Shown here: one piece after another, positions 1 to 64,000 of the stretch
Layout of the letters: each line of letters begins with the position of its first letter
How positions within the stretch are numbered: the first letter of the stretch is position 1
Assembly (NCBI GenBank): GCA_030429235.1
Contig: JAUIDB010000025.1
Coordinates: 1-64,000 of the forward strand
Direction of reading: 5' to 3'
Source: Thermoanaerobaculia bacterium
GTDB taxonomy: Bacteria > Acidobacteriota > Thermoanaerobaculia > Multivoradales > JAIOJS01
DNA length: 64,000 nt
Program-made: the position numbers and the translations under genes
Notes under the pieces: model-generated
Told to the model about the DNA's origin: nothing
Databases searched by the model: none
What the model saw: the letters and a program-made list of their open reading frames with translations, nothing else

Positions 1-1515
1 GCGACGCTTGACCGCCGCCTCGGAGATCCCCTCCTTGGCGGCGATCTCGGGGTAGGTCAGGCCCTCGAGCAAGCGATCGGCGAAGCAGTAGAGCGTCTGG
101 CGCTGCTCGGCGCCGCCTTGCATCAACTGGTCGTGGCAACGACGGACCGCGCGCAGCAGCCGAGCGGCGGTACGGAGCCGCTGACGCCCGAGCAACTGCT
201 TGGCGGTATCGACTCCGTCACGAACCACGCCCTGCGCGGCCATTTCGATCGCGGCCCGCAGTGCCACCAGTCGCCCCGAGATCTCGCGACGCAAGCGTGC
301 GACCGAGTCCCGCCCTCGCAGCTCCTCCCGGTGTCGGCGCAGGACCTCTTCGACGCCCTCGATGTTGCCGATGTACAAGACGGCGCGCATCTCGGCCAGG
401 ACCTTCTCGACCGCTTCGTCCTGGGCGGCCGCCGCTCGGACCGACGCCTCGTGCCGATCGCTGGTCACTCCAGTCCGCGACCGCCGTCGCAGGCGACCCT
501 CGAGGTTCTCCAGTTGACGCTGCACCTCGGGGTGGTCGCCATCGACCTGTCGGCAGGTGGCGAGCACCGCGAGCGCCGACGGCAGCTGGCGGGCGCGCGC
601 CAGATCTCGCGAGCGTTCGAGCAGTAGCTCCAGCCAGGCGGCCGGGGTGAGTTCGTGCGGACGGCGCGGCGGGACCGGATCGTGGCGCGAAGGACTGCCC
701 GGTCCGTAGAGGTTCACCACGCAGCGCTCGAGCTCGGTGGCGACCTCGGCGCAACTGCCGTACCGGGCGTCGACCTCCTTCGATAGGCAGCGAGCCACGA
801 TCAGTTCGAGTTCGCTCGGACACCCCGGCCACACGGTGCGGAGGGGGGCCGGTTCCTCGTGCAGGATCTGCGATAACACTTCGGCGATCTGACGACCGGG
901 GAAGGGACGCCCGCCGGAGAGCAGCTCGTAGGCCAGCACCCCGAACGAGAACGTGTCGGAGCGAGCGCTCGCTTCGTCGCCTCGGAGGATCTCGGGAGAC
1001 AGGTAGGCGGCCGTCCCGACGGTCGTTCCGCTCTGGGTGAGCTGACTCTCGCTCTCGGCCCGTTTGGCGGTGCCGAAGTCGAGAATCTTGGCGGCGTCGT
1101 TGGCGAGAATCCGCAGGTTGGAGGGCTTGATGTCCCGGTGGACGATCCCCTGGCTGTGTGCATGGCCAAGTCCGGCGGCGGCTTGTACCAGGTAGTCGAG
1201 TTGTTGCGACAAGGCCAGAGGGTCACGGCGCCGGATCCTGGTGTCGAGGTCTTCGCCGGCGAGAAACTCCTCGACCAGGAAGGGCACATCGCCGTGGAAG
1301 CCGAAGTCGTGGACGGTGGTGATGTTGGGGTGGACGAGGTTGCCCGCGATTTCGGCTTCCCGGTAGAACCTCTGCCGCGCGGTCTCGTCCCGGGACGTAC
1401 AGATCTTGATCGCTACCGGCCTCTTCAGGTGGGGATCGAAAGCCTCGTAGACCAGGCCGTAGCTCCCGCCACCGATGCGTCGAATCAGCTCGTACTTGCC
1501 CAGTTTCTCTCTCAA
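1..1515 (-). CDS. Serine/threonine protein kinase, C-terminus runs off the left edge; HTH-like tail
   Basis: Open minus frame (codon high coordinate divisible by 3) not listed in the ORF track because it has no stop in the window. Reads GKYELIRRIGGGSYGLVYEA...VAIKIC...IVHRDIKPSNL...KILDFGTAK. I checked the frame at HRDIKP (1132-1140) and codon by codon over 1-123. Likely TTG start at 1515. Confidence 0.85.
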   Translation of the reverse strand, partial: MREKLGKYELIRRIGGGSYGLVYEAFDPHLKRPVAIKICTSRDETARQRFYREAEIAGNLVHPNITTVHDFGFHGDVPFLVEEFLAGEDLDTRIRRRDPLALSQQLDYLVQAAAGLGHAHSQGIVHRDIKPSNLRILANDAAKILDFGTAKRAESESQLTQSGTTVGTAAYLSPEILRGDEASARSDTFSFGVLAYELLSGGRPFPGRQIAEVLSQILHEEPAPLRTVWPGCPSELELIVARCLSKEVDARYGSCAEVATELERCVVNLYGPGSPSRHDPVPPRRPHELTPAAWLELLLERSRDLARARQLPSALAVLATCRQVDGDHPEVQRQLENLEGRLRRRSRTGVTSDRHEASVRAAAAQDEAVEKVLAEMRAVLYIGNIEGVEEVLRRHREELRGRDSVARLRREISGRLVALRAAIEMAAQGVVRDGVDTAKQLLGRQRLRTAARLLRAVRRCHDQLMQGGAEQRQTLYCFADRLLEGLTYPEIAAKEGISEAAVKRR

Positions 1516-1524
1516 GAGGAGTCC

Positions 1525-1533
1525 AATCTAGCA
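1525..1533 (-). promoter_or_regulatory. Extended -10 element abutting the kinase start
   Basis: TGCTAGATT, 9 nt before TTG 1515 (minus strand). Confidence 0.5.
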
Positions 1534-1574
1534 CGCGCTGGGCTACGAAGGCTCGCGAACGGCTGGCGGCAGCG

Positions 1575-2387
1575 TCAGCGCGCTTCGTGCCGGCTGACCA
1601 GGGCGCGGGCGGCGAAACCGACCAGAATGATCGCCGAGAGAATGATCCAGTTCAGTCGGTGGCCGAAGGTAGTGACCGGAAAGTGGTTGCTGATCATGAT
1701 GAAGATCAAGGGCAGGGCCAGGAACGTATTGTGGGTCGAACGCTGCTTGGCCACGTCGGCCAAGGAGTGGTCGATCGGTTCTTCGGCGCGGATCGAGGCG
1801 ATCATTCGCCGCAGTCCGGGGAGGATGCGCATCCAGACGTTGGCCGTCATGATGGTGCCGAAGAGGGCGCCGATCTGAATGTAGGCTCCGCGGCCACTGA
1901 AGACCGTACTCAGGTACCACTCGAGCCCGACCAGCAAGAGCAACGAAAGCACGGTTCCGAGCCGAGGTCGGCGTCGGAAGGGACCGATCCAGAGCAGGTC
2001 GTAGAGCACCCAGCCTCCGAGGAGCGTGCCGACGCTGATCGTGATGCCCAGTCGCAGGGAGATACCCTCGTCGTAGGGCACCAGGAGACCACCAGCGTAG
2101 TAGACCAGGACCAGAAGGCCGATACCGCTGAGCCAGGTGAAAGCGGATTCCCACTTGAACCAGTGGAGGTGGCGGGGGAGAAAGTTGGGATCGGGGAACT
2201 TCTCGACCCGATAGAACCCGCCGCCGTGGACCATCCAGATTTGCTGGCGGCCCTCGGGGTCCTCTTCGATCTTCATCCGCGTGTCGAGCCAGCTGAACAG
2301 GGCCGTCTGGCCGATCCAGAAGACACCGGCGACGACGTGGAACCAGCGCAGGGTCAGGTTGAGGAGTTCGGAGAGTAGGTAGTTCAC
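1575..2387 (-). CDS. Urate-oxidase N-terminal (PuuD/DUF989-like) multi-TM membrane protein
   Basis: 270 aa, RWFHVVAGVFWIGQTALFSWLD...MVHGGGFYRVEK, multiple TM segments; GTG start. Confidence 0.75.
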   Translation of the reverse strand: MNYLLSELLNLTLRWFHVVAGVFWIGQTALFSWLDTRMKIEEDPEGRQQIWMVHGGGFYRVEKFPDPNFLPRHLHWFKWESAFTWLSGIGLLVLVYYAGGLLVPYDEGISLRLGITISVGTLLGGWVLYDLLWIGPFRRRPRLGTVLSLLLLVGLEWYLSTVFSGRGAYIQIGALFGTIMTANVWMRILPGLRRMIASIRAEEPIDHSLADVAKQRSTHNTFLALPLIFIMISNHFPVTTFGHRLNWIILSAIILVGFAARALVSRHEAR

Positions 2388-2551
2388 TGGAATCCCTTTG
2401 CGAGGTATGGCTCGGTGTTGGCGGCGTTCGGCCCCGAGTGTACCGCTCGCAGGAATTGTGACGGTCCCGTGACGATCATGGACAGTAGGAAGCGAAGAGG
2501 TAACAATCGTGCTACCGCGACAGCCAAAGAGCGGGAATGGAGGGAAAGAGG

Positions 2552-3229
2552 ATGGTCAAGAGCACGATCGCTGGCCTACTGGGACGGTCTCCGTTCCGGC
2601 CGATCCAGCAGCATATGGAACTCGTCATGCAGTGCGCCGCCGAGGTGCTGCCCCTGATGCGGGCGGTCCAGGCCGGCGACGCTGCGGCCGTGGAGGCGGC
2701 GCGCGTACGGATCTTCGAACTGGAGAACCAGGCCGACGACGCGAAGAACGAGATTCGATCGAACCTGCCCAAGAGCCTGTTGATGCCGGTGGATCGTCGC
2801 GATCTCCTCGAGATCCTGCACGCTCAGGACACGATCGCCGATCGATCTCAAGACGTCGCTGGGCTTCTGGCGATGCGCCAGATCGCCGTACCTCCGAGCT
2901 TCGAGAACCTCCTCCTGGAGTACGTCGAGAAGGTTCTGGATGCCGTGCGCAAATGCCACGAGATCATTCACGAGCTCGACGAACTACTGGAGATGGGGTT
3001 CCGCGGCCGGCAGGTAGATCGCGTCACCGAAATGATCGACGAGCTGAGCGACATCGAGAGCGCCACCGATAGCCAGGGCATGGAGTTGGCCGCCCGCCTG
3101 TTCCGCCTCGACGAAGAGCTCCCCACCGGGACCTTCATCCTCTGGCACGAGCTCATTCAAAAGATCGGCGGTATCGCCGACATTGCCGAGAACGTCGCCG
3201 ACCGGCTTCGGTTGCTGATGGCGCGCTGA
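2552..3229 (+). CDS. DUF47 / PhoU-like phosphate transport accessory protein
   Basis: All-helical, GRSPFRPIQQHMELV...LENQADDAKNEIRSNLPKSLLMPVDRRDLLEILHAQDTIAD; directly upstream of Pit; RBS-like GGAAAGAGG before ATG 2552. Confidence 0.88.
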   Translation: MVKSTIAGLLGRSPFRPIQQHMELVMQCAAEVLPLMRAVQAGDAAAVEAARVRIFELENQADDAKNEIRSNLPKSLLMPVDRRDLLEILHAQDTIADRSQDVAGLLAMRQIAVPPSFENLLLEYVEKVLDAVRKCHEIIHELDELLEMGFRGRQVDRVTEMIDELSDIESATDSQGMELAARLFRLDEELPTGTFILWHELIQKIGGIADIAENVADRLRLLMAR

Positions 3230-3238
3230 GGAATCGAC

Positions 3239-4486
3239 ATGGAATACGCATCAGTTTTCGTCACGCTGGCCATCATCTTTGGCCTGTATATGACCTGGGG
3301 CGTCGGGGCCAACGATGTCGCCAACGCCATGGGTACCTCCGTGGGCTCTGGCGCGATCACGGTCAAGAAGGCCATCTTGATCGCGGCGATCTTCGAGTTC
3401 GCGGGAGCAGTGCTGGCCGGGGGCCACGTCACCGGCACGATCCGCAAGGGCATCATCGACCCGTCGTTCGTCACCACCCCGGAAATCCTGATCTACGGCA
3501 TGTTGGCGGCACTGTTGGCGGCCGGCGTCTGGCTGATGATCGCCTCCTACTACGGCTGGCCCGTATCGACGACCCACACCATCGTGGGATCGTTGATCGG
3601 GTTTGGCATCGTGGGGCTGGGACCGCAAGCAGTCGCCTGGGCCAAGGTGGGCAGCATCGTCGCGAGCTGGTTGATCTCGCCAATGATCGGCGCCACGCTG
3701 GCCTTCCTCCTGACGGTGTCGATCCGCAAGCTGATCCTCGATACCGACAACCCGTTCCACAACGCGCGGAAGTACGGTCCGGTCTACGTGTTCTTGATGG
3801 GGGTGCTCATCGCCCTGGTCACCCTGTTCAAGGGCCTCAAGCACTTGAACCTCGATATGAACGGTCCCCAGTCCTTCGGCGTGGCCTTGGTGATCGGTAG
3901 CATCATCGCCTTCTTCGGTTGGCTCCTGATCCGGCGGATCGAGATCGACCACGAGGCGGATCGGGACTTCCACTACGCCAGTGTCGAGAGGGTTTTCGCG
4001 CCGCTCTGTGTGTTCACGGCCTGTTCCATGGCGTTCGCGCATGGTTCGAACGACGTGGCCAACGGCATCGGCCCGCTGGCGGCTGTGGTCAGCATCGTCG
4101 ATACCGGCGAGGTCGCCCAGAAGTCGGCCCTGCCGCTCTGGATCTTGCTGCTCGGCGGAGGTGGCATCGTGATCGGTCTGGCCACGCTGGGCTACCGAGT
4201 GATGAAGACGATCGGCAAGAAGATCACCGAACTCACCCCGACCCGTGGGTTCTGCGCCGAGCTGGCGGCGGCGGGGACCGTGGTCATGGCCTCACGGCTG
4301 GGCCTTCCGGTGTCGACGACGCACATCATCGTGGGATCGGTGATGGGCGTCGGTCTGGCGCGCGGTATCGCGGCCATCGATCTGCGCGTGGTGACTGGTA
4401 TCGTGACGTCATGGATCGTGACCCTGCCGATCGGCGCCGGGCTGGCGAGTTTCTTCTTCTTCTTCTTCAAGGGAGTCTTTGGCTAG
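3239..4486 (+). CDS. pit: Inorganic phosphate transporter, PiT family
   Basis: 415 aa; duplicated PiT signatures GVGANDVANAMGTSVGSGAI and GSNDVANGIGPLAAV; two copies of PVSTTH. Confidence 0.93.
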   Translation: MEYASVFVTLAIIFGLYMTWGVGANDVANAMGTSVGSGAITVKKAILIAAIFEFAGAVLAGGHVTGTIRKGIIDPSFVTTPEILIYGMLAALLAAGVWLMIASYYGWPVSTTHTIVGSLIGFGIVGLGPQAVAWAKVGSIVASWLISPMIGATLAFLLTVSIRKLILDTDNPFHNARKYGPVYVFLMGVLIALVTLFKGLKHLNLDMNGPQSFGVALVIGSIIAFFGWLLIRRIEIDHEADRDFHYASVERVFAPLCVFTACSMAFAHGSNDVANGIGPLAAVVSIVDTGEVAQKSALPLWILLLGGGGIVIGLATLGYRVMKTIGKKITELTPTRGFCAELAAAGTVVMASRLGLPVSTTHIIVGSVMGVGLARGIAAIDLRVVTGIVTSWIVTLPIGAGLASFFFFFFKGVFG

Positions 4487-4613
4487 CCGTCCGCGTCGGA
4501 GGCGGGGGCCGAACCATTTCCAGGGCAGTCGGGAGCTACGGCGGTTCTTTTGCGTCGTTCTTCGGCGGTGACCGCGCCGCGCCCGACCAGGAACGGCTAG
4601 CTCGGAGGCCGCG

Positions 4614-6674
4614 ATGAAACTCGAGCTGCACCCGGTCGTCGACCGCGTCGAGCTCAAGGGCATCGGATACCCCCCCGGTACCCGATTTCGGGACATCGTC
4701 GTCACCGGTCCTCCGGGAAGTGGCAAGTCGACGCTGGTTCAAAACCTGGGAGGTTGGCCCGAAGAGGGGCTGATAGATCTGGCGCAGAACGGCTGGTGGC
4801 GTTCGCGCGAGCTCTCGGCCCGGCCCCGCGAGGTGCACCTGTCGCTGCCGTTTCGGGGGGTCGAGCGCTCGCTGGCGCTGCACGACCCCACTTGGAGCGA
4901 ACACGCGACCGACCTCGAACTCGATCTGGGACGCTTGGCGCTCCCGGTGCAACGGAGGGCCTGGGGTACGGATTGGAGGCAGCGCTACCTACTCGATTTT
5001 CAGCTGCCGACCGCCGAGGCCCTGCTGGCGGCTCGCCAGCAGCGAGCCGTGGTTGGCAGCCACCCGACCGATCGCGGAGTGACCCTGGAACTCCTGCAGC
5101 GCCAGGTGGACGCCTACGCGGCGATCGCCGAGGCCCTGCACGACCACGGTTTCCGAATCGTCGTACGAACCCAGTACGGGGGCAAGCCACAACAGCTGGG
5201 CCCGGTCGCCACGCTGGCGGGGCCTCGCCGCCGTGCGTGGCTGGTGGAGCGCCTGTGGCGTCGGTTGGCTGGCCACCCGATGGCACCCGTCCTGGATCCG
5301 GTCGAGCGGCGTCTACTGCGCGGTCACATGGTGAGGATTCCGGCCGCGGGACTTCCCGTCGAGGTGGATCTCGGGGGGCAGAGAATCGTGATCGGGGTCG
5401 AGCGTCGGTTGGACGGTAGCCCGACCGGCGCCTTCGAACTCTTCGATCCCGATCGGATCGATCGGCTCTACGGCCGGGTACGCCTGCGGACCGGGCAGTC
5501 GACCCGGCTCGGACGAGGCGCCGAGGACCGGTTCGTGATCCGTGGACTGCCGGCGGACATCCTGCCCCGATTGGAAGTTCTGCATCAGGGCGAAGACTTG
5601 CTGCTGGTCGACCTCGACTCGCCCCACGGGACGGTGGTGGATCGGGCGCCCCCCGAGGTTGGCCGGGCTCCCCTCGCCGCTCGGCGGGCGGCAGCCGAGC
5701 GGTTGCGCGGTCTTCTGCCGGCGGTCGATCGTCCCCTACCTGCCTCCGAGGCGCAGGCTCTGATCGAACGCGTGGTCGAACGATTGCATCGCGATCCCAA
5801 TCGCCCCATCGATCGAGCGGGGAGTGCGGGCGGTATCGTCCGGCTGCCGCCGGAGGTGACTCCGATCGTGGTCGGCGATCTCCACACCCGGGTCGTGAAC
5901 CTCTGGGACTTGTTGACCCGCAACCGCTTTCTGGCCGAGATCGAGGCGGGGCGAGCGGCCCTCGTGTTGCTGGGCGACGCTGTCCACCCCGAGGAGGGAC
6001 CCGACCTGTCCGAGATGGTCACTTCGGTGTGCATGATGGATCAGGTTCTGACGCTGCTCGATCGGTTTCCGGGGCACGTCTACTACCTGCTCGGCAACCA
6101 CGACTCGTTCTCCCCGGAGGTGAGAAAAGCATCGGTTCCCCAGGGAATCCTCTGGCGAGAGGCCCTGGCGAACCTCCGGAGCGAAGCCTACGTCGCGGCG
6201 ATGGAGCGGTTCTATGCGGCGAGCCCCTACCTCCTGGAGTCGGCCGAGATCATCGCTTGCCACGGCGGTCCGCCCCGGGAGAGTGTCACCCGGGAGGCGT
6301 TGATCGATGTCGCGTGGTCGCCGAGCCTGACCCATCAACTGACCTGGAATCGCCTGCGAGCCGCGAACAATCCGGCCGGCTACACGCGGCGCGATGTTCG
6401 CAAGCTGTTGGGGGCTCTCGGACGTCCGAGAGCGTCGTTGCTCGTAGCCCACACGCCGCCGCGCGGGGACCACCTCTACCAACGGGACGTGGGAGGAATC
6501 ACGGGCCACCACGTGATCCACAGCGCCGACCGTCACGTCTATTCGTTGGCCACGGTCCTCGGCGGGGAGGTCGCACTGCTCGAGTTCGAGGTCGATCCGA
6601 GTTGTTTGGATCCACTGCCGCCGTTAATCGATTCAGGGTTGGACCGTATTGTGGGGGATGGAACGAATTCGTAG
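4614..6674 (+). CDS. P-loop NTPase/kinase + FHA-like + PPP-type metallophosphatase fusion protein
   Basis: GPPGSGKSTL Walker A near N-terminus; FHA-like TRLGRGAEDRFVI...LDSPHGTVVD; C-terminal GDLHTR, LLGDAVHPEEG, LLGNHDSF, ACHGG, AHTPP. Confidence 0.8.
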   Translation: MKLELHPVVDRVELKGIGYPPGTRFRDIVVTGPPGSGKSTLVQNLGGWPEEGLIDLAQNGWWRSRELSARPREVHLSLPFRGVERSLALHDPTWSEHATDLELDLGRLALPVQRRAWGTDWRQRYLLDFQLPTAEALLAARQQRAVVGSHPTDRGVTLELLQRQVDAYAAIAEALHDHGFRIVVRTQYGGKPQQLGPVATLAGPRRRAWLVERLWRRLAGHPMAPVLDPVERRLLRGHMVRIPAAGLPVEVDLGGQRIVIGVERRLDGSPTGAFELFDPDRIDRLYGRVRLRTGQSTRLGRGAEDRFVIRGLPADILPRLEVLHQGEDLLLVDLDSPHGTVVDRAPPEVGRAPLAARRAAAERLRGLLPAVDRPLPASEAQALIERVVERLHRDPNRPIDRAGSAGGIVRLPPEVTPIVVGDLHTRVVNLWDLLTRNRFLAEIEAGRAALVLLGDAVHPEEGPDLSEMVTSVCMMDQVLTLLDRFPGHVYYLLGNHDSFSPEVRKASVPQGILWREALANLRSEAYVAAMERFYAASPYLLESAEIIACHGGPPRESVTREALIDVAWSPSLTHQLTWNRLRAANNPAGYTRRDVRKLLGALGRPRASLLVAHTPPRGDHLYQRDVGGITGHHVIHSADRHVYSLATVLGGEVALLEFEVDPSCLDPLPPLIDSGLDRIVGDGTNS
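6647..6652 (+). promoter_or_regulatory. -10 element abutting the FG-GAP gene start
   Basis: TATTGT, 5 nt before ATG 6658. Confidence 0.4.
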
Positions 6675-8295
6675 ACCCCAGAAACCCGGAACCAGGGGCG
6701 GGAGTGTGGTGCGGTCGTGGATCGGAGTTCTGCTGCTCGCCTGCGCCTCGGCCGGGGCCAGCGAACGGCTGGAACTGCGCTATCAGGCGCTGGACCTACC
6801 GGGCATTCCCGTCCAGGTGATCCCATTCGATCTCAATGGCGACGCGCGCCGTGATCTGGCCTTGGTGGTCGCGTACTCGCAATGGGTGCAAGCAGCGTTC
6901 GAGGAGCACAGCGAGATGGAGGGGATCGAAGGCCTGGTCGAGATCCTCACCATCGTGCCCTCGGTCGAGGATCGCAGGGAACTGTGGACCTTTCGCGCCG
7001 AGGAAAGTGGGGACTGGGTCCCGGCGGGGCCACCGCTGGAACTGGGACCTGAGGTTCTGGCGGTGCAGTCGGGTGGTCCGCGGTTCCCGCTCGTCGCCCT
7101 GACGGACCGAGGAGTCTCGGCCATCGGACCGCTGCCGAGCGGGTCCCTGGCGATCGAGGAGGTCCTGGTGGCACCGCCGGTGATGGCGGCCAGTGGCGTG
7201 TTCCTTCCCGACCTCGAATGGGTTCGCGACGTCGTGGGGGACGGCACGCCGGACCTCCTCGTTCCCAGCGAGCAGGGGATCCTGGTCTTCCGGGGCATCC
7301 CCGAGGGGTTCGCGGAGGAGCCGCAGGTCGTGCGACTGCCGGAGACCGCCTCTGAAGACCCAGGGGTGGTGGACTACCCGTTGCCGGAGATCAGGGATGT
7401 GACGGGGGACGGCGTGCCGGACCTCGTGTGGCAGGATGTCGACTCGGGTTGGAAGAATCCGAGCGTGGCCGTGAACCGATCGCGCCGAGACTTCGCGCCT
7501 CCCGAGGCGGTCTCCGTCCCACCCCCATTGGATGAGCTGGAGGCGATCTACTTCGGGCAGGTGGATGGCCAGGGTGGCGCCGAACTCGTCTTGCGTCGGG
7601 AGGAGGCGCCGGACGAGGATCTGGGATTCAGGGAGGAGATGCGACTCGCGGGCTCTCCACCGTTCGACTACCAGATCCACCACGTCGGGCCGGATGGTGA
7701 ACTCGAGGAGGAGCCCTACACCACGTTTCGGGCGATCGGCTACACCTTCGCGGGAGCGACCGAAATCCAGCTGCCGGGGGGACTCCAGGACCTCGAGGGG
7801 ACCGGTCGACTGGCCCTGGTGTCGACCACCATCGACATCTCTCTGCGCCGAGCCCTGGGGGCACTGGCGACCCATCGGCTCACCCTGCCGATGGACTTCT
7901 ACGTGACGTGCCAGGAACCGAGTGGAGCGTTCCGGGCGGTGCCGGGGGTCGACCTGTCGGGGAAGTTCCGTCTCAATCTGGAGCGGGTCGAGGTCCGAGG
8001 TCTGCCCATGTTCGACGGGGACTTCGACGGTGATGGAAGGACCGATTTCGTGCAATTCGGCCGAGGGGAAAAGGTCACGATCCACCTCGGCCGGGCGGGT
8101 TGCTCCTATCCGGTGGCCCCCGACCTGGTCCTGCGGTTGCGCCAGGAGGCCGCGCTGATGGAGCTGATTCGGATCGACGATCTCGATGCCGACGGGAGTT
8201 CCGACCTTCTGATCATCCAACCGGGGCGCCGATCCGACGGCATCGAGACGCCGGGAGTGCGACTCGACATCTACCGAAGCGGAGGCGTTCGATGA
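6658..8295 (+). CDS. Secreted FG-GAP/VCBS repeat protein
   Basis: Signal-peptide-like VVRSWIGVLLLACASAGASE; Asp-rich motifs FDLNGDARRDLALV, VGDGTPDLLVP, VTGDGVPDLVW, FDGDFDGDGRTDFVQF, DLDADGSSDLLI. Confidence 0.75.
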   Translation: MERIRRPQKPGTRGGSVVRSWIGVLLLACASAGASERLELRYQALDLPGIPVQVIPFDLNGDARRDLALVVAYSQWVQAAFEEHSEMEGIEGLVEILTIVPSVEDRRELWTFRAEESGDWVPAGPPLELGPEVLAVQSGGPRFPLVALTDRGVSAIGPLPSGSLAIEEVLVAPPVMAASGVFLPDLEWVRDVVGDGTPDLLVPSEQGILVFRGIPEGFAEEPQVVRLPETASEDPGVVDYPLPEIRDVTGDGVPDLVWQDVDSGWKNPSVAVNRSRRDFAPPEAVSVPPPLDELEAIYFGQVDGQGGAELVLRREEAPDEDLGFREEMRLAGSPPFDYQIHHVGPDGELEEEPYTTFRAIGYTFAGATEIQLPGGLQDLEGTGRLALVSTTIDISLRRALGALATHRLTLPMDFYVTCQEPSGAFRAVPGVDLSGKFRLNLERVEVRGLPMFDGDFDGDGRTDFVQFGRGEKVTIHLGRAGCSYPVAPDLVLRLRQEAALMELIRIDDLDADGSSDLLIIQPGRRSDGIETPGVRLDIYRSGGVR

Positions 8296-9779
8296 GTGGC
8301 GCCCCCGCCGACTGGGCCCGACGTGGGTTGATGCTGGCTTGGGTGAGCCTGCTCGGCCTGGCCTCGGCGGCCTCGGGCCAGGACCGGATCGACCTGCAGT
8401 TCTCGGCCGCGGTACGCGGCGTTGAGTCCCTCGGTTCGCAGCGACTGCTGGTTCTGGTCGGGCCACTACCTGGCGGCGGGGACGACGTGAAAGGGGAGGG
8501 CGCGTCGACCTCGGCCGAGGCTGACGAGGTTCGATCGCGGAAAGAGCTGTTCGAAGCCTGGACCGTCGAGTTGGCGGGAGCACCCCCGCGGCTCCACCGG
8601 GTGTACCAGGGCCGACTGCAGGAACCGCTGCTCGAGTCGGCCGATCTCCGGGGTGACGGCCGCCAGCGGCTGCTGATCCGAGCCGTGGGAGAGGTGGTCG
8701 AACTCGCGACCGCGCCGGAGTCTGGAACGTCCGCTCGTCACCTCGTCCCAGGGTACTGGCCCGGAGCGGTGGCCCAGGTCGGTGGTGCGTCCCCCTGGCT
8801 ACCGGTCGTGCAGCCTGGCGAGCTGACCCTGTGGCAGCTCGGAGTCGACGAACTGCTCTTGGATCGTACCGTCGCACTGCCCCTCCTCACCGAGCGCCGA
8901 GGCTGGGGATTGAGACTCTCCAGTCCGCCGGTCACGCTGCGGTCGCGTTCGAGAGACGAGGGGGCGGAGCTTCTGGTCGGGCCTCGCGTGGTGGGATCCC
9001 AACGTTTGCAGACGATTCGGATCCATCCCGATGGTTCGCAGGAGGAGAGCTGGTCTCTGCTCGACGGGCAGGAAGAGGTTCAGTCGAGCCGCTACGTCGA
9101 CGTCGACGGTGAGACCTTTCTCGAGGTCCTGACTCGTCCGCCGGGAGGTCTCTTCTCGAAGCTGAGCCTGCTGCTCTTTCCCCTCGATCCGGATCGCTCC
9201 CGTTCCGGTGTTCCGCCCCGACTCAGGGTGGATCTCGACTGCCACGTCTGGCACGAGCCCACTATTGGCTGGCGCGACGAGGATGGTGATGGGCGAACCG
9301 ATCTGCTGGTAGCCCACCCCGAGGGTCTGGGGGGAGGTGACCTGGTGGTTCTGCGCTACCACGGACGGGGCCAGGGTCGCTTCGCGCCGATCCCGGAACG
9401 GCGCAAGATCTCGATCAAAGAGGCGATCTGGTGGCTGCACGATCTCGACGGCGACGGCCGCAGTGATCTCGTGCTGTGGAAGGAGGAACTCGAACTGTAC
9501 CGCGGCCTCGGCACCCGCCGTCTCTGGCAGCGGAAGCCGATCGTCCTGCCCTCCGGATCCTGGCAGCGTAGTGGTGCACTCGAGGTCGAGGTCGCCGTTG
9601 GCGGTTCGACGAGCGCGAGCGTGACCGAGGTCGACGATCTCTGGTTCCTGCCGCCGCGGGATGTCGACGGCGATGGCCGTCTCGAGTTGCTCTATCGGGT
9701 CCCGCTGCCTCGAGACGAGGCTACGGGTGAGACCCGGGGTGAGCGGTTGGTCATCCGGTGGCTGCCGGCGACCGAATGA
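8292..9779 (+). CDS. Secreted FG-GAP/VCBS repeat protein
   Basis: ATGA overlap with the preceding gene (ATG 8292); LMLAWVSLLGLASAASGQD signal-like; DEDGDGRTDLLVA, LDGDGRSDLVLW, RDVDGDGRLELLYR. Confidence 0.75.
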   Translation: MSGAPADWARRGLMLAWVSLLGLASAASGQDRIDLQFSAAVRGVESLGSQRLLVLVGPLPGGGDDVKGEGASTSAEADEVRSRKELFEAWTVELAGAPPRLHRVYQGRLQEPLLESADLRGDGRQRLLIRAVGEVVELATAPESGTSARHLVPGYWPGAVAQVGGASPWLPVVQPGELTLWQLGVDELLLDRTVALPLLTERRGWGLRLSSPPVTLRSRSRDEGAELLVGPRVVGSQRLQTIRIHPDGSQEESWSLLDGQEEVQSSRYVDVDGETFLEVLTRPPGGLFSKLSLLLFPLDPDRSRSGVPPRLRVDLDCHVWHEPTIGWRDEDGDGRTDLLVAHPEGLGGGDLVVLRYHGRGQGRFAPIPERRKISIKEAIWWLHDLDGDGRSDLVLWKEELELYRGLGTRRLWQRKPIVLPSGSWQRSGALEVEVAVGGSTSASVTEVDDLWFLPPRDVDGDGRLELLYRVPLPRDEATGETRGERLVIRWLPATE

Positions 9780-9796
9780 AACAGGTGGCAGGTGCA

Positions 9797-10294
9797 CTAG
9801 TCCTCAGACAGGGCACGCAGTCGCAGTTGGAGGTCGCGATACCGTCGCCCGGCTCGGTACCAGAGTAGGACCGCGGCCGCCACGAAGACGACCCCAGAGA
9901 ACATCGCGGCGAGAGCGGTCGACCGGAGATCAGGCTGCGTGGCGGCGACCGTTGCAGCTCCTAGTAGAAACAGGCTGGAGAACAAGACGGCGAGGCGGCT
10001 TGTCATCAGGCGCTGTCGAGCCAGCAAGACTCGCCTGTGGGTTAGCGTTCGGGTCGCCACCACGGTCCAGACGAGAGCGACCAGGAAGACTCCACCCAGG
10101 GCCACACGGGTCCGCAGGGGAAGCGCCTCTTCGGTCATCAGGAGGGATCCACTGACGATGGCGACCGCGAGCGCCGATAGCAGGAGCAAAGTGTACAGGC
10201 CGCGATGCCGGGGCGAGAGTTCGGCGGCGAGCTGAGCCTGCATGGCGGCGAGGGAAGGGCGAGGCGGTGCCAGGTCGGTTGGGGTCGTGTTCAT
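9797..10294 (-). CDS. Multi-TM membrane protein downstream of ECF sigma factor
   Basis: 165 aa with about four hydrophobic segments; RBS-like GAGGAG; follows the sigma gene in the same orientation. Confidence 0.65.
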   Translation of the reverse strand: MNTTPTDLAPPRPSLAAMQAQLAAELSPRHRGLYTLLLLSALAVAIVSGSLLMTEEALPLRTRVALGGVFLVALVWTVVATRTLTHRRVLLARQRLMTSRLAVLFSSLFLLGAATVAATQPDLRSTALAAMFSGVVFVAAAVLLWYRAGRRYRDLQLRLRALSED

Positions 10295-10300
10295 CGGACG

Positions 10301-10888
10301 TCAACTCCTCGAGTTTGTGGTGGGTTCTAGGTTCGATCGGAGGGTACGGCGGGCGCGATGGAGGCGAGACTTGACCGTGCCCGCGGGTACCGAGAGCACC
10401 TCGGAGACCTCCCGCAGGTCGAGTCCTTGCAGATAGAACAGAGTGACGGCATCGCGGTCGATCGGTGCGAGTGCGAGCAGGGCTCGGTGAAGGTCCGCAG
10501 TCTCTTCCCAGGAGAAGGCCGGTTCCTCGGAAGCCAGGTCGGCCCGATCGTCGAGTGGAGCGTGATCGGGAGTGCGGTAGCGTGTCCTGAGATGGTCGAG
10601 AAAGGTCCGTCGCACGATGGTGAAGATCCAGGCCCGCAGTCGTTGCGGATCCTCTAGCCGGTCGAGGCTGCGCAGAATCCGAAGCCAGGCGTCTTGCAGG
10701 ATCTCCTCGCCGTGGTCGGGGTCTCCGGTCACGGCGAGCACGTACCGCCACAGTGGCGTGTGCCATCGTTCCACAAGCTCGTCGATGGCATCGAGGTCCC
10801 CCAGCTGGCAGCGCAAGACCAGGCGCTCAGAGACCTGGTCGGGGGGGCCTGCTGGGTTGGTGGGCCGAGGGTTCGAGGAGCGCTTCAT
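10301..10888 (-). CDS. ECF-type RNA polymerase sigma factor
   Basis: YVLAVTGDPDHGEEILQDAWLRILRSLDRLEDPQRLRAWIFTIVRRTFLDHLR (region 2) and RDAVTLFYLQGLDLREVSEVLSVPAGTVKSRLHRARRTL (region 4). Confidence 0.93.
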   Translation of the reverse strand: MKRSSNPRPTNPAGPPDQVSERLVLRCQLGDLDAIDELVERWHTPLWRYVLAVTGDPDHGEEILQDAWLRILRSLDRLEDPQRLRAWIFTIVRRTFLDHLRTRYRTPDHAPLDDRADLASEEPAFSWEETADLHRALLALAPIDRDAVTLFYLQGLDLREVSEVLSVPAGTVKSRLHRARRTLRSNLEPTTNSRS

Positions 10889-11070
10889 ACCCTAGGAGTC
10901 GTTGGCGGGAGCCAGGAGGTTCACGACGCAGTGGAGCGCCAGCCCTCTGGGCTTCGATCGACAGCCGGATGGCATGTGGGTCGAAGACTTCGACCGATGT
11001 TCCAGTCCGATGGGGTATCGAGACTCGAGTGTAACTCTCGCCAAGAAGGTCGCGCAGATCTTCCGGCGAG

Positions 11071-14000
11071 TCAGGTACCTCCAGCCTCTGCTGCACCTAG
11101 GTCGCCGGCTCGAGGCTCCAGTGGGCGGCCCAGGGTGCGCTGGAGCTCGAACCCGGCGCGAATCTCGTCGGTGTGAGCTCGGGTCGAGGCGGCCCGGTGT
11201 CGGGCCAGGTTGCTCTCCGCCGCCAGCCAGTCGTTGGCGGTGATCCGGCCTGCCTCGTAGCGCACGCTCTCGACGCGAGCGGTCTCGATCGCCAACTCGA
11301 GGGCGCGCTCAGCGATGCGGCGCTGATCGCGCGCATCGGCGAGTCGAGCCTCGGCGGCTGCGACCTCCAAGGCAATCGCGGCGCGAAGTTCCTCACGCCA
11401 GGACTCCAAGGCCTGGCGGTCGGATCGGACGGCGGCCGCTTGCTGCGCCCGGCCCGCCCGGAAGGGGCGCCACTGCACCTGGACGCCACCCTCCAGCCAC
11501 TGGTCGTCGGCGAACGGTGTCGCCGAGTCCCATTGGCCCGCGAGGCGCAGCGAGACCTGGGGGAGCCGGGTCGACTGAAGCTCCCGGTAGCGAGCGGCCA
11601 CAGCGTCGATCTGGCGCTCGGTCTGGTGGAGATCGGCTCGCTGCTCCAGGGCTTCGGCCACCAGGGGACCGACATCGAGGGGCCCCAAGGATCGAGACTT
11701 CGTGTCAGCGGCCGGAGCGGGCAGGGGGGACAGAGTAGAGAAGGACTCTGCGGTGGGGTCGAGGCCCAGCTGCCGGGCCAGGTCGTGAGCCACGACCCCG
11801 CGACGGCGCTCGGTGGCCGCGAGGCGGAGCTCGACCTCGATCAAAGCGAGTTCGATCTTGCCGGCGGAGACCTCCAGGTCTCGTCCCCGTTGCACCCGAG
11901 CGCGAGTCTCCTGAAGCTCCTGGTCGAGTCCCTGCTCGAGCTGGCGGTCCGCCCGGATGAGGGCATCGAGCTCGTAGAGCTGGAGGAAGGAGTCGATCGC
12001 CTGCAGGACGATGCCCTCGGTGGTCCAGGTCTCCGCCGCGCGCTGGCTCTTTGCCTCGGCGGATGCGGCGGCCGCTCGGGCGGCTGAGGGCCGATCGACC
12101 AGGGGTTGCATCAAAGCTACGGTCGCGGTCCGCTGATCGCTGGATCCGAGCGCTAGGGGTCCGAGCGGCGTGGAGAGCACGAGGTCGCGGTCCTGGTCCC
12201 CGGCGCGGGCCAGGACTTCGACGTTGGGGGCGAACCGCTGGATCCGGGCGGCCTGGGCCCGCTCTACGGCCGCCGCCTCCCGGTATCGACTCGCCTGGAT
12301 GGCGGGTCGTTGATCGACCTGATCGATGATGCGCTCCACGGACCACGGCTCCTGCGCGCTCGCCGCCGTCGGCAGCAGAAGGGTCAGGCTGAACAGGGCC
12401 GCTCGGACCAGGGCGCGGGGTCCCCGAGCGCCTCGACTCTCGGGGAAGAGGGTCAGGTAGAGCGCCGGGACCACGGCCAGGCTCAGGCCGGTACTGGCGA
12501 TCAGGCCAGAGATCATGGCCCAGGCCAGCGGGGGCCACAGGGTGGTCCCGGAGAAGGTCAAGGGCAGCAGGCCCGCGACCGTCGTCGCGCTGGTGAGCAG
12601 GATCGGCCGGGTCCGACGTCGGACCGCCTCCAGTACTGCCTGCTCGATCGAGGCTCCGGCCTGTCGCTCGGTTTCGATCAGATCGAGCAGGACGATGGCG
12701 TTGTTGACCACCACACCGACCAGCGCGATCAGGCCGAGAAAGGACATGAACCCAAACGGCTGTCCCGCGAGCAGGAGGCCCGGAATGACTCCGGCCGCGG
12801 CCAGGGGGACGGTGACCAGGATGATACCGAGGCGTCGGAACGAGTTGAACTCGGCCATCAGGATCCCGATCAGCAGCAGGAGACCGATCGGGAGCGTCCG
12901 GAGCATCGCACCATTGGCTTCGTCAGAACCCTCGGCGGCACCCCCGAACTCGAGCCGTACTCCCGCCGGCAGCGTGGTTTCGGCGAGCCGCTCTTGGACG
13001 CGCGGTAGGACGTCCGAATAGCTCGTTCCGGGAGTCAGCTGGGAGAGGACCCGTACGACCCGGTGGCGATCGCGGTGTTGGATCGCGGCCGGCGCCCACT
13101 CGAGTTCGCTGGTCGCAACCTCGGAGAGGGGGACCGCTTCGGCACCGGCTCCGCGCACGTCGAGACTGGCCAGGCTCGTCGGGTCGAGATTCTCGCCGGC
13201 CGGCGAGCGCAGCAAGATCGGGATCGGGTCTTCGCCGCGGCGCAGTGCGCCTACCGGGATCCCTCGTGTCCGTCCGTAAATCGAGGTGGCGATCGTGGCG
13301 CGGTCGACGCCGCGGGCGGCTGCCGCCGAGTCGTCGATGCGCAGCCTGATCATGGGGCCGCCGGGTCCGAGGTCCGACCGCACGTCGGCGGTGCCGGGCA
13401 CTTCGTGGAGGAGATGAGTCACCTGGTCAGCCGCCTCGGCGAGGGTGGGAAGGTCGTCTCCGAAGAGGCGGAGTTCGATCGGAGCCAGGACCGGAGGTCC
13501 CTGTTCCAGCGGCCGGGCCACGAGTTGGGCCTCGGGCAGCGCCGTGCCGCTCCACTCGCGGAGCCAATCGATAGCGGGACGGACGGCAGCGACGTCTTCG
13601 GTGGTGACGACCATCTGGGCCAGGTGCGGGCTCCACGGAATCTGGGCCAGGTTGTAGTAGAAGTGGGGCAGACTACGTCCTACCAGGGAGAGCACGCCGG
13701 AGACTTCCTCCCGGCCCTGCAGCGCTTGCTCGACAGTATCGGCGACCCGAGACGTGGTCTCGAGGTGGGTGCCTTCCGGGAGTTCGAGTTCGACCACGAA
13801 CTGGTTCCGGTCAGACTCGGGGAAGAACTCCTGGCGCACCGAGCCGCTGGCGAGCAGAGAGACGACCAGGGCGAGGGTCGCGAGGCCCAGAATCGTCTTG
13901 CGGCGCTCGACCAGCCACCGCTCTAGGGGATGAGGACCCGCGGGGGTGGCGGTTGCGGTCCGTGGCCGCAGGATGCGGCTAGCCACCGCCGGGGTGAAGA

Positions 14001-15447
14001 GGAGGGCGTAGAGGCAGCTGATGGTGAGGGTGATCATCAGCACGATCGGAATCGACCGGGTGAACTCGGCGGTGGCTCCCTCCGACAGCAGCATCGGGAC
14101 GAACACCGCGATCGTCGTGGCGGTGGCGGTGGTGAGCGGCAGGGCCAGCTCACGAACCGAGGCCGCGGCCGCGGTCAATGGGTCTTCTCCCTGGTCCAGG
14201 CGCCACTGAATGCTCTCGGTCATGACGATCGCGTTGTCGACCAACATTCCGAGAGCGAGCACGAAGGCGGCGACCGAGATCTGTTGCAGAGTACCGCCGA
14301 AGAGGGCGAAGACGGCGAGCGCCGAGAGTACGACGAGCGGAACCACCGCCGCGACGAGGAACCCGAGACGGGTACCCATGAAGGCGAACAGGACCAGCGC
14401 CACGATCACGACTCCGAGCAAGAGAGCCCGGAGGAGATCATCGAGCCGCTGTTCGACGCGCGCTGGCTGGTAGATGACCTCCTCGATCTCGACCGGGGCA
14501 AACTGGCGGCGGTGTTCTTCGACCACCGAGCGCACCGATTCTCCGAAGTCGAGGCTGTTGATGCCCTCGCGGGGGATGACCCCCAGCCCCACCGCCTCGT
14601 GGCCGTCGAACCGCATGATCGATGCCCGGGGTTGTAGCGGCTCGAGCTGCACGGTGGCTACCGCGCCCAACGGAATCCGCGACCCATCGTCGAGCACGAG
14701 CGGCGTGCGACGAATCTCGGCGAGGTCGTTGAGTTCGCTCTCCGGGCGCAGGGTGATCGAGTGGTCTCCGACTCGCAGATTGCCGCCGGGGAGCGTGCGG
14801 GTGCGGCCCTGCAGTTGGGCTGCGACCTGGTGGGCCGACAGGCCCAACTGGGCCAGGCTCGTGTCGTCGATGGCGATGGTGATCTGCTCTCCGGGGTCGG
14901 CCAGGCGACGTACGTCCGAGACCAGGGGGAGATCGAGCAGGAGGTCTTCCAACTCTTCGGCCGTCGCCTGGAGCCGTAGGGGGTCGGGCTCACCCGAGAG
15001 GGCGAGAACGATCGACTCCTGGGACTGCAGGTCGTCGTCGAGTCGAGGGCGTCCCGCTTCGGCCGGCAGATCGGCTTCGGCCCTGGCCAGGGCTCGGCGG
15101 ACCTCGTCCCAGGTTGCGGCAGGATCGTCGACCCCTTCGCGCAGCTGGAGGCTGAGGTGGGCCAGTTCGGGGAAGGCGGTGGCCTCGATGTCGTCGAGAT
15201 CCTCGACTCGGGCCAGATGGCGTTCGATCGGCTCGAGCAGTTGCCGCTCGACGGTCAGGGCGTCGGCTCCGGCCCAGTGAACCACGATCTGCCCCCAGTA
15301 GTCGGGCATGGGCGGATCCTCTTGGCGCGGCATGGTCAGCCAGAACAGGGCTCCGAGAAGGGAGACCAGGAGGGCGAAGCTGACGATGAGCTTGCGTCGG
15401 CCGAGCAGGGCCGCGAGTCCCAGCGAGTTTCGGGGTTGATTCGTCAC
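11071..15447 (-). CDS. RND efflux permease fused in frame to a TolC-like outer-membrane factor
   Basis: 1458 aa single ORF. N-terminal about 1030 aa RND (MPRQEDPPMPDYWGQIVVHWAGADALTVERQLLEPIE; duplicated TM blocks; LVGVVVNNAIVLLDLIE). C-terminal about 400 aa TolC-like. Signal-like RAALFSLTLLLPTAASAQEP lies between them. Confidence 0.9.
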   Translation of the reverse strand: MTNQPRNSLGLAALLGRRKLIVSFALLVSLLGALFWLTMPRQEDPPMPDYWGQIVVHWAGADALTVERQLLEPIERHLARVEDLDDIEATAFPELAHLSLQLREGVDDPAATWDEVRRALARAEADLPAEAGRPRLDDDLQSQESIVLALSGEPDPLRLQATAEELEDLLLDLPLVSDVRRLADPGEQITIAIDDTSLAQLGLSAHQVAAQLQGRTRTLPGGNLRVGDHSITLRPESELNDLAEIRRTPLVLDDGSRIPLGAVATVQLEPLQPRASIMRFDGHEAVGLGVIPREGINSLDFGESVRSVVEEHRRQFAPVEIEEVIYQPARVEQRLDDLLRALLLGVVIVALVLFAFMGTRLGFLVAAVVPLVVLSALAVFALFGGTLQQISVAAFVLALGMLVDNAIVMTESIQWRLDQGEDPLTAAAASVRELALPLTTATATTIAVFVPMLLSEGATAEFTRSIPIVLMITLTISCLYALLFTPAVASRILRPRTATATPAGPHPLERWLVERRKTILGLATLALVVSLLASGSVRQEFFPESDRNQFVVELELPEGTHLETTSRVADTVEQALQGREEVSGVLSLVGRSLPHFYYNLAQIPWSPHLAQMVVTTEDVAAVRPAIDWLREWSGTALPEAQLVARPLEQGPPVLAPIELRLFGDDLPTLAEAADQVTHLLHEVPGTADVRSDLGPGGPMIRLRIDDSAAAARGVDRATIATSIYGRTRGIPVGALRRGEDPIPILLRSPAGENLDPTSLASLDVRGAGAEAVPLSEVATSELEWAPAAIQHRDRHRVVRVLSQLTPGTSYSDVLPRVQERLAETTLPAGVRLEFGGAAEGSDEANGAMLRTLPIGLLLLIGILMAEFNSFRRLGIILVTVPLAAAGVIPGLLLAGQPFGFMSFLGLIALVGVVVNNAIVLLDLIETERQAGASIEQAVLEAVRRRTRPILLTSATTVAGLLPLTFSGTTLWPPLAWAMISGLIASTGLSLAVVPALYLTLFPESRGARGPRALVRAALFSLTLLLPTAASAQEPWSVERIIDQVDQRPAIQASRYREAAAVERAQAARIQRFAPNVEVLARAGDQDRDLVLSTPLGPLALGSSDQRTATVALMQPLVDRPSAARAAAASAEAKSQRAAETWTTEGIVLQAIDSFLQLYELDALIRADRQLEQGLDQELQETRARVQRGRDLEVSAGKIELALIEVELRLAATERRRGVVAHDLARQLGLDPTAESFSTLSPLPAPAADTKSRSLGPLDVGPLVAEALEQRADLHQTERQIDAVAARYRELQSTRLPQVSLRLAGQWDSATPFADDQWLEGGVQVQWRPFRAGRAQQAAAVRSDRQALESWREELRAAIALEVAAAEARLADARDQRRIAERALELAIETARVESVRYEAGRITANDWLAAESNLARHRAASTRAHTDEIRAGFELQRTLGRPLEPRAGDLGAAEAGGT

Positions 15448-16550
15448 GGGGCGACCTCCACTGCCTGGCCGGGGAGAAGGCCACGGCCACCGGCCGTGAC
15501 CACCAGCTGGTCGGCCTCGAGATCGCCGGTCACGACCACCCGGTCGCCCAGGAGCCGGACTGGCTCGACCGGTACGACCTCGACGCGGGCATCGCGAACG
15601 CGGGCGACGCGGGGACCAGCGCTCCCCGGGTCGATCACGGCACTCAGCGGAACCGACAGCTCGTGCCGGCTGGAGCTGGGGAAGTAGACCTCGACGGACA
15701 TTCCGGGGAGCAGCTCGTGGAGATTGGGGACGGCCTCGGGATCGAGCGCAACGGTCACCGGGAACAGGCGAGTGCCGGGCTTGGCGGCCCGGCCGCGCTC
15801 CTGCACAGTGCCCTGAAGGATGGCATCGGTGGACTGGGGTCGCTCGACCCGGACCCGGGATCCGACCTCGATGGCTTGGATGATCGACTCTGGAAGATCG
15901 ACGGCGACCTCCAACGGTCCGCTGCCGACGATGGAGAGGATCTGCTGTCCGACCCGGACCCGCTCGCCCGGTTCGACCACAACGGCCTGGATTCGGCCAG
16001 CGAAGGGGGCGACGAGCACCGACTCACGTTCGCGACGCTGGGCCTCCTGGGCTGCGCTCTCGGCCGCGAGGAGCCGGGCCTCGGCGGCGGTCAAGGCACT
16101 GCCCTTCTGCTCGACCTCTTCGGGGGTCGCTGCCTTCTGGTCGGCGAGAGCCTCGGCGCGCCGAAGGTCGAGCTTCAGTTGGCGCGCGGTGGCGCGAGCT
16201 TCGGCCAGGGCTGCTTCCCTCTGTTGCCGGGCGTGGCGCAAGGCCGCCGCATCGAGTCGAGCGAGTTCCTGCCCGGGCGTGACCGCGTCACCGATCTCTA
16301 CGTCGCGGGAGGCGAGAAGTCCTTCGACCTCGAAGGCCAGGTCGGCTCGTTGGTCGGCCTGCAGTTGGCCTGGGAAGGGCAGTTCCATGGTCTGTGACGC
16401 CAGTTCGACGGCGGCCACGCGAACCAGGGTGGGCGGCGGCGTTGCGACCGGGGAGGTGGTGGCGGCGCGGCCATGTCCCTCTGGAGCCAGGATCAGCCAC
16501 GCGATGGCGCCAGCACCGAGGAGGGCGAGAATGCGATGAAATCGGGTCAT
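15444..16550 (-). CDS. RND efflux periplasmic adaptor (membrane fusion protein)
   Basis: LPFPGQLQADQRADLAFEVEGLLASRDVEIGDAVTPGQELARLDAAAL...VVEPGERVRVGQQIL; stop overlaps the RND GTG start. Start set to 16550 (SD TTAGGAG) because the ORF-track start at 16592 would lie beyond the operator-like palindrome. Confidence 0.88.
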   Translation of the reverse strand: MTRFHRILALLGAGAIAWLILAPEGHGRAATTSPVATPPPTLVRVAAVELASQTMELPFPGQLQADQRADLAFEVEGLLASRDVEIGDAVTPGQELARLDAAALRHARQQREAALAEARATARQLKLDLRRAEALADQKAATPEEVEQKGSALTAAEARLLAAESAAQEAQRRERESVLVAPFAGRIQAVVVEPGERVRVGQQILSIVGSGPLEVAVDLPESIIQAIEVGSRVRVERPQSTDAILQGTVQERGRAAKPGTRLFPVTVALDPEAVPNLHELLPGMSVEVYFPSSSRHELSVPLSAVIDPGSAGPRVARVRDARVEVVPVEPVRLLGDRVVVTGDLEADQLVVTAGGRGLLPGQAVEVAP

Positions 16551-16562
16551 TGGGAAGCTCCT

Positions 16563-16582
16563 AACTGGTCGGCCGGTCAATT
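16563..16582. promoter_or_regulatory. Candidate TetR operator upstream of the adaptor gene
   Basis: aactggtcggccggtcaatt near-palindrome; almost identical copy at 17270-17289. Confidence 0.65.
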
Positions 16583-16614
16583 GCTTGGTCAAAAAAAGGG
16601 AGAACCTCTAGGTT

Positions 16615-17235
16615 TCAGGCGTTGCCGCGGGGCAGGATGCCTTCGAAGAAGATCTTGAGGAGGGTGTCGAGAAACTGCTCGTCCAATTCAGAGCGGGGCC
16701 CCACGAGTCCGGTGTCTTCGAGGAACGGATCGCGGAAGTGGAACCAGTGTTGGGTCAGGGCGAGGAATGCGAGCAGGATGTGGTGCGGGTCGATATCGTC
16801 GCGGAATCGCCCCTCGGTCTGAGACTGCCGGATGCGGTCGACACCGAGCTCGGTGAGGTCGCGATCGAGATCGCCGCAATCGGAGTCGTCTTCGAGGTAC
16901 ATCCAGGCAAGGAGACGAACCATCTCGGGGTTGGCCTGGAGGAAGCGGAAGTACATCTCCATCGAATCTCGCAGGAGTTGTTCACCCGGGGGTCCCTCGG
17001 ATTCTTCCAACATCGTTCGTTGGGCATCGCCGTACTCACGGAACCGTCGTAGTTTGACCTCACGCCAGAGTGCGTCCTTGCTACCGAAGTGGTGGTGGAT
17101 CAGGCTCTTGGTGACCCCGGCCATGCGAGCGATCTCGGAGGTGGTGGCATCGGCCACGCCGCGATCGAGGAAGACCTCCTCGGCGGCATCGAGAATGGCT
17201 TTGCGGGTGGCTTCGGGGTCGCGTCGGGCGATCAT
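16615..17235 (-). CDS. TetR/AcrR family transcriptional regulator
   Basis: EATRKAILDAAEEVFLDRGVADATTSEIARMAGVTKSLIHHHFGSKDALW HTH. Confidence 0.92.
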   Translation of the reverse strand: MIARRDPEATRKAILDAAEEVFLDRGVADATTSEIARMAGVTKSLIHHHFGSKDALWREVKLRRFREYGDAQRTMLEESEGPPGEQLLRDSMEMYFRFLQANPEMVRLLAWMYLEDDSDCGDLDRDLTELGVDRIRQSQTEGRFRDDIDPHHILLAFLALTQHWFHFRDPFLEDTGLVGPRSELDEQFLDTLLKIFFEGILPRGNA

Positions 17236-17269
17236 CGGGGTTCTGTTTCTCGGTTCGTTTAGCGTCCTT

Positions 17270-17289
17270 AACTGGCCGGCCGGTCAATT
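17270..17289. promoter_or_regulatory. Candidate TetR operator upstream of tetR
   Basis: aactggccggccggtcaatt, one mismatch versus 16563-16582. Confidence 0.65.
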
Positions 17290-17442
17290 ATGCCAGAGGC
17301 GGTCGTGGAGGTCAAGCCCCGAGATGAAACCCGATCCTGAACCCTGGGTTGGCAGCCGGGTCTGCGGTCCGATTCGAGCTACCAGGCCGTGAGCCGTGGC
17401 GGGCTTGCGGAGCACGAGAGGCTTACGTCGTTCGGTGCGGAC

Positions 17443-18732
17443 CTACCAGTCGAGAGTCAACTCGAGAGTGGCTTGTCGACCTCCGGTCGCGATCGTGTCA
17501 CCCGGTTGGTTCCAGGAGGGGCGTTCCGAATCGACATCCAGCCACTCGAGTCGAAGGTTCAGGTGCCCGAGCTGGACTCCGGCGGCGAGGGTCCAGGCGT
17601 GCCCATCCTGATCAGCCGGCTCGGTACCGGGGTAGTGGGCGCGATCGGTGTTCTCGAAGGCCTCGTAGCGGAGCGTGGTCTGCCACCGACCAACCTCCCG
17701 GTTGGCGAGCAGGTACCAGGTAGAGAAGTCGATGTCGACCCGAGGCTGCGGTCCCGGCTGCATCGCCGTGCTGCCCCACATCCACTCGGCGGCGAGCAGA
17801 CCAGAGCGCCCGATCGGTACCTCGCTCCCGACGATGGCGAACTGGCTGTCCCAGGCGTACTCGCCGTGGTGTAGATCACGATCGCCACGGGTATCGACCC
17901 AGGTCGCCTGCGCACTGGAGCCTCCAGGCGCAGTGGCTCCGGCCCAGGCGGCCCAGCCGAGTCGGCCGTCGAGATCCCGTCCGAAGGGCTTGGTGCCATC
18001 GCTGCGCTGAGGTGCGAAGAGGCCATCCTCGCCGAGGGAGGGCAGGGCGGGGAGCGGAACGACTTCGTCCCAGAGAGTGAGCCGATCTCCGGGGCCCCAG
18101 CCGCGCCAGGCGATCAGGGCGCCCGCGGAATCGGTGCCGCCGAAGAGGGCGGTGCCGAAGCGCGATGACCAGCCGTGGCGGTGTTGGTTGCGGTACTCGA
18201 CCTGCAGTCCACTCGGTCGGAACTCCTCTCCGATCCAGTTGGTGAGAGCGGAAGAACTGACGGCGTAGGGCGACCTCCAGAGAGGAGCGACGTTCTCGAA
18301 GGTCGTGGGAAGAAACGCGGTACCGAGCCGGAGCCGCAGGTGATGCGAGGGGGCGCCCGACCTCTCCTCCAGGTCGAGGAGGTCGAGTTGCAGGAACGCC
18401 TCGACGATGCCGGCCGTTGCGTCGCGGCGGCCTTGGGCGGAGCTACCCAGCAGGTGCAGGTGGGTGGCGAAGCGATCGCCGATGTCCCACTCGATCGAAG
18501 TCGCGATCGATCCCCGAAGGGAGTCCGAGGGTTGCCCGTCTTCTCCCTCGGCTAGGACGCCGAAGCCACCCTCCAGCCACGAATCAGAGTCCCGGATCGA
18601 CAGCCACTGTCCTTCGATCGCTCCGACCCAGGTGACGTCGCTGGCGTGGGTCGGACAGGCCAGCAGAGTCAGGAGGCTCAGCGGCAGGAGTACGCGACGG
18701 TAGAGGAGGGGCATCGAAGAGAGAGGGTACAT
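17443..18732 (-). CDS. Outer-membrane beta-barrel/porin-like protein of unknown function
   Basis: 429 aa, signal peptide LLPLSLLTLLACPTHAS, alternating amphipathic aromatic-rich strands, C-terminus ATLELTLDW. Confidence 0.6.
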   Translation of the reverse strand: MYPLSSMPLLYRRVLLPLSLLTLLACPTHASDVTWVGAIEGQWLSIRDSDSWLEGGFGVLAEGEDGQPSDSLRGSIATSIEWDIGDRFATHLHLLGSSAQGRRDATAGIVEAFLQLDLLDLEERSGAPSHHLRLRLGTAFLPTTFENVAPLWRSPYAVSSSALTNWIGEEFRPSGLQVEYRNQHRHGWSSRFGTALFGGTDSAGALIAWRGWGPGDRLTLWDEVVPLPALPSLGEDGLFAPQRSDGTKPFGRDLDGRLGWAAWAGATAPGGSSAQATWVDTRGDRDLHHGEYAWDSQFAIVGSEVPIGRSGLLAAEWMWGSTAMQPGPQPRVDIDFSTWYLLANREVGRWQTTLRYEAFENTDRAHYPGTEPADQDGHAWTLAAGVQLGHLNLRLEWLDVDSERPSWNQPGDTIATGGRQATLELTLDW

Positions 18733-18799
18733 ACGCCGGTCTACGAGCGCACGAGCCGTTTGGATTGAGAGATCACTCGCGGGATCTTAGACCGTGGCC

Positions 18800-19410
18800 C
18801 GTGATGAGGTAGAGGAGGGGATCGGCGGCCCCGAAGGTGGCAGCCAGCAGGAGGTAGGGCGCTACCGGACCCTGGAGATCCACGAAGTCGCCGTCAACCA
18901 ACCGCTGGTCGCCGACCTCTTCGAGCTGCCGCCTCCCCCCGGCTGGAGACCTTTGCCGACCTGGGAGGCGAATGGGAGGTCACCTTCGAGCATCGCAACC
19001 GGCCCGAAGTTCCGTTCGAGACGGCCACGGTGCGGTAGACGATCGAGCCGATGCTTCGGGGGGTCCAGATGCAGGAAGGCCTCACGGAGCCGAGCGGCCT
19101 GTCGGTCGTCTACTCGATCTCCTACGACCGCTTCCAGGAGCTGTATCGCTACACCACCATGAACGACTACAGCAACCAGCTCGACGTCTCGCAGGGTGCC
19201 TTCGAGCAAAACGGAAAGCTGGTGCTCGACAACCTCGCCACCGGCACCGCGCGTTCGGTCGGCAAACAGACGACGAACTTCCGGCACACCTTCGTCCCCG
19301 AAGTGGAAGGTGGGGAGTCTGCCTGGGAGGTCCAGGCCTCGCGCGATGGTGGCGAGAACTGGCTCCTGTTGGAGCGTCGGACGTACCGACGGGTTCCGGC
19401 GACGAACGAA
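18800..19410 (+). pseudogene. Decayed gene with DUF1579-like C-terminal part
   Basis: RYRTLEIHEVAVNQPLVADLFELPPPPG in one frame. A frame shift at the C6 run 18935-18940 leads to LETFADLGGEWEVTFEHRNRPEVPFETATVR, then in-frame TAG at 19036, then TIEPMLRGVQMQEG...RDGGENWLLLERRTYRR in the same frame. Confidence 0.6.
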
Positions 19411-19497
19411 TACCGAAGAGCCAGGGTCTCGACCAGGTCGCGGCGAGGGTTCGTCGTGGCCAGGTCCTGGGCGTTTCGACCCCGAGCCGCAGGGGCG

Positions 19498-20571
19498 CTA
19501 CGGGAGCTGCAGGAAGAGCACCCGAATCAACCAGTGGCTGGGGCGCCACGCCATGCCGCCCCGTGGCCCCTGATCGAAGGGGAGCGGCTCGAACTCGGAT
19601 TCGTCGTACCACGCACCCAACTCGTAGCCGTCGATCAGGACCTCCTCCATCGATTGCAGGTCGACCAGGTCCCGACTCGCCAGGTGGACGTCGCGCGAGA
19701 CGATGCCCGGGTCGGCGAGGCCCAGCGAAGCGATCAGTCGGTTCGCGGGTAGGGGTTCGCCTCGAACATCGACGCGGATCGAGTTCGGGCGCAGCGCCTC
19801 GGTGGGGCAGATGCGAACTCTCCATCGGGGTGACTCGCTACTGGCGCAGCGGCCGTTGCCCTCCGGCTCGAAGTCCCCGAAGGTTCCGGCCAGCCGTTCG
19901 CGATCGATTCGGCCGGCGAGCAGGGCGATGAGTTCGTTCTCGGCCGCTTCGGCCTCGGCTCCGGTTCGCTCGGGCACCGCCCATTCGGGTTCCTGGCGGA
20001 ACCAACTGAGTTCGAAGGCCGTCTCCGCACCCTGTTTCAAGAAGAACTTGCCGTAGCGCAGGGTGGGCCGAAGCTGGTGGGTGAGGACTTCGGGAGGTCC
20101 GAGTGCGCGCTCGAGGTTGGCCTTGGCTTCGGACCAGCCCTGGCGAAACTCGACCGTCCAGTGGCGGAGGCGAAGGTCCCGCTGGGTCTCGGGATCCTCG
20201 TGGAAGTGATCGACCAGGAACGCGACGCTGAGTCGAGCGATCGGACCTTCCTCGCGGCTCCTTTCGAGCCCGTACCAGGCCTCGCTGGAATCGCTGCGGT
20301 CGCGCTCGAGGGGGCCGACGATCTGTTCGAAGGCCACGAGTCGGTCGGGTTCGGTCGCGACCAGCCGATCGAGCAGGGGAGCAGACTCGTCACCGGGGGC
20401 GGCGGCGGCCAGGAGGAGTCCGGTGGCCGCGACGAGGCGGCGGGTGAACCTCCGCCACCCTCCGAGTCGAAGCCGGGAGGGCTGGGGGTTCCCGAAGTGG
20501 GAGAACTCCGATCGCGACCCACTCTTCGAGCCCGACCTGGGAGAAGCGGTCGCGGCGGCGAGGTTTGGCAT
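19498..20571 (-). CDS. Hypothetical protein with N-terminal hydrophobic/signal segment
   Basis: 357 aa ORF, WRRFTRRLVAATGLLLAAAAPGDES; divergent from the TonB receptor; -10-like element immediately upstream. Confidence 0.6.
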   Translation of the reverse strand: MPNLAAATASPRSGSKSGSRSEFSHFGNPQPSRLRLGGWRRFTRRLVAATGLLLAAAAPGDESAPLLDRLVATEPDRLVAFEQIVGPLERDRSDSSEAWYGLERSREEGPIARLSVAFLVDHFHEDPETQRDLRLRHWTVEFRQGWSEAKANLERALGPPEVLTHQLRPTLRYGKFFLKQGAETAFELSWFRQEPEWAVPERTGAEAEAAENELIALLAGRIDRERLAGTFGDFEPEGNGRCASSESPRWRVRICPTEALRPNSIRVDVRGEPLPANRLIASLGLADPGIVSRDVHLASRDLVDLQSMEEVLIDGYELGAWYDESEFEPLPFDQGPRGGMAWRPSHWLIRVLFLQLP

Positions 20572-20577
20572 TGCGAG

Positions 20578-20586
20578 ATCGTAGCA
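20578..20586 (-). promoter_or_regulatory. Extended -10 element
   Basis: TGCTACGAT, 6 nt before ATG 20571 (minus strand). Confidence 0.5.
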
Positions 20587-20641
20587 CTGGCCGGTGGGCC
20601 CCAGGGTCAGGCATGGCTGCGAGTGCGGAGTCGGCTTGGAC

Positions 20642-20647
20642 TAGAAT
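20642..20647 (+). promoter_or_regulatory. -10 element abutting the TonB receptor start
   Basis: TAGAAT, 6 nt before ATG 20654. Confidence 0.5.
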
Positions 20648-20653
20648 ATCGTC

Positions 20654-22843
20654 ATGCTCTCAGCTTGGGTGAAGCCCCGGTCACCCCTCTCGGGATGGCG
20701 GCGAACCGTCGAAGCTCTGCTCGTCTCTTGCCTCCTGGCCGGTGCCGGGGCGGCGGTGGCCGTTCCGCCGAGCCTGACATCGAGTTCGGACCCAGTCGAG
20801 AGGCCTCTGTCGGCGCTCTCGCTCGAGGAGTTGCTCAAGGTCAAGGTGCGCGTCGGCACCGGAACCCCTCAGACGCTGACCGAGGTCCCGGCAGCGGTCA
20901 GCATCATCACCAAGGAAGAGATCGCCCGGACGGGAGCGACCTTCCTCGAGGATCTACTCGAGTCGGTACCCGGGCTCCATCTGCACCCGGTCGTAGGGCG
21001 CTCGCTCGATTCGGCCTATTCGATCCGAGGACTCAACACGTCGGGGGTGCAGGTCCTGGTCTTGATCGACGGGACACCGATCCCCCAGCTACTGGTCGGG
21101 GGCCCACCCATCGGCTTCAAGCTGCCGGTGACCAGCATCGAGAGGGTCGAGGTGGTCCGGGGACCCGGATCGGCGGTGTTCGGAGCGGACGCTCTGGCGG
21201 GGGTCGTCAATGTCGTCACCAAGCAGGGGGAAGAACCGGGTTCGCGGGCGGGCCTCGGATTCGGATCGTTCGGCAAGCGTCGTGCCTGGGCGGAGCACGC
21301 CGCCACTCGGGGGGACTGGAAGTTCTACGTCGCGGCCGATTGGCTGCGGTCTGACGGCGACGAGGACCGCATCGTGGCCCAAGACCTCCAGACCGCCATC
21401 GATACGGTGCTGGGGACCTCGGCCTCGAAGGCTCCCGGTCCGCTGGCGACCGACTACGAACTCGCTGATCTACACCTCTCTCTGACCAATTCGCGGTGGG
21501 GGTTTCGGCTGTGGGGCCAGGATCAGACGCTGGGCAACGGGATCGGTGGCTCTCCGGCCCTGGATCCAGTGGGAGACTTCGACAGCGAGAGTCTCCTCGT
21601 CGAGCTGAACCATCGCCACGAGACGACCAACGGCTGGCGCTTCCAGGAGACTCTGCACAGCTTCTACCTCGACGGGGGCGGTCGCTACGTATTGAATCCC
21701 CCCGGAGCCGTCCTGCCGCTGGGTCGGGACGGCAATCCAGACTTCGCGAACCCGGTCGGTGCGGCCCTCTTTACCGAGGGGCTGCTCGGCAATCCCGGCG
21801 TTCGGCAGCGATCGACGGGACTCGACCTGACCGCTACCTACGATCTGCATCCCGACCGTCGTTGGCGCTTCAACGGCGGCGCGGTGCGGGAGAGTGTCGA
21901 TACTCGGGAGACCAAGAACTTCGGGCCCGGGGTCTTGGATCCGTCGCAGACCGTCGTCGACGGGACCCTGACCGACGTTTCGGGCACGCCCTTCGTCTTC
22001 CTGCAGGATCGCAGCCGGACTCGTTGGTACCTCGCCCTGCAGGATCAATGGAGGTTTCATCCGAAGTGGGAGCTGACGACGGGCATCCGGTACGACCACT
22101 ACTCCGACTTCGGCGACACCTTCAATCCGCGGCTCGCCCTGGTCTGGACGACCCGGCCGGATCTGGTGGTGAAGTTGCTCTATGGTAGTGCATTCCACGG
22201 CCCCGGGTTTGGTCAGCAGTTTGGGATCAACAGCCCCCTGCTCGGTAACCCAGACCTCAAACCGGAGATGGTCGACATCGTCGAGGCCGTGGTCGACTAC
22301 CGTACGAGCGATTCGGTCCGTTGGGTTCTGAGTCTCTTCTCGTACGAGGCACGAGACTTGATCGAGCTGGTACCGGAAGGACCCAACGTGTCGCGCACTC
22401 GGAACGTGCGCGATCAGGACGGCGTGGGCGGCGAGATCGAGGTGCAATGGGACGTCTCCGAGCGCCTCGAAGTTCGCTCGAACGTCGCCTGGGTGGATGC
22501 TTCGCGGTCGGGCGACGCAGGCGACACGGTTCCAGAGGTGGCGGACTTCCAGGCCTTCTTCGAGGTCGACTGGCAGCTGAACCCCGATTGGAACACGGGG
22601 GTGCGGAGCTACTGGATCTCCGAGCGGAAGCGGGAGGGGGGCGACGCTCGTCCTCCTACGGCGGGGTACACCCTCGTCGATGCGGTGCTGCAGACGACCG
22701 CCGTTCTGCCGGGACTGGATTTGACCCTGGCGGTGCGCAACCTCACCGACGAACTGGCCCGCGAGCCCGCCGGGACCCAGATCCCGCAGGACATTCCGCT
22801 GCCTGGCCGATCGTTCGAGGTCAGCCTCTCCTACAGCCTCTGA
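20654..22843 (+). CDS. TonB-dependent receptor
   Basis: TLTEVPAAVSIITKEEIARTGATFLEDLLESVPGLHL plug; SIRGLNTSGVQVLVLIDGTP; IERVEVVRGPGSAVFGADALAGVVNVVTK; C-terminal barrel ending SFEVSLSYSL. Confidence 0.93.
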   Translation: MLSAWVKPRSPLSGWRRTVEALLVSCLLAGAGAAVAVPPSLTSSSDPVERPLSALSLEELLKVKVRVGTGTPQTLTEVPAAVSIITKEEIARTGATFLEDLLESVPGLHLHPVVGRSLDSAYSIRGLNTSGVQVLVLIDGTPIPQLLVGGPPIGFKLPVTSIERVEVVRGPGSAVFGADALAGVVNVVTKQGEEPGSRAGLGFGSFGKRRAWAEHAATRGDWKFYVAADWLRSDGDEDRIVAQDLQTAIDTVLGTSASKAPGPLATDYELADLHLSLTNSRWGFRLWGQDQTLGNGIGGSPALDPVGDFDSESLLVELNHRHETTNGWRFQETLHSFYLDGGGRYVLNPPGAVLPLGRDGNPDFANPVGAALFTEGLLGNPGVRQRSTGLDLTATYDLHPDRRWRFNGGAVRESVDTRETKNFGPGVLDPSQTVVDGTLTDVSGTPFVFLQDRSRTRWYLALQDQWRFHPKWELTTGIRYDHYSDFGDTFNPRLALVWTTRPDLVVKLLYGSAFHGPGFGQQFGINSPLLGNPDLKPEMVDIVEAVVDYRTSDSVRWVLSLFSYEARDLIELVPEGPNVSRTRNVRDQDGVGGEIEVQWDVSERLEVRSNVAWVDASRSGDAGDTVPEVADFQAFFEVDWQLNPDWNTGVRSYWISERKREGGDARPPTAGYTLVDAVLQTTAVLPGLDLTLAVRNLTDELAREPAGTQIPQDIPLPGRSFEVSLSYSL

Positions 22844-23172
22844 CCTCGCTCGCCAGGTAACCGAGGCGGCAGGAATCCCATCGCCCTCGGTGTAGTTCCA
22901 GCTCGATTCCAGGCGCAGAGACGGTACGCGGCCTCGACACTCCGGATCGCTTGCCCACCAGGCTTCGGGGCACTACCATCGGTACCACCACGACCTAACG
23001 GGGAGGCTCTGAACTCCCAGGCTGGAAGGCAGAGTCGTACGAGATGGGTTCCAGGGGGACGCCTTGCGGGCACGCACACCGGGACACAGACGACCACGAC
23101 CTCGATTGCACCTTCGGGGTGCCAGGCCCCGGCGCTGGAGCAGCGTCGAGGCCAGGCTGCCATGGAGAGACG

Positions 23173-24625
23173 ATGCGGCCTGAAGGCTGGTACCGTCGGG
23201 CGTTCGATCTCTTCGAGCGGGCTCGTTGGCTCGACGCGTCCGAGTGGAACGCGTTTCTGCGAGCCGAGTGCGGAGACGACGAGGAACTCCGGCGCGAAGT
23301 CTCTCGACGCCTCGCTGCCGGTGACCTCGATGCCACCGAGGTAGCCGTCACCCGCTCCCGAACCGACGCTGCGCGAGCAGATCCCATCACGCGCCGGGTC
23401 GGGACGGATCTCGGAGCCTACCGATTGGACGAGGTTCTGGGGTTCGGGGGAATGGGCGTGGTCTATGCCGCTTTGCGGTGGTGCTCACCGGTTGGGCGGT
23501 ACTCGAGCGCCAGCGCGCGACGCGCGACGCCGAGCTCGCGCGGGGACTGAAGCAGGTGGTGCGCGACATCGAGTGGCGTATGTGCGTCGAGCAGATGGCA
23601 CCGCTCCATCCGATCGCAGATGCGATGCGCGACGTCACCGAGCAGTTGGACAAGCTGGCAGGATTGATCCAGACGCTGGGTCCCCGAGCCGCCGGCCCCG
23701 GTCACTTCGCCATGGGGCGCGGGTTGCTCGCGACCGATCAACTCGAAGCCGCCATCGAGAGTCTCGAGTCGGCCCGACAGACGGGGTACGAGAGTCCTCG
23801 CCTACTCGCGACGCTGGGACTTGCCTACGGCCAGATGTACGTACGGCAGCGGGCGGCGCGAGAGATCGCGCCGAGCATCTGGAGGCCGTCTACGGTTCCT
23901 GTCGCGTGGGCGAGATCGCCATGAACATGGTGGTCAACTCCGAGATCGAGGGGGCCGACGGTTTCTGGCAGCGGGGTCGCGAGAGCTGTCGGGCCGCTTT
24001 GGTCATCGCTCCCGACTCGATCCCGGCGGTCAGCTCGCTGGCCCGCCTGACGCAGGACTGGGCGTACTGGACGGCGCGTGGCGGCGGGGATCCCGAGCCG
24101 CTCTTTGCCAGTTCGCTGCAGTTGAGTGAACGTCTGCTGGAACTGGACGGTGGCGCGCGAGGGTTGGCGGCTCTGGCTTGGCACCACACGAACTACGCTG
24201 TATGGAAGTACCGAAGTGGTCAGGCGTTCCGTCCCGACCTGGAGCGCAGCGTCGAGCTCTTGCGACAGGCCGACGCCCTGGCTCCAGGCGAGGGCTCGGT
24301 GCGCAATAGCCTGGTGCAGACGTTGGCGTTTCGCGCGACCCGCGACCTGGAGGACGGTTTCGACGCTTCCGAAACGACCTTCGAGGGGCTGGAGCTGGCC
24401 CGGCTCGAGTTCGCAGACGGGGTTTCGATCCAATCGCTGAACAACCTGGCCACGCTGACAGTTCTCTATTCCCGGTCCCAGGAGCGCCAGGGGATCGATA
24501 CCCGAGATCTGCTCACCGAGGTCCTGGGCCATGCCGAGTCCATGGCGGCGGAAGGGCACGACGTGGAGAGAGCGCTCGGGCGTTTGCGCGATCGGCTCGG
24601 AGAGGTCGCTGTCGGCAGCGAGTGA
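23173..24625 (+). pseudogene. Decayed Ser/Thr kinase-TPR gene lacking the kinase core
   Basis: N-terminal MRPEGWYRRAFDLFERARWLDASEWNAFLRAECGDDEELRREV...GTDLGAYRLDEVLGFGGMGVVYAA joins near 23466-23478, out of frame, to a TM end VVLTGWAVLERQRATRDAELARG and TPR-like region. A second frame shift near 23864-23872 leads to AEHLEAVYGSC...VAVGSE. Confidence 0.8.
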
Positions 24626-24645
24626 GCGTCGGAAACTCAGCCTAG

Positions 24646-25722
24646 CTAGCGAACGACTTCGAACGGAAGCTCGGACTTGATGGTGCCATTGACCAGCAGG
24701 ACCAGGCGGTGCAGACCAGGGTAGTGGGTTCGCGTCGTGAGGTCCACGAAGGAGTGTCGACGCCGGACCTCCTCGTTCCCCGGCTCGCAGGTTCTCTCGA
24801 AGATCTGAAATACCTTGCGCGAGGTTTGACCCCGTCGCTTGACGAAGTCGATGGCGTACTCGACTCGGAGCTTGGCCCGGGACTCGACCCGCAAGGAAAA
24901 CCCGAACTCGATCTTCGCGCCGATGGGCACGGGGGACCCGTGGAGGGTCAGGTCTTCCACCGAGACGTCGTGGGGATCCTCGAAGCCGAACAGCCGGAGC
25001 GCCTCGGTGCGGCCCTGTTTGAGGAGGCTGCGGCAGGCGTGCTTGATGACCCAGTCGGTGGCCTCGCTCTCGCCGGACCATTCGCCACAGAGGTCGAGGA
25101 CCAGATCGGGATGGTCCTTGGCGATGTCGTTCAGGTTGTTGGCCACACTGCGTCGCACGTAGAGTTCTGGGTCGTCGCGTAGTTGGCGCAGAATCGGCAG
25201 GATGGGGGTCGGGTCGGCCTTGAAGTCGGGCAGGGCCGTGGCCCACGGGAGTCGGGGTCGACACCCTTCCGAGGCCAGCCTTCTCACGTGGTAGTTGGAG
25301 TCGCCGGCCCATTCCACCATCTGGGCCATCATGCGATCAGGGTCTCGTTGGATGAAGGGCCGCACTGCGAATTCGCTACTGGAGTAGCGCGTCAGTTGAG
25401 CGAGGGCCGGTAGAGAGAGCTCCCAGTGTTCGAGACCGTAGAGTTCGACGAAGGCGGGGAAGAACATCCCTTCGAAGCTACCGAACGGGGGGGCTGCGCG
25501 CAGAACGATCTCGAGAGCCTGGCCGTAGTCTTCGGGCAGGGCCTGCCGCAGGGAGGCCGCGAGGTGGTACATGCGGTCCTTGAGCTCGCGGTTCGGCCAC
25601 TCGGCGTCGAAGACGAGAGTCAGGAAGGTTTCCTGGTCGAAGGCCTCGTACTGGGCGCCCACCGCACTGGCGAGCCGCTCGACGTAGGCGGAGTCGTAGG
25701 AGTTCTTCAGGGGTTCGGCCAT
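24646..25722 (-). CDS. DNA alkylation repair protein, AlkC-like (HEAT-like repeats plus C-terminal Ig-like segment)
   Basis: NYHVRRLASEGCRPRLPWATALPDFKADPTPILPILRQLRDDPELYVRRSVANNLNDIAKDHPDLVLDLC; C-terminal beta-rich FSLRVESRAKLRVEYAIDFVKRRGQTSRKVF. Confidence 0.82.
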   Translation of the reverse strand: MAEPLKNSYDSAYVERLASAVGAQYEAFDQETFLTLVFDAEWPNRELKDRMYHLAASLRQALPEDYGQALEIVLRAAPPFGSFEGMFFPAFVELYGLEHWELSLPALAQLTRYSSSEFAVRPFIQRDPDRMMAQMVEWAGDSNYHVRRLASEGCRPRLPWATALPDFKADPTPILPILRQLRDDPELYVRRSVANNLNDIAKDHPDLVLDLCGEWSGESEATDWVIKHACRSLLKQGRTEALRLFGFEDPHDVSVEDLTLHGSPVPIGAKIEFGFSLRVESRAKLRVEYAIDFVKRRGQTSRKVFQIFERTCEPGNEEVRRRHSFVDLTTRTHYPGLHRLVLLVNGTIKSELPFEVVR

Positions 25723-26423
25723 GCGGCCTCCGTCGGTCGTTCCGTTGAGTCGTTAGAGCGAGGGGCAGCACCAGCGAGTTCTGCGAGGGCAGCCCGCCAG
25801 CGCGGATCCTCGTAGTCCTCGATCCAAGGGTCGCAATCCCCGGCCAGACGCGGACCCACCCCGATGAACTTCCAGCCCAAACTGCGAGTGGCTTCGAGGT
25901 CCCACGGGCCGTCGCCGAGATACACGACCGGGCGGCCCCCGACTCCGAGCTGGTGGAGGCATCGCTGCATGATCTCGGTGCGGGAGGGCGAATGGTCCGA
26001 ACTCACCAGGACCTCGACCGGATCCAGTCCGGCCCGGGTCAGCTTCATCCTCGCGGTGGGTGCCCAGCCCCCGGTGGCGATCCCGAACGGAACCCCGGCC
26101 CCTCGCAGCACCTCGATGGTCTCTCGGGCGCCCGGAAGTGGGTCACACCGCGCTACGCTCTTCAGGTGGGCCTCGACCTTGTGGCGGAAGAGTTCACGCA
26201 CGGCGGAGAGGATGGCCGGTTGGAAGGGGATCTCGAGCCTCGACAGGATCTCCGTCAGGAGTCCGCTGTCGGTCACGTGAGTGTAGGTCTCCCAGTTACC
26301 GTCGAAGTCGGAGCGGCCGAGAACCTCGGACACCGCTTCGCGATAGAGCAAGTCGTCGAAAGCGACGCTCTGCACCAGGGTGCCGTCGAGGTCGAAGACG
26401 AGGACGTCGTTCGGTGAAATCAT
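25707..26423 (-). CDS. HAD family hydrolase (phosphoglycolate-phosphatase-like)
   Basis: VLVFDLDGTLVQS, GIATGGWAPTARMKL, PVVYLGDGPWDLEATRSLGWKFIGVG; overlaps the start of the alkC-like gene. Confidence 0.85.
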   Translation of the reverse strand: MISPNDVLVFDLDGTLVQSVAFDDLLYREAVSEVLGRSDFDGNWETYTHVTDSGLLTEILSRLEIPFQPAILSAVRELFRHKVEAHLKSVARCDPLPGARETIEVLRGAGVPFGIATGGWAPTARMKLTRAGLDPVEVLVSSDHSPSRTEIMQRCLHQLGVGGRPVVYLGDGPWDLEATRSLGWKFIGVGPRLAGDCDPWIEDYEDPRWRAALAELAGAAPRSNDSTERPTEAAWPNP

Positions 26424-26621
26424 GGGCAATGGCTCGTCGCGATCGATCGGTCTCGCACTGATGGAGCGCGACTGGCTGGGCTGCCGGCTCGGCTCGGCCC
26501 CAGATCCTAACCTGGCGGGAGCGATCGCAGTCGTCGGGCCGGGTCCGACCGACGACGTGTGATAGGTTGCTCTAGCGCGGACGGGGTCGTTTCGTGCGGT
26601 CAACTTTCGCAGCCGAACGTC

Positions 26622-27362
26622 ATGGCTACCGACGCAAACAGAGTCGCGGTCTCTACCTCGCCCACGATCTTCCGAATCCGCGGCCTCGGCAAGGTCTACA
26701 GCATGGGTGAGGTCTCGGTCCACGCGCTGCGAGGGATCGACCTGACGATCGAGCAGGGGGAGTTCCTGGTCCTGCTTGGACACTCTGGCAGCGGGAAGTC
26801 GACGTTGCTCAACATCCTGGGTGGCCTCGATGTGCCCTCCGAGGGGCACGTCTTCTACCGCAGCCGTGAGATCACGGGGGCGAGCGAGAAGGAGCTGACG
26901 TTGTTCCGCCGGGAACACGTCGGTTTCGTCTTTCAGTTCTACAACCTCGTCCCGTCGCTGACCGCGGCCGAGAACGTCGAACTCGTCACCGAGATCTCGC
27001 CCGATCCCATGACCCCGGAGGAGGCGCTCGAACTGGTCGGCCTGAAGGAGCGCCGCGATCACTTCCCGGCGCAGCTGTCGGGGGGTGAGCAGCAGCGGGT
27101 GGCGATCGCTCGCGCCATCGCCAAGCGGCCCGAGGTCTTGCTCTGCGACGAACCGACGGGGGCGCTCGACATCCGTACGGGATCGCTGGTGCTTCAGGTC
27201 CTGGAGCGGGTCAACCGAGAACTCGGCACGACCCTGGCGGTGATCACCCACAACGCAGCCATCGCCGGGATGGCGCACCGGGTGGTGACGCTCAAAGATG
27301 GTCGCATCGTGGACGAGAGGCGGAACGAACGCCGCCTCTCGGTGGACGAGATCCACTGGTAA
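26622..27362 (+). CDS. ABC transporter ATP-binding protein (LolD/MacB type)
   Basis: [50 protein letters not shown]. Confidence 0.93.
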
Positions 27363-27372
27363 GGCGCTTCAG

Positions 27373-29751
27373 ATGAGGATCCTCGCTACCCTGTCGGTGC
27401 TCGACCGCAAGCTGCTTCGCGAGCTGTGGAGGATTCGCAGCCAGGTGTTGGCGATCGCTTCGGTCATCGGCGCGGGCCTGGCCCTCTTCGTCCTGATGAT
27501 GTCGACCCTGGTGTCGCTGGAGGAGACGCGCCGGGCGTACTACGAGCGCTACCGATTCGCCGAGGTGTTTGCCCAACTGGAGAGAGCTCCCGAACGGGTG
27601 GCGGGGCAGATCGAGCAGATCCCCGGCGTCGATGTGGTGCGGACGCGGGTCGTGGTGGGGGTCAACCTCGATCTTCAGGGGTCTCGAGAGCCGGCCAGCG
27701 GGTTGATCGTCTCCATTCCCGAGATCGAGCGACCCATGCTCAACGACCTCTACCTTCGCCAAGGGCGCTACATCGAGCCACGAAGGGACGAGGTCCTGGC
27801 CAGCGAGGGGTTCGTGGAAGCCAACGGGCTGGAACCAGGCGACGCGATCACGGCAGTGATCAACGGTCGCAAGCGGACCCTGACGCTGGTCGGGGTCGCC
27901 CTGTCGCCGGAGTTCACCTACAACATCCGCCCCGGGGAGTTCCTGCCCGACGAGAAAAACTACGGCGTCTTCTGGATGGGCCGCGAATCACTGGCGGCCG
28001 CCTATGACATGCAGGGTGCTTTCAACGACGTGGTCCTCACGGTCAGTCCCGAAGCTTCGTTGGTCGAGGTCGTGGGCCGGCTCGACCGCCTCCTCGAGCC
28101 GTACGGCGGTCTCGGCGCGTTCACGCGGGCCGATCAGGCGTCCCACTGGTACCTCGAGAACGAACTCACCCAGCTGCGCTCGATGGGGACGGTGGTTCCC
28201 CTGATCTTCCTGACGGTGGCGGCCTTTCTCCTCAACATCGTGCTGACGCGGATCGTCACCGTACAGCGGCAAGAGATCGCTGCCGTCAAGGCGGTGGGCT
28301 ACTCGAACCGCGAGCTCGCGTGGCACTACATCAAATGGAGCCTGGTCGTAGCGTCGCTCGGGGTCGTGTTGGGCGTGGGGTTCGGGGCCCTACTCGGGCG
28401 GGGGATGACCGCGATGTACGTCACCTTCTTCCATTTTCCGATCCTTCTGTACCAGCTGCCGGGAGTCCTGGTGGTGCAGGCCTTTTTCATCGCGGCGGGT
28501 TCCGGGGTCCTGGGTGCTCTTACCGCTGTCAAGCGGGCTGTCGATCTGCCGCCGGCAGAGGCGATGCGTCCCGAACCGCCGCCCACCTTCCGGCAATCGT
28601 GGTTCGACCGGCTGGGTGTTCGCCGCCTGCTCTCCCAACCCACTCGGATCATTTTGCGCAATCTGCAACGGACCCCGACGCGGGCCGCCATTTCGGTGGT
28701 GGGGATCGCGGCCGGCGGCGCCTTGATGATTCTGGGGAGCTTTACCCTCGACGCTGTCAACGTGCTCATGGACTTTCAGTTCAACGTGGCGCAGCGCCAG
28801 GACCTGTCCGTCTACTTCTATCGCCCCAGCCAACACGGTGTCGTCCACGAGCTGTCGCGCCTGCCAGGAGTGGTGGAGGTCGAGCCGCTGCGCAGCGTGC
28901 GGGTCCGACTCCAGAATGGCCATCGACACCGCAACACGGGGATGGACGGCGTAGCGGCCGACGCTCGGCTCCAGCGTATGGTCGATCTCGAGAGCGGACC
29001 GATCACGATCCCTCCCGAGGGAGTCGTGCTGTCGCGGGTCCTGGCCGACGTGTTGCGGCTCGCACCGGGTGACCGAGTGGAAGTTCAGGTACTCGAGGGA
29101 AGGCGGACTCGAGGAACGCTGGTGGTCACGAAGGTGATCGACGACCTGATGGGAACTGCGGCCTACATGGACTCGGAGGCCCTCCATCGCTTTCTGGAGG
29201 AGGGGCCGAACGCCTCTGGGGCCCTCCTACGGGTCGATCCGGTCGCCGCCGAGTCCTTGTATCAGCGCCTGAAGGGGATGCCGAACGTCTCGGCGGTGGT
29301 CCGGAAGCAGGCGGCCATCGACAGCTTCGATCAGGCGATGGGGGAGACGATGGGAACGGTTCGGGCCATCAACGTGCTCTTCGCCGTGATCATCGGCTTC
29401 GGCGTGGTGTACAACGCCGCTCGGATCTCGCTGTCGGAGCGGGGAAGAGAGCTCGCGACGCTGCGCGTCATCGGGTTTCGTCGTTCCGAGATCTCGTACA
29501 TCTTGCTGGGGGAGATCGCAGCGCTCACGGTCGTGGCGCTTCCACTCTCCCTCGTTGCGGGATATCTGTTGGCTCGGGCCACCGCTGACGGTCTGTCGAC
29601 CGAGGCCTTCCGGATTCCCTTGATCGTCTCTCCACGAACCTACTTCTTCGCCGGCGCGGTGGTGGTCCTCTCCACCGTTCTCTCTAGCATCATCGTACGG
29701 CGGCGCCTCGATCACCTCGACCTGGTCGCCGTGCTCAAGACCCGGGAGTAG
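27373..29751 (+). CDS. ABC transporter permease, FtsX-like (two FtsX domains)
   Basis: [32 protein letters not shown] and [30 protein letters not shown]. Confidence 0.9.
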
Positions 29752-29755
29752 TCCC

Positions 29756-30964
29756 ATGGCCGATCACACAAGACGTCGTTGGTTCTGGCTGGCGGGAGCA
29801 GTCCTCGTTCTCGCTGCCGTTGCCTTCACCCTGGCTCCCAAGCCGGTTCCCTCCGACTACGTCGAAGTCGTTCGCGGACCGATGCAGGTCTCCCTCGACC
29901 ACGAGGGCAAGACTCGAGTTCACGATCGTTTCGCCATCACTGCGCCCTTCGCAGGTCGCATCGCTCGGATCGAGCTCGAACCGGGTGATACCGTCGTGGC
30001 GGGGGAGACCGTACTGGCGACGCTCTGGCCCAACGCTTCCGCGCTGCTGGATCCGACCCGACACGCCGAAGCGGCCGCCGCGGTGAGAGCGGATCGCGCA
30101 CGGCTGAAGGCGGCGGCGGCGGAGCGAGATCGAGCGAGCGCCTCCCATGAACTCGCGGTCTCGGAGCTGCGGCGCTCGCAAGGTCTCGTCGCCAGCGGCG
30201 TTCTGTCGGAACTCGAGGCCGAACGGGCTTCTACCTTGGCCACACGAAGTGCCGCCGAGCTGGAAGCGGCCGAATCCGCCGTGGCCACCGCCCGTTTCCA
30301 ACTCGAGGCTAGCGAAGCGCGGCTTCGCGCCGGCACGAGTGGTTTCGACCCCCGGGATCAGGCAGGGGTCGAGATCCGCTCGCCGATCGACGGCGTGGTC
30401 CTTCGTCGCGCTCACCAGAGTGAGGTGGCGGTCGCCGCGGGGGAGCTGCTGCTCGAAGTGGGTGATCCGTCGGATCTCGAGGTCGTCGCGGACTACCTCT
30501 CCAACGATGCGGTGAAGATCACCTCGGGCATGCCCACGGTGATCGTGCAGTGGGGGGGCGGAGCGGAGATCGCAGGGCGAGTGCGGAGGGTCGATCCCGC
30601 CGGGTTTCTCAAGGTCTCGGCCCTGGGGGTGGAGGAGCAGCGAGTCAACGTGGTTGTCGACCTGGAGACACCCTACGAGGCCTGGAAGGCGCTCGGGGAC
30701 GAGTACCGGGTCGAGGTGAAGGTCGTCACCTGGCGGGCCGACGATGTGTTGATCGTTCCGACCAACGCCCTGTTTCGGCACCAGGGAGGCTGGGCGGTCT
30801 TCGTGGCGGATGCGGGCACAGCCCGTTTGCGGCCGGTCGAGATCGGTCAACGGAACTCGATCCAGGCCGAAGTGCTCGACGGCCTGGCCGCGGGAGAGAT
30901 CGTGCTAGCGCACCCGTCCGAGGCAGTGGAGGATGGAGTCTCGGTGGCTTCGCGCACCGGTTGA
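29756..30964 (+). CDS. HlyD/MFP periplasmic adaptor of the ABC exporter
   Basis: ITAPFAGRIARIELEPGDTVVAGETVLATL; coiled-coil; EIRSPIDGVVLRRAHQSEVAVAAGELLLEVGDPSDLEVVADYLSNDAVKI. Confidence 0.88.
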   Translation: MADHTRRRWFWLAGAVLVLAAVAFTLAPKPVPSDYVEVVRGPMQVSLDHEGKTRVHDRFAITAPFAGRIARIELEPGDTVVAGETVLATLWPNASALLDPTRHAEAAAAVRADRARLKAAAAERDRASASHELAVSELRRSQGLVASGVLSELEAERASTLATRSAAELEAAESAVATARFQLEASEARLRAGTSGFDPRDQAGVEIRSPIDGVVLRRAHQSEVAVAAGELLLEVGDPSDLEVVADYLSNDAVKITSGMPTVIVQWGGGAEIAGRVRRVDPAGFLKVSALGVEEQRVNVVVDLETPYEAWKALGDEYRVEVKVVTWRADDVLIVPTNALFRHQGGWAVFVADAGTARLRPVEIGQRNSIQAEVLDGLAAGEIVLAHPSEAVEDGVSVASRTG

Positions 30965-31018
30965 ACGGCGCGCCGGCGCCAAAGCCTGGTTTGGAGCGCT
31001 GGCGAAGCGTCGTCTCGG

Positions 31019-31027
31019 TGCTAACCT
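31019..31027 (+). promoter_or_regulatory. Extended -10 element
   Basis: TGCTAACCT, 6 nt before ATG 31034. Confidence 0.5.
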
Positions 31028-31033
31028 GCGGCC

Positions 31034-31909
31034 ATGGCGGAACTGGTCCCACTGGAGAGGCTCTTGGTAGCCGATCTCTTTCCGGCCCTCGGACGGCGGC
31101 TGGTCGACCTCTTGCGCTCGCTCGATGCGGACGACTGGCACCGGCCAACTCTGTGTGCCGGTTGGACCGTGCGGGACCTGGCAGCTCATCTGCTCGATTC
31201 GGCGTGTCGCCGAGTTTCGGTCGAACGAGACGGCTGGCTGCCCGAGCCGGACGTGGAGATCGACAGCTACCGGGGACTCGTGGCCTATCTCGATCGCCTC
31301 AATGCGCAGTGGGTCACGGCGGCGCGCAGGGTCTCCCCGAGGTTGCTGACCGACACACTGGCGGCGATTGAGCCGCAGTTGGCCGAGGTGCTCCGCGAGA
31401 AGGATCCCGAAACGCTGGCGACCTTTCCGGTGACCTGGGCGGGTGAGGAGGCGTCGCGGGCCTGGTTCGACGTGGCGCGCGAGTTGACGGAGCGCTGGCA
31501 CCACCAACAGCAGATCCGCGAAGCGGTCGGTGCTCCTGGCCTGGACGACCCTCGATTCGTCGCGCCCGTGTTGGAGACCTTCCTTCGGGTCTTGCCCCAC
31601 CACTACCGAGAGGTGGAGGCCGCTCGGGGCACCACCCTGGCGATCCGAATCGTCGGTGAGACGACGTACCGATACACATTGCGTTCAGGCGCTGCGGAGC
31701 CAGTGGATTCGGGGAGCGGGTCGGGCCGGTGGCGGCTCTACCGGGGGTGGCCGGAGGAGCCGACGAGTGCGATCGGGTTGGACCAGCGCTCGGCGTGGCT
31801 CCTGTTGACCAAGGGGGCCGATCCGGAAGAGATCTGGGGTCGCGCCCAACGGTCGGGAGACCGGACCCTGGCGCGGCCCTACTTCGATGCCGTAGCCGTG
31901 ATGGCCTAG
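31034..31909 (+). CDS. Maleylpyruvate isomerase N-terminal / DinB-like family protein
   Basis: LRSLDADDWHRPTLCAGWTVRDLAAHLLDSACRRVS; LTERWHHQQQIREAVG. Confidence 0.8.
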   Translation: MAELVPLERLLVADLFPALGRRLVDLLRSLDADDWHRPTLCAGWTVRDLAAHLLDSACRRVSVERDGWLPEPDVEIDSYRGLVAYLDRLNAQWVTAARRVSPRLLTDTLAAIEPQLAEVLREKDPETLATFPVTWAGEEASRAWFDVARELTERWHHQQQIREAVGAPGLDDPRFVAPVLETFLRVLPHHYREVEAARGTTLAIRIVGETTYRYTLRSGAAEPVDSGSGSGRWRLYRGWPEEPTSAIGLDQRSAWLLLTKGADPEEIWGRAQRSGDRTLARPYFDAVAVMA

Positions 31910-32016
31910 GGTCCCGCGCCGAGGTCCGGCGCACTTCACCTGTCAGTGGCGGCGCAGCCTGTTGGTCCGAGACCGACGCCCGCCAAGCCCAACCAGCGGC
32001 CTTCCTGGGCACTCGT

Positions 32017-33006
32017 TCAGCCGGGCAGCGACCAGTCGGTGTGGGCGCGACGGTTCTTGACCAGCCAGCCCCAGAGCATCTTGCGGTAGTGGAGGTTGCG
32101 CATGCCTTTGGCGGCGAAGAAGGGCTGCAGGGCCTGGTTTAGCTCCTTGAGGCGGTAGAAGGGGACCCGTTGGTAGTAGTGGTGCTCGATGTGGAAGTTG
32201 GACCACAAGAAGACGAAATGCCAGAAACGGTTGCCGTTGACCAGGCTGCTCCACTTGGCGGGGTCGCTGGGGTCGATATCGAAGTGCTGGCCGAGCCGGT
32301 TCAGCACGAACATCGGGGGAAAGCAGAAGAAGAGGGGGATCAGTTGGACGCGGGCGGCCAGCCAGAAGCCGCCCAGCCAGAGCAGCAGCGAGAGGAGTGC
32401 TAGATGGGCGAGCACGTTGCCGAGGCGTTCTCGACGGATGGTGCGTTGCTCCTCGACCGGATACCGCCTGGCCTCCTGGGAGGCAGCTCGGGCGTAGACG
32501 AAGAAGAGATAGGGGGTCATGTAGAGCAGCTTCAGCCAACGAGCGTTGCGTTTCGGCGTGAGGTGGGCGCGCTTGGGATCGTCGTGGTCATCGCCGAGTT
32601 CGTTGTGGTGATCGATGTGCCAGTGCGCGAACTGGGTGGCCGAGATCCCACTCGGAAAGGCGTAGAGCAGACCCAGCAGGCGCTCGAGCCGCGGCCGACT
32701 CTTGGCGAAGATGCTCTTGTGGACCTGCTCGTGGAGGAGGACTACGAAGCCGAGGATGTTCCCTCCCTGGAGCAGGGCCGCGAACGGCCAGAACCAGGGC
32801 CAGCGGGTCTGCGCCAGCGCGGCGATGCAGAGGGTGACGACGACCAGGTGTCGTGCGACCACCGCGAAGTGACGCCAACCCTGCACCCGGTGGAGGTCGC
32901 GGAGTTCTTCTCGCGGAATCACCGCGGCCAGATCCTGTTTGAGAGTGCCGAGGTTCCGGTAGTAGAAGCGGGTCTTCGGTCGGGCGTTGGGTTCGGTGGT
33001 GGCCAT
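32017..33006 (-). CDS. Fatty acid desaturase family protein
   Basis: Histidine boxes HEQVHK, HWHIDHHNE, FHIEHHYYQRVPFYRL; SD TAGGAG upstream of ATG 33006. Confidence 0.88.
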   Translation of the reverse strand: MATTEPNARPKTRFYYRNLGTLKQDLAAVIPREELRDLHRVQGWRHFAVVARHLVVVTLCIAALAQTRWPWFWPFAALLQGGNILGFVVLLHEQVHKSIFAKSRPRLERLLGLLYAFPSGISATQFAHWHIDHHNELGDDHDDPKRAHLTPKRNARWLKLLYMTPYLFFVYARAASQEARRYPVEEQRTIRRERLGNVLAHLALLSLLLWLGGFWLAARVQLIPLFFCFPPMFVLNRLGQHFDIDPSDPAKWSSLVNGNRFWHFVFLWSNFHIEHHYYQRVPFYRLKELNQALQPFFAAKGMRNLHYRKMLWGWLVKNRRAHTDWSLPG

Positions 33007-33158
33007 CGGGTCTCCTAGGTGCCAGTGACCGCCGAGTCCGAGAACAAGCGACGGCGCGCGGTGGTTCAACCTAGCGGCATGGTGTCGAGAACTGACCACC
33101 CCCTCGGGTAGGGCAGACGCACAACGCTGCTCTCGATCGGATGTCGTTGGGATCGTGG

Positions 33159-34100
33159 CTAGGAGCCAGAGTCCGGTGTCGCGGCTTCGGGCCCTTCTCC
33201 GTTGGTCGCTCCCCCGGGGTGCACGATCGTGACGGACTGCTCACGTACGTGCGAAGGAGGTCCGGCCGGAGCAACCAGGTGACGGGCGAACTCGAGGGCC
33301 AGGTCCGAGGCTACGATGTCGAGGCCGAGATCCTCCGGTAGGTCGAGATCGATGACCACGCGGGGGTAGCCGACGACCTGGAGGATCGCTCCCAACGAGG
33401 GCTGCTGTGTTTCTGGTCCCTCCGAGAGTTCGATCCGGAGGGTTCCGTGGAGTGGACCTTCGACCTCCTGCTGCAGGAGATGGGGGATCCGGTCGGCCAT
33501 CAGACGGATTCGTTGGTGAAGCCCCGGGTCCCGGTAGGGAGCAACCTCGACGGCGAAACGGGCGATCTCCCGCTCGGCGACCGGGGAAGTGGGAGGGTCG
33601 AGCGATGTCTGCGGCGACTCGCCGGCGAGTGCCAACCACACTGCGCAGCCGACCAGGGCGGTGGCGAACGGCAGCGCCAGCCCGGGCCGTATCCACGATC
33701 TGGAGTCACCTTGCCCGTCGGCGTTGGCCTCTCGAGCTGGAAGGGTCCTACTCGGTTCGCTGCGCACCTCGGGTAGAAACCGGAAGCCGAGTCGGGGAAC
33801 GGTTTCGATGAAGGTCGGGTTGCGAGCCTCGTCGCCCAGGGCCTCGCGGAGCTTCCGAATACAGTGCGCCAGCCCCTGGTCGAACTCGACCACTCGTTCG
33901 GGCCAGAGGTGATCCCGAATCTCCTCGCGCGTGACCAGGCGCCCAGCCGAGCCGAGAAGTAGGAGGAGAAGTTGCAGTGGTTGGGGGGCGAGGTGGACCG
34001 ACGAAGTTCCCCGGTAGAGACGCATCGCCTCGCAGTCGAGGCTAAAACCGGCGAAGTACAGCCGTTCACCTCTGCGGGGCGGTTCTGGGAATGCACTCAT
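33159..34100 (-). CDS. Membrane-anchored winged-helix (OmpR/ToxR/CadC-like) transcriptional regulator
   Basis: LAPQPLQLLLLLLGSAGRLVTREEIRDHLWPERVVEFDQGLAHCIRKLREALGDEARNPTFIETVPRLGFRFLPEV, then TM LALPFATALVGCAVWLALAG. Confidence 0.88.
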   Translation of the reverse strand: MSAFPEPPRRGERLYFAGFSLDCEAMRLYRGTSSVHLAPQPLQLLLLLLGSAGRLVTREEIRDHLWPERVVEFDQGLAHCIRKLREALGDEARNPTFIETVPRLGFRFLPEVRSEPSRTLPAREANADGQGDSRSWIRPGLALPFATALVGCAVWLALAGESPQTSLDPPTSPVAEREIARFAVEVAPYRDPGLHQRIRLMADRIPHLLQQEVEGPLHGTLRIELSEGPETQQPSLGAILQVVGYPRVVIDLDLPEDLGLDIVASDLALEFARHLVAPAGPPSHVREQSVTIVHPGGATNGEGPEAATPDSGS

Positions 34101-34129
34101 GTTCTGCTCATGGTTTGCTCATCGGAGGC
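34096..34129. promoter_or_regulatory. Three direct CTCAT(G) repeats at 11-bp spacing at the regulator start
   Basis: ctcatgttctg-ctcatggtttg-ctcatcggagg; CTCAT at 34096, 34107 and 34118. Confidence 0.5.
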
Positions 34130-34228
34130 GGGCGAGCGACCCGATAGCGTGGCCGTGCCCTGGCCTGCCAGGCCGAGAAGGCTCGGTTCGGCCCCTCCAC
34201 TGTAGCAAGCAACTCGAAAGGACTCACC

Positions 34229-35353
34229 ATGTCGAAGGCGATTCTCGGTCTCCTCCTTTTCCTCCTAGCCGTATCCGAAGCCCAAGCCATCATTCGCCGC
34301 CACGATGTGGCGGATGCCCGACTCCTAGAGCTGGCACAGCGATTTCCCGCCGTGGGCAAAGTCTCGGAGATGGGAGACGGGACGCTGATTGACCCGGAGT
34401 GGGTTCTAACTGCGGCACACGTGGCTGATGCAGCCCTGCGCCTCGATCAGCCCTACTACGAGATTGGCGGTCGCCAGGTGCCGATCTCCGCAGGGTTCGT
34501 GCACCCGGATTGGAGGTCGAATCGAGCTCGCGACCTCGGGCTGCTTCGCCTTGCCGCACCGGTCGCCGAGGTCGAGCCGCTGACGCTGGGTGAGGAGCGG
34601 CCCGAGGTCGGAACGGTCCTGCTGTTGGTCGGCCACGGGGAGCAGGGCGTGGGCAACGACCGCCTCCGAACCGAGGATGGCCGCCGTCGCGGGGGAAGCA
34701 ATCGAGTCGCGCGGCTGACGTCTGATTCAATCGTCTTTGTCTTCGATGGACCCGCCAACGACGAGGTGACCGATCTCGAAGTGACCCCAGGGGCCGGCGA
34801 CAGCGGGGGACCGGCGCTCATGGCATTCGAGGGAACCTATCGAGTGCTGGGGGTGAGTTCAGCGGGATCAGATGGGGAAGACGGTCCCGGCTCGTACGGC
34901 GCCGAAGACTACTTCGTGCGGGTGGATCAAACACTGGACTGGATTCGGAAGGTACAGGAGGGCGGGGTAGATCCCACCGAACCGGGTCAGGGCGGAGGGA
35001 TTTCGACCGAGCCCTCGCCTCCGGTCTCCCGCGAGGACCTTCGGCAGCATCCGGCCGGGGCCCGGTTGGTCGAACTCCTGCAGGCGATCGATGACCCATC
35101 GATCGATCTCGAGACCTTGGTGAGCAGGCTTTTCGCTCCCGCTTCGGGTCCGACCTCGTTGGAGCGGAGGATCCGCGGTCTCGAAGGCCTTCGCGTTCGC
35201 TTCGCGCAGGGGCGGGTTCTTTCGGTGCTACGTCGTGAACCCGATCAGATCGACGTTCTGGTCGAGGTGCGCGGGGAGAGGCTCGTCCTCGGGGTCAAGG
35301 TCGAGCCAACCGCGAGCCGTCGAATCGTGGCCGTGTTCGATGGCGAACTCTAG
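34229..35353 (+). CDS. Secreted trypsin-like serine protease with C-terminal extension
   Basis: Signal peptide ILGLLLFLLAVSEAQA; LTAAHVAD (His), ARDLGLLRLA (Asp), GAGDSGGPAL (Ser); SD AAAGGA. Confidence 0.88.
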   Translation: MSKAILGLLLFLLAVSEAQAIIRRHDVADARLLELAQRFPAVGKVSEMGDGTLIDPEWVLTAAHVADAALRLDQPYYEIGGRQVPISAGFVHPDWRSNRARDLGLLRLAAPVAEVEPLTLGEERPEVGTVLLLVGHGEQGVGNDRLRTEDGRRRGGSNRVARLTSDSIVFVFDGPANDEVTDLEVTPGAGDSGGPALMAFEGTYRVLGVSSAGSDGEDGPGSYGAEDYFVRVDQTLDWIRKVQEGGVDPTEPGQGGGISTEPSPPVSREDLRQHPAGARLVELLQAIDDPSIDLETLVSRLFAPASGPTSLERRIRGLEGLRVRFAQGRVLSVLRREPDQIDVLVEVRGERLVLGVKVEPTASRRIVAVFDGEL

Positions 35354-35385
35354 GGCTTCTCCGGGGGCTCCTACCCGGTGGCGGC

Positions 35386-35658
35386 CTACTCGGCGGTCGT
35401 CGGATCCAGGGTGGACACGATGCGTGTCACCGAACGGATGGGCAGACTCGCCATTTTGGCGTGGACATGGATCAGGGCCTCGTCGGGAGCGATATAGACC
35501 GAGTAGATCTTGTTGTCGGTGACGTAGCTGTGGACCCACTGGATCTTCGGGCCCATCTCGGCGAGGACGCTGACCGATTTCTTGGCCATCTTCTTCAGCA
35601 CCACCGGGGTGAGGTTCCCGGCGCCGGGAATGTCTCGCTCGATTAGGAACTTCGGCAT
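35386..35658 (-). CDS. DUF4242 (SCO4226-like) small protein
   Basis: 90 aa MPKFLIERDIPGAGNLTP...WVHSYVTDNKIYSVYIAPDEALIHVHAKMASLPIRSVTRIVSTLDP; SD AAGGAG. Confidence 0.8.
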   Translation of the reverse strand: MPKFLIERDIPGAGNLTPVVLKKMAKKSVSVLAEMGPKIQWVHSYVTDNKIYSVYIAPDEALIHVHAKMASLPIRSVTRIVSTLDPTTAE

Positions 35659-35955
35659 GCGCGCTTCTCCTTGGCTGGCTGGTACTTCGCTATTCTGTCA
35701 TCGCGGGGGACTCGAGGGGAGCCGCTCTCGAACTCGCGGGATCGGCCGCCGCTAGGACCATGCTTCGGTGCGGTTCGTGCAAACACCCAGGTCGAGCAGT
35801 TCTGGCGCCGCTACGCCGGGCCTGATTGGAGCAGGCGTCAAGGCGTGAACGGAAGGTCTCCAGGGACCTTCAGTCGCGGCCCCGGTTGGAGGCACCATGG
35901 TACGCTTCCGCACTCCTTCTCGACCGCTCGGAATCTGCTGTGAGGATCCTCTCCC

Positions 35956-38040
35956 TTGGCTGAACCCACGTGCCCTCGCTGCGATCACGAACACACTCGC
36001 GGATCGAGCGAGTGTCCGGCGCGTCGGCTGGGTACGGTGCTGGCCGGGCGCTACCGACTCGATTTGCTGCTGGGGGTGGGTGGTTTCGGCGCCGTCTTCA
36101 AGGCCCAACACCTTCAGCTGGCCAAGAGTTTTGCGGTCAAGACCCTGCTCCCCAGAGCGGCCCTGCACGAAGGATTCGTCGACCGCTTCCTGCGTGAGGC
36201 GCGCGCCGCCGCTTCGCTCGACCACCCCGGGATCGTGCAAGTCACCGACTTCGGCACGACCGACGACGGTGTGCCTTTTCTGGTCATGGAATTGCTGCAG
36301 GGTCGCAGTCTCGAAGCGGAGGTTCGAGCGCGGCCGACGAGGACCCTGGACGAGGTCCTACAGGTCGCAGACCAGTTGCTGGACGCCATGGTGGCGGCGC
36401 ACGCAGCGGGGATCGTCCACCGCGACCTCAAACCCGAAAACCTCTTCTGTCAGCAACAGGAGGGGAGGCCTCCTCGGATCAAGATCCTCGACTTCGGCCT
36501 GGCCAAACTCGATCTTGCCGGTGAGGAGCCAGGACTCACCCAGACCGGTACCTTTCTCGGAAGCCTGCACTACGCCAGCCCGGAGCAGGTGAAGGACAGC
36601 GCCAGCGCCGATGCCCGGAGCGACGTGTACTCGATCGGGGCAATCCTCTACCGCCTGCTGGTTGGTGCCCCGCCGGTCGAGGGTGACCGCAGCATGGAGA
36701 TCATGAGCCGCGTCATGCTCGGCGAGGTCGAGCGGCACCCACGGGTCCGTCGGTCCGAGGTGCCGGTATGGCTGGACGCCATCGTGGCTCGTTGCCTCGC
36801 CTTCGCTCGGGAAGACCGCTACCCCGATGCCAGTAGCTTGCGGGCGGCCCTGGAGTTCGGCCGCGGATCGAGCCAAGGGCTCTCGGAATCGTCGGTTTCG
36901 TCCCCGGACATCTCGTCCGGGGTGACCCAGATCATGCCCGAGCGGATGACGGTCGGCATCGAGCCGGCAATCGGCGGCGATCGGCCGGTTCCGACGGGTG
37001 CGTCGGAGGGTTCGCCCAGGGGCTGGTGGCGGTGGGCCCTGGGGGTGGTCGGTCTGGGAGCCGTACTGTGGTTCGGAGTCTCCCTCTTCGAGTCGGAGAA
37101 GACCGAACGCTCCGAGGATGAGAGGCCAGCGGAGGGCGTCGACGTGGTGACACCGCGGATTCCACCCGCACGACCGGGGATGGTCTGGGTCGAGGGCGGG
37201 GCCTATCGACAGGGGATCGACGCCCTCGAGTTGGAACGTGATTTCGCCTGGTGCCGCGAGTTGGCGGGTGATGCTTGCGAACTCAGCGTCTACGAACGCT
37301 CGACGCCTCAGCGCCAGGTCGTGGTGTCACCGTTTTGGCTCGACCAGTACGAGGTGACCAACGCGGCGTTCGCGCGCTGGTTGTCGACCACGGCGGCCGC
37401 GGTCGAGGACGGACGTCTGGTCTTCCTCGACGGTGACCTGATCGTCGATCTCCATCCGACCTACGGCGGGGTCGAGGTAAGCGCTGGGGCAGGCTTCGCA
37501 GCGCGGGAAGGCTGGCAGAAACGGCCCGTGGTCCAGGTGAGTTGGTTCGGGGCCAATCGGTACTGTGCGGCTCAGGGCAGCCGGTTGCCGACCGAAGCCG
37601 AGTGGGAGTACGCGGCACGCGGCACTGAGGGACGGAGGTTCCCTTGGGGATCCGAGGAACCGGTCTGTGGGCAGGTGTTCTACGGCGGCCGGGAAGGGGG
37701 ACCCTGCGCGGCCACCGCGGGAGGACCTCGTCCGGTGGGAAGTGCGCCTGGCGACCGCACCGCCCTAGCGCTCTCGGATCTCGGAGGCAACGTCTCGGAG
37801 TGGGTGGCGGACGGAGTGTCGTCGCACTATCAGGACTGCGCCGAGCCCTGTCGCAACCCCTCGACGCCTCCCGCGGGAGAGCGTCGGTCGTTTCGGGGGG
37901 GCAACTGGTACGAGATCGCAGAGATGACGCGAGGTGCCGGACGCTACCAGTACCCGGCCACCTCGGTGAGCCCCACGATCGGGTTCCGGTGTGCCAGTGC
38001 GGCTGCGAGCGACACGAGCCCCACCGGCGTACCCGACTGA
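35956..38040 (+). CDS. Ser/Thr kinase with N-terminal zinc-finger-like Cys motif, TM segment and C-terminal SUMF1/FGE-like domain
   Basis: CPRCDHEHTRGSSECPARR; IVHRDLKPENLF, KILDFGLAK; TM WALGVVGLGAVLWFGVSLF; MVWVEGGAYRQG...PVVQVSWFGANRYCAAQGSRLPTEAEWEYAARGTEGRRFPWG...RGGNWYE. TTG start. Confidence 0.9.
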   Translation: MAEPTCPRCDHEHTRGSSECPARRLGTVLAGRYRLDLLLGVGGFGAVFKAQHLQLAKSFAVKTLLPRAALHEGFVDRFLREARAAASLDHPGIVQVTDFGTTDDGVPFLVMELLQGRSLEAEVRARPTRTLDEVLQVADQLLDAMVAAHAAGIVHRDLKPENLFCQQQEGRPPRIKILDFGLAKLDLAGEEPGLTQTGTFLGSLHYASPEQVKDSASADARSDVYSIGAILYRLLVGAPPVEGDRSMEIMSRVMLGEVERHPRVRRSEVPVWLDAIVARCLAFAREDRYPDASSLRAALEFGRGSSQGLSESSVSSPDISSGVTQIMPERMTVGIEPAIGGDRPVPTGASEGSPRGWWRWALGVVGLGAVLWFGVSLFESEKTERSEDERPAEGVDVVTPRIPPARPGMVWVEGGAYRQGIDALELERDFAWCRELAGDACELSVYERSTPQRQVVVSPFWLDQYEVTNAAFARWLSTTAAAVEDGRLVFLDGDLIVDLHPTYGGVEVSAGAGFAAREGWQKRPVVQVSWFGANRYCAAQGSRLPTEAEWEYAARGTEGRRFPWGSEEPVCGQVFYGGREGGPCAATAGGPRPVGSAPGDRTALALSDLGGNVSEWVADGVSSHYQDCAEPCRNPSTPPAGERRSFRGGNWYEIAEMTRGAGRYQYPATSVSPTIGFRCASAAASDTSPTGVPD

Positions 38041-38084
38041 ACTGCGACTTCACCAGGGTCGGATGGACCTCCGTCCGGTGGCGA

Positions 38085-38093
38085 TGGTATTCT
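38085..38093 (+). promoter_or_regulatory. Extended -10 element
   Basis: TGGTATTCT, 10 nt before ATG 38104. Confidence 0.5.
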
Positions 38094-38103
38094 CGTTCGG
38101 ACC

Positions 38104-38904
38104 ATGAATCGACCGACAACTCGCTGGTTCTCGTTCTCGCGCACCTTGGGATGGCCGAGTGGGCTGGCTCTGAGTCTCACCTTGGTGGGATTGGGTTTGG
38201 TCCTCCATCCCGCCACTGCGCTGCAGCAGGAGCGCGGTCTCGTCAAGGTAGCAACCCCCGAGGAGCCCCCCCTCGAGTTGACGGTCCGGGTCAATGGCAA
38301 GAGCGGCACGCTCATTCGAGCCCTCGAGTCGGGGGACGGTCTGGCCAGCGGGTCCCACCTCGAGTTCCTGCTTTCGGTCGACCGACCGGCCTTCGTCTAC
38401 GTCGTGCAGAGATTCGCTGACGAGACGGCAGCCGTGCTCTATCCCGAACTCGGGGACTTTCAAGTCCCGGGCAACCTCGAGGTCCGCATCCCAGAATCGG
38501 GTTCCTGGTTTCAACTCGACGACCAGATCGGTGAGGAGCACATCTATTTCGTCGCTTCGATACGCCCCCTGGCCGAGGTCGATCGCGCGGTCCATACGGC
38601 CGTCGAACGGGCCCGCGAAGAGGGAACCCTGGAGGGAGAGGCCACGGCCGAGGACGAAGTCGCGAGTGCCGCCGTGGCCAGTCAAGCCGCCGAGGAACGA
38701 CCGGAGTCACCGAAGCCGAGTGGCGGGCCGGTCGCCGAGACGACCCCCAAGGCTCCCTCCGCGGCCCCGGCACCCCTGCCGGCAGGACTGGGAACCCGGG
38801 GGCTGGTCAAGACGCTGGGCACCGGCGGAGCCGAAGTCACGGCCGACGAATCGGGCCTGGCGATCTATCATTTTTGGCTACAACACCACGATTCGAGCGA
38901 GTGA
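38104..38904 (+). CDS. Exported DUF4384 domain protein
   Basis: Signal-like LALSLTLVGLGLVLHPATALQQ; LASGSHLEFLLSVDRPAFVYVVQRFADETAAVLYPELGDFQVPG...IYFVASIRPL. Confidence 0.75.
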   Translation: MNRPTTRWFSFSRTLGWPSGLALSLTLVGLGLVLHPATALQQERGLVKVATPEEPPLELTVRVNGKSGTLIRALESGDGLASGSHLEFLLSVDRPAFVYVVQRFADETAAVLYPELGDFQVPGNLEVRIPESGSWFQLDDQIGEEHIYFVASIRPLAEVDRAVHTAVERAREEGTLEGEATAEDEVASAAVASQAAEERPESPKPSGGPVAETTPKAPSAAPAPLPAGLGTRGLVKTLGTGGAEVTADESGLAIYHFWLQHHDSSE

Positions 38905-38918
38905 TGTCAGGAGATCCC

Positions 38919-39752
38919 ATGAACCAGACCCGAAGAGTTCTCGTCCTCGTCGCCTTGACCTTGACCCTGGCCAGCGCGGCGTTCGGCGGCCGGCGCGAGA
39001 TGATCCGCGTGGGCCCCAGCAACACCTGGTGTCCGGTAGGTATCACCGGCGGAGCGGAGGCTCCCTACCTCGATTGGAACTCCGACCCCGGGGTCCTGAA
39101 TCAGGGGATCTTCGAGTTGAGCTTCGTTGCCTCGCCGGCGGGGGCCACGACCCTGACCTTCGACACCGAGGATGTCGGTCGCCTGGACAACATCTTCCTG
39201 GTCGAACGCGCTGACCTCTTCGACGACGGTGTGAGCCTCTGGGACCTCACGCAATGCCACTCTGGCAGCGTGGCCGAGTACCCCGATAGCCGAGCGCCGG
39301 TCTTCACTGCGGCCGCACCTCCCTTCGACTTCCACGAGGTGTTCGACGACGACCAACCGACGCTCGAAGCCGCGGGTTGGACCTTCCTCAACGCTACCGT
39401 GTCGGGCGGCGGAGACTCCGCCACCGAGGCAGTGGTATTGGGCGACGACTCCACGATCAGCGACGCCTGCCCGCCGAACGTCGGGTGTACCACGGGGCAC
39501 GTGGCCCTGAACGGCGCTCCCGGAAACCCCGCGCGGGTTACGGTGCCGGTGAGCGGTTTGCAACCAGGTGTCACCTACACGATCGTCGCCTGGTGGGACT
39601 TCGCACCCGATACCCAGATCGGCATCGAGTTCAGCGAAGCCGTCATCGAGGTACCGGCTCTGGAGCCTACGGGGCTCGCCCTACTGGTCTTGCTGCTGGT
39701 CGCTTCAGCGATCTTCGTGGTCAGGCGGCGGTCGGCTACCGCGCGCCGCTGA
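38919..39752 (+). CDS. Secreted protein with IPTL-CTERM-like C-terminal tail
   Basis: Signal VLVLVALTLTLASAAFGG; C-terminus VPALEPTGLALLVLLLVASAIFVVRRRSATARR; SD AGGAG before ATG 38919. Confidence 0.72.
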   Translation: MNQTRRVLVLVALTLTLASAAFGGRREMIRVGPSNTWCPVGITGGAEAPYLDWNSDPGVLNQGIFELSFVASPAGATTLTFDTEDVGRLDNIFLVERADLFDDGVSLWDLTQCHSGSVAEYPDSRAPVFTAAAPPFDFHEVFDDDQPTLEAAGWTFLNATVSGGGDSATEAVVLGDDSTISDACPPNVGCTTGHVALNGAPGNPARVTVPVSGLQPGVTYTIVAWWDFAPDTQIGIEFSEAVIEVPALEPTGLALLVLLLVASAIFVVRRRSATARR

Positions 39753-42700
39753 GCACGAAGGGCGCCCAGTGGTAGGGGCTCGCCCAGCGGGCCTGGCGAC
39801 GGATCTCGCGCTGTGCCGCCTGTAGGGCTCGAGCGCTGCTTCGTCGTGGCGACGCCGCTTGGCCGAGCCCCAGTTCTCGGTAGAACGCGGTCATGAGGGC
39901 GGCGGTCGAAGCGTCGTCGACCGGCCACTGACTGGCCAGGACCCGGCGCGATCCGGCCGCCAGGAAACCCCGGGAGAGCGCGAAGACTCCCTCGCCGTCG
40001 ACCTGATGCCCCACGTGGCTGTCACATGCGGAGAGCACCACGAGTTCGGCCTCGAGGGGGAGTTCATAGATCTCGAAGAGCTGGAGGAACCCGTCGTTCT
40101 CGGAGGTTTGGGGCTCCCCTGCGGCGGAGGCGGTCGGGGTGAGTGCCAGGGCGGCCAGCAGGGAACCGGGACTCTCGTCGACCAGTCCGTGGGTGGCGAA
40201 GTGGATGGTGGGAGGCTGCTCTTCGAGTCGCTGGCGTACGGCGGTTTCACTCGCCTCCGGACCGAGCAGCAGCTCCAGTCCCTCGTCGGTCACCAGCTGC
40301 TCGATCCCTTCAGCCTCTCGGCGGGTTCCTGGGAGGCGGGGTAGCCGGCCGTCGGTGCGCAGGAAGTTCCGGCGGAGGTCATCGGAATCGGCGGCCAGGT
40401 CCGGGGTCGTTGGAGGGGCTTCTGCCTCCCCCGAGAAGTCGGGGTCGGCCACCGCCAGGATCGGGGTCCAGGAGTCGCGAGGGGAGCGCTGCTCCAAGTT
40501 GGCGAGGACGGTGGCCGAGGCCGCGTAGCTGATGGCGGGCCCCGCGTCGAGCCAGTAGGTGATCTCGCCGGTGGGGCTCGGTGGCTCGACCACCAGGGCG
40601 GCGAACGGCAGTCGCTGCAGCGCTCCGTCGGGGACGATGGCGACCTGATCGGCCGCCAGAATGCGGTCGCGAATCGGCTCCGGGATCACGATCTCCCACA
40701 GCTGTTGGAGGAGCCGGGTGCTATCGGCGACCGATTGCCCCACCGCGCCTCCGACCTTGATGAGACCGCGGGTCCCCTGCAGGGAGGTCAAGGCTCCGAG
40801 TTCTTGCGGCGAACCGGCGACCAGGGTTTCCAATCGCTGCCGAGTCAGGGGCGTGCTCTCGTCGATCTGGAGGGCGTAGACCTCGAGGGTCCCAGGGAGG
40901 GGTGGAATCAGGAAGAGAAAGCTACCGGTGGCACTCACGTCGTACACCAGCAGAAGGTCGTCTCCCGTGAGCAGGTCCTGCTGCAGTTGCGCCGCGGACA
41001 CGGTTTCGCCGCGGTCCGACATGAGTCGCTGCCAGAGGGGGCTGGCGTCGCGAATTCGGGCGGCGGCCTGGTCGACCTGGCGGGAGGCCAACGAAAGATC
41101 AGACTGTAGTGTCGCTAGCCGTTGGTTGCGCTCCGCTCCCCGTAGGTCGGAGCGCTGCAAGAGGAAGAGGATCTGGCCCTGGAGTTCGGCGAGTCGAGCG
41201 CGGCTCTGGCGGTCTTCGGCCTCCAGGACCGCGAGGCGGGCAGCTGGAATCGAGCGGCGCAGGTCGACGCGGCCAGCAGCGAGTTGCTCGAGAAAGACGC
41301 GCGCCCGCCGCCGCTCGGAGATCTCCAGGGCCTGATGGATCTGACCGCGCTCCAGCTCCCAGGCGACGAGTCGTTCGAAGTAGCGGCTCCAATGGCTGAA
41401 CGAAGCGGCGCGGGCGGTGTCGCTGCCTCCGGTTTCCACCCGCATGGCTTCGACACCCGCCACCGCTTGGCGCATGGACTCGACGGCCGCGTCGAGCTCA
41501 CCGTGCTGGTATTCGAGTTCGGCCAGGATCGCCAGCGCGTCGGAGCGTTCGGCCGGATGCGGCCCCCCCAGGATCAGCACTTCGAGGGCCTCGTCCACGA
41601 GGGCCCGGATGTGAGTCGCGTCACCGCCACGGTCGAGTAGACAGCGGGCCCGGTGGACTAGGGTCTGCGCGGTATCCGGATGCTCCGCTCCCAGCGTCGA
41701 CCGGCGGATGCCAAGCGCTCGATCGAACAGAGTGTTAGCCTCGGCGGCGCGATCCCCCCGACAGAGGAAGACCGCCAGGTCGTCACTCGCCTGCGCCAGA
41801 AGGGGATGCTCTTCGCTGAGCGTACGGTTCAGGATCTCCAGGCCTTCGCGGAATCTCGATTCGGCTCGGTCGTTCTCCCCGGTCAGCGCCAGGAAGACTC
41901 CGTGTTGGTTGAGGCGCCAGACCAGGGCTGGATTGTCGTCGCCGACAATGCCACGGGTGCGACGCACGGCTTCCTCGTAGAGTGGGGCCGCCTCGTCGAA
42001 ACGACCCTGAAACCGCAGAAGTTCGGCCCGATTGATCACTACCGTGTTCAGGGCCCAGGTGAAGCGGTCGGGATCCCGACTCCAGATCGCTTCTGCCTCG
42101 CTCAGCCGTTGCTCACTCTCGCGGTAGCGGCCGACATCCTTGAGAAGGATCGACAGGTTGCTCAATGCCGTCGCCGTCACGCTCGCAGCGTCGGGGGCGG
42201 ACGATCGACGAAGGCGTTGGATCGCGCGTCGGAAGATGGGCTCGGCCGTCCGGTAGTCACCCTGGCTCCGCACGACCTCGGCGAGCCCCTGCAGTCCGTC
42301 CCCCAGGGTCACGAGATCGGGTGCCTTCAGCGCCTCCAGCGTGGTCAAGGAGCGCCGAAAGAGCGTCTCGGCTTCCGCGTAGCGTCCCTGTTGCCACAGC
42401 ACCTTGGCGAGTTCGATCCGACCAGCGGCCGCGACCTCCGAGTCGGCGCCGAAGTGGGACTCGCGCAGCGCCTGGGCTGCCAGGTCTTCGGCTTCGGCCT
42501 CGTCCCACCGTCCGAGATAGTAGAGGTGGAGAGCCAACTCGGCGTGGGCCTCGGCTAGAGCGGGGAAGTGGCGGTCACCCTGCTCGAGAAGGAGGGCCAG
42601 CGAGCGCCGGTGGAGTTCTTCCGCGCTGTTCCAGGCCCTGGGCGATGCGGCGTAGAAGAACTCCTCGGCCAACCGCCGGGCGAGGTCCGCGGCGGCGACG

Positions 42701-42963
42701 GGGTCGGCGGTCGCTCTGCTCGCGACCATGGAGTGCGCTGCGGAGGCCGCTCCCTCGACATCCTCCTCCGAGAGCAGGGCCAGAACTCGCTCGACCTCGT
42801 CGGTCCAGGCCTCGGGAGGCGTGGTTGCCGACTCCGAGGGTCCCGCGGCGGCGGCAGTGCGGGCTTCTGGGGCAGCCGAGCAGGCTCCCAGGCTCAGGAC
42901 GGTGAGAAGAGAGAGGAACAGCTGCGCCCAGAGACGGTGCGGCCAGCGAGCAGTCGTGCGCAT
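39736..42963 (-). CDS. Lipoprotein TPR-CHAT domain (caspase-like) protein
   Basis: Lipobox LSLGAC; TPR array (ALSNLSILLKDVGRYRESEQRLSEAEAIW etc.); C-terminal CHAT with LPGTRREAEGIEQL, IHFATHGLVDE, LVVLSACDSHVG, GVFALSRGFLAAGSRRVLASQWPVDD, YHWAPFVLSG. Confidence 0.92.
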   Translation of the reverse strand: MRTTARWPHRLWAQLFLSLLTVLSLGACSAAPEARTAAAAGPSESATTPPEAWTDEVERVLALLSEEDVEGAASAAHSMVASRATADPVAAADLARRLAEEFFYAASPRAWNSAEELHRRSLALLLEQGDRHFPALAEAHAELALHLYYLGRWDEAEAEDLAAQALRESHFGADSEVAAAGRIELAKVLWQQGRYAEAETLFRRSLTTLEALKAPDLVTLGDGLQGLAEVVRSQGDYRTAEPIFRRAIQRLRRSSAPDAASVTATALSNLSILLKDVGRYRESEQRLSEAEAIWSRDPDRFTWALNTVVINRAELLRFQGRFDEAAPLYEEAVRRTRGIVGDDNPALVWRLNQHGVFLALTGENDRAESRFREGLEILNRTLSEEHPLLAQASDDLAVFLCRGDRAAEANTLFDRALGIRRSTLGAEHPDTAQTLVHRARCLLDRGGDATHIRALVDEALEVLILGGPHPAERSDALAILAELEYQHGELDAAVESMRQAVAGVEAMRVETGGSDTARAASFSHWSRYFERLVAWELERGQIHQALEISERRRARVFLEQLAAGRVDLRRSIPAARLAVLEAEDRQSRARLAELQGQILFLLQRSDLRGAERNQRLATLQSDLSLASRQVDQAAARIRDASPLWQRLMSDRGETVSAAQLQQDLLTGDDLLLVYDVSATGSFLFLIPPLPGTLEVYALQIDESTPLTRQRLETLVAGSPQELGALTSLQGTRGLIKVGGAVGQSVADSTRLLQQLWEIVIPEPIRDRILAADQVAIVPDGALQRLPFAALVVEPPSPTGEITYWLDAGPAISYAASATVLANLEQRSPRDSWTPILAVADPDFSGEAEAPPTTPDLAADSDDLRRNFLRTDGRLPRLPGTRREAEGIEQLVTDEGLELLLGPEASETAVRQRLEEQPPTIHFATHGLVDESPGSLLAALALTPTASAAGEPQTSENDGFLQLFEIYELPLEAELVVLSACDSHVGHQVDGEGVFALSRGFLAAGSRRVLASQWPVDDASTAALMTAFYRELGLGQAASPRRSSARALQAAQREIRRQARWASPYHWAPFVLSGAR

Positions 42964-42972
42964 GGTTTGCCG

Positions 42973-42978
42973 ATTGTA
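42973..42978 (-). promoter_or_regulatory. -10 element upstream of the CHAT gene
   Basis: TACAAT, 9 nt before ATG 42963 (minus strand). Confidence 0.5.
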
Positions 42979-43020
42979 CGGCAGTGGCGGCCGCGGGCAC
43001 CGCCCGGAACGAATGACTGG

Positions 43021-44220
43021 CTAGCGGACCCAGTGGGCTCGGTGGATGGCCAAACCGTTGTCGGGATTGATGTGCTGGACCGCGCCTGTCGCCACTTCGA
43101 CGAGGTAGAGCTGGTCGTGCTCGAGGCGACCCTCGACCAACCCCTTGCCCAAAAACCCGACAAACGCGGCGTCGGGTGACCAGAGGATCTGACGCAGGAA
43201 TCCCATGTAGGGAATCGATACCAGGACGCGAGACTGCTGGAGCTCGCGATCGGCGAGCAGGATGGTGGCTGCACAGTCCCGGTCGCGGTCCTCACTGCGG
43301 CAGTGGTCGAGGACGATCGCCAGGTTCTCGCTGTCATCGGACCAGGCCATCAGTTGGAAGACCGAGTTGGCGTGGTCGCCGAGACGAGCGTAGCGGGCCT
43401 GTTGGTACGCTTCGAGTGAGACGCCGCCCCGCCGTTCTCCGGTCCAATCGAAGAACTCGAGCTCGGCCTTGCTGGTGCGGAGCACGATGCCGCCATCGTC
43501 TGGCCGAACCAGGTGGAACTTGGGAGGATTGAACGGCAGGTCGGTGGGGATCGCGAAGGCGCGCCGGGGCTCCCCGTCCTCTCCGACCCGGAAGATCTCC
43601 TGCGAGAGCTTGACGAGATCCTGGCCTCGACCCCGCTGGGTGCGGACGATGAAGTCGGAGCGTCCGAGATAGGGGTTCCAGATCGGCGCCACGATCTGCC
43701 AGGGCTGGTCTGGCTCGGAGTATCGCTGGCGGCGAATCAGCGGCGGCGGGGGTGCGTCCAGCGGCCCGACCCCCAGGGCGGTGAAGCGGGCACCGTCGAC
43801 CTTCTCGTTTCTCAGGTAGAGAGCGCTTCGACCGTCGCGGCTCAACGCTTCGATCCGGTCGACAGGGGAGACCTGCCGCTGGTTTCCTTCGCCGTCCAGG
43901 GACGCGGTGCCCTTGAGACGGGCGGTGTAGACCAGTTCCTGTCCGGTCCAGGTCGAGACGTCCGGCAGCCAGTAGTGGTGCCGTTTTCCCTCACCTCCGG
44001 TCAGCTGGGCCACGAGATGGAGCCGCTCCCGCTCGACGTCGAGACCGTAGATGCCGGTTTCGTCGCGTCGGTAGCGGCCGCGCACCTCGAGCAGCAGGAG
44101 ACGGTCGGCGGAGTCCAGGTCGCTGAGCTTCTTCATGGGTGTTCCTTGGGTCGTCGGGGCGCCGCACCCCAGGGTCGTCCATGGCAACAGAAGGCAGGCT
44201 GCAACCAGGGTTCGAATCAT
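43021..44220 (-). CDS. Putative lipoprotein, PD40/WD40-like propeller of unknown function
   Basis: Lipobox-like TTLGC; repeated WSDDSENLAIVLDH / LWSPDAAFVGFLGK type motifs. Confidence 0.65.
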   Translation of the reverse strand: MIRTLVAACLLLPWTTLGCGAPTTQGTPMKKLSDLDSADRLLLLEVRGRYRRDETGIYGLDVERERLHLVAQLTGGEGKRHHYWLPDVSTWTGQELVYTARLKGTASLDGEGNQRQVSPVDRIEALSRDGRSALYLRNEKVDGARFTALGVGPLDAPPPPLIRRQRYSEPDQPWQIVAPIWNPYLGRSDFIVRTQRGRGQDLVKLSQEIFRVGEDGEPRRAFAIPTDLPFNPPKFHLVRPDDGGIVLRTSKAELEFFDWTGERRGGVSLEAYQQARYARLGDHANSVFQLMAWSDDSENLAIVLDHCRSEDRDRDCAATILLADRELQQSRVLVSIPYMGFLRQILWSPDAAFVGFLGKGLVEGRLEHDQLYLVEVATGAVQHINPDNGLAIHRAHWVR

Positions 44221-44300
44221 GGCTGCTGTCTACCATGTCGGGGCTCTCGATGCGAGAGGTGGGGAGGGGCGGACGAGTTGCCTGGCGCCCAGGGAGCATT

Positions 44301-44309
44301 TGTTATACT
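44301..44309 (+). promoter_or_regulatory. Extended -10 element
   Basis: TGTTATACT, 8 nt before ATG 44318. Confidence 0.6.
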
Positions 44310-44317
44310 GAGCGCTC

Positions 44318-45427
44318 ATGGACTTCTCGGGCCGACTGTCCGCGTTTCCCATGGCAGATCTCCTGCAGTGGGCGATGAACGAGCGGTGTACGGGTGTGCT
44401 CGTCGTGCGACGGAGCCATCGCGAGAAGCGCGTCTTGTTTCGCCGTGGAGAGGTCGTGGGCTGTCATTCCGACGACACGGCCGAGTACTTTGGCCGACAC
44501 CTCGTCCTGCAGGGCCACCTGGGCTTGAAGGAGATCACCTTTGCCCTGCGCTACTGCCACCAGCGGAGCGTGAGGCTCGGAGTGGCGCTGAGGGAACTGG
44601 GCCTTCTCAGCGAAGGCCAGATCAGGGAGGCACTGCGTCAGCACATCGAGGATTCGGTGTGCGACATCTTCCTCTGGCGTCGCGGGGTCTTCTTCTTCAC
44701 GGAGCAGGACTGGCCGGAGGAGGAACTGTCGCCGGATCCCCTGGACAGTATCGGACTGACCCTCGAGGGAGCGCGGTGGCTCGATGAGTACCAGAAGATC
44801 CGGGGCATCTTCCAGCACGACAACATCGTGCTGCACCGCGGGTTGGCGAAACTCGCGCGCCGAGACAGCGCCCTGCAGAGGTTGGTGTACCAGGAGGTCG
44901 ATGGCGAAAAGAGCCTCAGCAAGCTGCACTCCGTCGTCCAGGGTTCCTACTTTCGATTCCTCGAGGCGACCTTCGATCTGGCGATGCGGGAGATCGTCGA
45001 TATCGAAGAGACCGGCGGAGCGACGGAACGCGAGGCTAGCCGCGAGATCGGGATCTACGACCTGCTGATGGAACAAGCCACCGAAGAGCAGAACCAGCTG
45101 TTTCAGCGGCGCATGGCCCTGCCGGCGGATCTGCTCGAGGGGTTCTATCCGTTCTGGATTCGATCTCCCCGGGCCGCCGACCTCGAGGAGTACGATTCCG
45201 CGGTCGCCGCCCTGCTTCAGGAACTCGACGGCAACGTTTCGATCGTCGAACTCCTCGACCGGTTCGACGGTCCAGAGGAGAAACTGACGGAGGCTCTGGG
45301 AGCTCAGCTCCGGGGCCGGCTGTTGGCGCTCCTGCCCAGACCGGCGGAGGAGATCGCCTTGCTCGCCGAGGATTCCGAGGTGGGGGCGGGAGAGATCCTC
45401 TCCCGTCTGCCGCCGTCGCTGCGATAG
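44318..45427 (+). CDS. DUF4388 (PATAN-like) domain protein
   Basis: MDFSGRLSAFPMADLLQWAMNERCTGVLVVRRSHREKRVLFRRGEVVGCHSDD; second segment LGVALRELGLLSEGQIREALRQHIEDSVCDIFLWRRGVFFF. Confidence 0.85.
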   Translation: MDFSGRLSAFPMADLLQWAMNERCTGVLVVRRSHREKRVLFRRGEVVGCHSDDTAEYFGRHLVLQGHLGLKEITFALRYCHQRSVRLGVALRELGLLSEGQIREALRQHIEDSVCDIFLWRRGVFFFTEQDWPEEELSPDPLDSIGLTLEGARWLDEYQKIRGIFQHDNIVLHRGLAKLARRDSALQRLVYQEVDGEKSLSKLHSVVQGSYFRFLEATFDLAMREIVDIEETGGATEREASREIGIYDLLMEQATEEQNQLFQRRMALPADLLEGFYPFWIRSPRAADLEEYDSAVAALLQELDGNVSIVELLDRFDGPEEKLTEALGAQLRGRLLALLPRPAEEIALLAEDSEVGAGEILSRLPPSLR

Positions 45428-45475
45428 CGCCGTGGCGATCGACGACGCGCGGGCCGGTGAGCCGCCGGCGCTTCG

Positions 45476-46135
45476 TCAGGTTGGGATCTGGGCCCGAAGG
45501 GCCCGTTCGTAGCCTCTCACGAGCCGCTTCAAACCCTCGGTTCCGGTGTGCGGGGTGAGGGTGATCTCGAGACTCGCCAGCGTTTCTGGGGAAGCCTCGG
45601 GACTCTCCTCTCGCGGGCCAGAGGGGGAGGAGCTGGCGGGGTGGGTCCCCGCCATGGGAAAGCTGACCACCACGGCATCGTTTTCGATCTCGATCTGGAG
45701 GTTCGACCGCAACTTAACCTCCGAGACCTGGGTCATCGACAGCGGGACCAGAGTGATCAGGGGAACCTGGACCTCACACAGGACGAGGCCGTCCGCCGTC
45801 TGTTCCGGATACTGGATCGTGGCCATCTTCGGGCGCAGGGAGCGGTGGGGATCGCTGCCGAGCTTGGCGCCGACGTCGGTCCCATCGCTCAGCGCCTGCC
45901 GCACCTCTTCGACGGCCTTGACGACCTTGCGGAGGGACCCCTTGGTCGGTCGCCGCTCTTCGAGCACTCGATTGGTGGCGTCGACCACACCGTCGAGCGT
46001 CTTCCGAAGTTCGGGATCTTCGTCGCTCTGGTCGAAGAAGCGTTCCAGGAGATCGAGATTGCGGTCCACCAGGGCCTCGTTGGCGGACAGGATGGCATCG
46101 TGGATCGACCCCACGAAGTCTTCGAAGCGAATCAT
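45476..46135 (-). CDS. Divergent DUF2589-like protein
   Basis: SANEALVDRNLDLLERFF; EVQVPLITLVPLSMTQVSEVKLRSNLQIEIE; C-terminal GTEGLKRLVRGYERALRAQ aligns with the two paralogs at 46391 and 47088. Confidence 0.65.
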   Translation of the reverse strand: MIRFEDFVGSIHDAILSANEALVDRNLDLLERFFDQSDEDPELRKTLDGVVDATNRVLEERRPTKGSLRKVVKAVEEVRQALSDGTDVGAKLGSDPHRSLRPKMATIQYPEQTADGLVLCEVQVPLITLVPLSMTQVSEVKLRSNLQIEIENDAVVVSFPMAGTHPASSSPSGPREESPEASPETLASLEITLTPHTGTEGLKRLVRGYERALRAQIPT

Positions 46136-46183
46136 CGTGGCACTCCGGGCGCGAGGATGTTGGCAGCCATGGTGCGTCTCCCC

Positions 46184-46372
46184 TCAGCGCCCCTTCTTGA
46201 GCGCTTCGAGCCGCTCGAGAGACTCCTTGGCCACGGCCCGGCTAGGACCAGAGATGGCGATCGTCGCCTGGCACTTCGGACACGAGAAACCGATTCCTGA
46301 GATCAGCGCTCGCGGTTCGAACGGAATGGGTGTCTGACACTGCGGGCAGGGCACCGTGGCCTCGTAGTTCAT
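46184..46372 (-). CDS. Small zinc-ribbon protein
   Basis: 62 aa, CPQCQTPIPFEPRALISGIGFSCPKCQATIAI (two CxxC knuckles). Confidence 0.75.
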   Translation of the reverse strand: MNYEATVPCPQCQTPIPFEPRALISGIGFSCPKCQATIAISGPSRAVAKESLERLEALKKGR

Positions 46373-46390
46373 GAGTGCTCCTCGAGACGG

Positions 46391-47008
46391 CTACCAATCG
46401 CCGTCGGAGTTGGGTTCCTCGGTCGTCGGGTAGATCGCCTTGCTGTAGGCATCGAGTAGGGTGACGACTCCTTTGGGCAACGGCATGTCGACCGCGACCA
46501 CTTCGACCGAGATGTTGGTGTCGTCGGAAACCTCCTCCTCGACCTCCTCGTGGGAAAGCTCGTGATCACGGCCGATCCGTCCAACCAACTGGGACTTCGT
46601 GGTGGCCGCGCCTGGGTGAAACCCCCGGCCCTCCTCGTCGAGGTCGGCTTCGACCTCGAAGTAGGAGGTCACATCGATCGAGAAGTCCACCGTCGTCTCC
46701 TCGACCCCGAGGGTATTCAGGGGGAGGATGGTGATCAGTGGCACCGAGAAGTCCATCGTGACCGGATCGATCTGCGAGGTCCCACCGTTGGAGGGTTGGA
46801 TTCCCCCGCGCGTGATCGACATCACGATCAGAACCGGATGGTAGACCCCGTGGCGTTCGTAGAAGCAGGTCTCCAGCAGGAACTTGACCTGCTGCACTGC
46901 CATCCGCTCGTTGGCCTTCACCACTGCGAGCAGTGGATTGGATACCAGTTCGTGCAGCGGCAGGCCGCGGTACTCCGGGTTCTTTCGTCGGTTCGTCGTG
47001 CGCTTCAT
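46391..47008 (-). CDS. DUF2589-like protein
   Basis: LPLHELVSNPLLAVVKANERMAVQQVKFLLETCF...GVYHPVLIVMSITRGGIQP...FSVPLITILPLNTLGVEETTVDFSIDV...MPLPKGVVTLLDAYSKAIYP. Confidence 0.82.
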   Translation of the reverse strand: MKRTTNRRKNPEYRGLPLHELVSNPLLAVVKANERMAVQQVKFLLETCFYERHGVYHPVLIVMSITRGGIQPSNGGTSQIDPVTMDFSVPLITILPLNTLGVEETTVDFSIDVTSYFEVEADLDEEGRGFHPGAATTKSQLVGRIGRDHELSHEEVEEEVSDDTNISVEVVAVDMPLPKGVVTLLDAYSKAIYPTTEEPNSDGDW

Positions 47009-47087
47009 TTCGGGGTTCGCGTCGCTTGGTCTCGTGGTCTCGGCGTGGTCGGTCGATCGGTCGGTTTCGGGCCGCTAGAGCGCGGCG

Positions 47088-47732
47088 TCAGGGCGAGTCC
47101 GGCAGGACGAGGGGCTCGATCGCCAGGGTGTACGCCTCGATGATGGTGTTGACGCCCTTCGGCACCGGGAGCTGGCCGGCGTGCACATTGACGGTGTACT
47201 TGGCCGAGTTGCTCTTTTCGTAGTGTGAGCTGAAACTCGATGTGTCCTTGGAGTCGTAGCTCGCCGTGCCTTTGACGCTGGCCGAGACGGGGCCCCAGCC
47301 GACCTTGACCTCCCATTCGGCGGAAGCACTGATCTCGGTCTCCTGGGACTTGCTCTGATCCTCGCCGTAGCTCGACTTGACCTCCATCTCGAAGGTGATG
47401 TCGACGTTGTCCACTCCGAGTGAGTTGATCGGGATGATCGTGATCAGGGGCAGGTCGAAGGTGGTCACCACCGGTTCGATCGAGGGTTTGTCGCCCTCCT
47501 TGGGGCCCGGGGTGATGACGCCGCGGGTCAGACTCATCTTGATCATGACCGGCTTGTACTCGCCGTTCTCGGTCTTCGAGAAGCAGGTGTCGAGGATGAA
47601 CTTCGTTTGGGTCACCGCCATCGCGGCATTGGCGTTCGCGGCGGCGTTGAGGGGGGCGCCGATGAGGGAGTCCATCGGGAGTCCCGTGAACTGCTCGGCC
47701 ATGGAAACTAGGGCTTTTTCTTCTGCTGGCAT
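47088..47732 (-). CDS. DUF2589-like protein
   Basis: LPMDSLIGAPLNAAANANAAMAVTQTKFILDTCF...GEYKPVMIKMSLTRGVITP...FDLPLITIIPINSLGVDNVDITFEMEV...LPVPKGVNTIIEAYTLAIEPL. Confidence 0.85.
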   Translation of the reverse strand: MPAEEKALVSMAEQFTGLPMDSLIGAPLNAAANANAAMAVTQTKFILDTCFSKTENGEYKPVMIKMSLTRGVITPGPKEGDKPSIEPVVTTFDLPLITIIPINSLGVDNVDITFEMEVKSSYGEDQSKSQETEISASAEWEVKVGWGPVSASVKGTASYDSKDTSSFSSHYEKSNSAKYTVNVHAGQLPVPKGVNTIIEAYTLAIEPLVLPDSP

Positions 47733-47804
47733 CGTCGATCTCTCCTTGACGGAAGGTGGTGGGTCGTGACCGATTCCGGGCGGAGTCGGCCTGGCGAGGG
47801 CGCG

Positions 47805-48068
47805 TCAGAACTGACAGTTGCTCTTGGAATTCACCAGGTAGTCCAACTCGAGGTCCAGGGCCTCGATGACGCTCGCGAACGCGGTCCTGACATCTCCGAT
47901 GCCACCGTCTCCGGTGTACTTGATCCGCTTGTTGCAGGTGCCGTCCATGCCGACCCCGCAGGGATTGAGCACGAAGACGTGGTACCCCTTCAGACGTTCG
48001 TAGACGCTCTGGCAGTTCGAGATACTGCGGTCGGCGCCTGTCACCATCGAGTTGTAGTACTTGGCCAT
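47805..48068 (-). CDS. Small four-Cys protein of unknown function in the DUF2589 cluster
   Basis: 87 aa MAKYYNSMVTGADRSISNCQSVYERLKGYHVFVLNPCGVGMDGTCNKRIKYTGDGG...; strong SD AAGGAG. Confidence 0.7.
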   Translation of the reverse strand: MAKYYNSMVTGADRSISNCQSVYERLKGYHVFVLNPCGVGMDGTCNKRIKYTGDGGIGDVRTAFASVIEALDLELDYLVNSKSNCQF

Positions 48069-48240
48069 CTCGTTTCGGCTCCTTTTTGCGTCGGGTTGCA
48101 GTTGGGTTGTTGTCTGATGGCCTCTAGGTTGTCGGGGTGGACGGGGAAGTGCGACCGCAATCGGCGCTATCGACGAACTCTGCGCCAATGTCGCGATTGG
48201 CGGCGTTCATTTGGCGTGGGGTGTCAGTTGGTGGGTCCCT

Positions 48241-48498
48241 TCAAAGGTCCTTCAGGGCTCGAGAACGCAAGTAGGCCAGCAAGGACTCTCGCCGCAGCCA
48301 GTACCGAGGCCCCACGAGGACCGCGTCGACCTCTCCGACTTCGATCCACCGTTGGACCGTCCTCGTTCCGACCGCGGCCAGCGTCGCCGCTTCCGTGACC
48401 GTGCAGAAGATCTCGGTGCGAGCCGCCGGCTCTAGAGCCAGGAATCGATCGAGTAGCTCGTCGGGTGGCTGCGGAGCCAGTAGGCTGTGGTGGTTCAT
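48241..48498 (-). CDS. Small HTH (excisionase/MerR-like HTH_17) DNA-binding protein
   Basis: CTVTEAATLAAVGTRTVQRWIEVGEVDAVLVGPRYWLRRESLLAYL. Confidence 0.68.
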   Translation of the reverse strand: MNHHSLLAPQPPDELLDRFLALEPAARTEIFCTVTEAATLAAVGTRTVQRWIEVGEVDAVLVGPRYWLRRESLLAYLRSRALKDL

Positions 48499-48868
48499 GA
48501 CCCGTTCCCCGGAGAGGGCCCGGCGGTCTCGCGGGCACCAGGGCGATGGCGAGATCGGTGTCCCTTCATGGTTCTGTCTCCTTCTCTGCACCAGGCTGAC
48601 GTGTCTCGACCCGTCGTGCTGGACCGAACCCGATCCCAGGTAGGTAGTGGCCCGCGGGGCGGTTCGCGGGCTCCAGGGTCGTCGGAGTTGCGGTTCGAAT
48701 CGAGATGTGGATAGTGAAACCATTTTAGAGTCTTGTGAACATCTATATGCGACACTTATTACGTACGTCGTTCTAATTGTGTGTCCAGTGACTTCGGTTC
48801 ATGGAGTGGATGTCAGATCGCTGTCGGGAAGGGTTGCGGACTCGAGGGGACACCCCGACCGGTCGCGT

Positions 48869-48874
48869 TAGACT
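48869..48874 (+). promoter_or_regulatory. -10 element upstream of the kinase-propeller gene
   Basis: TAGACT, 10 nt before ATG 48885. Confidence 0.45.
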
Positions 48875-48884
48875 GCGAGGTGCG

Positions 48885-51581
48885 ATGACCGAACCCTTTC
48901 GGATCGACGACCCAGCTGCCGCGGGGCGGCCACTAGGTCGTTTCGAGCTCCATCGCCTCCTCGGTCGGGGTGGCGGGGGAGCGGTCTGGCGAGCCCACGA
49001 CCGCGAGCTCGGTCGCGACGTCGCCGTCAAGGTGGCGAAGGTGCAGAGCGACGCAGTGCGGTCACGCCAGCGCTTTCAGCGTGAGATCCGGGCGCTGGCG
49101 GCCTTGAACCACCCGGGGGTGGCCCAGGTCTACGAGGCGGGGACGGCCTCCTGGCCGCTGCATCCCGAGGTCGAGGTGGCCTTCCTGGTGATGGAGTACG
49201 TGCCGGGCGAGACGCTGTCGCAGCGCCTGTCCCGCGGACCGATCGAGGTCGCGGAGGCGGTCGAGGTGGTGTGCGCTCTGCTCGAGGGCCTGGCGGCGGC
49301 GCACGACCGGATGATCGCCCACCGGGACATCAAACCTTCGAACGTGATGTTGACCGGGGACGGCGGAGTCAAGCTCCTCGATCTCGGGTTGGCCAAGGTC
49401 CAGACCTGGGACCAGCCCGACCCTCTGGCCGAGGCGGACGGAGTCCAGACCATCGTCGACGGGCCGCTGGGGGATGAGCTGCCACTCACCGAACACGGCA
49501 AGGTGCTGGGAACTCCAGGCTACATGGCACCGGAGCAGGCACGGGGCGGAGCGGCCGATCTGAGGAGCGACATCTTCGCCGTCGGCCTCCTCTTGTGGGA
49601 GTTGCTGACCGGTCGTCGCGCCGTGCGGGCTCGAACTCCGGTCGAGAGTCTGCAGGCAACGATCGACTTCGAAGCCCGGCCCGAAGATCTTCCGGCTTCG
49701 ATTCCCGCCCCGTTGCGACGAGTCGTGCTGCGCTGTCTGGCGCGCCGTAGTTCGGATCGCTACCATCATGCACGAGACCTTCTGTACGACCTTCGCCGGT
49801 CCCTCGAACCCGCCCTGGAGGTCGAATCGCGACCGGGCAACCGGTGGCCGGCTGCCACGGGGGCGCTGCTGCTGCTCGCTCTGACGCTGGTGGCAGGACT
49901 CTGGCTCTGGCGGGGTCCGACGGGCACTACCGAGCCACCGCGCGCCGGGATCGAGGAACTCGAGGTGCCCTGGAACGCTCCGGTTCTCGTTCCGGACGGC
50001 GAGGGAGTGGTGTTCAAGACCCGCGATGGCGACTCGATCTGGTTCGGAGCTCTGGAGTCTGGCGTCGAACGGCAGATCTGGAACGGAGACGGCATCGTCG
50101 AGTCGATGGCGATCACTCCGAGCGGGCGCGATGTGGTCTTCGAACTCCGCGAGGCATCGGGGCAAAGAGCCGTCTGGGAGGTACCGTTCTCGGGAGGGGC
50201 CGCGCGGCGGATCACCACCGGCTGGGGACCCGCGGTATCCCCGAACGGTACGACGCTGGCGCTCTTCGATGCTGACGAGAAGGGGAGTAGCGTCTTCGTC
50301 TGCGGGCGCGATGGCACCGAGAAGCGGGCGGTCGCCCGACTCGAGGGACCGCTGGCACCGGTCGGTCTCGTCTTCTCTGAGGACGGACGTCGGCTCTGGC
50401 TGGTGCGTTCCGATACCTACCACCTGACCCAGGTGCACGAGGTCGAGATCACGACCGGAGCGATCCGCCTGGTCCGCGAACTCGAGGGCTGGGTTCGGGC
50501 CGGGCTCTGGAGGACGCCGGACGGTCGGCTGCTGCTGTCGAAGGTGACCACCGAAGCCCACAGCATTCTGGCGGTGCTCGGGGAGGATGGGCTCGACCCG
50601 GTTCTCCCCGGGGCGAGCTACTACACCTCTCCCTCGATGAGTCGCGACGGAAGCCTCCTCACCCTGCAGTCGAACCGCGAGCGGATCAACCTGGTCCGGG
50701 TGCCGATCGACCTCACCGGGGCGCGTCCGGCCACGGACGGGCCCCGCTTGGGACCTCCCGGAAACTCGAACCAACCGCGACTGGCTCCGTCTGGCGAACG
50801 GCTGGCCTTCGCGCGGCGGCGGGGACACATCTGGATCCTCGATCTCGAGAGTGGTGCCGCGCGGCCGTTGGTCACCATGGGGGATACGGCGGTCAATCCA
50901 GCCTGGTCCCGAGACGGTGAGCGGTTGGCCTTCTCCGTGCTGAAAGAGGGCGCGTCGGATCTATGGCTCGTCGAGGGCGACGGGACGGGGCCGGTCCCGC
51001 TGCTCGACGATCCGGCCAACGATTTCCACCCCGACTGGCATCCCGATGGCGACCATCTGTTCTGGATCTCCGATCGGGACGGTCAGGAGGACCTGTACCG
51101 GTTGCACGTAGGCGACGGTGAGGTGGTCCGTTTGAGCCGGGCCGGAGCCCTCAATCCGAGCATCTCCGCCCAGGGCGATCTCGTGGCGTTCGTGCGTCGG
51201 AGTAGTGGTCGTCGCTGTCAGTTGCTCGTCTACCAGCTGACCCCGGAACTCGACCTGGGGGACCTGCGGTGGACCACGGAGGAAGAGTGTGGCTACTGGG
51301 GTGGGCTTCGCCCGCGGTTTGCCCGCTCGGGTCTCTGGCTGGCGTACGATCGTCCCCAGGCGGAGGGCGCCGACTTGTGGGCGGTGGACCTGTCGGTGCC
51401 GGGCGAGCCAGAGCCGGTCCGTCTGACCCAGTTCGATCAACCAGTGGGGTTGGCGGGCTGGTTCGACTGGGAGGGGATGGATGGGATGATCGTCTCGGTA
51501 CTCCGCCGGGAAGAGTCGCTCCTGCTGCTCCGCGACGCACGGCTCTGGATCCAGGCTGCTTCGAGTCGGTGGCGCCGCTGA
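48885..51581 (+). CDS. Ser/Thr kinase with C-terminal TolB/PD40-like beta-propeller
   Basis: LHRLLGRGGGGAVWRAHDRELGRDVAVKV; IAHRDIKPSNVML; KLLDLGLAKV (DLG variant); TM ALLLLALTLVAGLWLW; PAWSRDGERLAFSVLKEGASDLWLV, DWHPDGDHLFWISDRDGQEDLYRL. Confidence 0.92.
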   Translation: MTEPFRIDDPAAAGRPLGRFELHRLLGRGGGGAVWRAHDRELGRDVAVKVAKVQSDAVRSRQRFQREIRALAALNHPGVAQVYEAGTASWPLHPEVEVAFLVMEYVPGETLSQRLSRGPIEVAEAVEVVCALLEGLAAAHDRMIAHRDIKPSNVMLTGDGGVKLLDLGLAKVQTWDQPDPLAEADGVQTIVDGPLGDELPLTEHGKVLGTPGYMAPEQARGGAADLRSDIFAVGLLLWELLTGRRAVRARTPVESLQATIDFEARPEDLPASIPAPLRRVVLRCLARRSSDRYHHARDLLYDLRRSLEPALEVESRPGNRWPAATGALLLLALTLVAGLWLWRGPTGTTEPPRAGIEELEVPWNAPVLVPDGEGVVFKTRDGDSIWFGALESGVERQIWNGDGIVESMAITPSGRDVVFELREASGQRAVWEVPFSGGAARRITTGWGPAVSPNGTTLALFDADEKGSSVFVCGRDGTEKRAVARLEGPLAPVGLVFSEDGRRLWLVRSDTYHLTQVHEVEITTGAIRLVRELEGWVRAGLWRTPDGRLLLSKVTTEAHSILAVLGEDGLDPVLPGASYYTSPSMSRDGSLLTLQSNRERINLVRVPIDLTGARPATDGPRLGPPGNSNQPRLAPSGERLAFARRRGHIWILDLESGAARPLVTMGDTAVNPAWSRDGERLAFSVLKEGASDLWLVEGDGTGPVPLLDDPANDFHPDWHPDGDHLFWISDRDGQEDLYRLHVGDGEVVRLSRAGALNPSISAQGDLVAFVRRSSGRRCQLLVYQLTPELDLGDLRWTTEEECGYWGGLRPRFARSGLWLAYDRPQAEGADLWAVDLSVPGEPEPVRLTQFDQPVGLAGWFDWEGMDGMIVSVLRREESLLLLRDARLWIQAASSRWRR

Positions 51582-51690
51582 CGGGGTGGTGCGGGCGACG
51601 CCAAACGGCGGTCGGTTGTGACAGACTCGGCTGGCCCGATCCGTTTCGCCCTCGAATCCCGCTCCGCGTCCTGCAACAGGAGGACCTCCC

Positions 51691-52038
51691 GTGACGCTAC
51701 CCGCCATCGCCTTGGTCGTGCTCGTGGCCCTGCTGCACGTCTACTTCCTGGTCCTGGAGATGTTCCTGTGGACCCGGCCGTTCGGCCGGCGAATCTTTGG
51801 AACCACGCCCGAGCAGGCGGAGTCCTCGGCCACCCTGGCGATGAATCAGGGGCTCTACAACGGCTTCCTGGCGGCGGGTCTGGGGTGGGGCGTTTGGCGA
51901 GAGGACCCCGGTGTCGTGGTCTTCTTTCTGGCCTGCGTGATCGTGGCGGGAGTGTTCGGGGCTGCCACCGCGAATCGGAGGATTCTCTGGTTCCAGGCCG
52001 TACCGGCGGTCGTGGCCCTTGCCCTGGTCCTCGCTTGA
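51691..52038 (+). CDS. DUF1304 family membrane protein
   Basis: 115 aa, HVYFLVLEMFLWTRPFGRRIFG...NQGLYNGFLAAGLGWG; SD GGAGG, GTG start. Confidence 0.85.
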   Translation: MTLPAIALVVLVALLHVYFLVLEMFLWTRPFGRRIFGTTPEQAESSATLAMNQGLYNGFLAAGLGWGVWREDPGVVVFFLACVIVAGVFGAATANRRILWFQAVPAVVALALVLA

Positions 52039-52059
52039 TCCCTGTTCCCGGGTTTACGG

Positions 52060-52081
52060 GGTCTAATTCTTGACTTAGTCC
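52060..52081. promoter_or_regulatory. Candidate Fur/PerR-type operator
   Basis: GGTCTAAttcttgacTTAGTCC, imperfect palindrome 24 bp upstream of the Fur-family ATG. Confidence 0.5.
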
Positions 52082-52105
52082 AGGGTTTGGGCGAGGATTG
52101 ACGCC

Positions 52106-52543
52106 ATGCAAGAACCCGCTGTCGATCTGCTCCGCCGCCACGACCTGCAGGTCACGGCGCAGCGGGTCGCGGTGCTCGAAGCGATCTCCCAGCGCCCGCA
52201 CGGCACGGCAGATCAGCTGACCGAAGTGGTCCGAACTCGACTCGGTGCCATCTCGCGCCAAGCCGTCTACGACGCGCTGGGCATCCTCTCCGAGAAGGGG
52301 CTGATCCGTCGCATCGAACCTGCGGGTTCGGCTGCCCTCTACGAGAACCGGGTTGGCGACAACCACCACCACCTGATCTGTCGAGGGTGTGGCCGGGTGG
52401 TCGACGTCGACTGTGCAGTCGGAGCCGCGCCCTGCCTGACCGCAGCGGAAGGCTCGGGTTTCGAGATCGACGAAGCCGAGGTCATCTACTGGGGGCGATG
52501 CCCCGACTGTCAGGTTGAACGGGTCGAACCACCGACGCCTTGA
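52106..52543 (+). CDS. Fur/PerR family regulator
   Basis: [77 protein letters not shown]; adjacent to katG. Confidence 0.92.
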
Positions 52544-52594
52544 AACTACATCCCCCGCCCGGTGCGCTGGTCGTGCCGGGCTTCCGTCGTTTGA

Positions 52595-54811
<2,217 letters not shown>

Positions 54812-54826
54812 GCGGCAGAGGGGCGT

Positions 54827-54857
54827 CAGAGTCTCGGGCGGTCCTCCCCGGACTCTG
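54827..54857 (+). terminator. Stem-loop downstream of katG, possible terminator
   Basis: CAGAGTC-t-CGGG / CCCG-GACTCTG inverted repeat; no U-tract. Confidence 0.45.
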
Positions 54858-55013
54858 ATGTCCCGATTCGGTCCGGTATTGTGGACTCGGGATTGCGGAT
54901 TGGGTAAACTATCGACGGCGTACGTCCGGTTGACGGATGTGCCGCAAGAGACTGCATTCCGTATTCGGGAGAATCTGGTTCACGAACGTTTTTTGGAGGA
55001 GTTACCGTTGAAG

Positions 55014-55787
55014 ATGTCGATCAAGCTTGTTCGCTCAATTCCCTGCCTGTTGGCGGCCCTACTCGTTCCCGCGATGGCTGGAGCGGAGGCCGAGGCCTTC
55101 CTCCTGGCCAACAATCCGGACCCGATCCTCGGTGGACTCCAGGAGTGCACCGGTTTCGAGGAGTATCAGCAGCCCCTCGATGCCAACAACTTTGGTACTG
55201 CCCGTACCAGTGACGCGGAGTCGGCGTTCTTGGTCGCCGAGGACTTCGTCGACGGTGCCGGAACCATCACTCCGCACAGCGGCGCCGCGGACAGCATGCG
55301 CTGGTGGGGCATCAACTTCGACTTCATCGCCACCTTCTGCACTGACGACGACGACGCGGGAACTCCCTTCGACATCACTTTCTGGGATGACGTGCCGTCG
55401 GTAGGGAACGTGGTGGCAAGTGCCACCGGCGTTTCGCCGACCATCATCGATACGGGGATTCCGTTCGCGGCGACCACAATCCGCGAGTACAGCGCCAGTT
55501 TCCCTTCGATCGACGTGACCGGTGCGACGTGGGTGTCGATTCAGCGCCAAACCGGCGTTGTGGGCTGTCAGTGGCTGTGGGTCGATGAAACCTTGATCGG
55601 TTCCTACGACGACATGGCCGATCAGACCGGTTCGGTTCCGAGCGATCATGCTTTCTGCATGGGGGCCAGCTCCGCGCCCGTCATCGAGGTCCCAACGGTC
55701 AACGAGGTCGGACTGGTGGCCCTGCTACTTTCCTTGCTGGCGGCGGGCATGGTCCTGCTACGTCGGCGTGAGAACGCGAGCACCTAA
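55014..55787 (+). CDS. Secreted protein with IPTL-CTERM tail
   Basis: Signal SIPCLLAALLVPAMAGAEA; C-terminus EVPTVNEVGLVALLLSLLAAGMVLLRRRENAST. Confidence 0.8.
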   Translation: MSIKLVRSIPCLLAALLVPAMAGAEAEAFLLANNPDPILGGLQECTGFEEYQQPLDANNFGTARTSDAESAFLVAEDFVDGAGTITPHSGAADSMRWWGINFDFIATFCTDDDDAGTPFDITFWDDVPSVGNVVASATGVSPTIIDTGIPFAATTIREYSASFPSIDVTGATWVSIQRQTGVVGCQWLWVDETLIGSYDDMADQTGSVPSDHAFCMGASSAPVIEVPTVNEVGLVALLLSLLAAGMVLLRRRENAST

Positions 55788-55813
55788 GCCGTTCTGATCC
55801 ACCGTACGAGGGA

Positions 55814-55841
55814 AGGGCTGCATCGGGCGATGCAGCCCTTT
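55814..55841 (+). terminator. Intrinsic terminator
   Basis: Perfect 10-bp stem GGGCTGCATC-gggc-GATGCAGCCC followed by TTTT. Confidence 0.85.
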
Positions 55842-55955
55842 TCTGTCTCCAGGGTACTGGATCTTGGACGCACTGTCTGGTTGGAGGCTCGGTCCCGGCC
55901 CGGTGATCTCTGCTGCCGAACCCGACCTCGGAGCCGTACCGGGATCGCCGAATCC

Positions 55956-57794
55956 ATGACCCACTCCCGCGCCGTCACCGAGGTCGCTTCCTTCCGCTGG
56001 CTCGGAGGACTCCACCTCCCAGGGCTGCTAGGGGCCGCACTCCTCGTCGGATGCCAGCCGCCGACGGTGGAGGAGACTCCACCGCCTCCGGCGAAGCCTC
56101 CGGTTCTCTTCGAACTGGCCACGAACACGGGGCTGGAGTTCGAGCATCGCAGTGGTCAGTTTGGCCGACTCCTGCTTCCCGAGGTGATGGGGGGTGGAGG
56201 CGGCTGGATCGACTACGACCGGGACGGTGACCTCGATCTCTATCTGGTCCAGGGCCAGTACCTGGATCCAGAGTGGAGGGAAGGGAGCCCCGCGGCTGGC
56301 GACGTTCTCCACGACCGTCTGTATCGCAACGAGTTGGTCTCGGCCGACCCGGCGGTGGCCGGGAGGTTGTCATTCACCGACGTCACGAGCCAGAGCGGTC
56401 TCACGGCCACTTCCGGCTACGGAATGGGGGTCGCGGTGGGAGATCTGAACAACGACGGTTGGGACGACCTGTACGTGACCAACCTCGGGTCGAATCAGCT
56501 CTGGCTGAACGAGGGCCCAGGGCCCGACGGGACGGTGTCGTTCCGAGATGCCACGACCGTAACCGGGACCGACGATCCTCGCTGGTCTACCAGCGCGGCC
56601 TTCGTCGATGTAGACCACGACGGCTGGCTCGATCTCTACGTCGTGAACTACGTCGACTTCGAGGCCACCAGCGACAAGCGTTGTGTCACCGAAACTGGTA
56701 CTCCCGACTACTGCGGGCCGCGCAGCTACCAACCGGTCACCGATCGGCTCTGGCGCAATCTCGGTCTCGACGCGCAAGGTGAGGTCCACTTCGAGGATCT
56801 CTCTGCGTCGGCGGGATTGCTCGAGGTCGCCGGTCCTGGTCTCGGAGTCGTGGCCGGTGATTTCGACGGCGATGGCCAGATCGACCTCTACGTGGCCAAC
56901 GATCAGGCGCAGAACCACCTTTGGTTGAACCCCGACGGGAACGGACGGTTGCGTGAGGTGGGCCTTGCGTCTGGTAGCGCCCTCGACAGCCAAGGGCGAG
57001 CCCAGGCCAGCATGGGAATCGACGCCGGCGACATCGATGGCGACGGGGATCTCGACCTTTTCATGACGCACCTCATCCAGGAGGTGAACACTCTCTATCT
57101 GAACGATGGACGAGGGCTGTTCGCAGATCGCTCGGCGGCCACGGGGGTCGGCCCCCCCTCGATCGCAACGACCGGCTTTGGGACGGGACTGCTCGACGTC
57201 GAAAACGACGGAGATCTCGATCTCGTGGTGGTCAACGGCGAGGTGCGACAGATTCCCGAGCAGCGGGACGCCGGCGATCCGTTCCCCATGAAGCAGCCCA
57301 ATCAGCTCTTTCTCAGCGACGGCCGGAACCCTCCGACCTTCTCGGACCGCAGTCAGGGCGTGCCGGCCTTTGCCGACTCCCTGGTCAGCCGAGGAGCCAT
57401 CGTGGGCGACGTGGACAACGACGGGGACTCCGACATCCTGGTGACCAATCTCGAGGGTCGGGTACAGCTCTTGCTGAATCGGACCGGCAATCAGGCTCCC
57501 TGGCTCGGACTCGAACTGCGAGGTCGATCCGGGCGCCACCTGCTGGGGGCCCGCGCCGCCCTCCGGGTCGGGGGACAGGTCCTGAGCACGAGGTGGGCCC
57601 ACAGCGATGGCGGCTACCTGACGGCGCGCGATCCTCGCGTACTGTTTGGGCTCGGGCGGGATCGGCGGCCAGAAGGATCGGGGCTGGAGGTTCGAATTCA
57701 GTGGCCGAGTGGAGTCTGCGAGAGCTGGCCTGGCCTCGAAGCGGGGAGGTACCACCCTCTGACGGAGGGCAGTGGGGTATCGGAGGCGTGCTGA
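55956..57794 (+). CDS. CRTAC1-like FG-GAP/VCBS lipoprotein with ASPIC/UnbV domain
   Basis: Lipobox LLVGC; GGWIDYDRDGDLDLYLV, GDLNNDGWDDLYVTN, DVDNDGDSDILVTN; C-terminal WLGLELRGRSGRHLLGARAALRVGGQVLSTRW. Confidence 0.88.
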   Translation: MTHSRAVTEVASFRWLGGLHLPGLLGAALLVGCQPPTVEETPPPPAKPPVLFELATNTGLEFEHRSGQFGRLLLPEVMGGGGGWIDYDRDGDLDLYLVQGQYLDPEWREGSPAAGDVLHDRLYRNELVSADPAVAGRLSFTDVTSQSGLTATSGYGMGVAVGDLNNDGWDDLYVTNLGSNQLWLNEGPGPDGTVSFRDATTVTGTDDPRWSTSAAFVDVDHDGWLDLYVVNYVDFEATSDKRCVTETGTPDYCGPRSYQPVTDRLWRNLGLDAQGEVHFEDLSASAGLLEVAGPGLGVVAGDFDGDGQIDLYVANDQAQNHLWLNPDGNGRLREVGLASGSALDSQGRAQASMGIDAGDIDGDGDLDLFMTHLIQEVNTLYLNDGRGLFADRSAATGVGPPSIATTGFGTGLLDVENDGDLDLVVVNGEVRQIPEQRDAGDPFPMKQPNQLFLSDGRNPPTFSDRSQGVPAFADSLVSRGAIVGDVDNDGDSDILVTNLEGRVQLLLNRTGNQAPWLGLELRGRSGRHLLGARAALRVGGQVLSTRWAHSDGGYLTARDPRVLFGLGRDRRPEGSGLEVRIQWPSGVCESWPGLEAGRYHPLTEGSGVSEAC

Positions 57795-58954
57795 ACCGAG
57801 GCCGGCCAAGTTGCCCGAGACGTCGGCTCGCCTGGCTGCTGTTTGCGTCAGTCCTGATCGGAGGGTGCGCCGAGCCCGAAGGGCCTGCGCTCGAGCCTTC
57901 AGCCACTGTCCAGGCCACGAGGGTGCCGGTTCCAGATCTCTCGACTATGGAACCCGGCGTGGCCGATCAGATCCGACAGCGCTACGAGTCGCTCGTCCAT
58001 CAGCTGGGCGACCCCGAAGTCTCTCCCCTGACCGTGGCCCGAGGTTTCGGCCAACTGGGGAGCATCTACCGGGCCTATCGGCTCCTTCCCGAGGCCGAGG
58101 AGTGTTTCGCTTCGGCGGTGCGGTTCGATCCGAAGAATGCCCGCTGGCACTACTTCCTGGGTCATGTCACAAGGTCCCAAGGGCGGCTGAGCGAGTCGGA
58201 TGCCAGCTTCCGACGCACCCTCGAGCTACGGCCCGAGGACGTACCGACCCTGGTGTGGCTGGCCGAGAACGCCTTGGATCAGAGGGATCTGGAGGTCGCC
58301 GAGCAGCACTTCGAGCGGGCCGTCCGGCTGCGGCCTCAGAGCGCCAGAGCCCACTTCGGACGCGGCCGAGTCGAACTCGAAAGGGGAGAAGTGCGGGCGG
58401 CGCTCGATCACCTCGAGGCGGCCCTTGCCCTCCAACCGGAGGCTACTCCGATTCTCTACACTCTCGGTCTGACCTGGAGCCGGCTCGGAGACCCTGACCA
58501 AGCAGACTCCTTCTTCGCGCGGGTGCCCGACGACGATCGGGCTCGGATTCCCATCGCCTTCGACGACCCGTTGCTGAGAGAGGTGGCGGACCTCCGGGAG
58601 AGCGCCCAGAGTTTCGCCCTGAGTGCGCAGAAGGCGATCTCCCAACGGCGCTACGACGTCGCCGTGCGGGACTTGCAGCGGGCCGTCGAGCTGGCTCCCG
58701 AGCGATCCGATACGAGGTACAACCTGGCCGCGTGTCTGCTGCTCCTCGATCGCCGGGATGAAGCTCAGGGGCACCTGGAACGGTTGGTTGCCATCGATCC
58801 TCACTACGTCCAGGGTTTCCTCCTCCTGGGGCGGGTCTACACCGTCTCCGGCGATCTCGAGCAGGCCGAGCAGGTCCTGCTTCGGGCGCAGGAGTTGGAC
58901 CCCGGGCTGACCGCAGGTCCTCTCGACGAAGTGCGAAGACTACGAGGTCGTTAG
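57788..58954 (+). CDS. TPR repeat lipoprotein
   Basis: GTG start overlaps preceding stop (GTGCTGA); lipobox LIGGC; multiple TPR units (LLPEAEECFASAVRFDPKNARWHYFLGHV etc.). Confidence 0.82.
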   Translation: MLNRGRPSCPRRRLAWLLFASVLIGGCAEPEGPALEPSATVQATRVPVPDLSTMEPGVADQIRQRYESLVHQLGDPEVSPLTVARGFGQLGSIYRAYRLLPEAEECFASAVRFDPKNARWHYFLGHVTRSQGRLSESDASFRRTLELRPEDVPTLVWLAENALDQRDLEVAEQHFERAVRLRPQSARAHFGRGRVELERGEVRAALDHLEAALALQPEATPILYTLGLTWSRLGDPDQADSFFARVPDDDRARIPIAFDDPLLREVADLRESAQSFALSAQKAISQRRYDVAVRDLQRAVELAPERSDTRYNLAACLLLLDRRDEAQGHLERLVAIDPHYVQGFLLLGRVYTVSGDLEQAEQVLLRAQELDPGLTAGPLDEVRRLRGR

Positions 58955-59066
58955 TTCCTTCAGACTAGGAGACAGCGATTGTGTGCCGTGGTTGGGTTGG
59001 ACCGGAGACCGCGGTAGTGTTTTGAGCGTCGCAGGCGGAAACTCATCTCAGAAGGAGGTCCAGACT

Positions 59067-59840
59067 ATGCCGAGCGTACCCTTCGAGTCTCGAGCCATCG
59101 ACTACGACAGCGTAGCCGAGCTCTACGACGTCTACGTGGGCGCGGACTACGACTTCGACTTCTTTCGCCGCCAGGTCGAGGATGTACAGGGCCCCGTCCT
59201 GGAACTCACTTCGGGTACCGGGCGCCTGTCGTTGCCCCTGCTCGAGGCCGGGGCGGAGTTGGCCTGCCTCGACATCTCGCGCCAGATGCTCGAGATCCTC
59301 GATCGCAAGCTCAAGGCGCGTGGATTCCAGGCCGAGCTCCTCTGCCAGGACCTCTGCAGCCTGTCGATCGACGCCCGATTCGAACTCGCGATCTTGCCGT
59401 TCCACTCGTTTATGGAGATCGTGGGACAAGAGCGCCAACGGGCAGCCCTGGCGGCCGTGTTCTCGGCACTGGTGCCGCGAGGGCGGTTCCTGTGCACAAT
59501 GCACAATCCCACGGTGCGTCGACGGGCCGTCGATGGCAGCCTGCGACTGGTGGGTGAGTTTCCTTTGGGTGAAGATCGCCTGGTGGTGTCGGGCCAGGAA
59601 GGGGGCGGAGACCCTGTGGTCGAGCGGTTGCAGTACTTCGAGTGTTACGGCCCCGATGACCTGCTGCGCTGGAAGCGACTCCTGAGGATGGAGTTCGAGC
59701 TGATCGAGAAAACCACCTTCGAGACGATGGCACGCGAGACTGGCTTTCTGGTCGAGCGAGTCTACGGCGACTACCAGGGCTCGGAGTTCGACGCGGCAGA
59801 GAGTCCGGCGATGATCTGGGATCTGCGGCGGGAGAGTTGA
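59067..59840 (+). CDS. Class I SAM-dependent methyltransferase
   Basis: VLELTSGTGRLSLPLLEAGAELACLDISRQMLEILDRKL; SD AAGGAGG. Confidence 0.88.
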   Translation: MPSVPFESRAIDYDSVAELYDVYVGADYDFDFFRRQVEDVQGPVLELTSGTGRLSLPLLEAGAELACLDISRQMLEILDRKLKARGFQAELLCQDLCSLSIDARFELAILPFHSFMEIVGQERQRAALAAVFSALVPRGRFLCTMHNPTVRRRAVDGSLRLVGEFPLGEDRLVVSGQEGGGDPVVERLQYFECYGPDDLLRWKRLLRMEFELIEKTTFETMARETGFLVERVYGDYQGSEFDAAESPAMIWDLRRES

Positions 59841-59954
59841 CGTGGCCCAGCCGGAGGTCGGGGGCGCAGGCGAGCCCGCCTGGACCGCTCGGGGCAGTGG
59901 CTTCGGCTACCGCTATACTTCGGGTCTCTTCCCCCTCTTCACAAGGAATCCGTC

Positions 59955-61355
59955 GTGCCACGATCTATCTTCTGTCTCGGTCTCTTCGTTCTGCTCGCCT
60001 TGCCCTCGCTGGCCCAGGATGACGGCGTCACTTCCAGTCGCCGGACGGGAGCGGCTCCCGAACGGGGTGGCCCCTTCGACATCACCGTGCACTACACGAA
60101 CATCTCGGGGGATCCCTCGGCGGCCGTCCCCGGCATGCCGGGAGTTTTCTTCGATCCGGGTACCTCGACCACTCACTTCGATCGGGTCTACGGCAGTGCC
60201 AACGGGCACTGGGCGCTGACCGCCCTCACCGACCAGGCGACTACCCTGGACGAGATACTGCTCGTCGACGACGTGGTGGTCGCGCAGGAAGGGACTGCCG
60301 CCAGTTGGGCCGCCGGCGAGAACGTGGGACTGTTGGACACTCAGGTCCGAGTCAACGACTCTGGCGACTGGGTCTTCGCCACCAACACCGACGGACCGAC
60401 CGGAACCGACGAGTACCTGCTCTTGGGTAGTGGCGGCGGAATCAGCGTCGTCGCCCAGGAGGGGGCTGCCATACCCGCCCTGGCGGGAGCCTTTTGGGGT
60501 AGCACCATCGAGTCGGGGGTGATCCTGAACTCCGGGGTGGTGGGTCTGGTGTCGGACTCGATCACCGGGGCCGGGGTGACCACGACCGACAACGAGATCC
60601 TGGTCCAGGGTTCCACTCTGCTGGGTCGCGAGGGGATCACGGTGCCGGGCGGACAGGTTGGGAGCGAGCCCTGGGACAACTTCGATCTGTCGGACATCTG
60701 GATGAGCGCCGATGGCCTGCACTGGTTGGCGCAAGGTGATCTCACCGGGGCGACCGCCACCGACGATGTCGTCGTCGTCGACGGTGCGGTGGTCATCCAA
60801 GAGGGGGTGATCCTGGCGGGGTCCGGCTTTGCCAATCCCGTCGATGGGTCGGGGATCGTCGGCGTGCACATGACGGCCGGGGGGCAGTGGTACGCCCGCG
60901 GCAACAACGACACGACCGAACAGGACTGGATCTACGGTTCGGGCGGCCTGATCACTTCCGGCGGCAGCCCGATCTTCGGGGGAGCGGCAGAAGTCTGGGA
61001 CGACACCGACTTCAGCGATCTCTTCTTCCTGCACGTCGGCAACTCCAACGGAGACTTCGTGATCGGTGGTGTGACCGACGCCGCGTCGAGCGCCAACGGC
61101 GTTCTCGTCCTGAACGACACCACGGTGGTCGTGCGCGAGAGCGACCCGATCGACCTCGATGGCAACGGCATGTTCGACGACGACACCTTCTTCGACACCT
61201 TCGGCAACGACGACGCGCACCTCACCGATGCCGGCATCCTCTACCTGGTCGCCACGATCAAGGACGGTACGGACACGAGAGTCGGACAGGGGTTGTTCTC
61301 TATCGACCTGACCTCGGTGGTGCCGGTGGAGCTGCTCTCTTTCGAGGTCGACTGA
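59955..61355 (+). CDS. Secreted protein with six-fold about 65-aa repeats (propeller-like)
   Basis: Signal IFCLGLFVLLALPSLAQ; recurring DxxLLVDDxVVxQEG-type motif; GTG start with AAGGA SD. Confidence 0.7.
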   Translation: MPRSIFCLGLFVLLALPSLAQDDGVTSSRRTGAAPERGGPFDITVHYTNISGDPSAAVPGMPGVFFDPGTSTTHFDRVYGSANGHWALTALTDQATTLDEILLVDDVVVAQEGTAASWAAGENVGLLDTQVRVNDSGDWVFATNTDGPTGTDEYLLLGSGGGISVVAQEGAAIPALAGAFWGSTIESGVILNSGVVGLVSDSITGAGVTTTDNEILVQGSTLLGREGITVPGGQVGSEPWDNFDLSDIWMSADGLHWLAQGDLTGATATDDVVVVDGAVVIQEGVILAGSGFANPVDGSGIVGVHMTAGGQWYARGNNDTTEQDWIYGSGGLITSGGSPIFGGAAEVWDDTDFSDLFFLHVGNSNGDFVIGGVTDAASSANGVLVLNDTTVVVRESDPIDLDGNGMFDDDTFFDTFGNDDAHLTDAGILYLVATIKDGTDTRVGQGLFSIDLTSVVPVELLSFEVD

Positions 61356-61527
61356 GGCCTCCGGCCCCGAGGCCGGCGCCTCGTCGGCTCTAGGGTCGAG
61401 ACAGCGTCCGGTGCAGACCCCCGGTCGCGGACAGGGCCTCCAACTCGAGGCTACGGCCGGGTGGAGCGGGCGGTGCCCCGTGGTAACGTCTCGCGGTGCC
61501 GACCCATCGACCCCTCCGATCGATCCG

Positions 61528-64000
61528 GTGAGTTCGCCGGAACCTCCCACCCGAGTCCGGGGCGTCGACGGCGGTGCCGGCTCTCAGGACGCCGGTGTCC
61601 CGTCTGGTCTGCCGCCGGTCTTTCTGCAGGGAGAACGGGTGGCGGGCCGCTTCGAGATCCGACGGTTCCTGGGACAGGGAGGGATGGGGCAGGTCTTCGA
61701 GGCCTGGGACCAGGAACTCCAGACGCTGGTGGCGGTCAAGGTGGTCCGACCGGACCGCACCGATGACGGCAGTCTCGAGCGCCGGTTCCGGGCGGAGGTC
61801 GAGATTGCTCGGCGGGTCACTCACCGCCATGTGTGTCGAGTGTTCGACCTGTTTCCAGTGACCTCGTCGAGCGGAGACTGGGGCGAGGAGCCCACACCCC
61901 TCCTCCTGCTGACGATGGAGCTGATCGATGGCGAGAACCTGGCGGAGTGGCTGGCGCGGCATGGCGCCCAACCACTCGACCGGGCACTGCCCTGGATCCG
62001 TCAGATGGCCGAGGCCCTCGATGCCGCTCACCAGGCAGGCATCACGCACCGTGACTTCAAGACCTCGAACATCGTGCTGCGGCCGGTCGACGGGGGAGCC
62101 GAGGTGGTGGTCACCGACTTTGGTCTGGCGCGGTCGCACGGCTTGAGCCCAGGGGGAACCGCGGTGGGCTTCGAAGGGACCCCCGACTACGCGGCACCGG
62201 AAGTCCACGCCGGACGCGAGGGAGACCAACGATCGGACCTCTACTCGTTTGGGGCGGTGACCCACGAGTTGCTGACGGGTGTCCTACCCGCCGAGCGATC
62301 CGGCGGTCAGCGCCTCTCACGGCGGATCGAGCGGGTTCTGGACCGCGGCCTCGATCCGGATCCAGCGAATCGGTTCCCCAGTGCGGGGGCGATGGTCGCG
62401 GAGCTCGAACCACCGCACCGCCGGCGACGTGGCTTCGGCCTGATGGCGCTGCTCCTGCTGGTGGCCGTCCTGGCCCTGGTCTGGAGTCGCGGCTCGCCGC
62501 CGCTCTCGAGTGGGGGTGAGCAGACGGAGGAGCGCTGGGAGCGGGCTCGAACGATCTATCGGCAGCTCGAAACGGGCCAGGGCCGCGAGTTCGACGAGAG
62601 CCGCCGCGTGGAAGCCCTGGCCGCCAGTGGCTCGACCACGGAGGCGCTCCGCATGTTGGCCGAGCTACGGTCGGCTCCCGAGCTGAACGCCGAGCGACGA
62701 CTGCGGCTCCTGATGCTGGAGGCGGAAGTGGCGGAGCAGGCGGGGCGATTCCGGGAGCAGAGGGATGCCGCCCGCGCGGCCGGTCGGCTGGCGCGGGCCG
62801 AGGGATGGGCCGCCGATGCGGCGCGAGCCGAGCTGATGGCGGCCACGGCGCTCTATCGGCTTGGGCAGAGCGAAGACGCCGCGCAGCTGGCGCGACCGGC
62901 TCTGGCTCGGCTGGCGGAGGAGGGCGACGAGTGGAGCCGGGCCGAGGCGACCCTGCGGTTCGAACTGCCGTTCCTCTACGAGCAGGACCTGATCACTCCG
63001 GCCGAGGGATTGGAGATCTTTCGCGCCGTCGGCGATCGGGAAGGCGAGGCGCGGCTCCTGATCGCCGAAGCACGCTATCGGCTCGCCGACCACCCGAACC
63101 CGGTCGAACTCGAAGCGGTGGTGGAGCGCGGTCTGGCACTGGCTCGAGAGGTCGGGAGCTTCCGAGCCGAGGCCGAGGCTCTCAATCTGAGTGCGCTCCT
63201 GCGGTGGTCCCAGGGCGACGAAACCGGTTCGGTCGAGGGCTTCCGCGAGGCGCTGCGGGCGGCGCAGGCCAGTGGCGATCAGCGGCGGATCGCCGGCTAC
63301 ACCATGAACCTGGCGCTGCAACTGCAGCACCTCGGAGACTCGCCGGAGATCTGGGAGGGGTTGAACCAGGCCGTCGAGATATTCCGAGGGCTGGGGAGCC
63401 GTGGGGATCTCTCTCGGGCCCTGGCCAACGTCTCCCGCTACCACCGCAACCACGGCGAGCACGAACAGGCCGTGCGGGTCGCCCGAGAGGCGTTGGCCGA
63501 GGCCGAGGCGTTCGGCGATCCGTGGTTGATCCAGAACTCCTGGAGCCTCCTGGCCACGATCTTCGATCGCACCAAGCAGTTCGACCAGGCCCGCGAGGCG
63601 ACCGAAACTGCGCTGGCCCTCGCCCGCACCGAAGAAGAGCGGGACTGGGGGCAGCTACGCATGGCACGGATCGACCGGAGAGCCGGGGAGCCCGCTCGCT
63701 CCGAAGCGCCGATCCGCGAGATCGTGGCCCGACGGCCCCTCGACGTCGCGGACCAGTCCCTCGCCATCTACAGTCGACTGGAACTGGTCAGCCTCTTCGA
63801 GGACCTCGGCCAACCCGAGGCCGCGACCGAACTCCTGGCGGAGGTCCTCCCGTTGATGCTCGACTCCGGAGCCAAGATCCGACGTCTGTCGCGCGCCCGC
63901 CAGGCGGCGCGGCTCCACCTGGCCTTCGGTGGCCAGACCAATCTTCCCGAGGTCTTCGCCACGGCCATTGCCCTGGCCGAAACCGAAGGACGGTTCGACG
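61528..64000 (+). CDS. Ser/Thr kinase with C-terminal TPR-like repeats, runs off the right edge
   Basis: Open frame to window end: FEIRRFLGQGGMGQVFEAWDQELQTLVAVKVV; ITHRDFKTSNIVL; VTDFGLARS; TM GLMALLLLVAVLALVW; long helical repeats. GTG start is uncertain. Confidence 0.85.
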   Translation, partial: MSSPEPPTRVRGVDGGAGSQDAGVPSGLPPVFLQGERVAGRFEIRRFLGQGGMGQVFEAWDQELQTLVAVKVVRPDRTDDGSLERRFRAEVEIARRVTHRHVCRVFDLFPVTSSSGDWGEEPTPLLLLTMELIDGENLAEWLARHGAQPLDRALPWIRQMAEALDAAHQAGITHRDFKTSNIVLRPVDGGAEVVVTDFGLARSHGLSPGGTAVGFEGTPDYAAPEVHAGREGDQRSDLYSFGAVTHELLTGVLPAERSGGQRLSRRIERVLDRGLDPDPANRFPSAGAMVAELEPPHRRRRGFGLMALLLLVAVLALVWSRGSPPLSSGGEQTEERWERARTIYRQLETGQGREFDESRRVEALAASGSTTEALRMLAELRSAPELNAERRLRLLMLEAEVAEQAGRFREQRDAARAAGRLARAEGWAADAARAELMAATALYRLGQSEDAAQLARPALARLAEEGDEWSRAEATLRFELPFLYEQDLITPAEGLEIFRAVGDREGEARLLIAEARYRLADHPNPVELEAVVERGLALAREVGSFRAEAEALNLSALLRWSQGDETGSVEGFREALRAAQASGDQRRIAGYTMNLALQLQHLGDSPEIWEGLNQAVEIFRGLGSRGDLSRALANVSRYHRNHGEHEQAVRVAREALAEAEAFGDPWLIQNSWSLLATIFDRTKQFDQAREATETALALARTEEERDWGQLRMARIDRRAGEPARSEAPIREIVARRPLDVADQSLAIYSRLELVSLFEDLGQPEAATELLAEVLPLMLDSGAKIRRLSRARQAARLHLAFGGQTNLPEVFATAIALAETEGRFD

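Follow-up and report, generated by a model that had tools for sequence, protein, structure and literature searches.

Three paralogous DUF2589 genes and a zinc-ribbon gene, found in the window (the 64,000-nucleotide stretch of contig JAUIDB010000025.1 from a Thermoanaerobaculia bacterium that was analysed), form a real and conserved module that is apparently undescribed as a four-gene system. The novelty concerns the four genes taken together; Pfam already lists the protein family among its domains of unknown function. In other genomes such modules often adjoin wall- or protein-cutting enzymes, which is suggestive of a bacterial machine, so far undescribed, by which these enzymes would be carried or released. 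The six co-oriented open reading frames that a first-pass annotation had grouped together were all found, on the minus strand:

45476..46135, minus strand: gene A, third and most diverged DUF2589 subunit, 219 aa (PF11655, E = 5.6e-7)
46184..46372, minus strand: gene B, zinc ribbon, 62 aa, CPxC...CPxC (assigned from its Cys pattern and its position between C and A)
46391..47008, minus strand: gene C, second DUF2589 subunit, 205 aa (PF11655, E = 3e-18; 36% identical to D)
47088..47732, minus strand: gene D, large DUF2589 subunit, 214 aa (PF11655, E = 4e-30)
47805..48068, minus strand: ORF E, four-Cys protein, 87 aa, upstream of D (orphan)
48241..48498, minus strand: ORF F, excisionase/HTH_17-type DNA-binding protein, 85 aa (TIGR01764, E = 2.5e-8; PF12728, E = 1.6e-6)

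D, C and A, the degenerate A included, are genuine DUF2589 paralogues, as the first-pass annotation had proposed. This was deduced from the following data. The PF11655 profile, which had been set beforehand as the check, matched the three large window proteins over the length of the family with scores of 30.5, 67.1 and 105.6 bits, all above the curated cut-off of 23. D and C were found to be 36% identical over 198 aligned residues (E = 2e-36), and profile-profile comparison with hhalign linked the C family to the A family at E = 7e-7 and, more weakly, the D family to the A family at E = 8e-4. The shared motifs that had been named earlier (NAxMAVTQTKFxLDTCF, PLITxxPxxxLxV and PKGVxTxIxAYxxAI) fell on conserved columns of the family alignments and are indeed degenerate in A. 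Of the four module proteins, D is conserved best; it bears a Ser/Thr-rich insert at residues of about 120 to 174, which is not present in gene C; gene A has a helical N-terminal extension. The expected CxxC zinc ribbon at 46184 was also observed, with two CxxC pairs whose four cysteines are invariant across 26 aligned loci at identities of 26 to 48%, and no Pfam family matched this protein at or above its curated cut-off. The intergenic gaps D-C, C-B and B-A measure 79, 18 and 48 bp, and the module is flanked by a convergent DUF4388 gene downstream and by ORFs E and F upstream. Sequence prediction gave no evident signal peptide or transmembrane segment for D, C, B or A, in keeping with the cytosolic look already remarked on, and the module is predicted to be cytosolic. 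A promoter scan gave no signal above chance.

With D as the query over 85,462 species genomes, 27 loci were recovered whose D proteins are 47 to 75% identical to that of the window and belong to Bacteroidota, Acidobacteriota, Pseudomonadota, Ignavibacteriota, Chlorobiota and Fibrobacterota. The gene-order set comprised these 27, two further loci and the window, and since a few of the loci are near-duplicates of each other, the independent cases are somewhat fewer than 30. The order D-C-zinc ribbon-A on one strand was present in 24 of the 30 loci, spanning six phyla, with gaps mostly below 150 bp; the window thus shares its order with 23 of the 29 other loci. The six exceptions were two loci at contig ends (L011 and L012), two in which the order is rotated (L016 and L021), one in which C was undetected (L015), and L029, where the zinc-ribbon ORF exists but the A ORF was extended too far and runs over it. 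Divergence was found to be in step between the C and A families (Mantel r = 0.72, 0 of 2000 permutations), whereas D follows C and A only weakly (D-A, 0.29).

More distant arrangements were obtained from family searches and from plasmid or phage records. A Bacteroidota form has one DUF2589 gene with two further conserved genes (e.g., L090 and L099), and a Pseudomonadota form has two DUF2589 genes (L111 to L114). An extra A-like subunit lies between D and C in L038, L087 and L102, and the D protein of L102 ends in C-terminal Big_1 Ig repeats (4e-12), a type of repeat that is usually extracellular. Some Bacteroidales copies are situated among polysaccharide-type genes.

ORFs E and F were considered as module members and rejected, as neither is conserved with D-C-B-A. 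ORF E gave no homologue among 59 relatives, viral contigs and the fetched loci, and no match in Pfam, NCBIfam or PHROGs; it is probably outside the conserved module. ORF F had no counterpart in the other fetched loci. Of the single six-gene cluster first envisaged, the three DUF2589 genes with the zinc ribbon stand and the four-Cys and HTH genes do not. The suggested co-occurrence survey divided in the same manner: the zinc ribbon recurs with DUF2589 genes, which counters the refuting case that had been named, a lack of conserved co-occurrence, and the four-Cys protein is absent from the relatives examined. As E and F do not accompany the four genes elsewhere, the finding was delimited to 45476-47732.

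DUF2589 carriers are rare and patchily distributed (3 of 396 Acidobacteriota, 28 of 396 Bacteroidota and 9 of 399 Pseudomonadota genomes), and in this genome the domain occurs at the window locus only. Judged from sequence comparisons, the module looks to have been horizontally acquired, since it groups with Bacteroidota, shows a dip in GC and has no counterpart in the single genome of the same genus that was checked. In the D tree, the window copy was placed with Flavobacteriaceae and Saprospiraceae sequences in a set of four (support 98/95) and apart from the other acidobacterial sequence, and the GC content is about 0.62 over the module versus 0.64 to 0.69 in the flanks. In this congeneric genome (G1205), DUF2589 is missing and the DUF4388 orthologue is retained, at 76% identity, in a different setting. 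A clean empty site was not found there: no simple insertion junction was seen, and the neighbours other than DUF4388 differ.

The earlier suggestion of a phage-derived module was not borne out. The PHROGs search matched D, C and A no better than chance, and relatives of the window D were absent from the IMG/VR contigs. The single distant relative on a viral contig (L123) has an integrase-like gene directly after a shortened C gene and would seem to belong to the host DNA that borders a prophage. From PHROGs, IMG/VR and phage records, a phage origin of the window-type module was rejected. The alternative that had been offered, a putative conflict-type role, appears more plausible through the wall hydrolases and peptidases found beside modules in other genomes.

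The AlphaFold model of A (mean pLDDT 80, pTM 0.48) comprises N-terminal helices, antiparallel strands forming a sheet, and a C-terminal helix. The D model was partly confident (pLDDT 66 overall); its core was confident, with a long helix at residues 20 to 50, four strands and a C-terminal helix, and the insert at 120 to 174 had a pLDDT below 50. This insert may be flexible, or may be ordered only within an oligomer. We infer that D, C and A would assemble in the cytosol as a hetero-oligomer through the shared long N-terminal helix and antiparallel sheet, with zinc ribbon B as a putative assembly or docking subunit. Foldseek searches of the PDB with the A and D models gave best E-values above 1, a sequence search of the PDB with D gave no relative, and no structure match for either model supported a tube, pore or carrier. 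Identification from structure was also attempted against viral proteins, for which the best match, an unnamed 148-aa protein (E = 2e-3, TM-score 0.22), was deemed not interpretable.

The recurrent adjacency of DUF2589 modules to wall hydrolases of varied families and to peptidases is well supported. GH25 genes lie downstream of the module in L008, L009, L010 and L100, and one lies upstream on the other strand in L003, where it was read from the sequence and where the genome has a GH25 match. Other adjoining hydrolases were assigned to N-acetylmuramidase PF11860 (1e-69 in L038 and 2e-66 in L035), Phage_lysozyme (1e-45, L113), Amidase_3 (4e-10, L114), Tlde1 (3e-12, L013), MltA (5e-6, L007) and CHAP (L098 and L099), PG_binding domains were found in L105 and L092, and the peptidases were of the Peptidase_C58 (1e-6, L026), S8 (2e-51, L088) and Trypsin_2 (6e-15, L091) types. 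The 129 downstream genes included GH25 four times, PG_binding three times, CHAP twice, one SLT and one Tle1-like phospholipase; for 128 genes farther off, no wall-hydrolase family was among the 25 families to which the listing of each set was limited, so that this control is incomplete for families with single hits. Two of the carriers in which a hydrolase gene adjoins the module, Cognaticolwellia aestuarii and Neptunitalea sp. Y10, are culturable. The window module itself has no adjoining wall hydrolase or peptidase, and many other modules are also without a recognisable enzyme neighbour, so the adjacency is common but not universal in the relatives.

The adjacency could be a neighbourhood effect only, in which the modules are ordinary genes of mobile islands, their cytosolic function is unrelated to the enzymes, and the latter hitch-hike in variable regions. 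The patchy distribution, the variable neighbours and the modules without an enzyme neighbour, the window's included, are consistent with this interpretation, but GH25 clusters at the module far above the genome background. Across 28 carrier genomes totalling 115.6 Mb, 14 GH25 genes were counted, and 4 of these are no more than 2 kb away from a module versus about 0.03 expected. The resulting binomial P of about 1e-8 is optimistic because GH25 was chosen for the test after its recurrence had been noticed. Furthermore, several GH25 genes begin about 3 to 340 bp from gene A on the same strand. Hitch-hiking alone was deemed distinctly unlikely.

The 16 adjoining enzymes that were checked had no clear leader or transmembrane segment, with the exception of GH25 and MltA, which have membrane anchors or signal peptides and for that reason need no carrier. 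Dedicated lytic transglycosylases open the wall for flagella and secretion systems, and the DUF2589 proteins could similarly form a structure that crosses or sits in the envelope while the adjoining hydrolase opens the producer's own wall locally. The anchored or exported GH25 and MltA neighbours, the Big_1 repeats on the L102 D protein and the polysaccharide-type surroundings of some Bacteroidales copies all suit this explanation. It is nevertheless an improbable one: D, C and A each lack a signal peptide, an export channel linked to the modules was looked for in vain, the hydrolase neighbours other than GH25 and MltA are leaderless, and a wall-opening role of this type does not suit Tlde1, C58 or the Tle1-like phospholipase.

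A self-directed role in lysis or defence was also considered, in which D, with its Ser/Thr-rich insert of low model confidence, and the small amphipathic proteins of some loci would permeabilise the inner membrane and a leaderless lysozyme, amidase or protease would kill the cell or release its contents, in the manner of a holin-endolysin pair or a protease-triggered pore-former. In several loci, a small protein predicted to form a cationic amphipathic helix is encoded between the zinc ribbon and A, and in two the amphipathic segment is fused to the zinc ribbon, namely, L120 (muH 0.60, top 1% of background) and L087 (not above background). A clear excess over the background helical moment was found for only some of these proteins, and the modest enrichment in most cases weakens the proposal. 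Endolysin-like leaderless enzymes (Phage_lysozyme, N-acetylmuramidase and CHAP) and trypsin, subtilisin and C58 peptidases adjoin modules as it would predict, and the only PADLOC matches were to generic subtilase and trypsin-like proteases. No PADLOC model matched D, C, A or B, and a known anti-phage defence system was thereby rejected. The structure search detected no pore fold, gasdermin-like or other, and the Ig-like fusion and Tlde1 better suit outward action. The resemblance to phage holin-endolysin cassettes consists of the phage-type lysozyme, muramidase and CHAP enzymes together with small amphipathic proteins at some DUF2589 loci; the difference is that DUF2589 is absent from PHROGs and, for the window D, from IMG/VR, and that the core proteins have no transmembrane segments. 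Self-directed lysis or defence is regarded as unlikely.

Tlde1 and Tle1-like domains typify classical effectors of the T6SS. Their presence beside modules raises the idea that DUF2589 proteins are effector chaperones or adaptors, accessory to a T6SS or an eCIS, and this is supported by an eCIS_core cargo-type protein adjoining one module (L003) and by the sheath and VipB genes found in 6 of 20 and 6 of 29 carriers, respectively. However, T6SS VipB/TssC (PF05943) had no match in this genome and is absent from 23 of the 29 carriers, and the contractile sheath (PF04984) likewise had no match in this genome and is absent from 14 of the 20 carrier genomes or records. With both systems missing here and in most carriers, dependence on either was rejected as a general explanation, and an accessory role is very unlikely. 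The likeness to T6SS effector islands, where a conserved core is accompanied by Tlde1, Tle1-like enzymes and a changing set of leaderless wall hydrolases, is of the works-like kind only, and that to the eCIS is one of analogy, a cytosolic multi-subunit assembly with variable cargo, where the DUF2589 assembly would be the putative counterpart.

The interpretation tentatively preferred is that of a hetero-oligomer by which leaderless hydrolases would be carried or released, which is possible though short of probable. From the adjacency and the leaderless neighbours, we infer that the complex would carry, or help through the envelope, the variable enzyme encoded alongside it, mostly a leaderless wall hydrolase or peptidase, and that the target of this enzyme would probably be other bacteria. 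In its fuller form, the proposal is of a sheath-less apparatus in which the three paralogues and the zinc ribbon associate in the cytosol as a hetero-oligomer, and by which a polymorphic cargo, leaderless and either wall-degrading or proteolytic, would be carried or exported against other cells; this is somewhat doubtful. No exporter, needle, sheath or tube gene was consistently linked to the modules. At the window locus, the main weakness of the carrier idea is that no hydrolase lies beside the module, so that the cargo of this copy, if any, would be encoded elsewhere or have been lost.

In agreement with the first-pass annotation, no function for DUF2589 has been published in the literature searched, and the four-gene operon and its hydrolase neighbours are undescribed there. 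Among 5.39 million open-access papers, DUF2589 was named only in a transcriptome study of Archaeoglobus fulgidus, without a function, where the related gene group AF0414-AF0417 was up-regulated on lactate (PMC3949148), and PF11655 was named nowhere. As few subscription journals and preprints came within this search, a prior description could conceivably exist elsewhere. The operon architecture and the link to wall hydrolases and peptidases provide a widespread, unstudied family with its first functional lead. If this link is causal, the modules would represent a new delivery or release route for such enzymes, or a new lysis or defence system.

Between ORF F, the HTH-type protein, and ORF E, the 87-aa four-Cys protein, a perfect inverted repeat, CGCCAATgtcgcgATTGGCG, was found at window positions 48183-48202. 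It was the sole match in the window when up to 2 mismatches were allowed, with 0.13 expected by chance. The repeat is a possible operator for ORF F.

Two other genes in the window were noted:

39736-42963, minus strand, TPR and CHAT protein of 1075 aa (CHAT PF12770, 5e-66)
48801-51581, plus strand, gene resembling those of Ser/Thr protein kinases, as judged from the sequence

The former has a lipoprotein-like N-terminal segment and TPR repeats, followed by the CHAT (caspase-like) domain at the C terminus, while the latter is divergent from the DUF2589 module. Another Ser/Thr protein kinase-like gene (L129:4406-7066), accompanied by a von Willebrand A-like protein, adjoins the DUF2589 genes in G1225, a genome of the same order as the window's.

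Two proteins at DUF2589 loci elsewhere were noted for their domains:

L003:12193-16665, convergent with the DUF2589 module, eCIS_core protein of 1490 aa (eCIS_core, 2e-30)
L102:9162-10748, DUF2589 D protein with C-terminal Big_1 Ig-like repeats (Big_1, 4e-12)

The L003 protein, from a Melioribacteraceae genome, also gave a weak nonspecific-endonuclease match. Big_1 repeats are normally found in surface proteins. In Vibrio sp. 16 plasmid pVDT1 (L036), annotated genes of HlyD-type and peptidase-domain ABC transporters lie upstream of the DUF2589 pair, with two small ORFs in between, which hints at a type I exporter in this lineage.

In an IMG/VR contig (L123), the DUF2589 C gene appears shortened, with an altered C terminus, and is directly followed by an integrase-like gene; the arrangement looks like prophage integration into the module.

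Variable small proteins containing an amphipathic, cationic helix were observed between the zinc ribbon and A in L017, L018, L024, L026, and L028, fused to the zinc ribbon in L087 and L120, and also in L038, L008, L009, and L006. Several end in a motif (PLPxGxxKMLDLY) that resembles the DUF2589 C-terminal helix. The small proteins may be a membrane-active or membrane-tethering component of the module.
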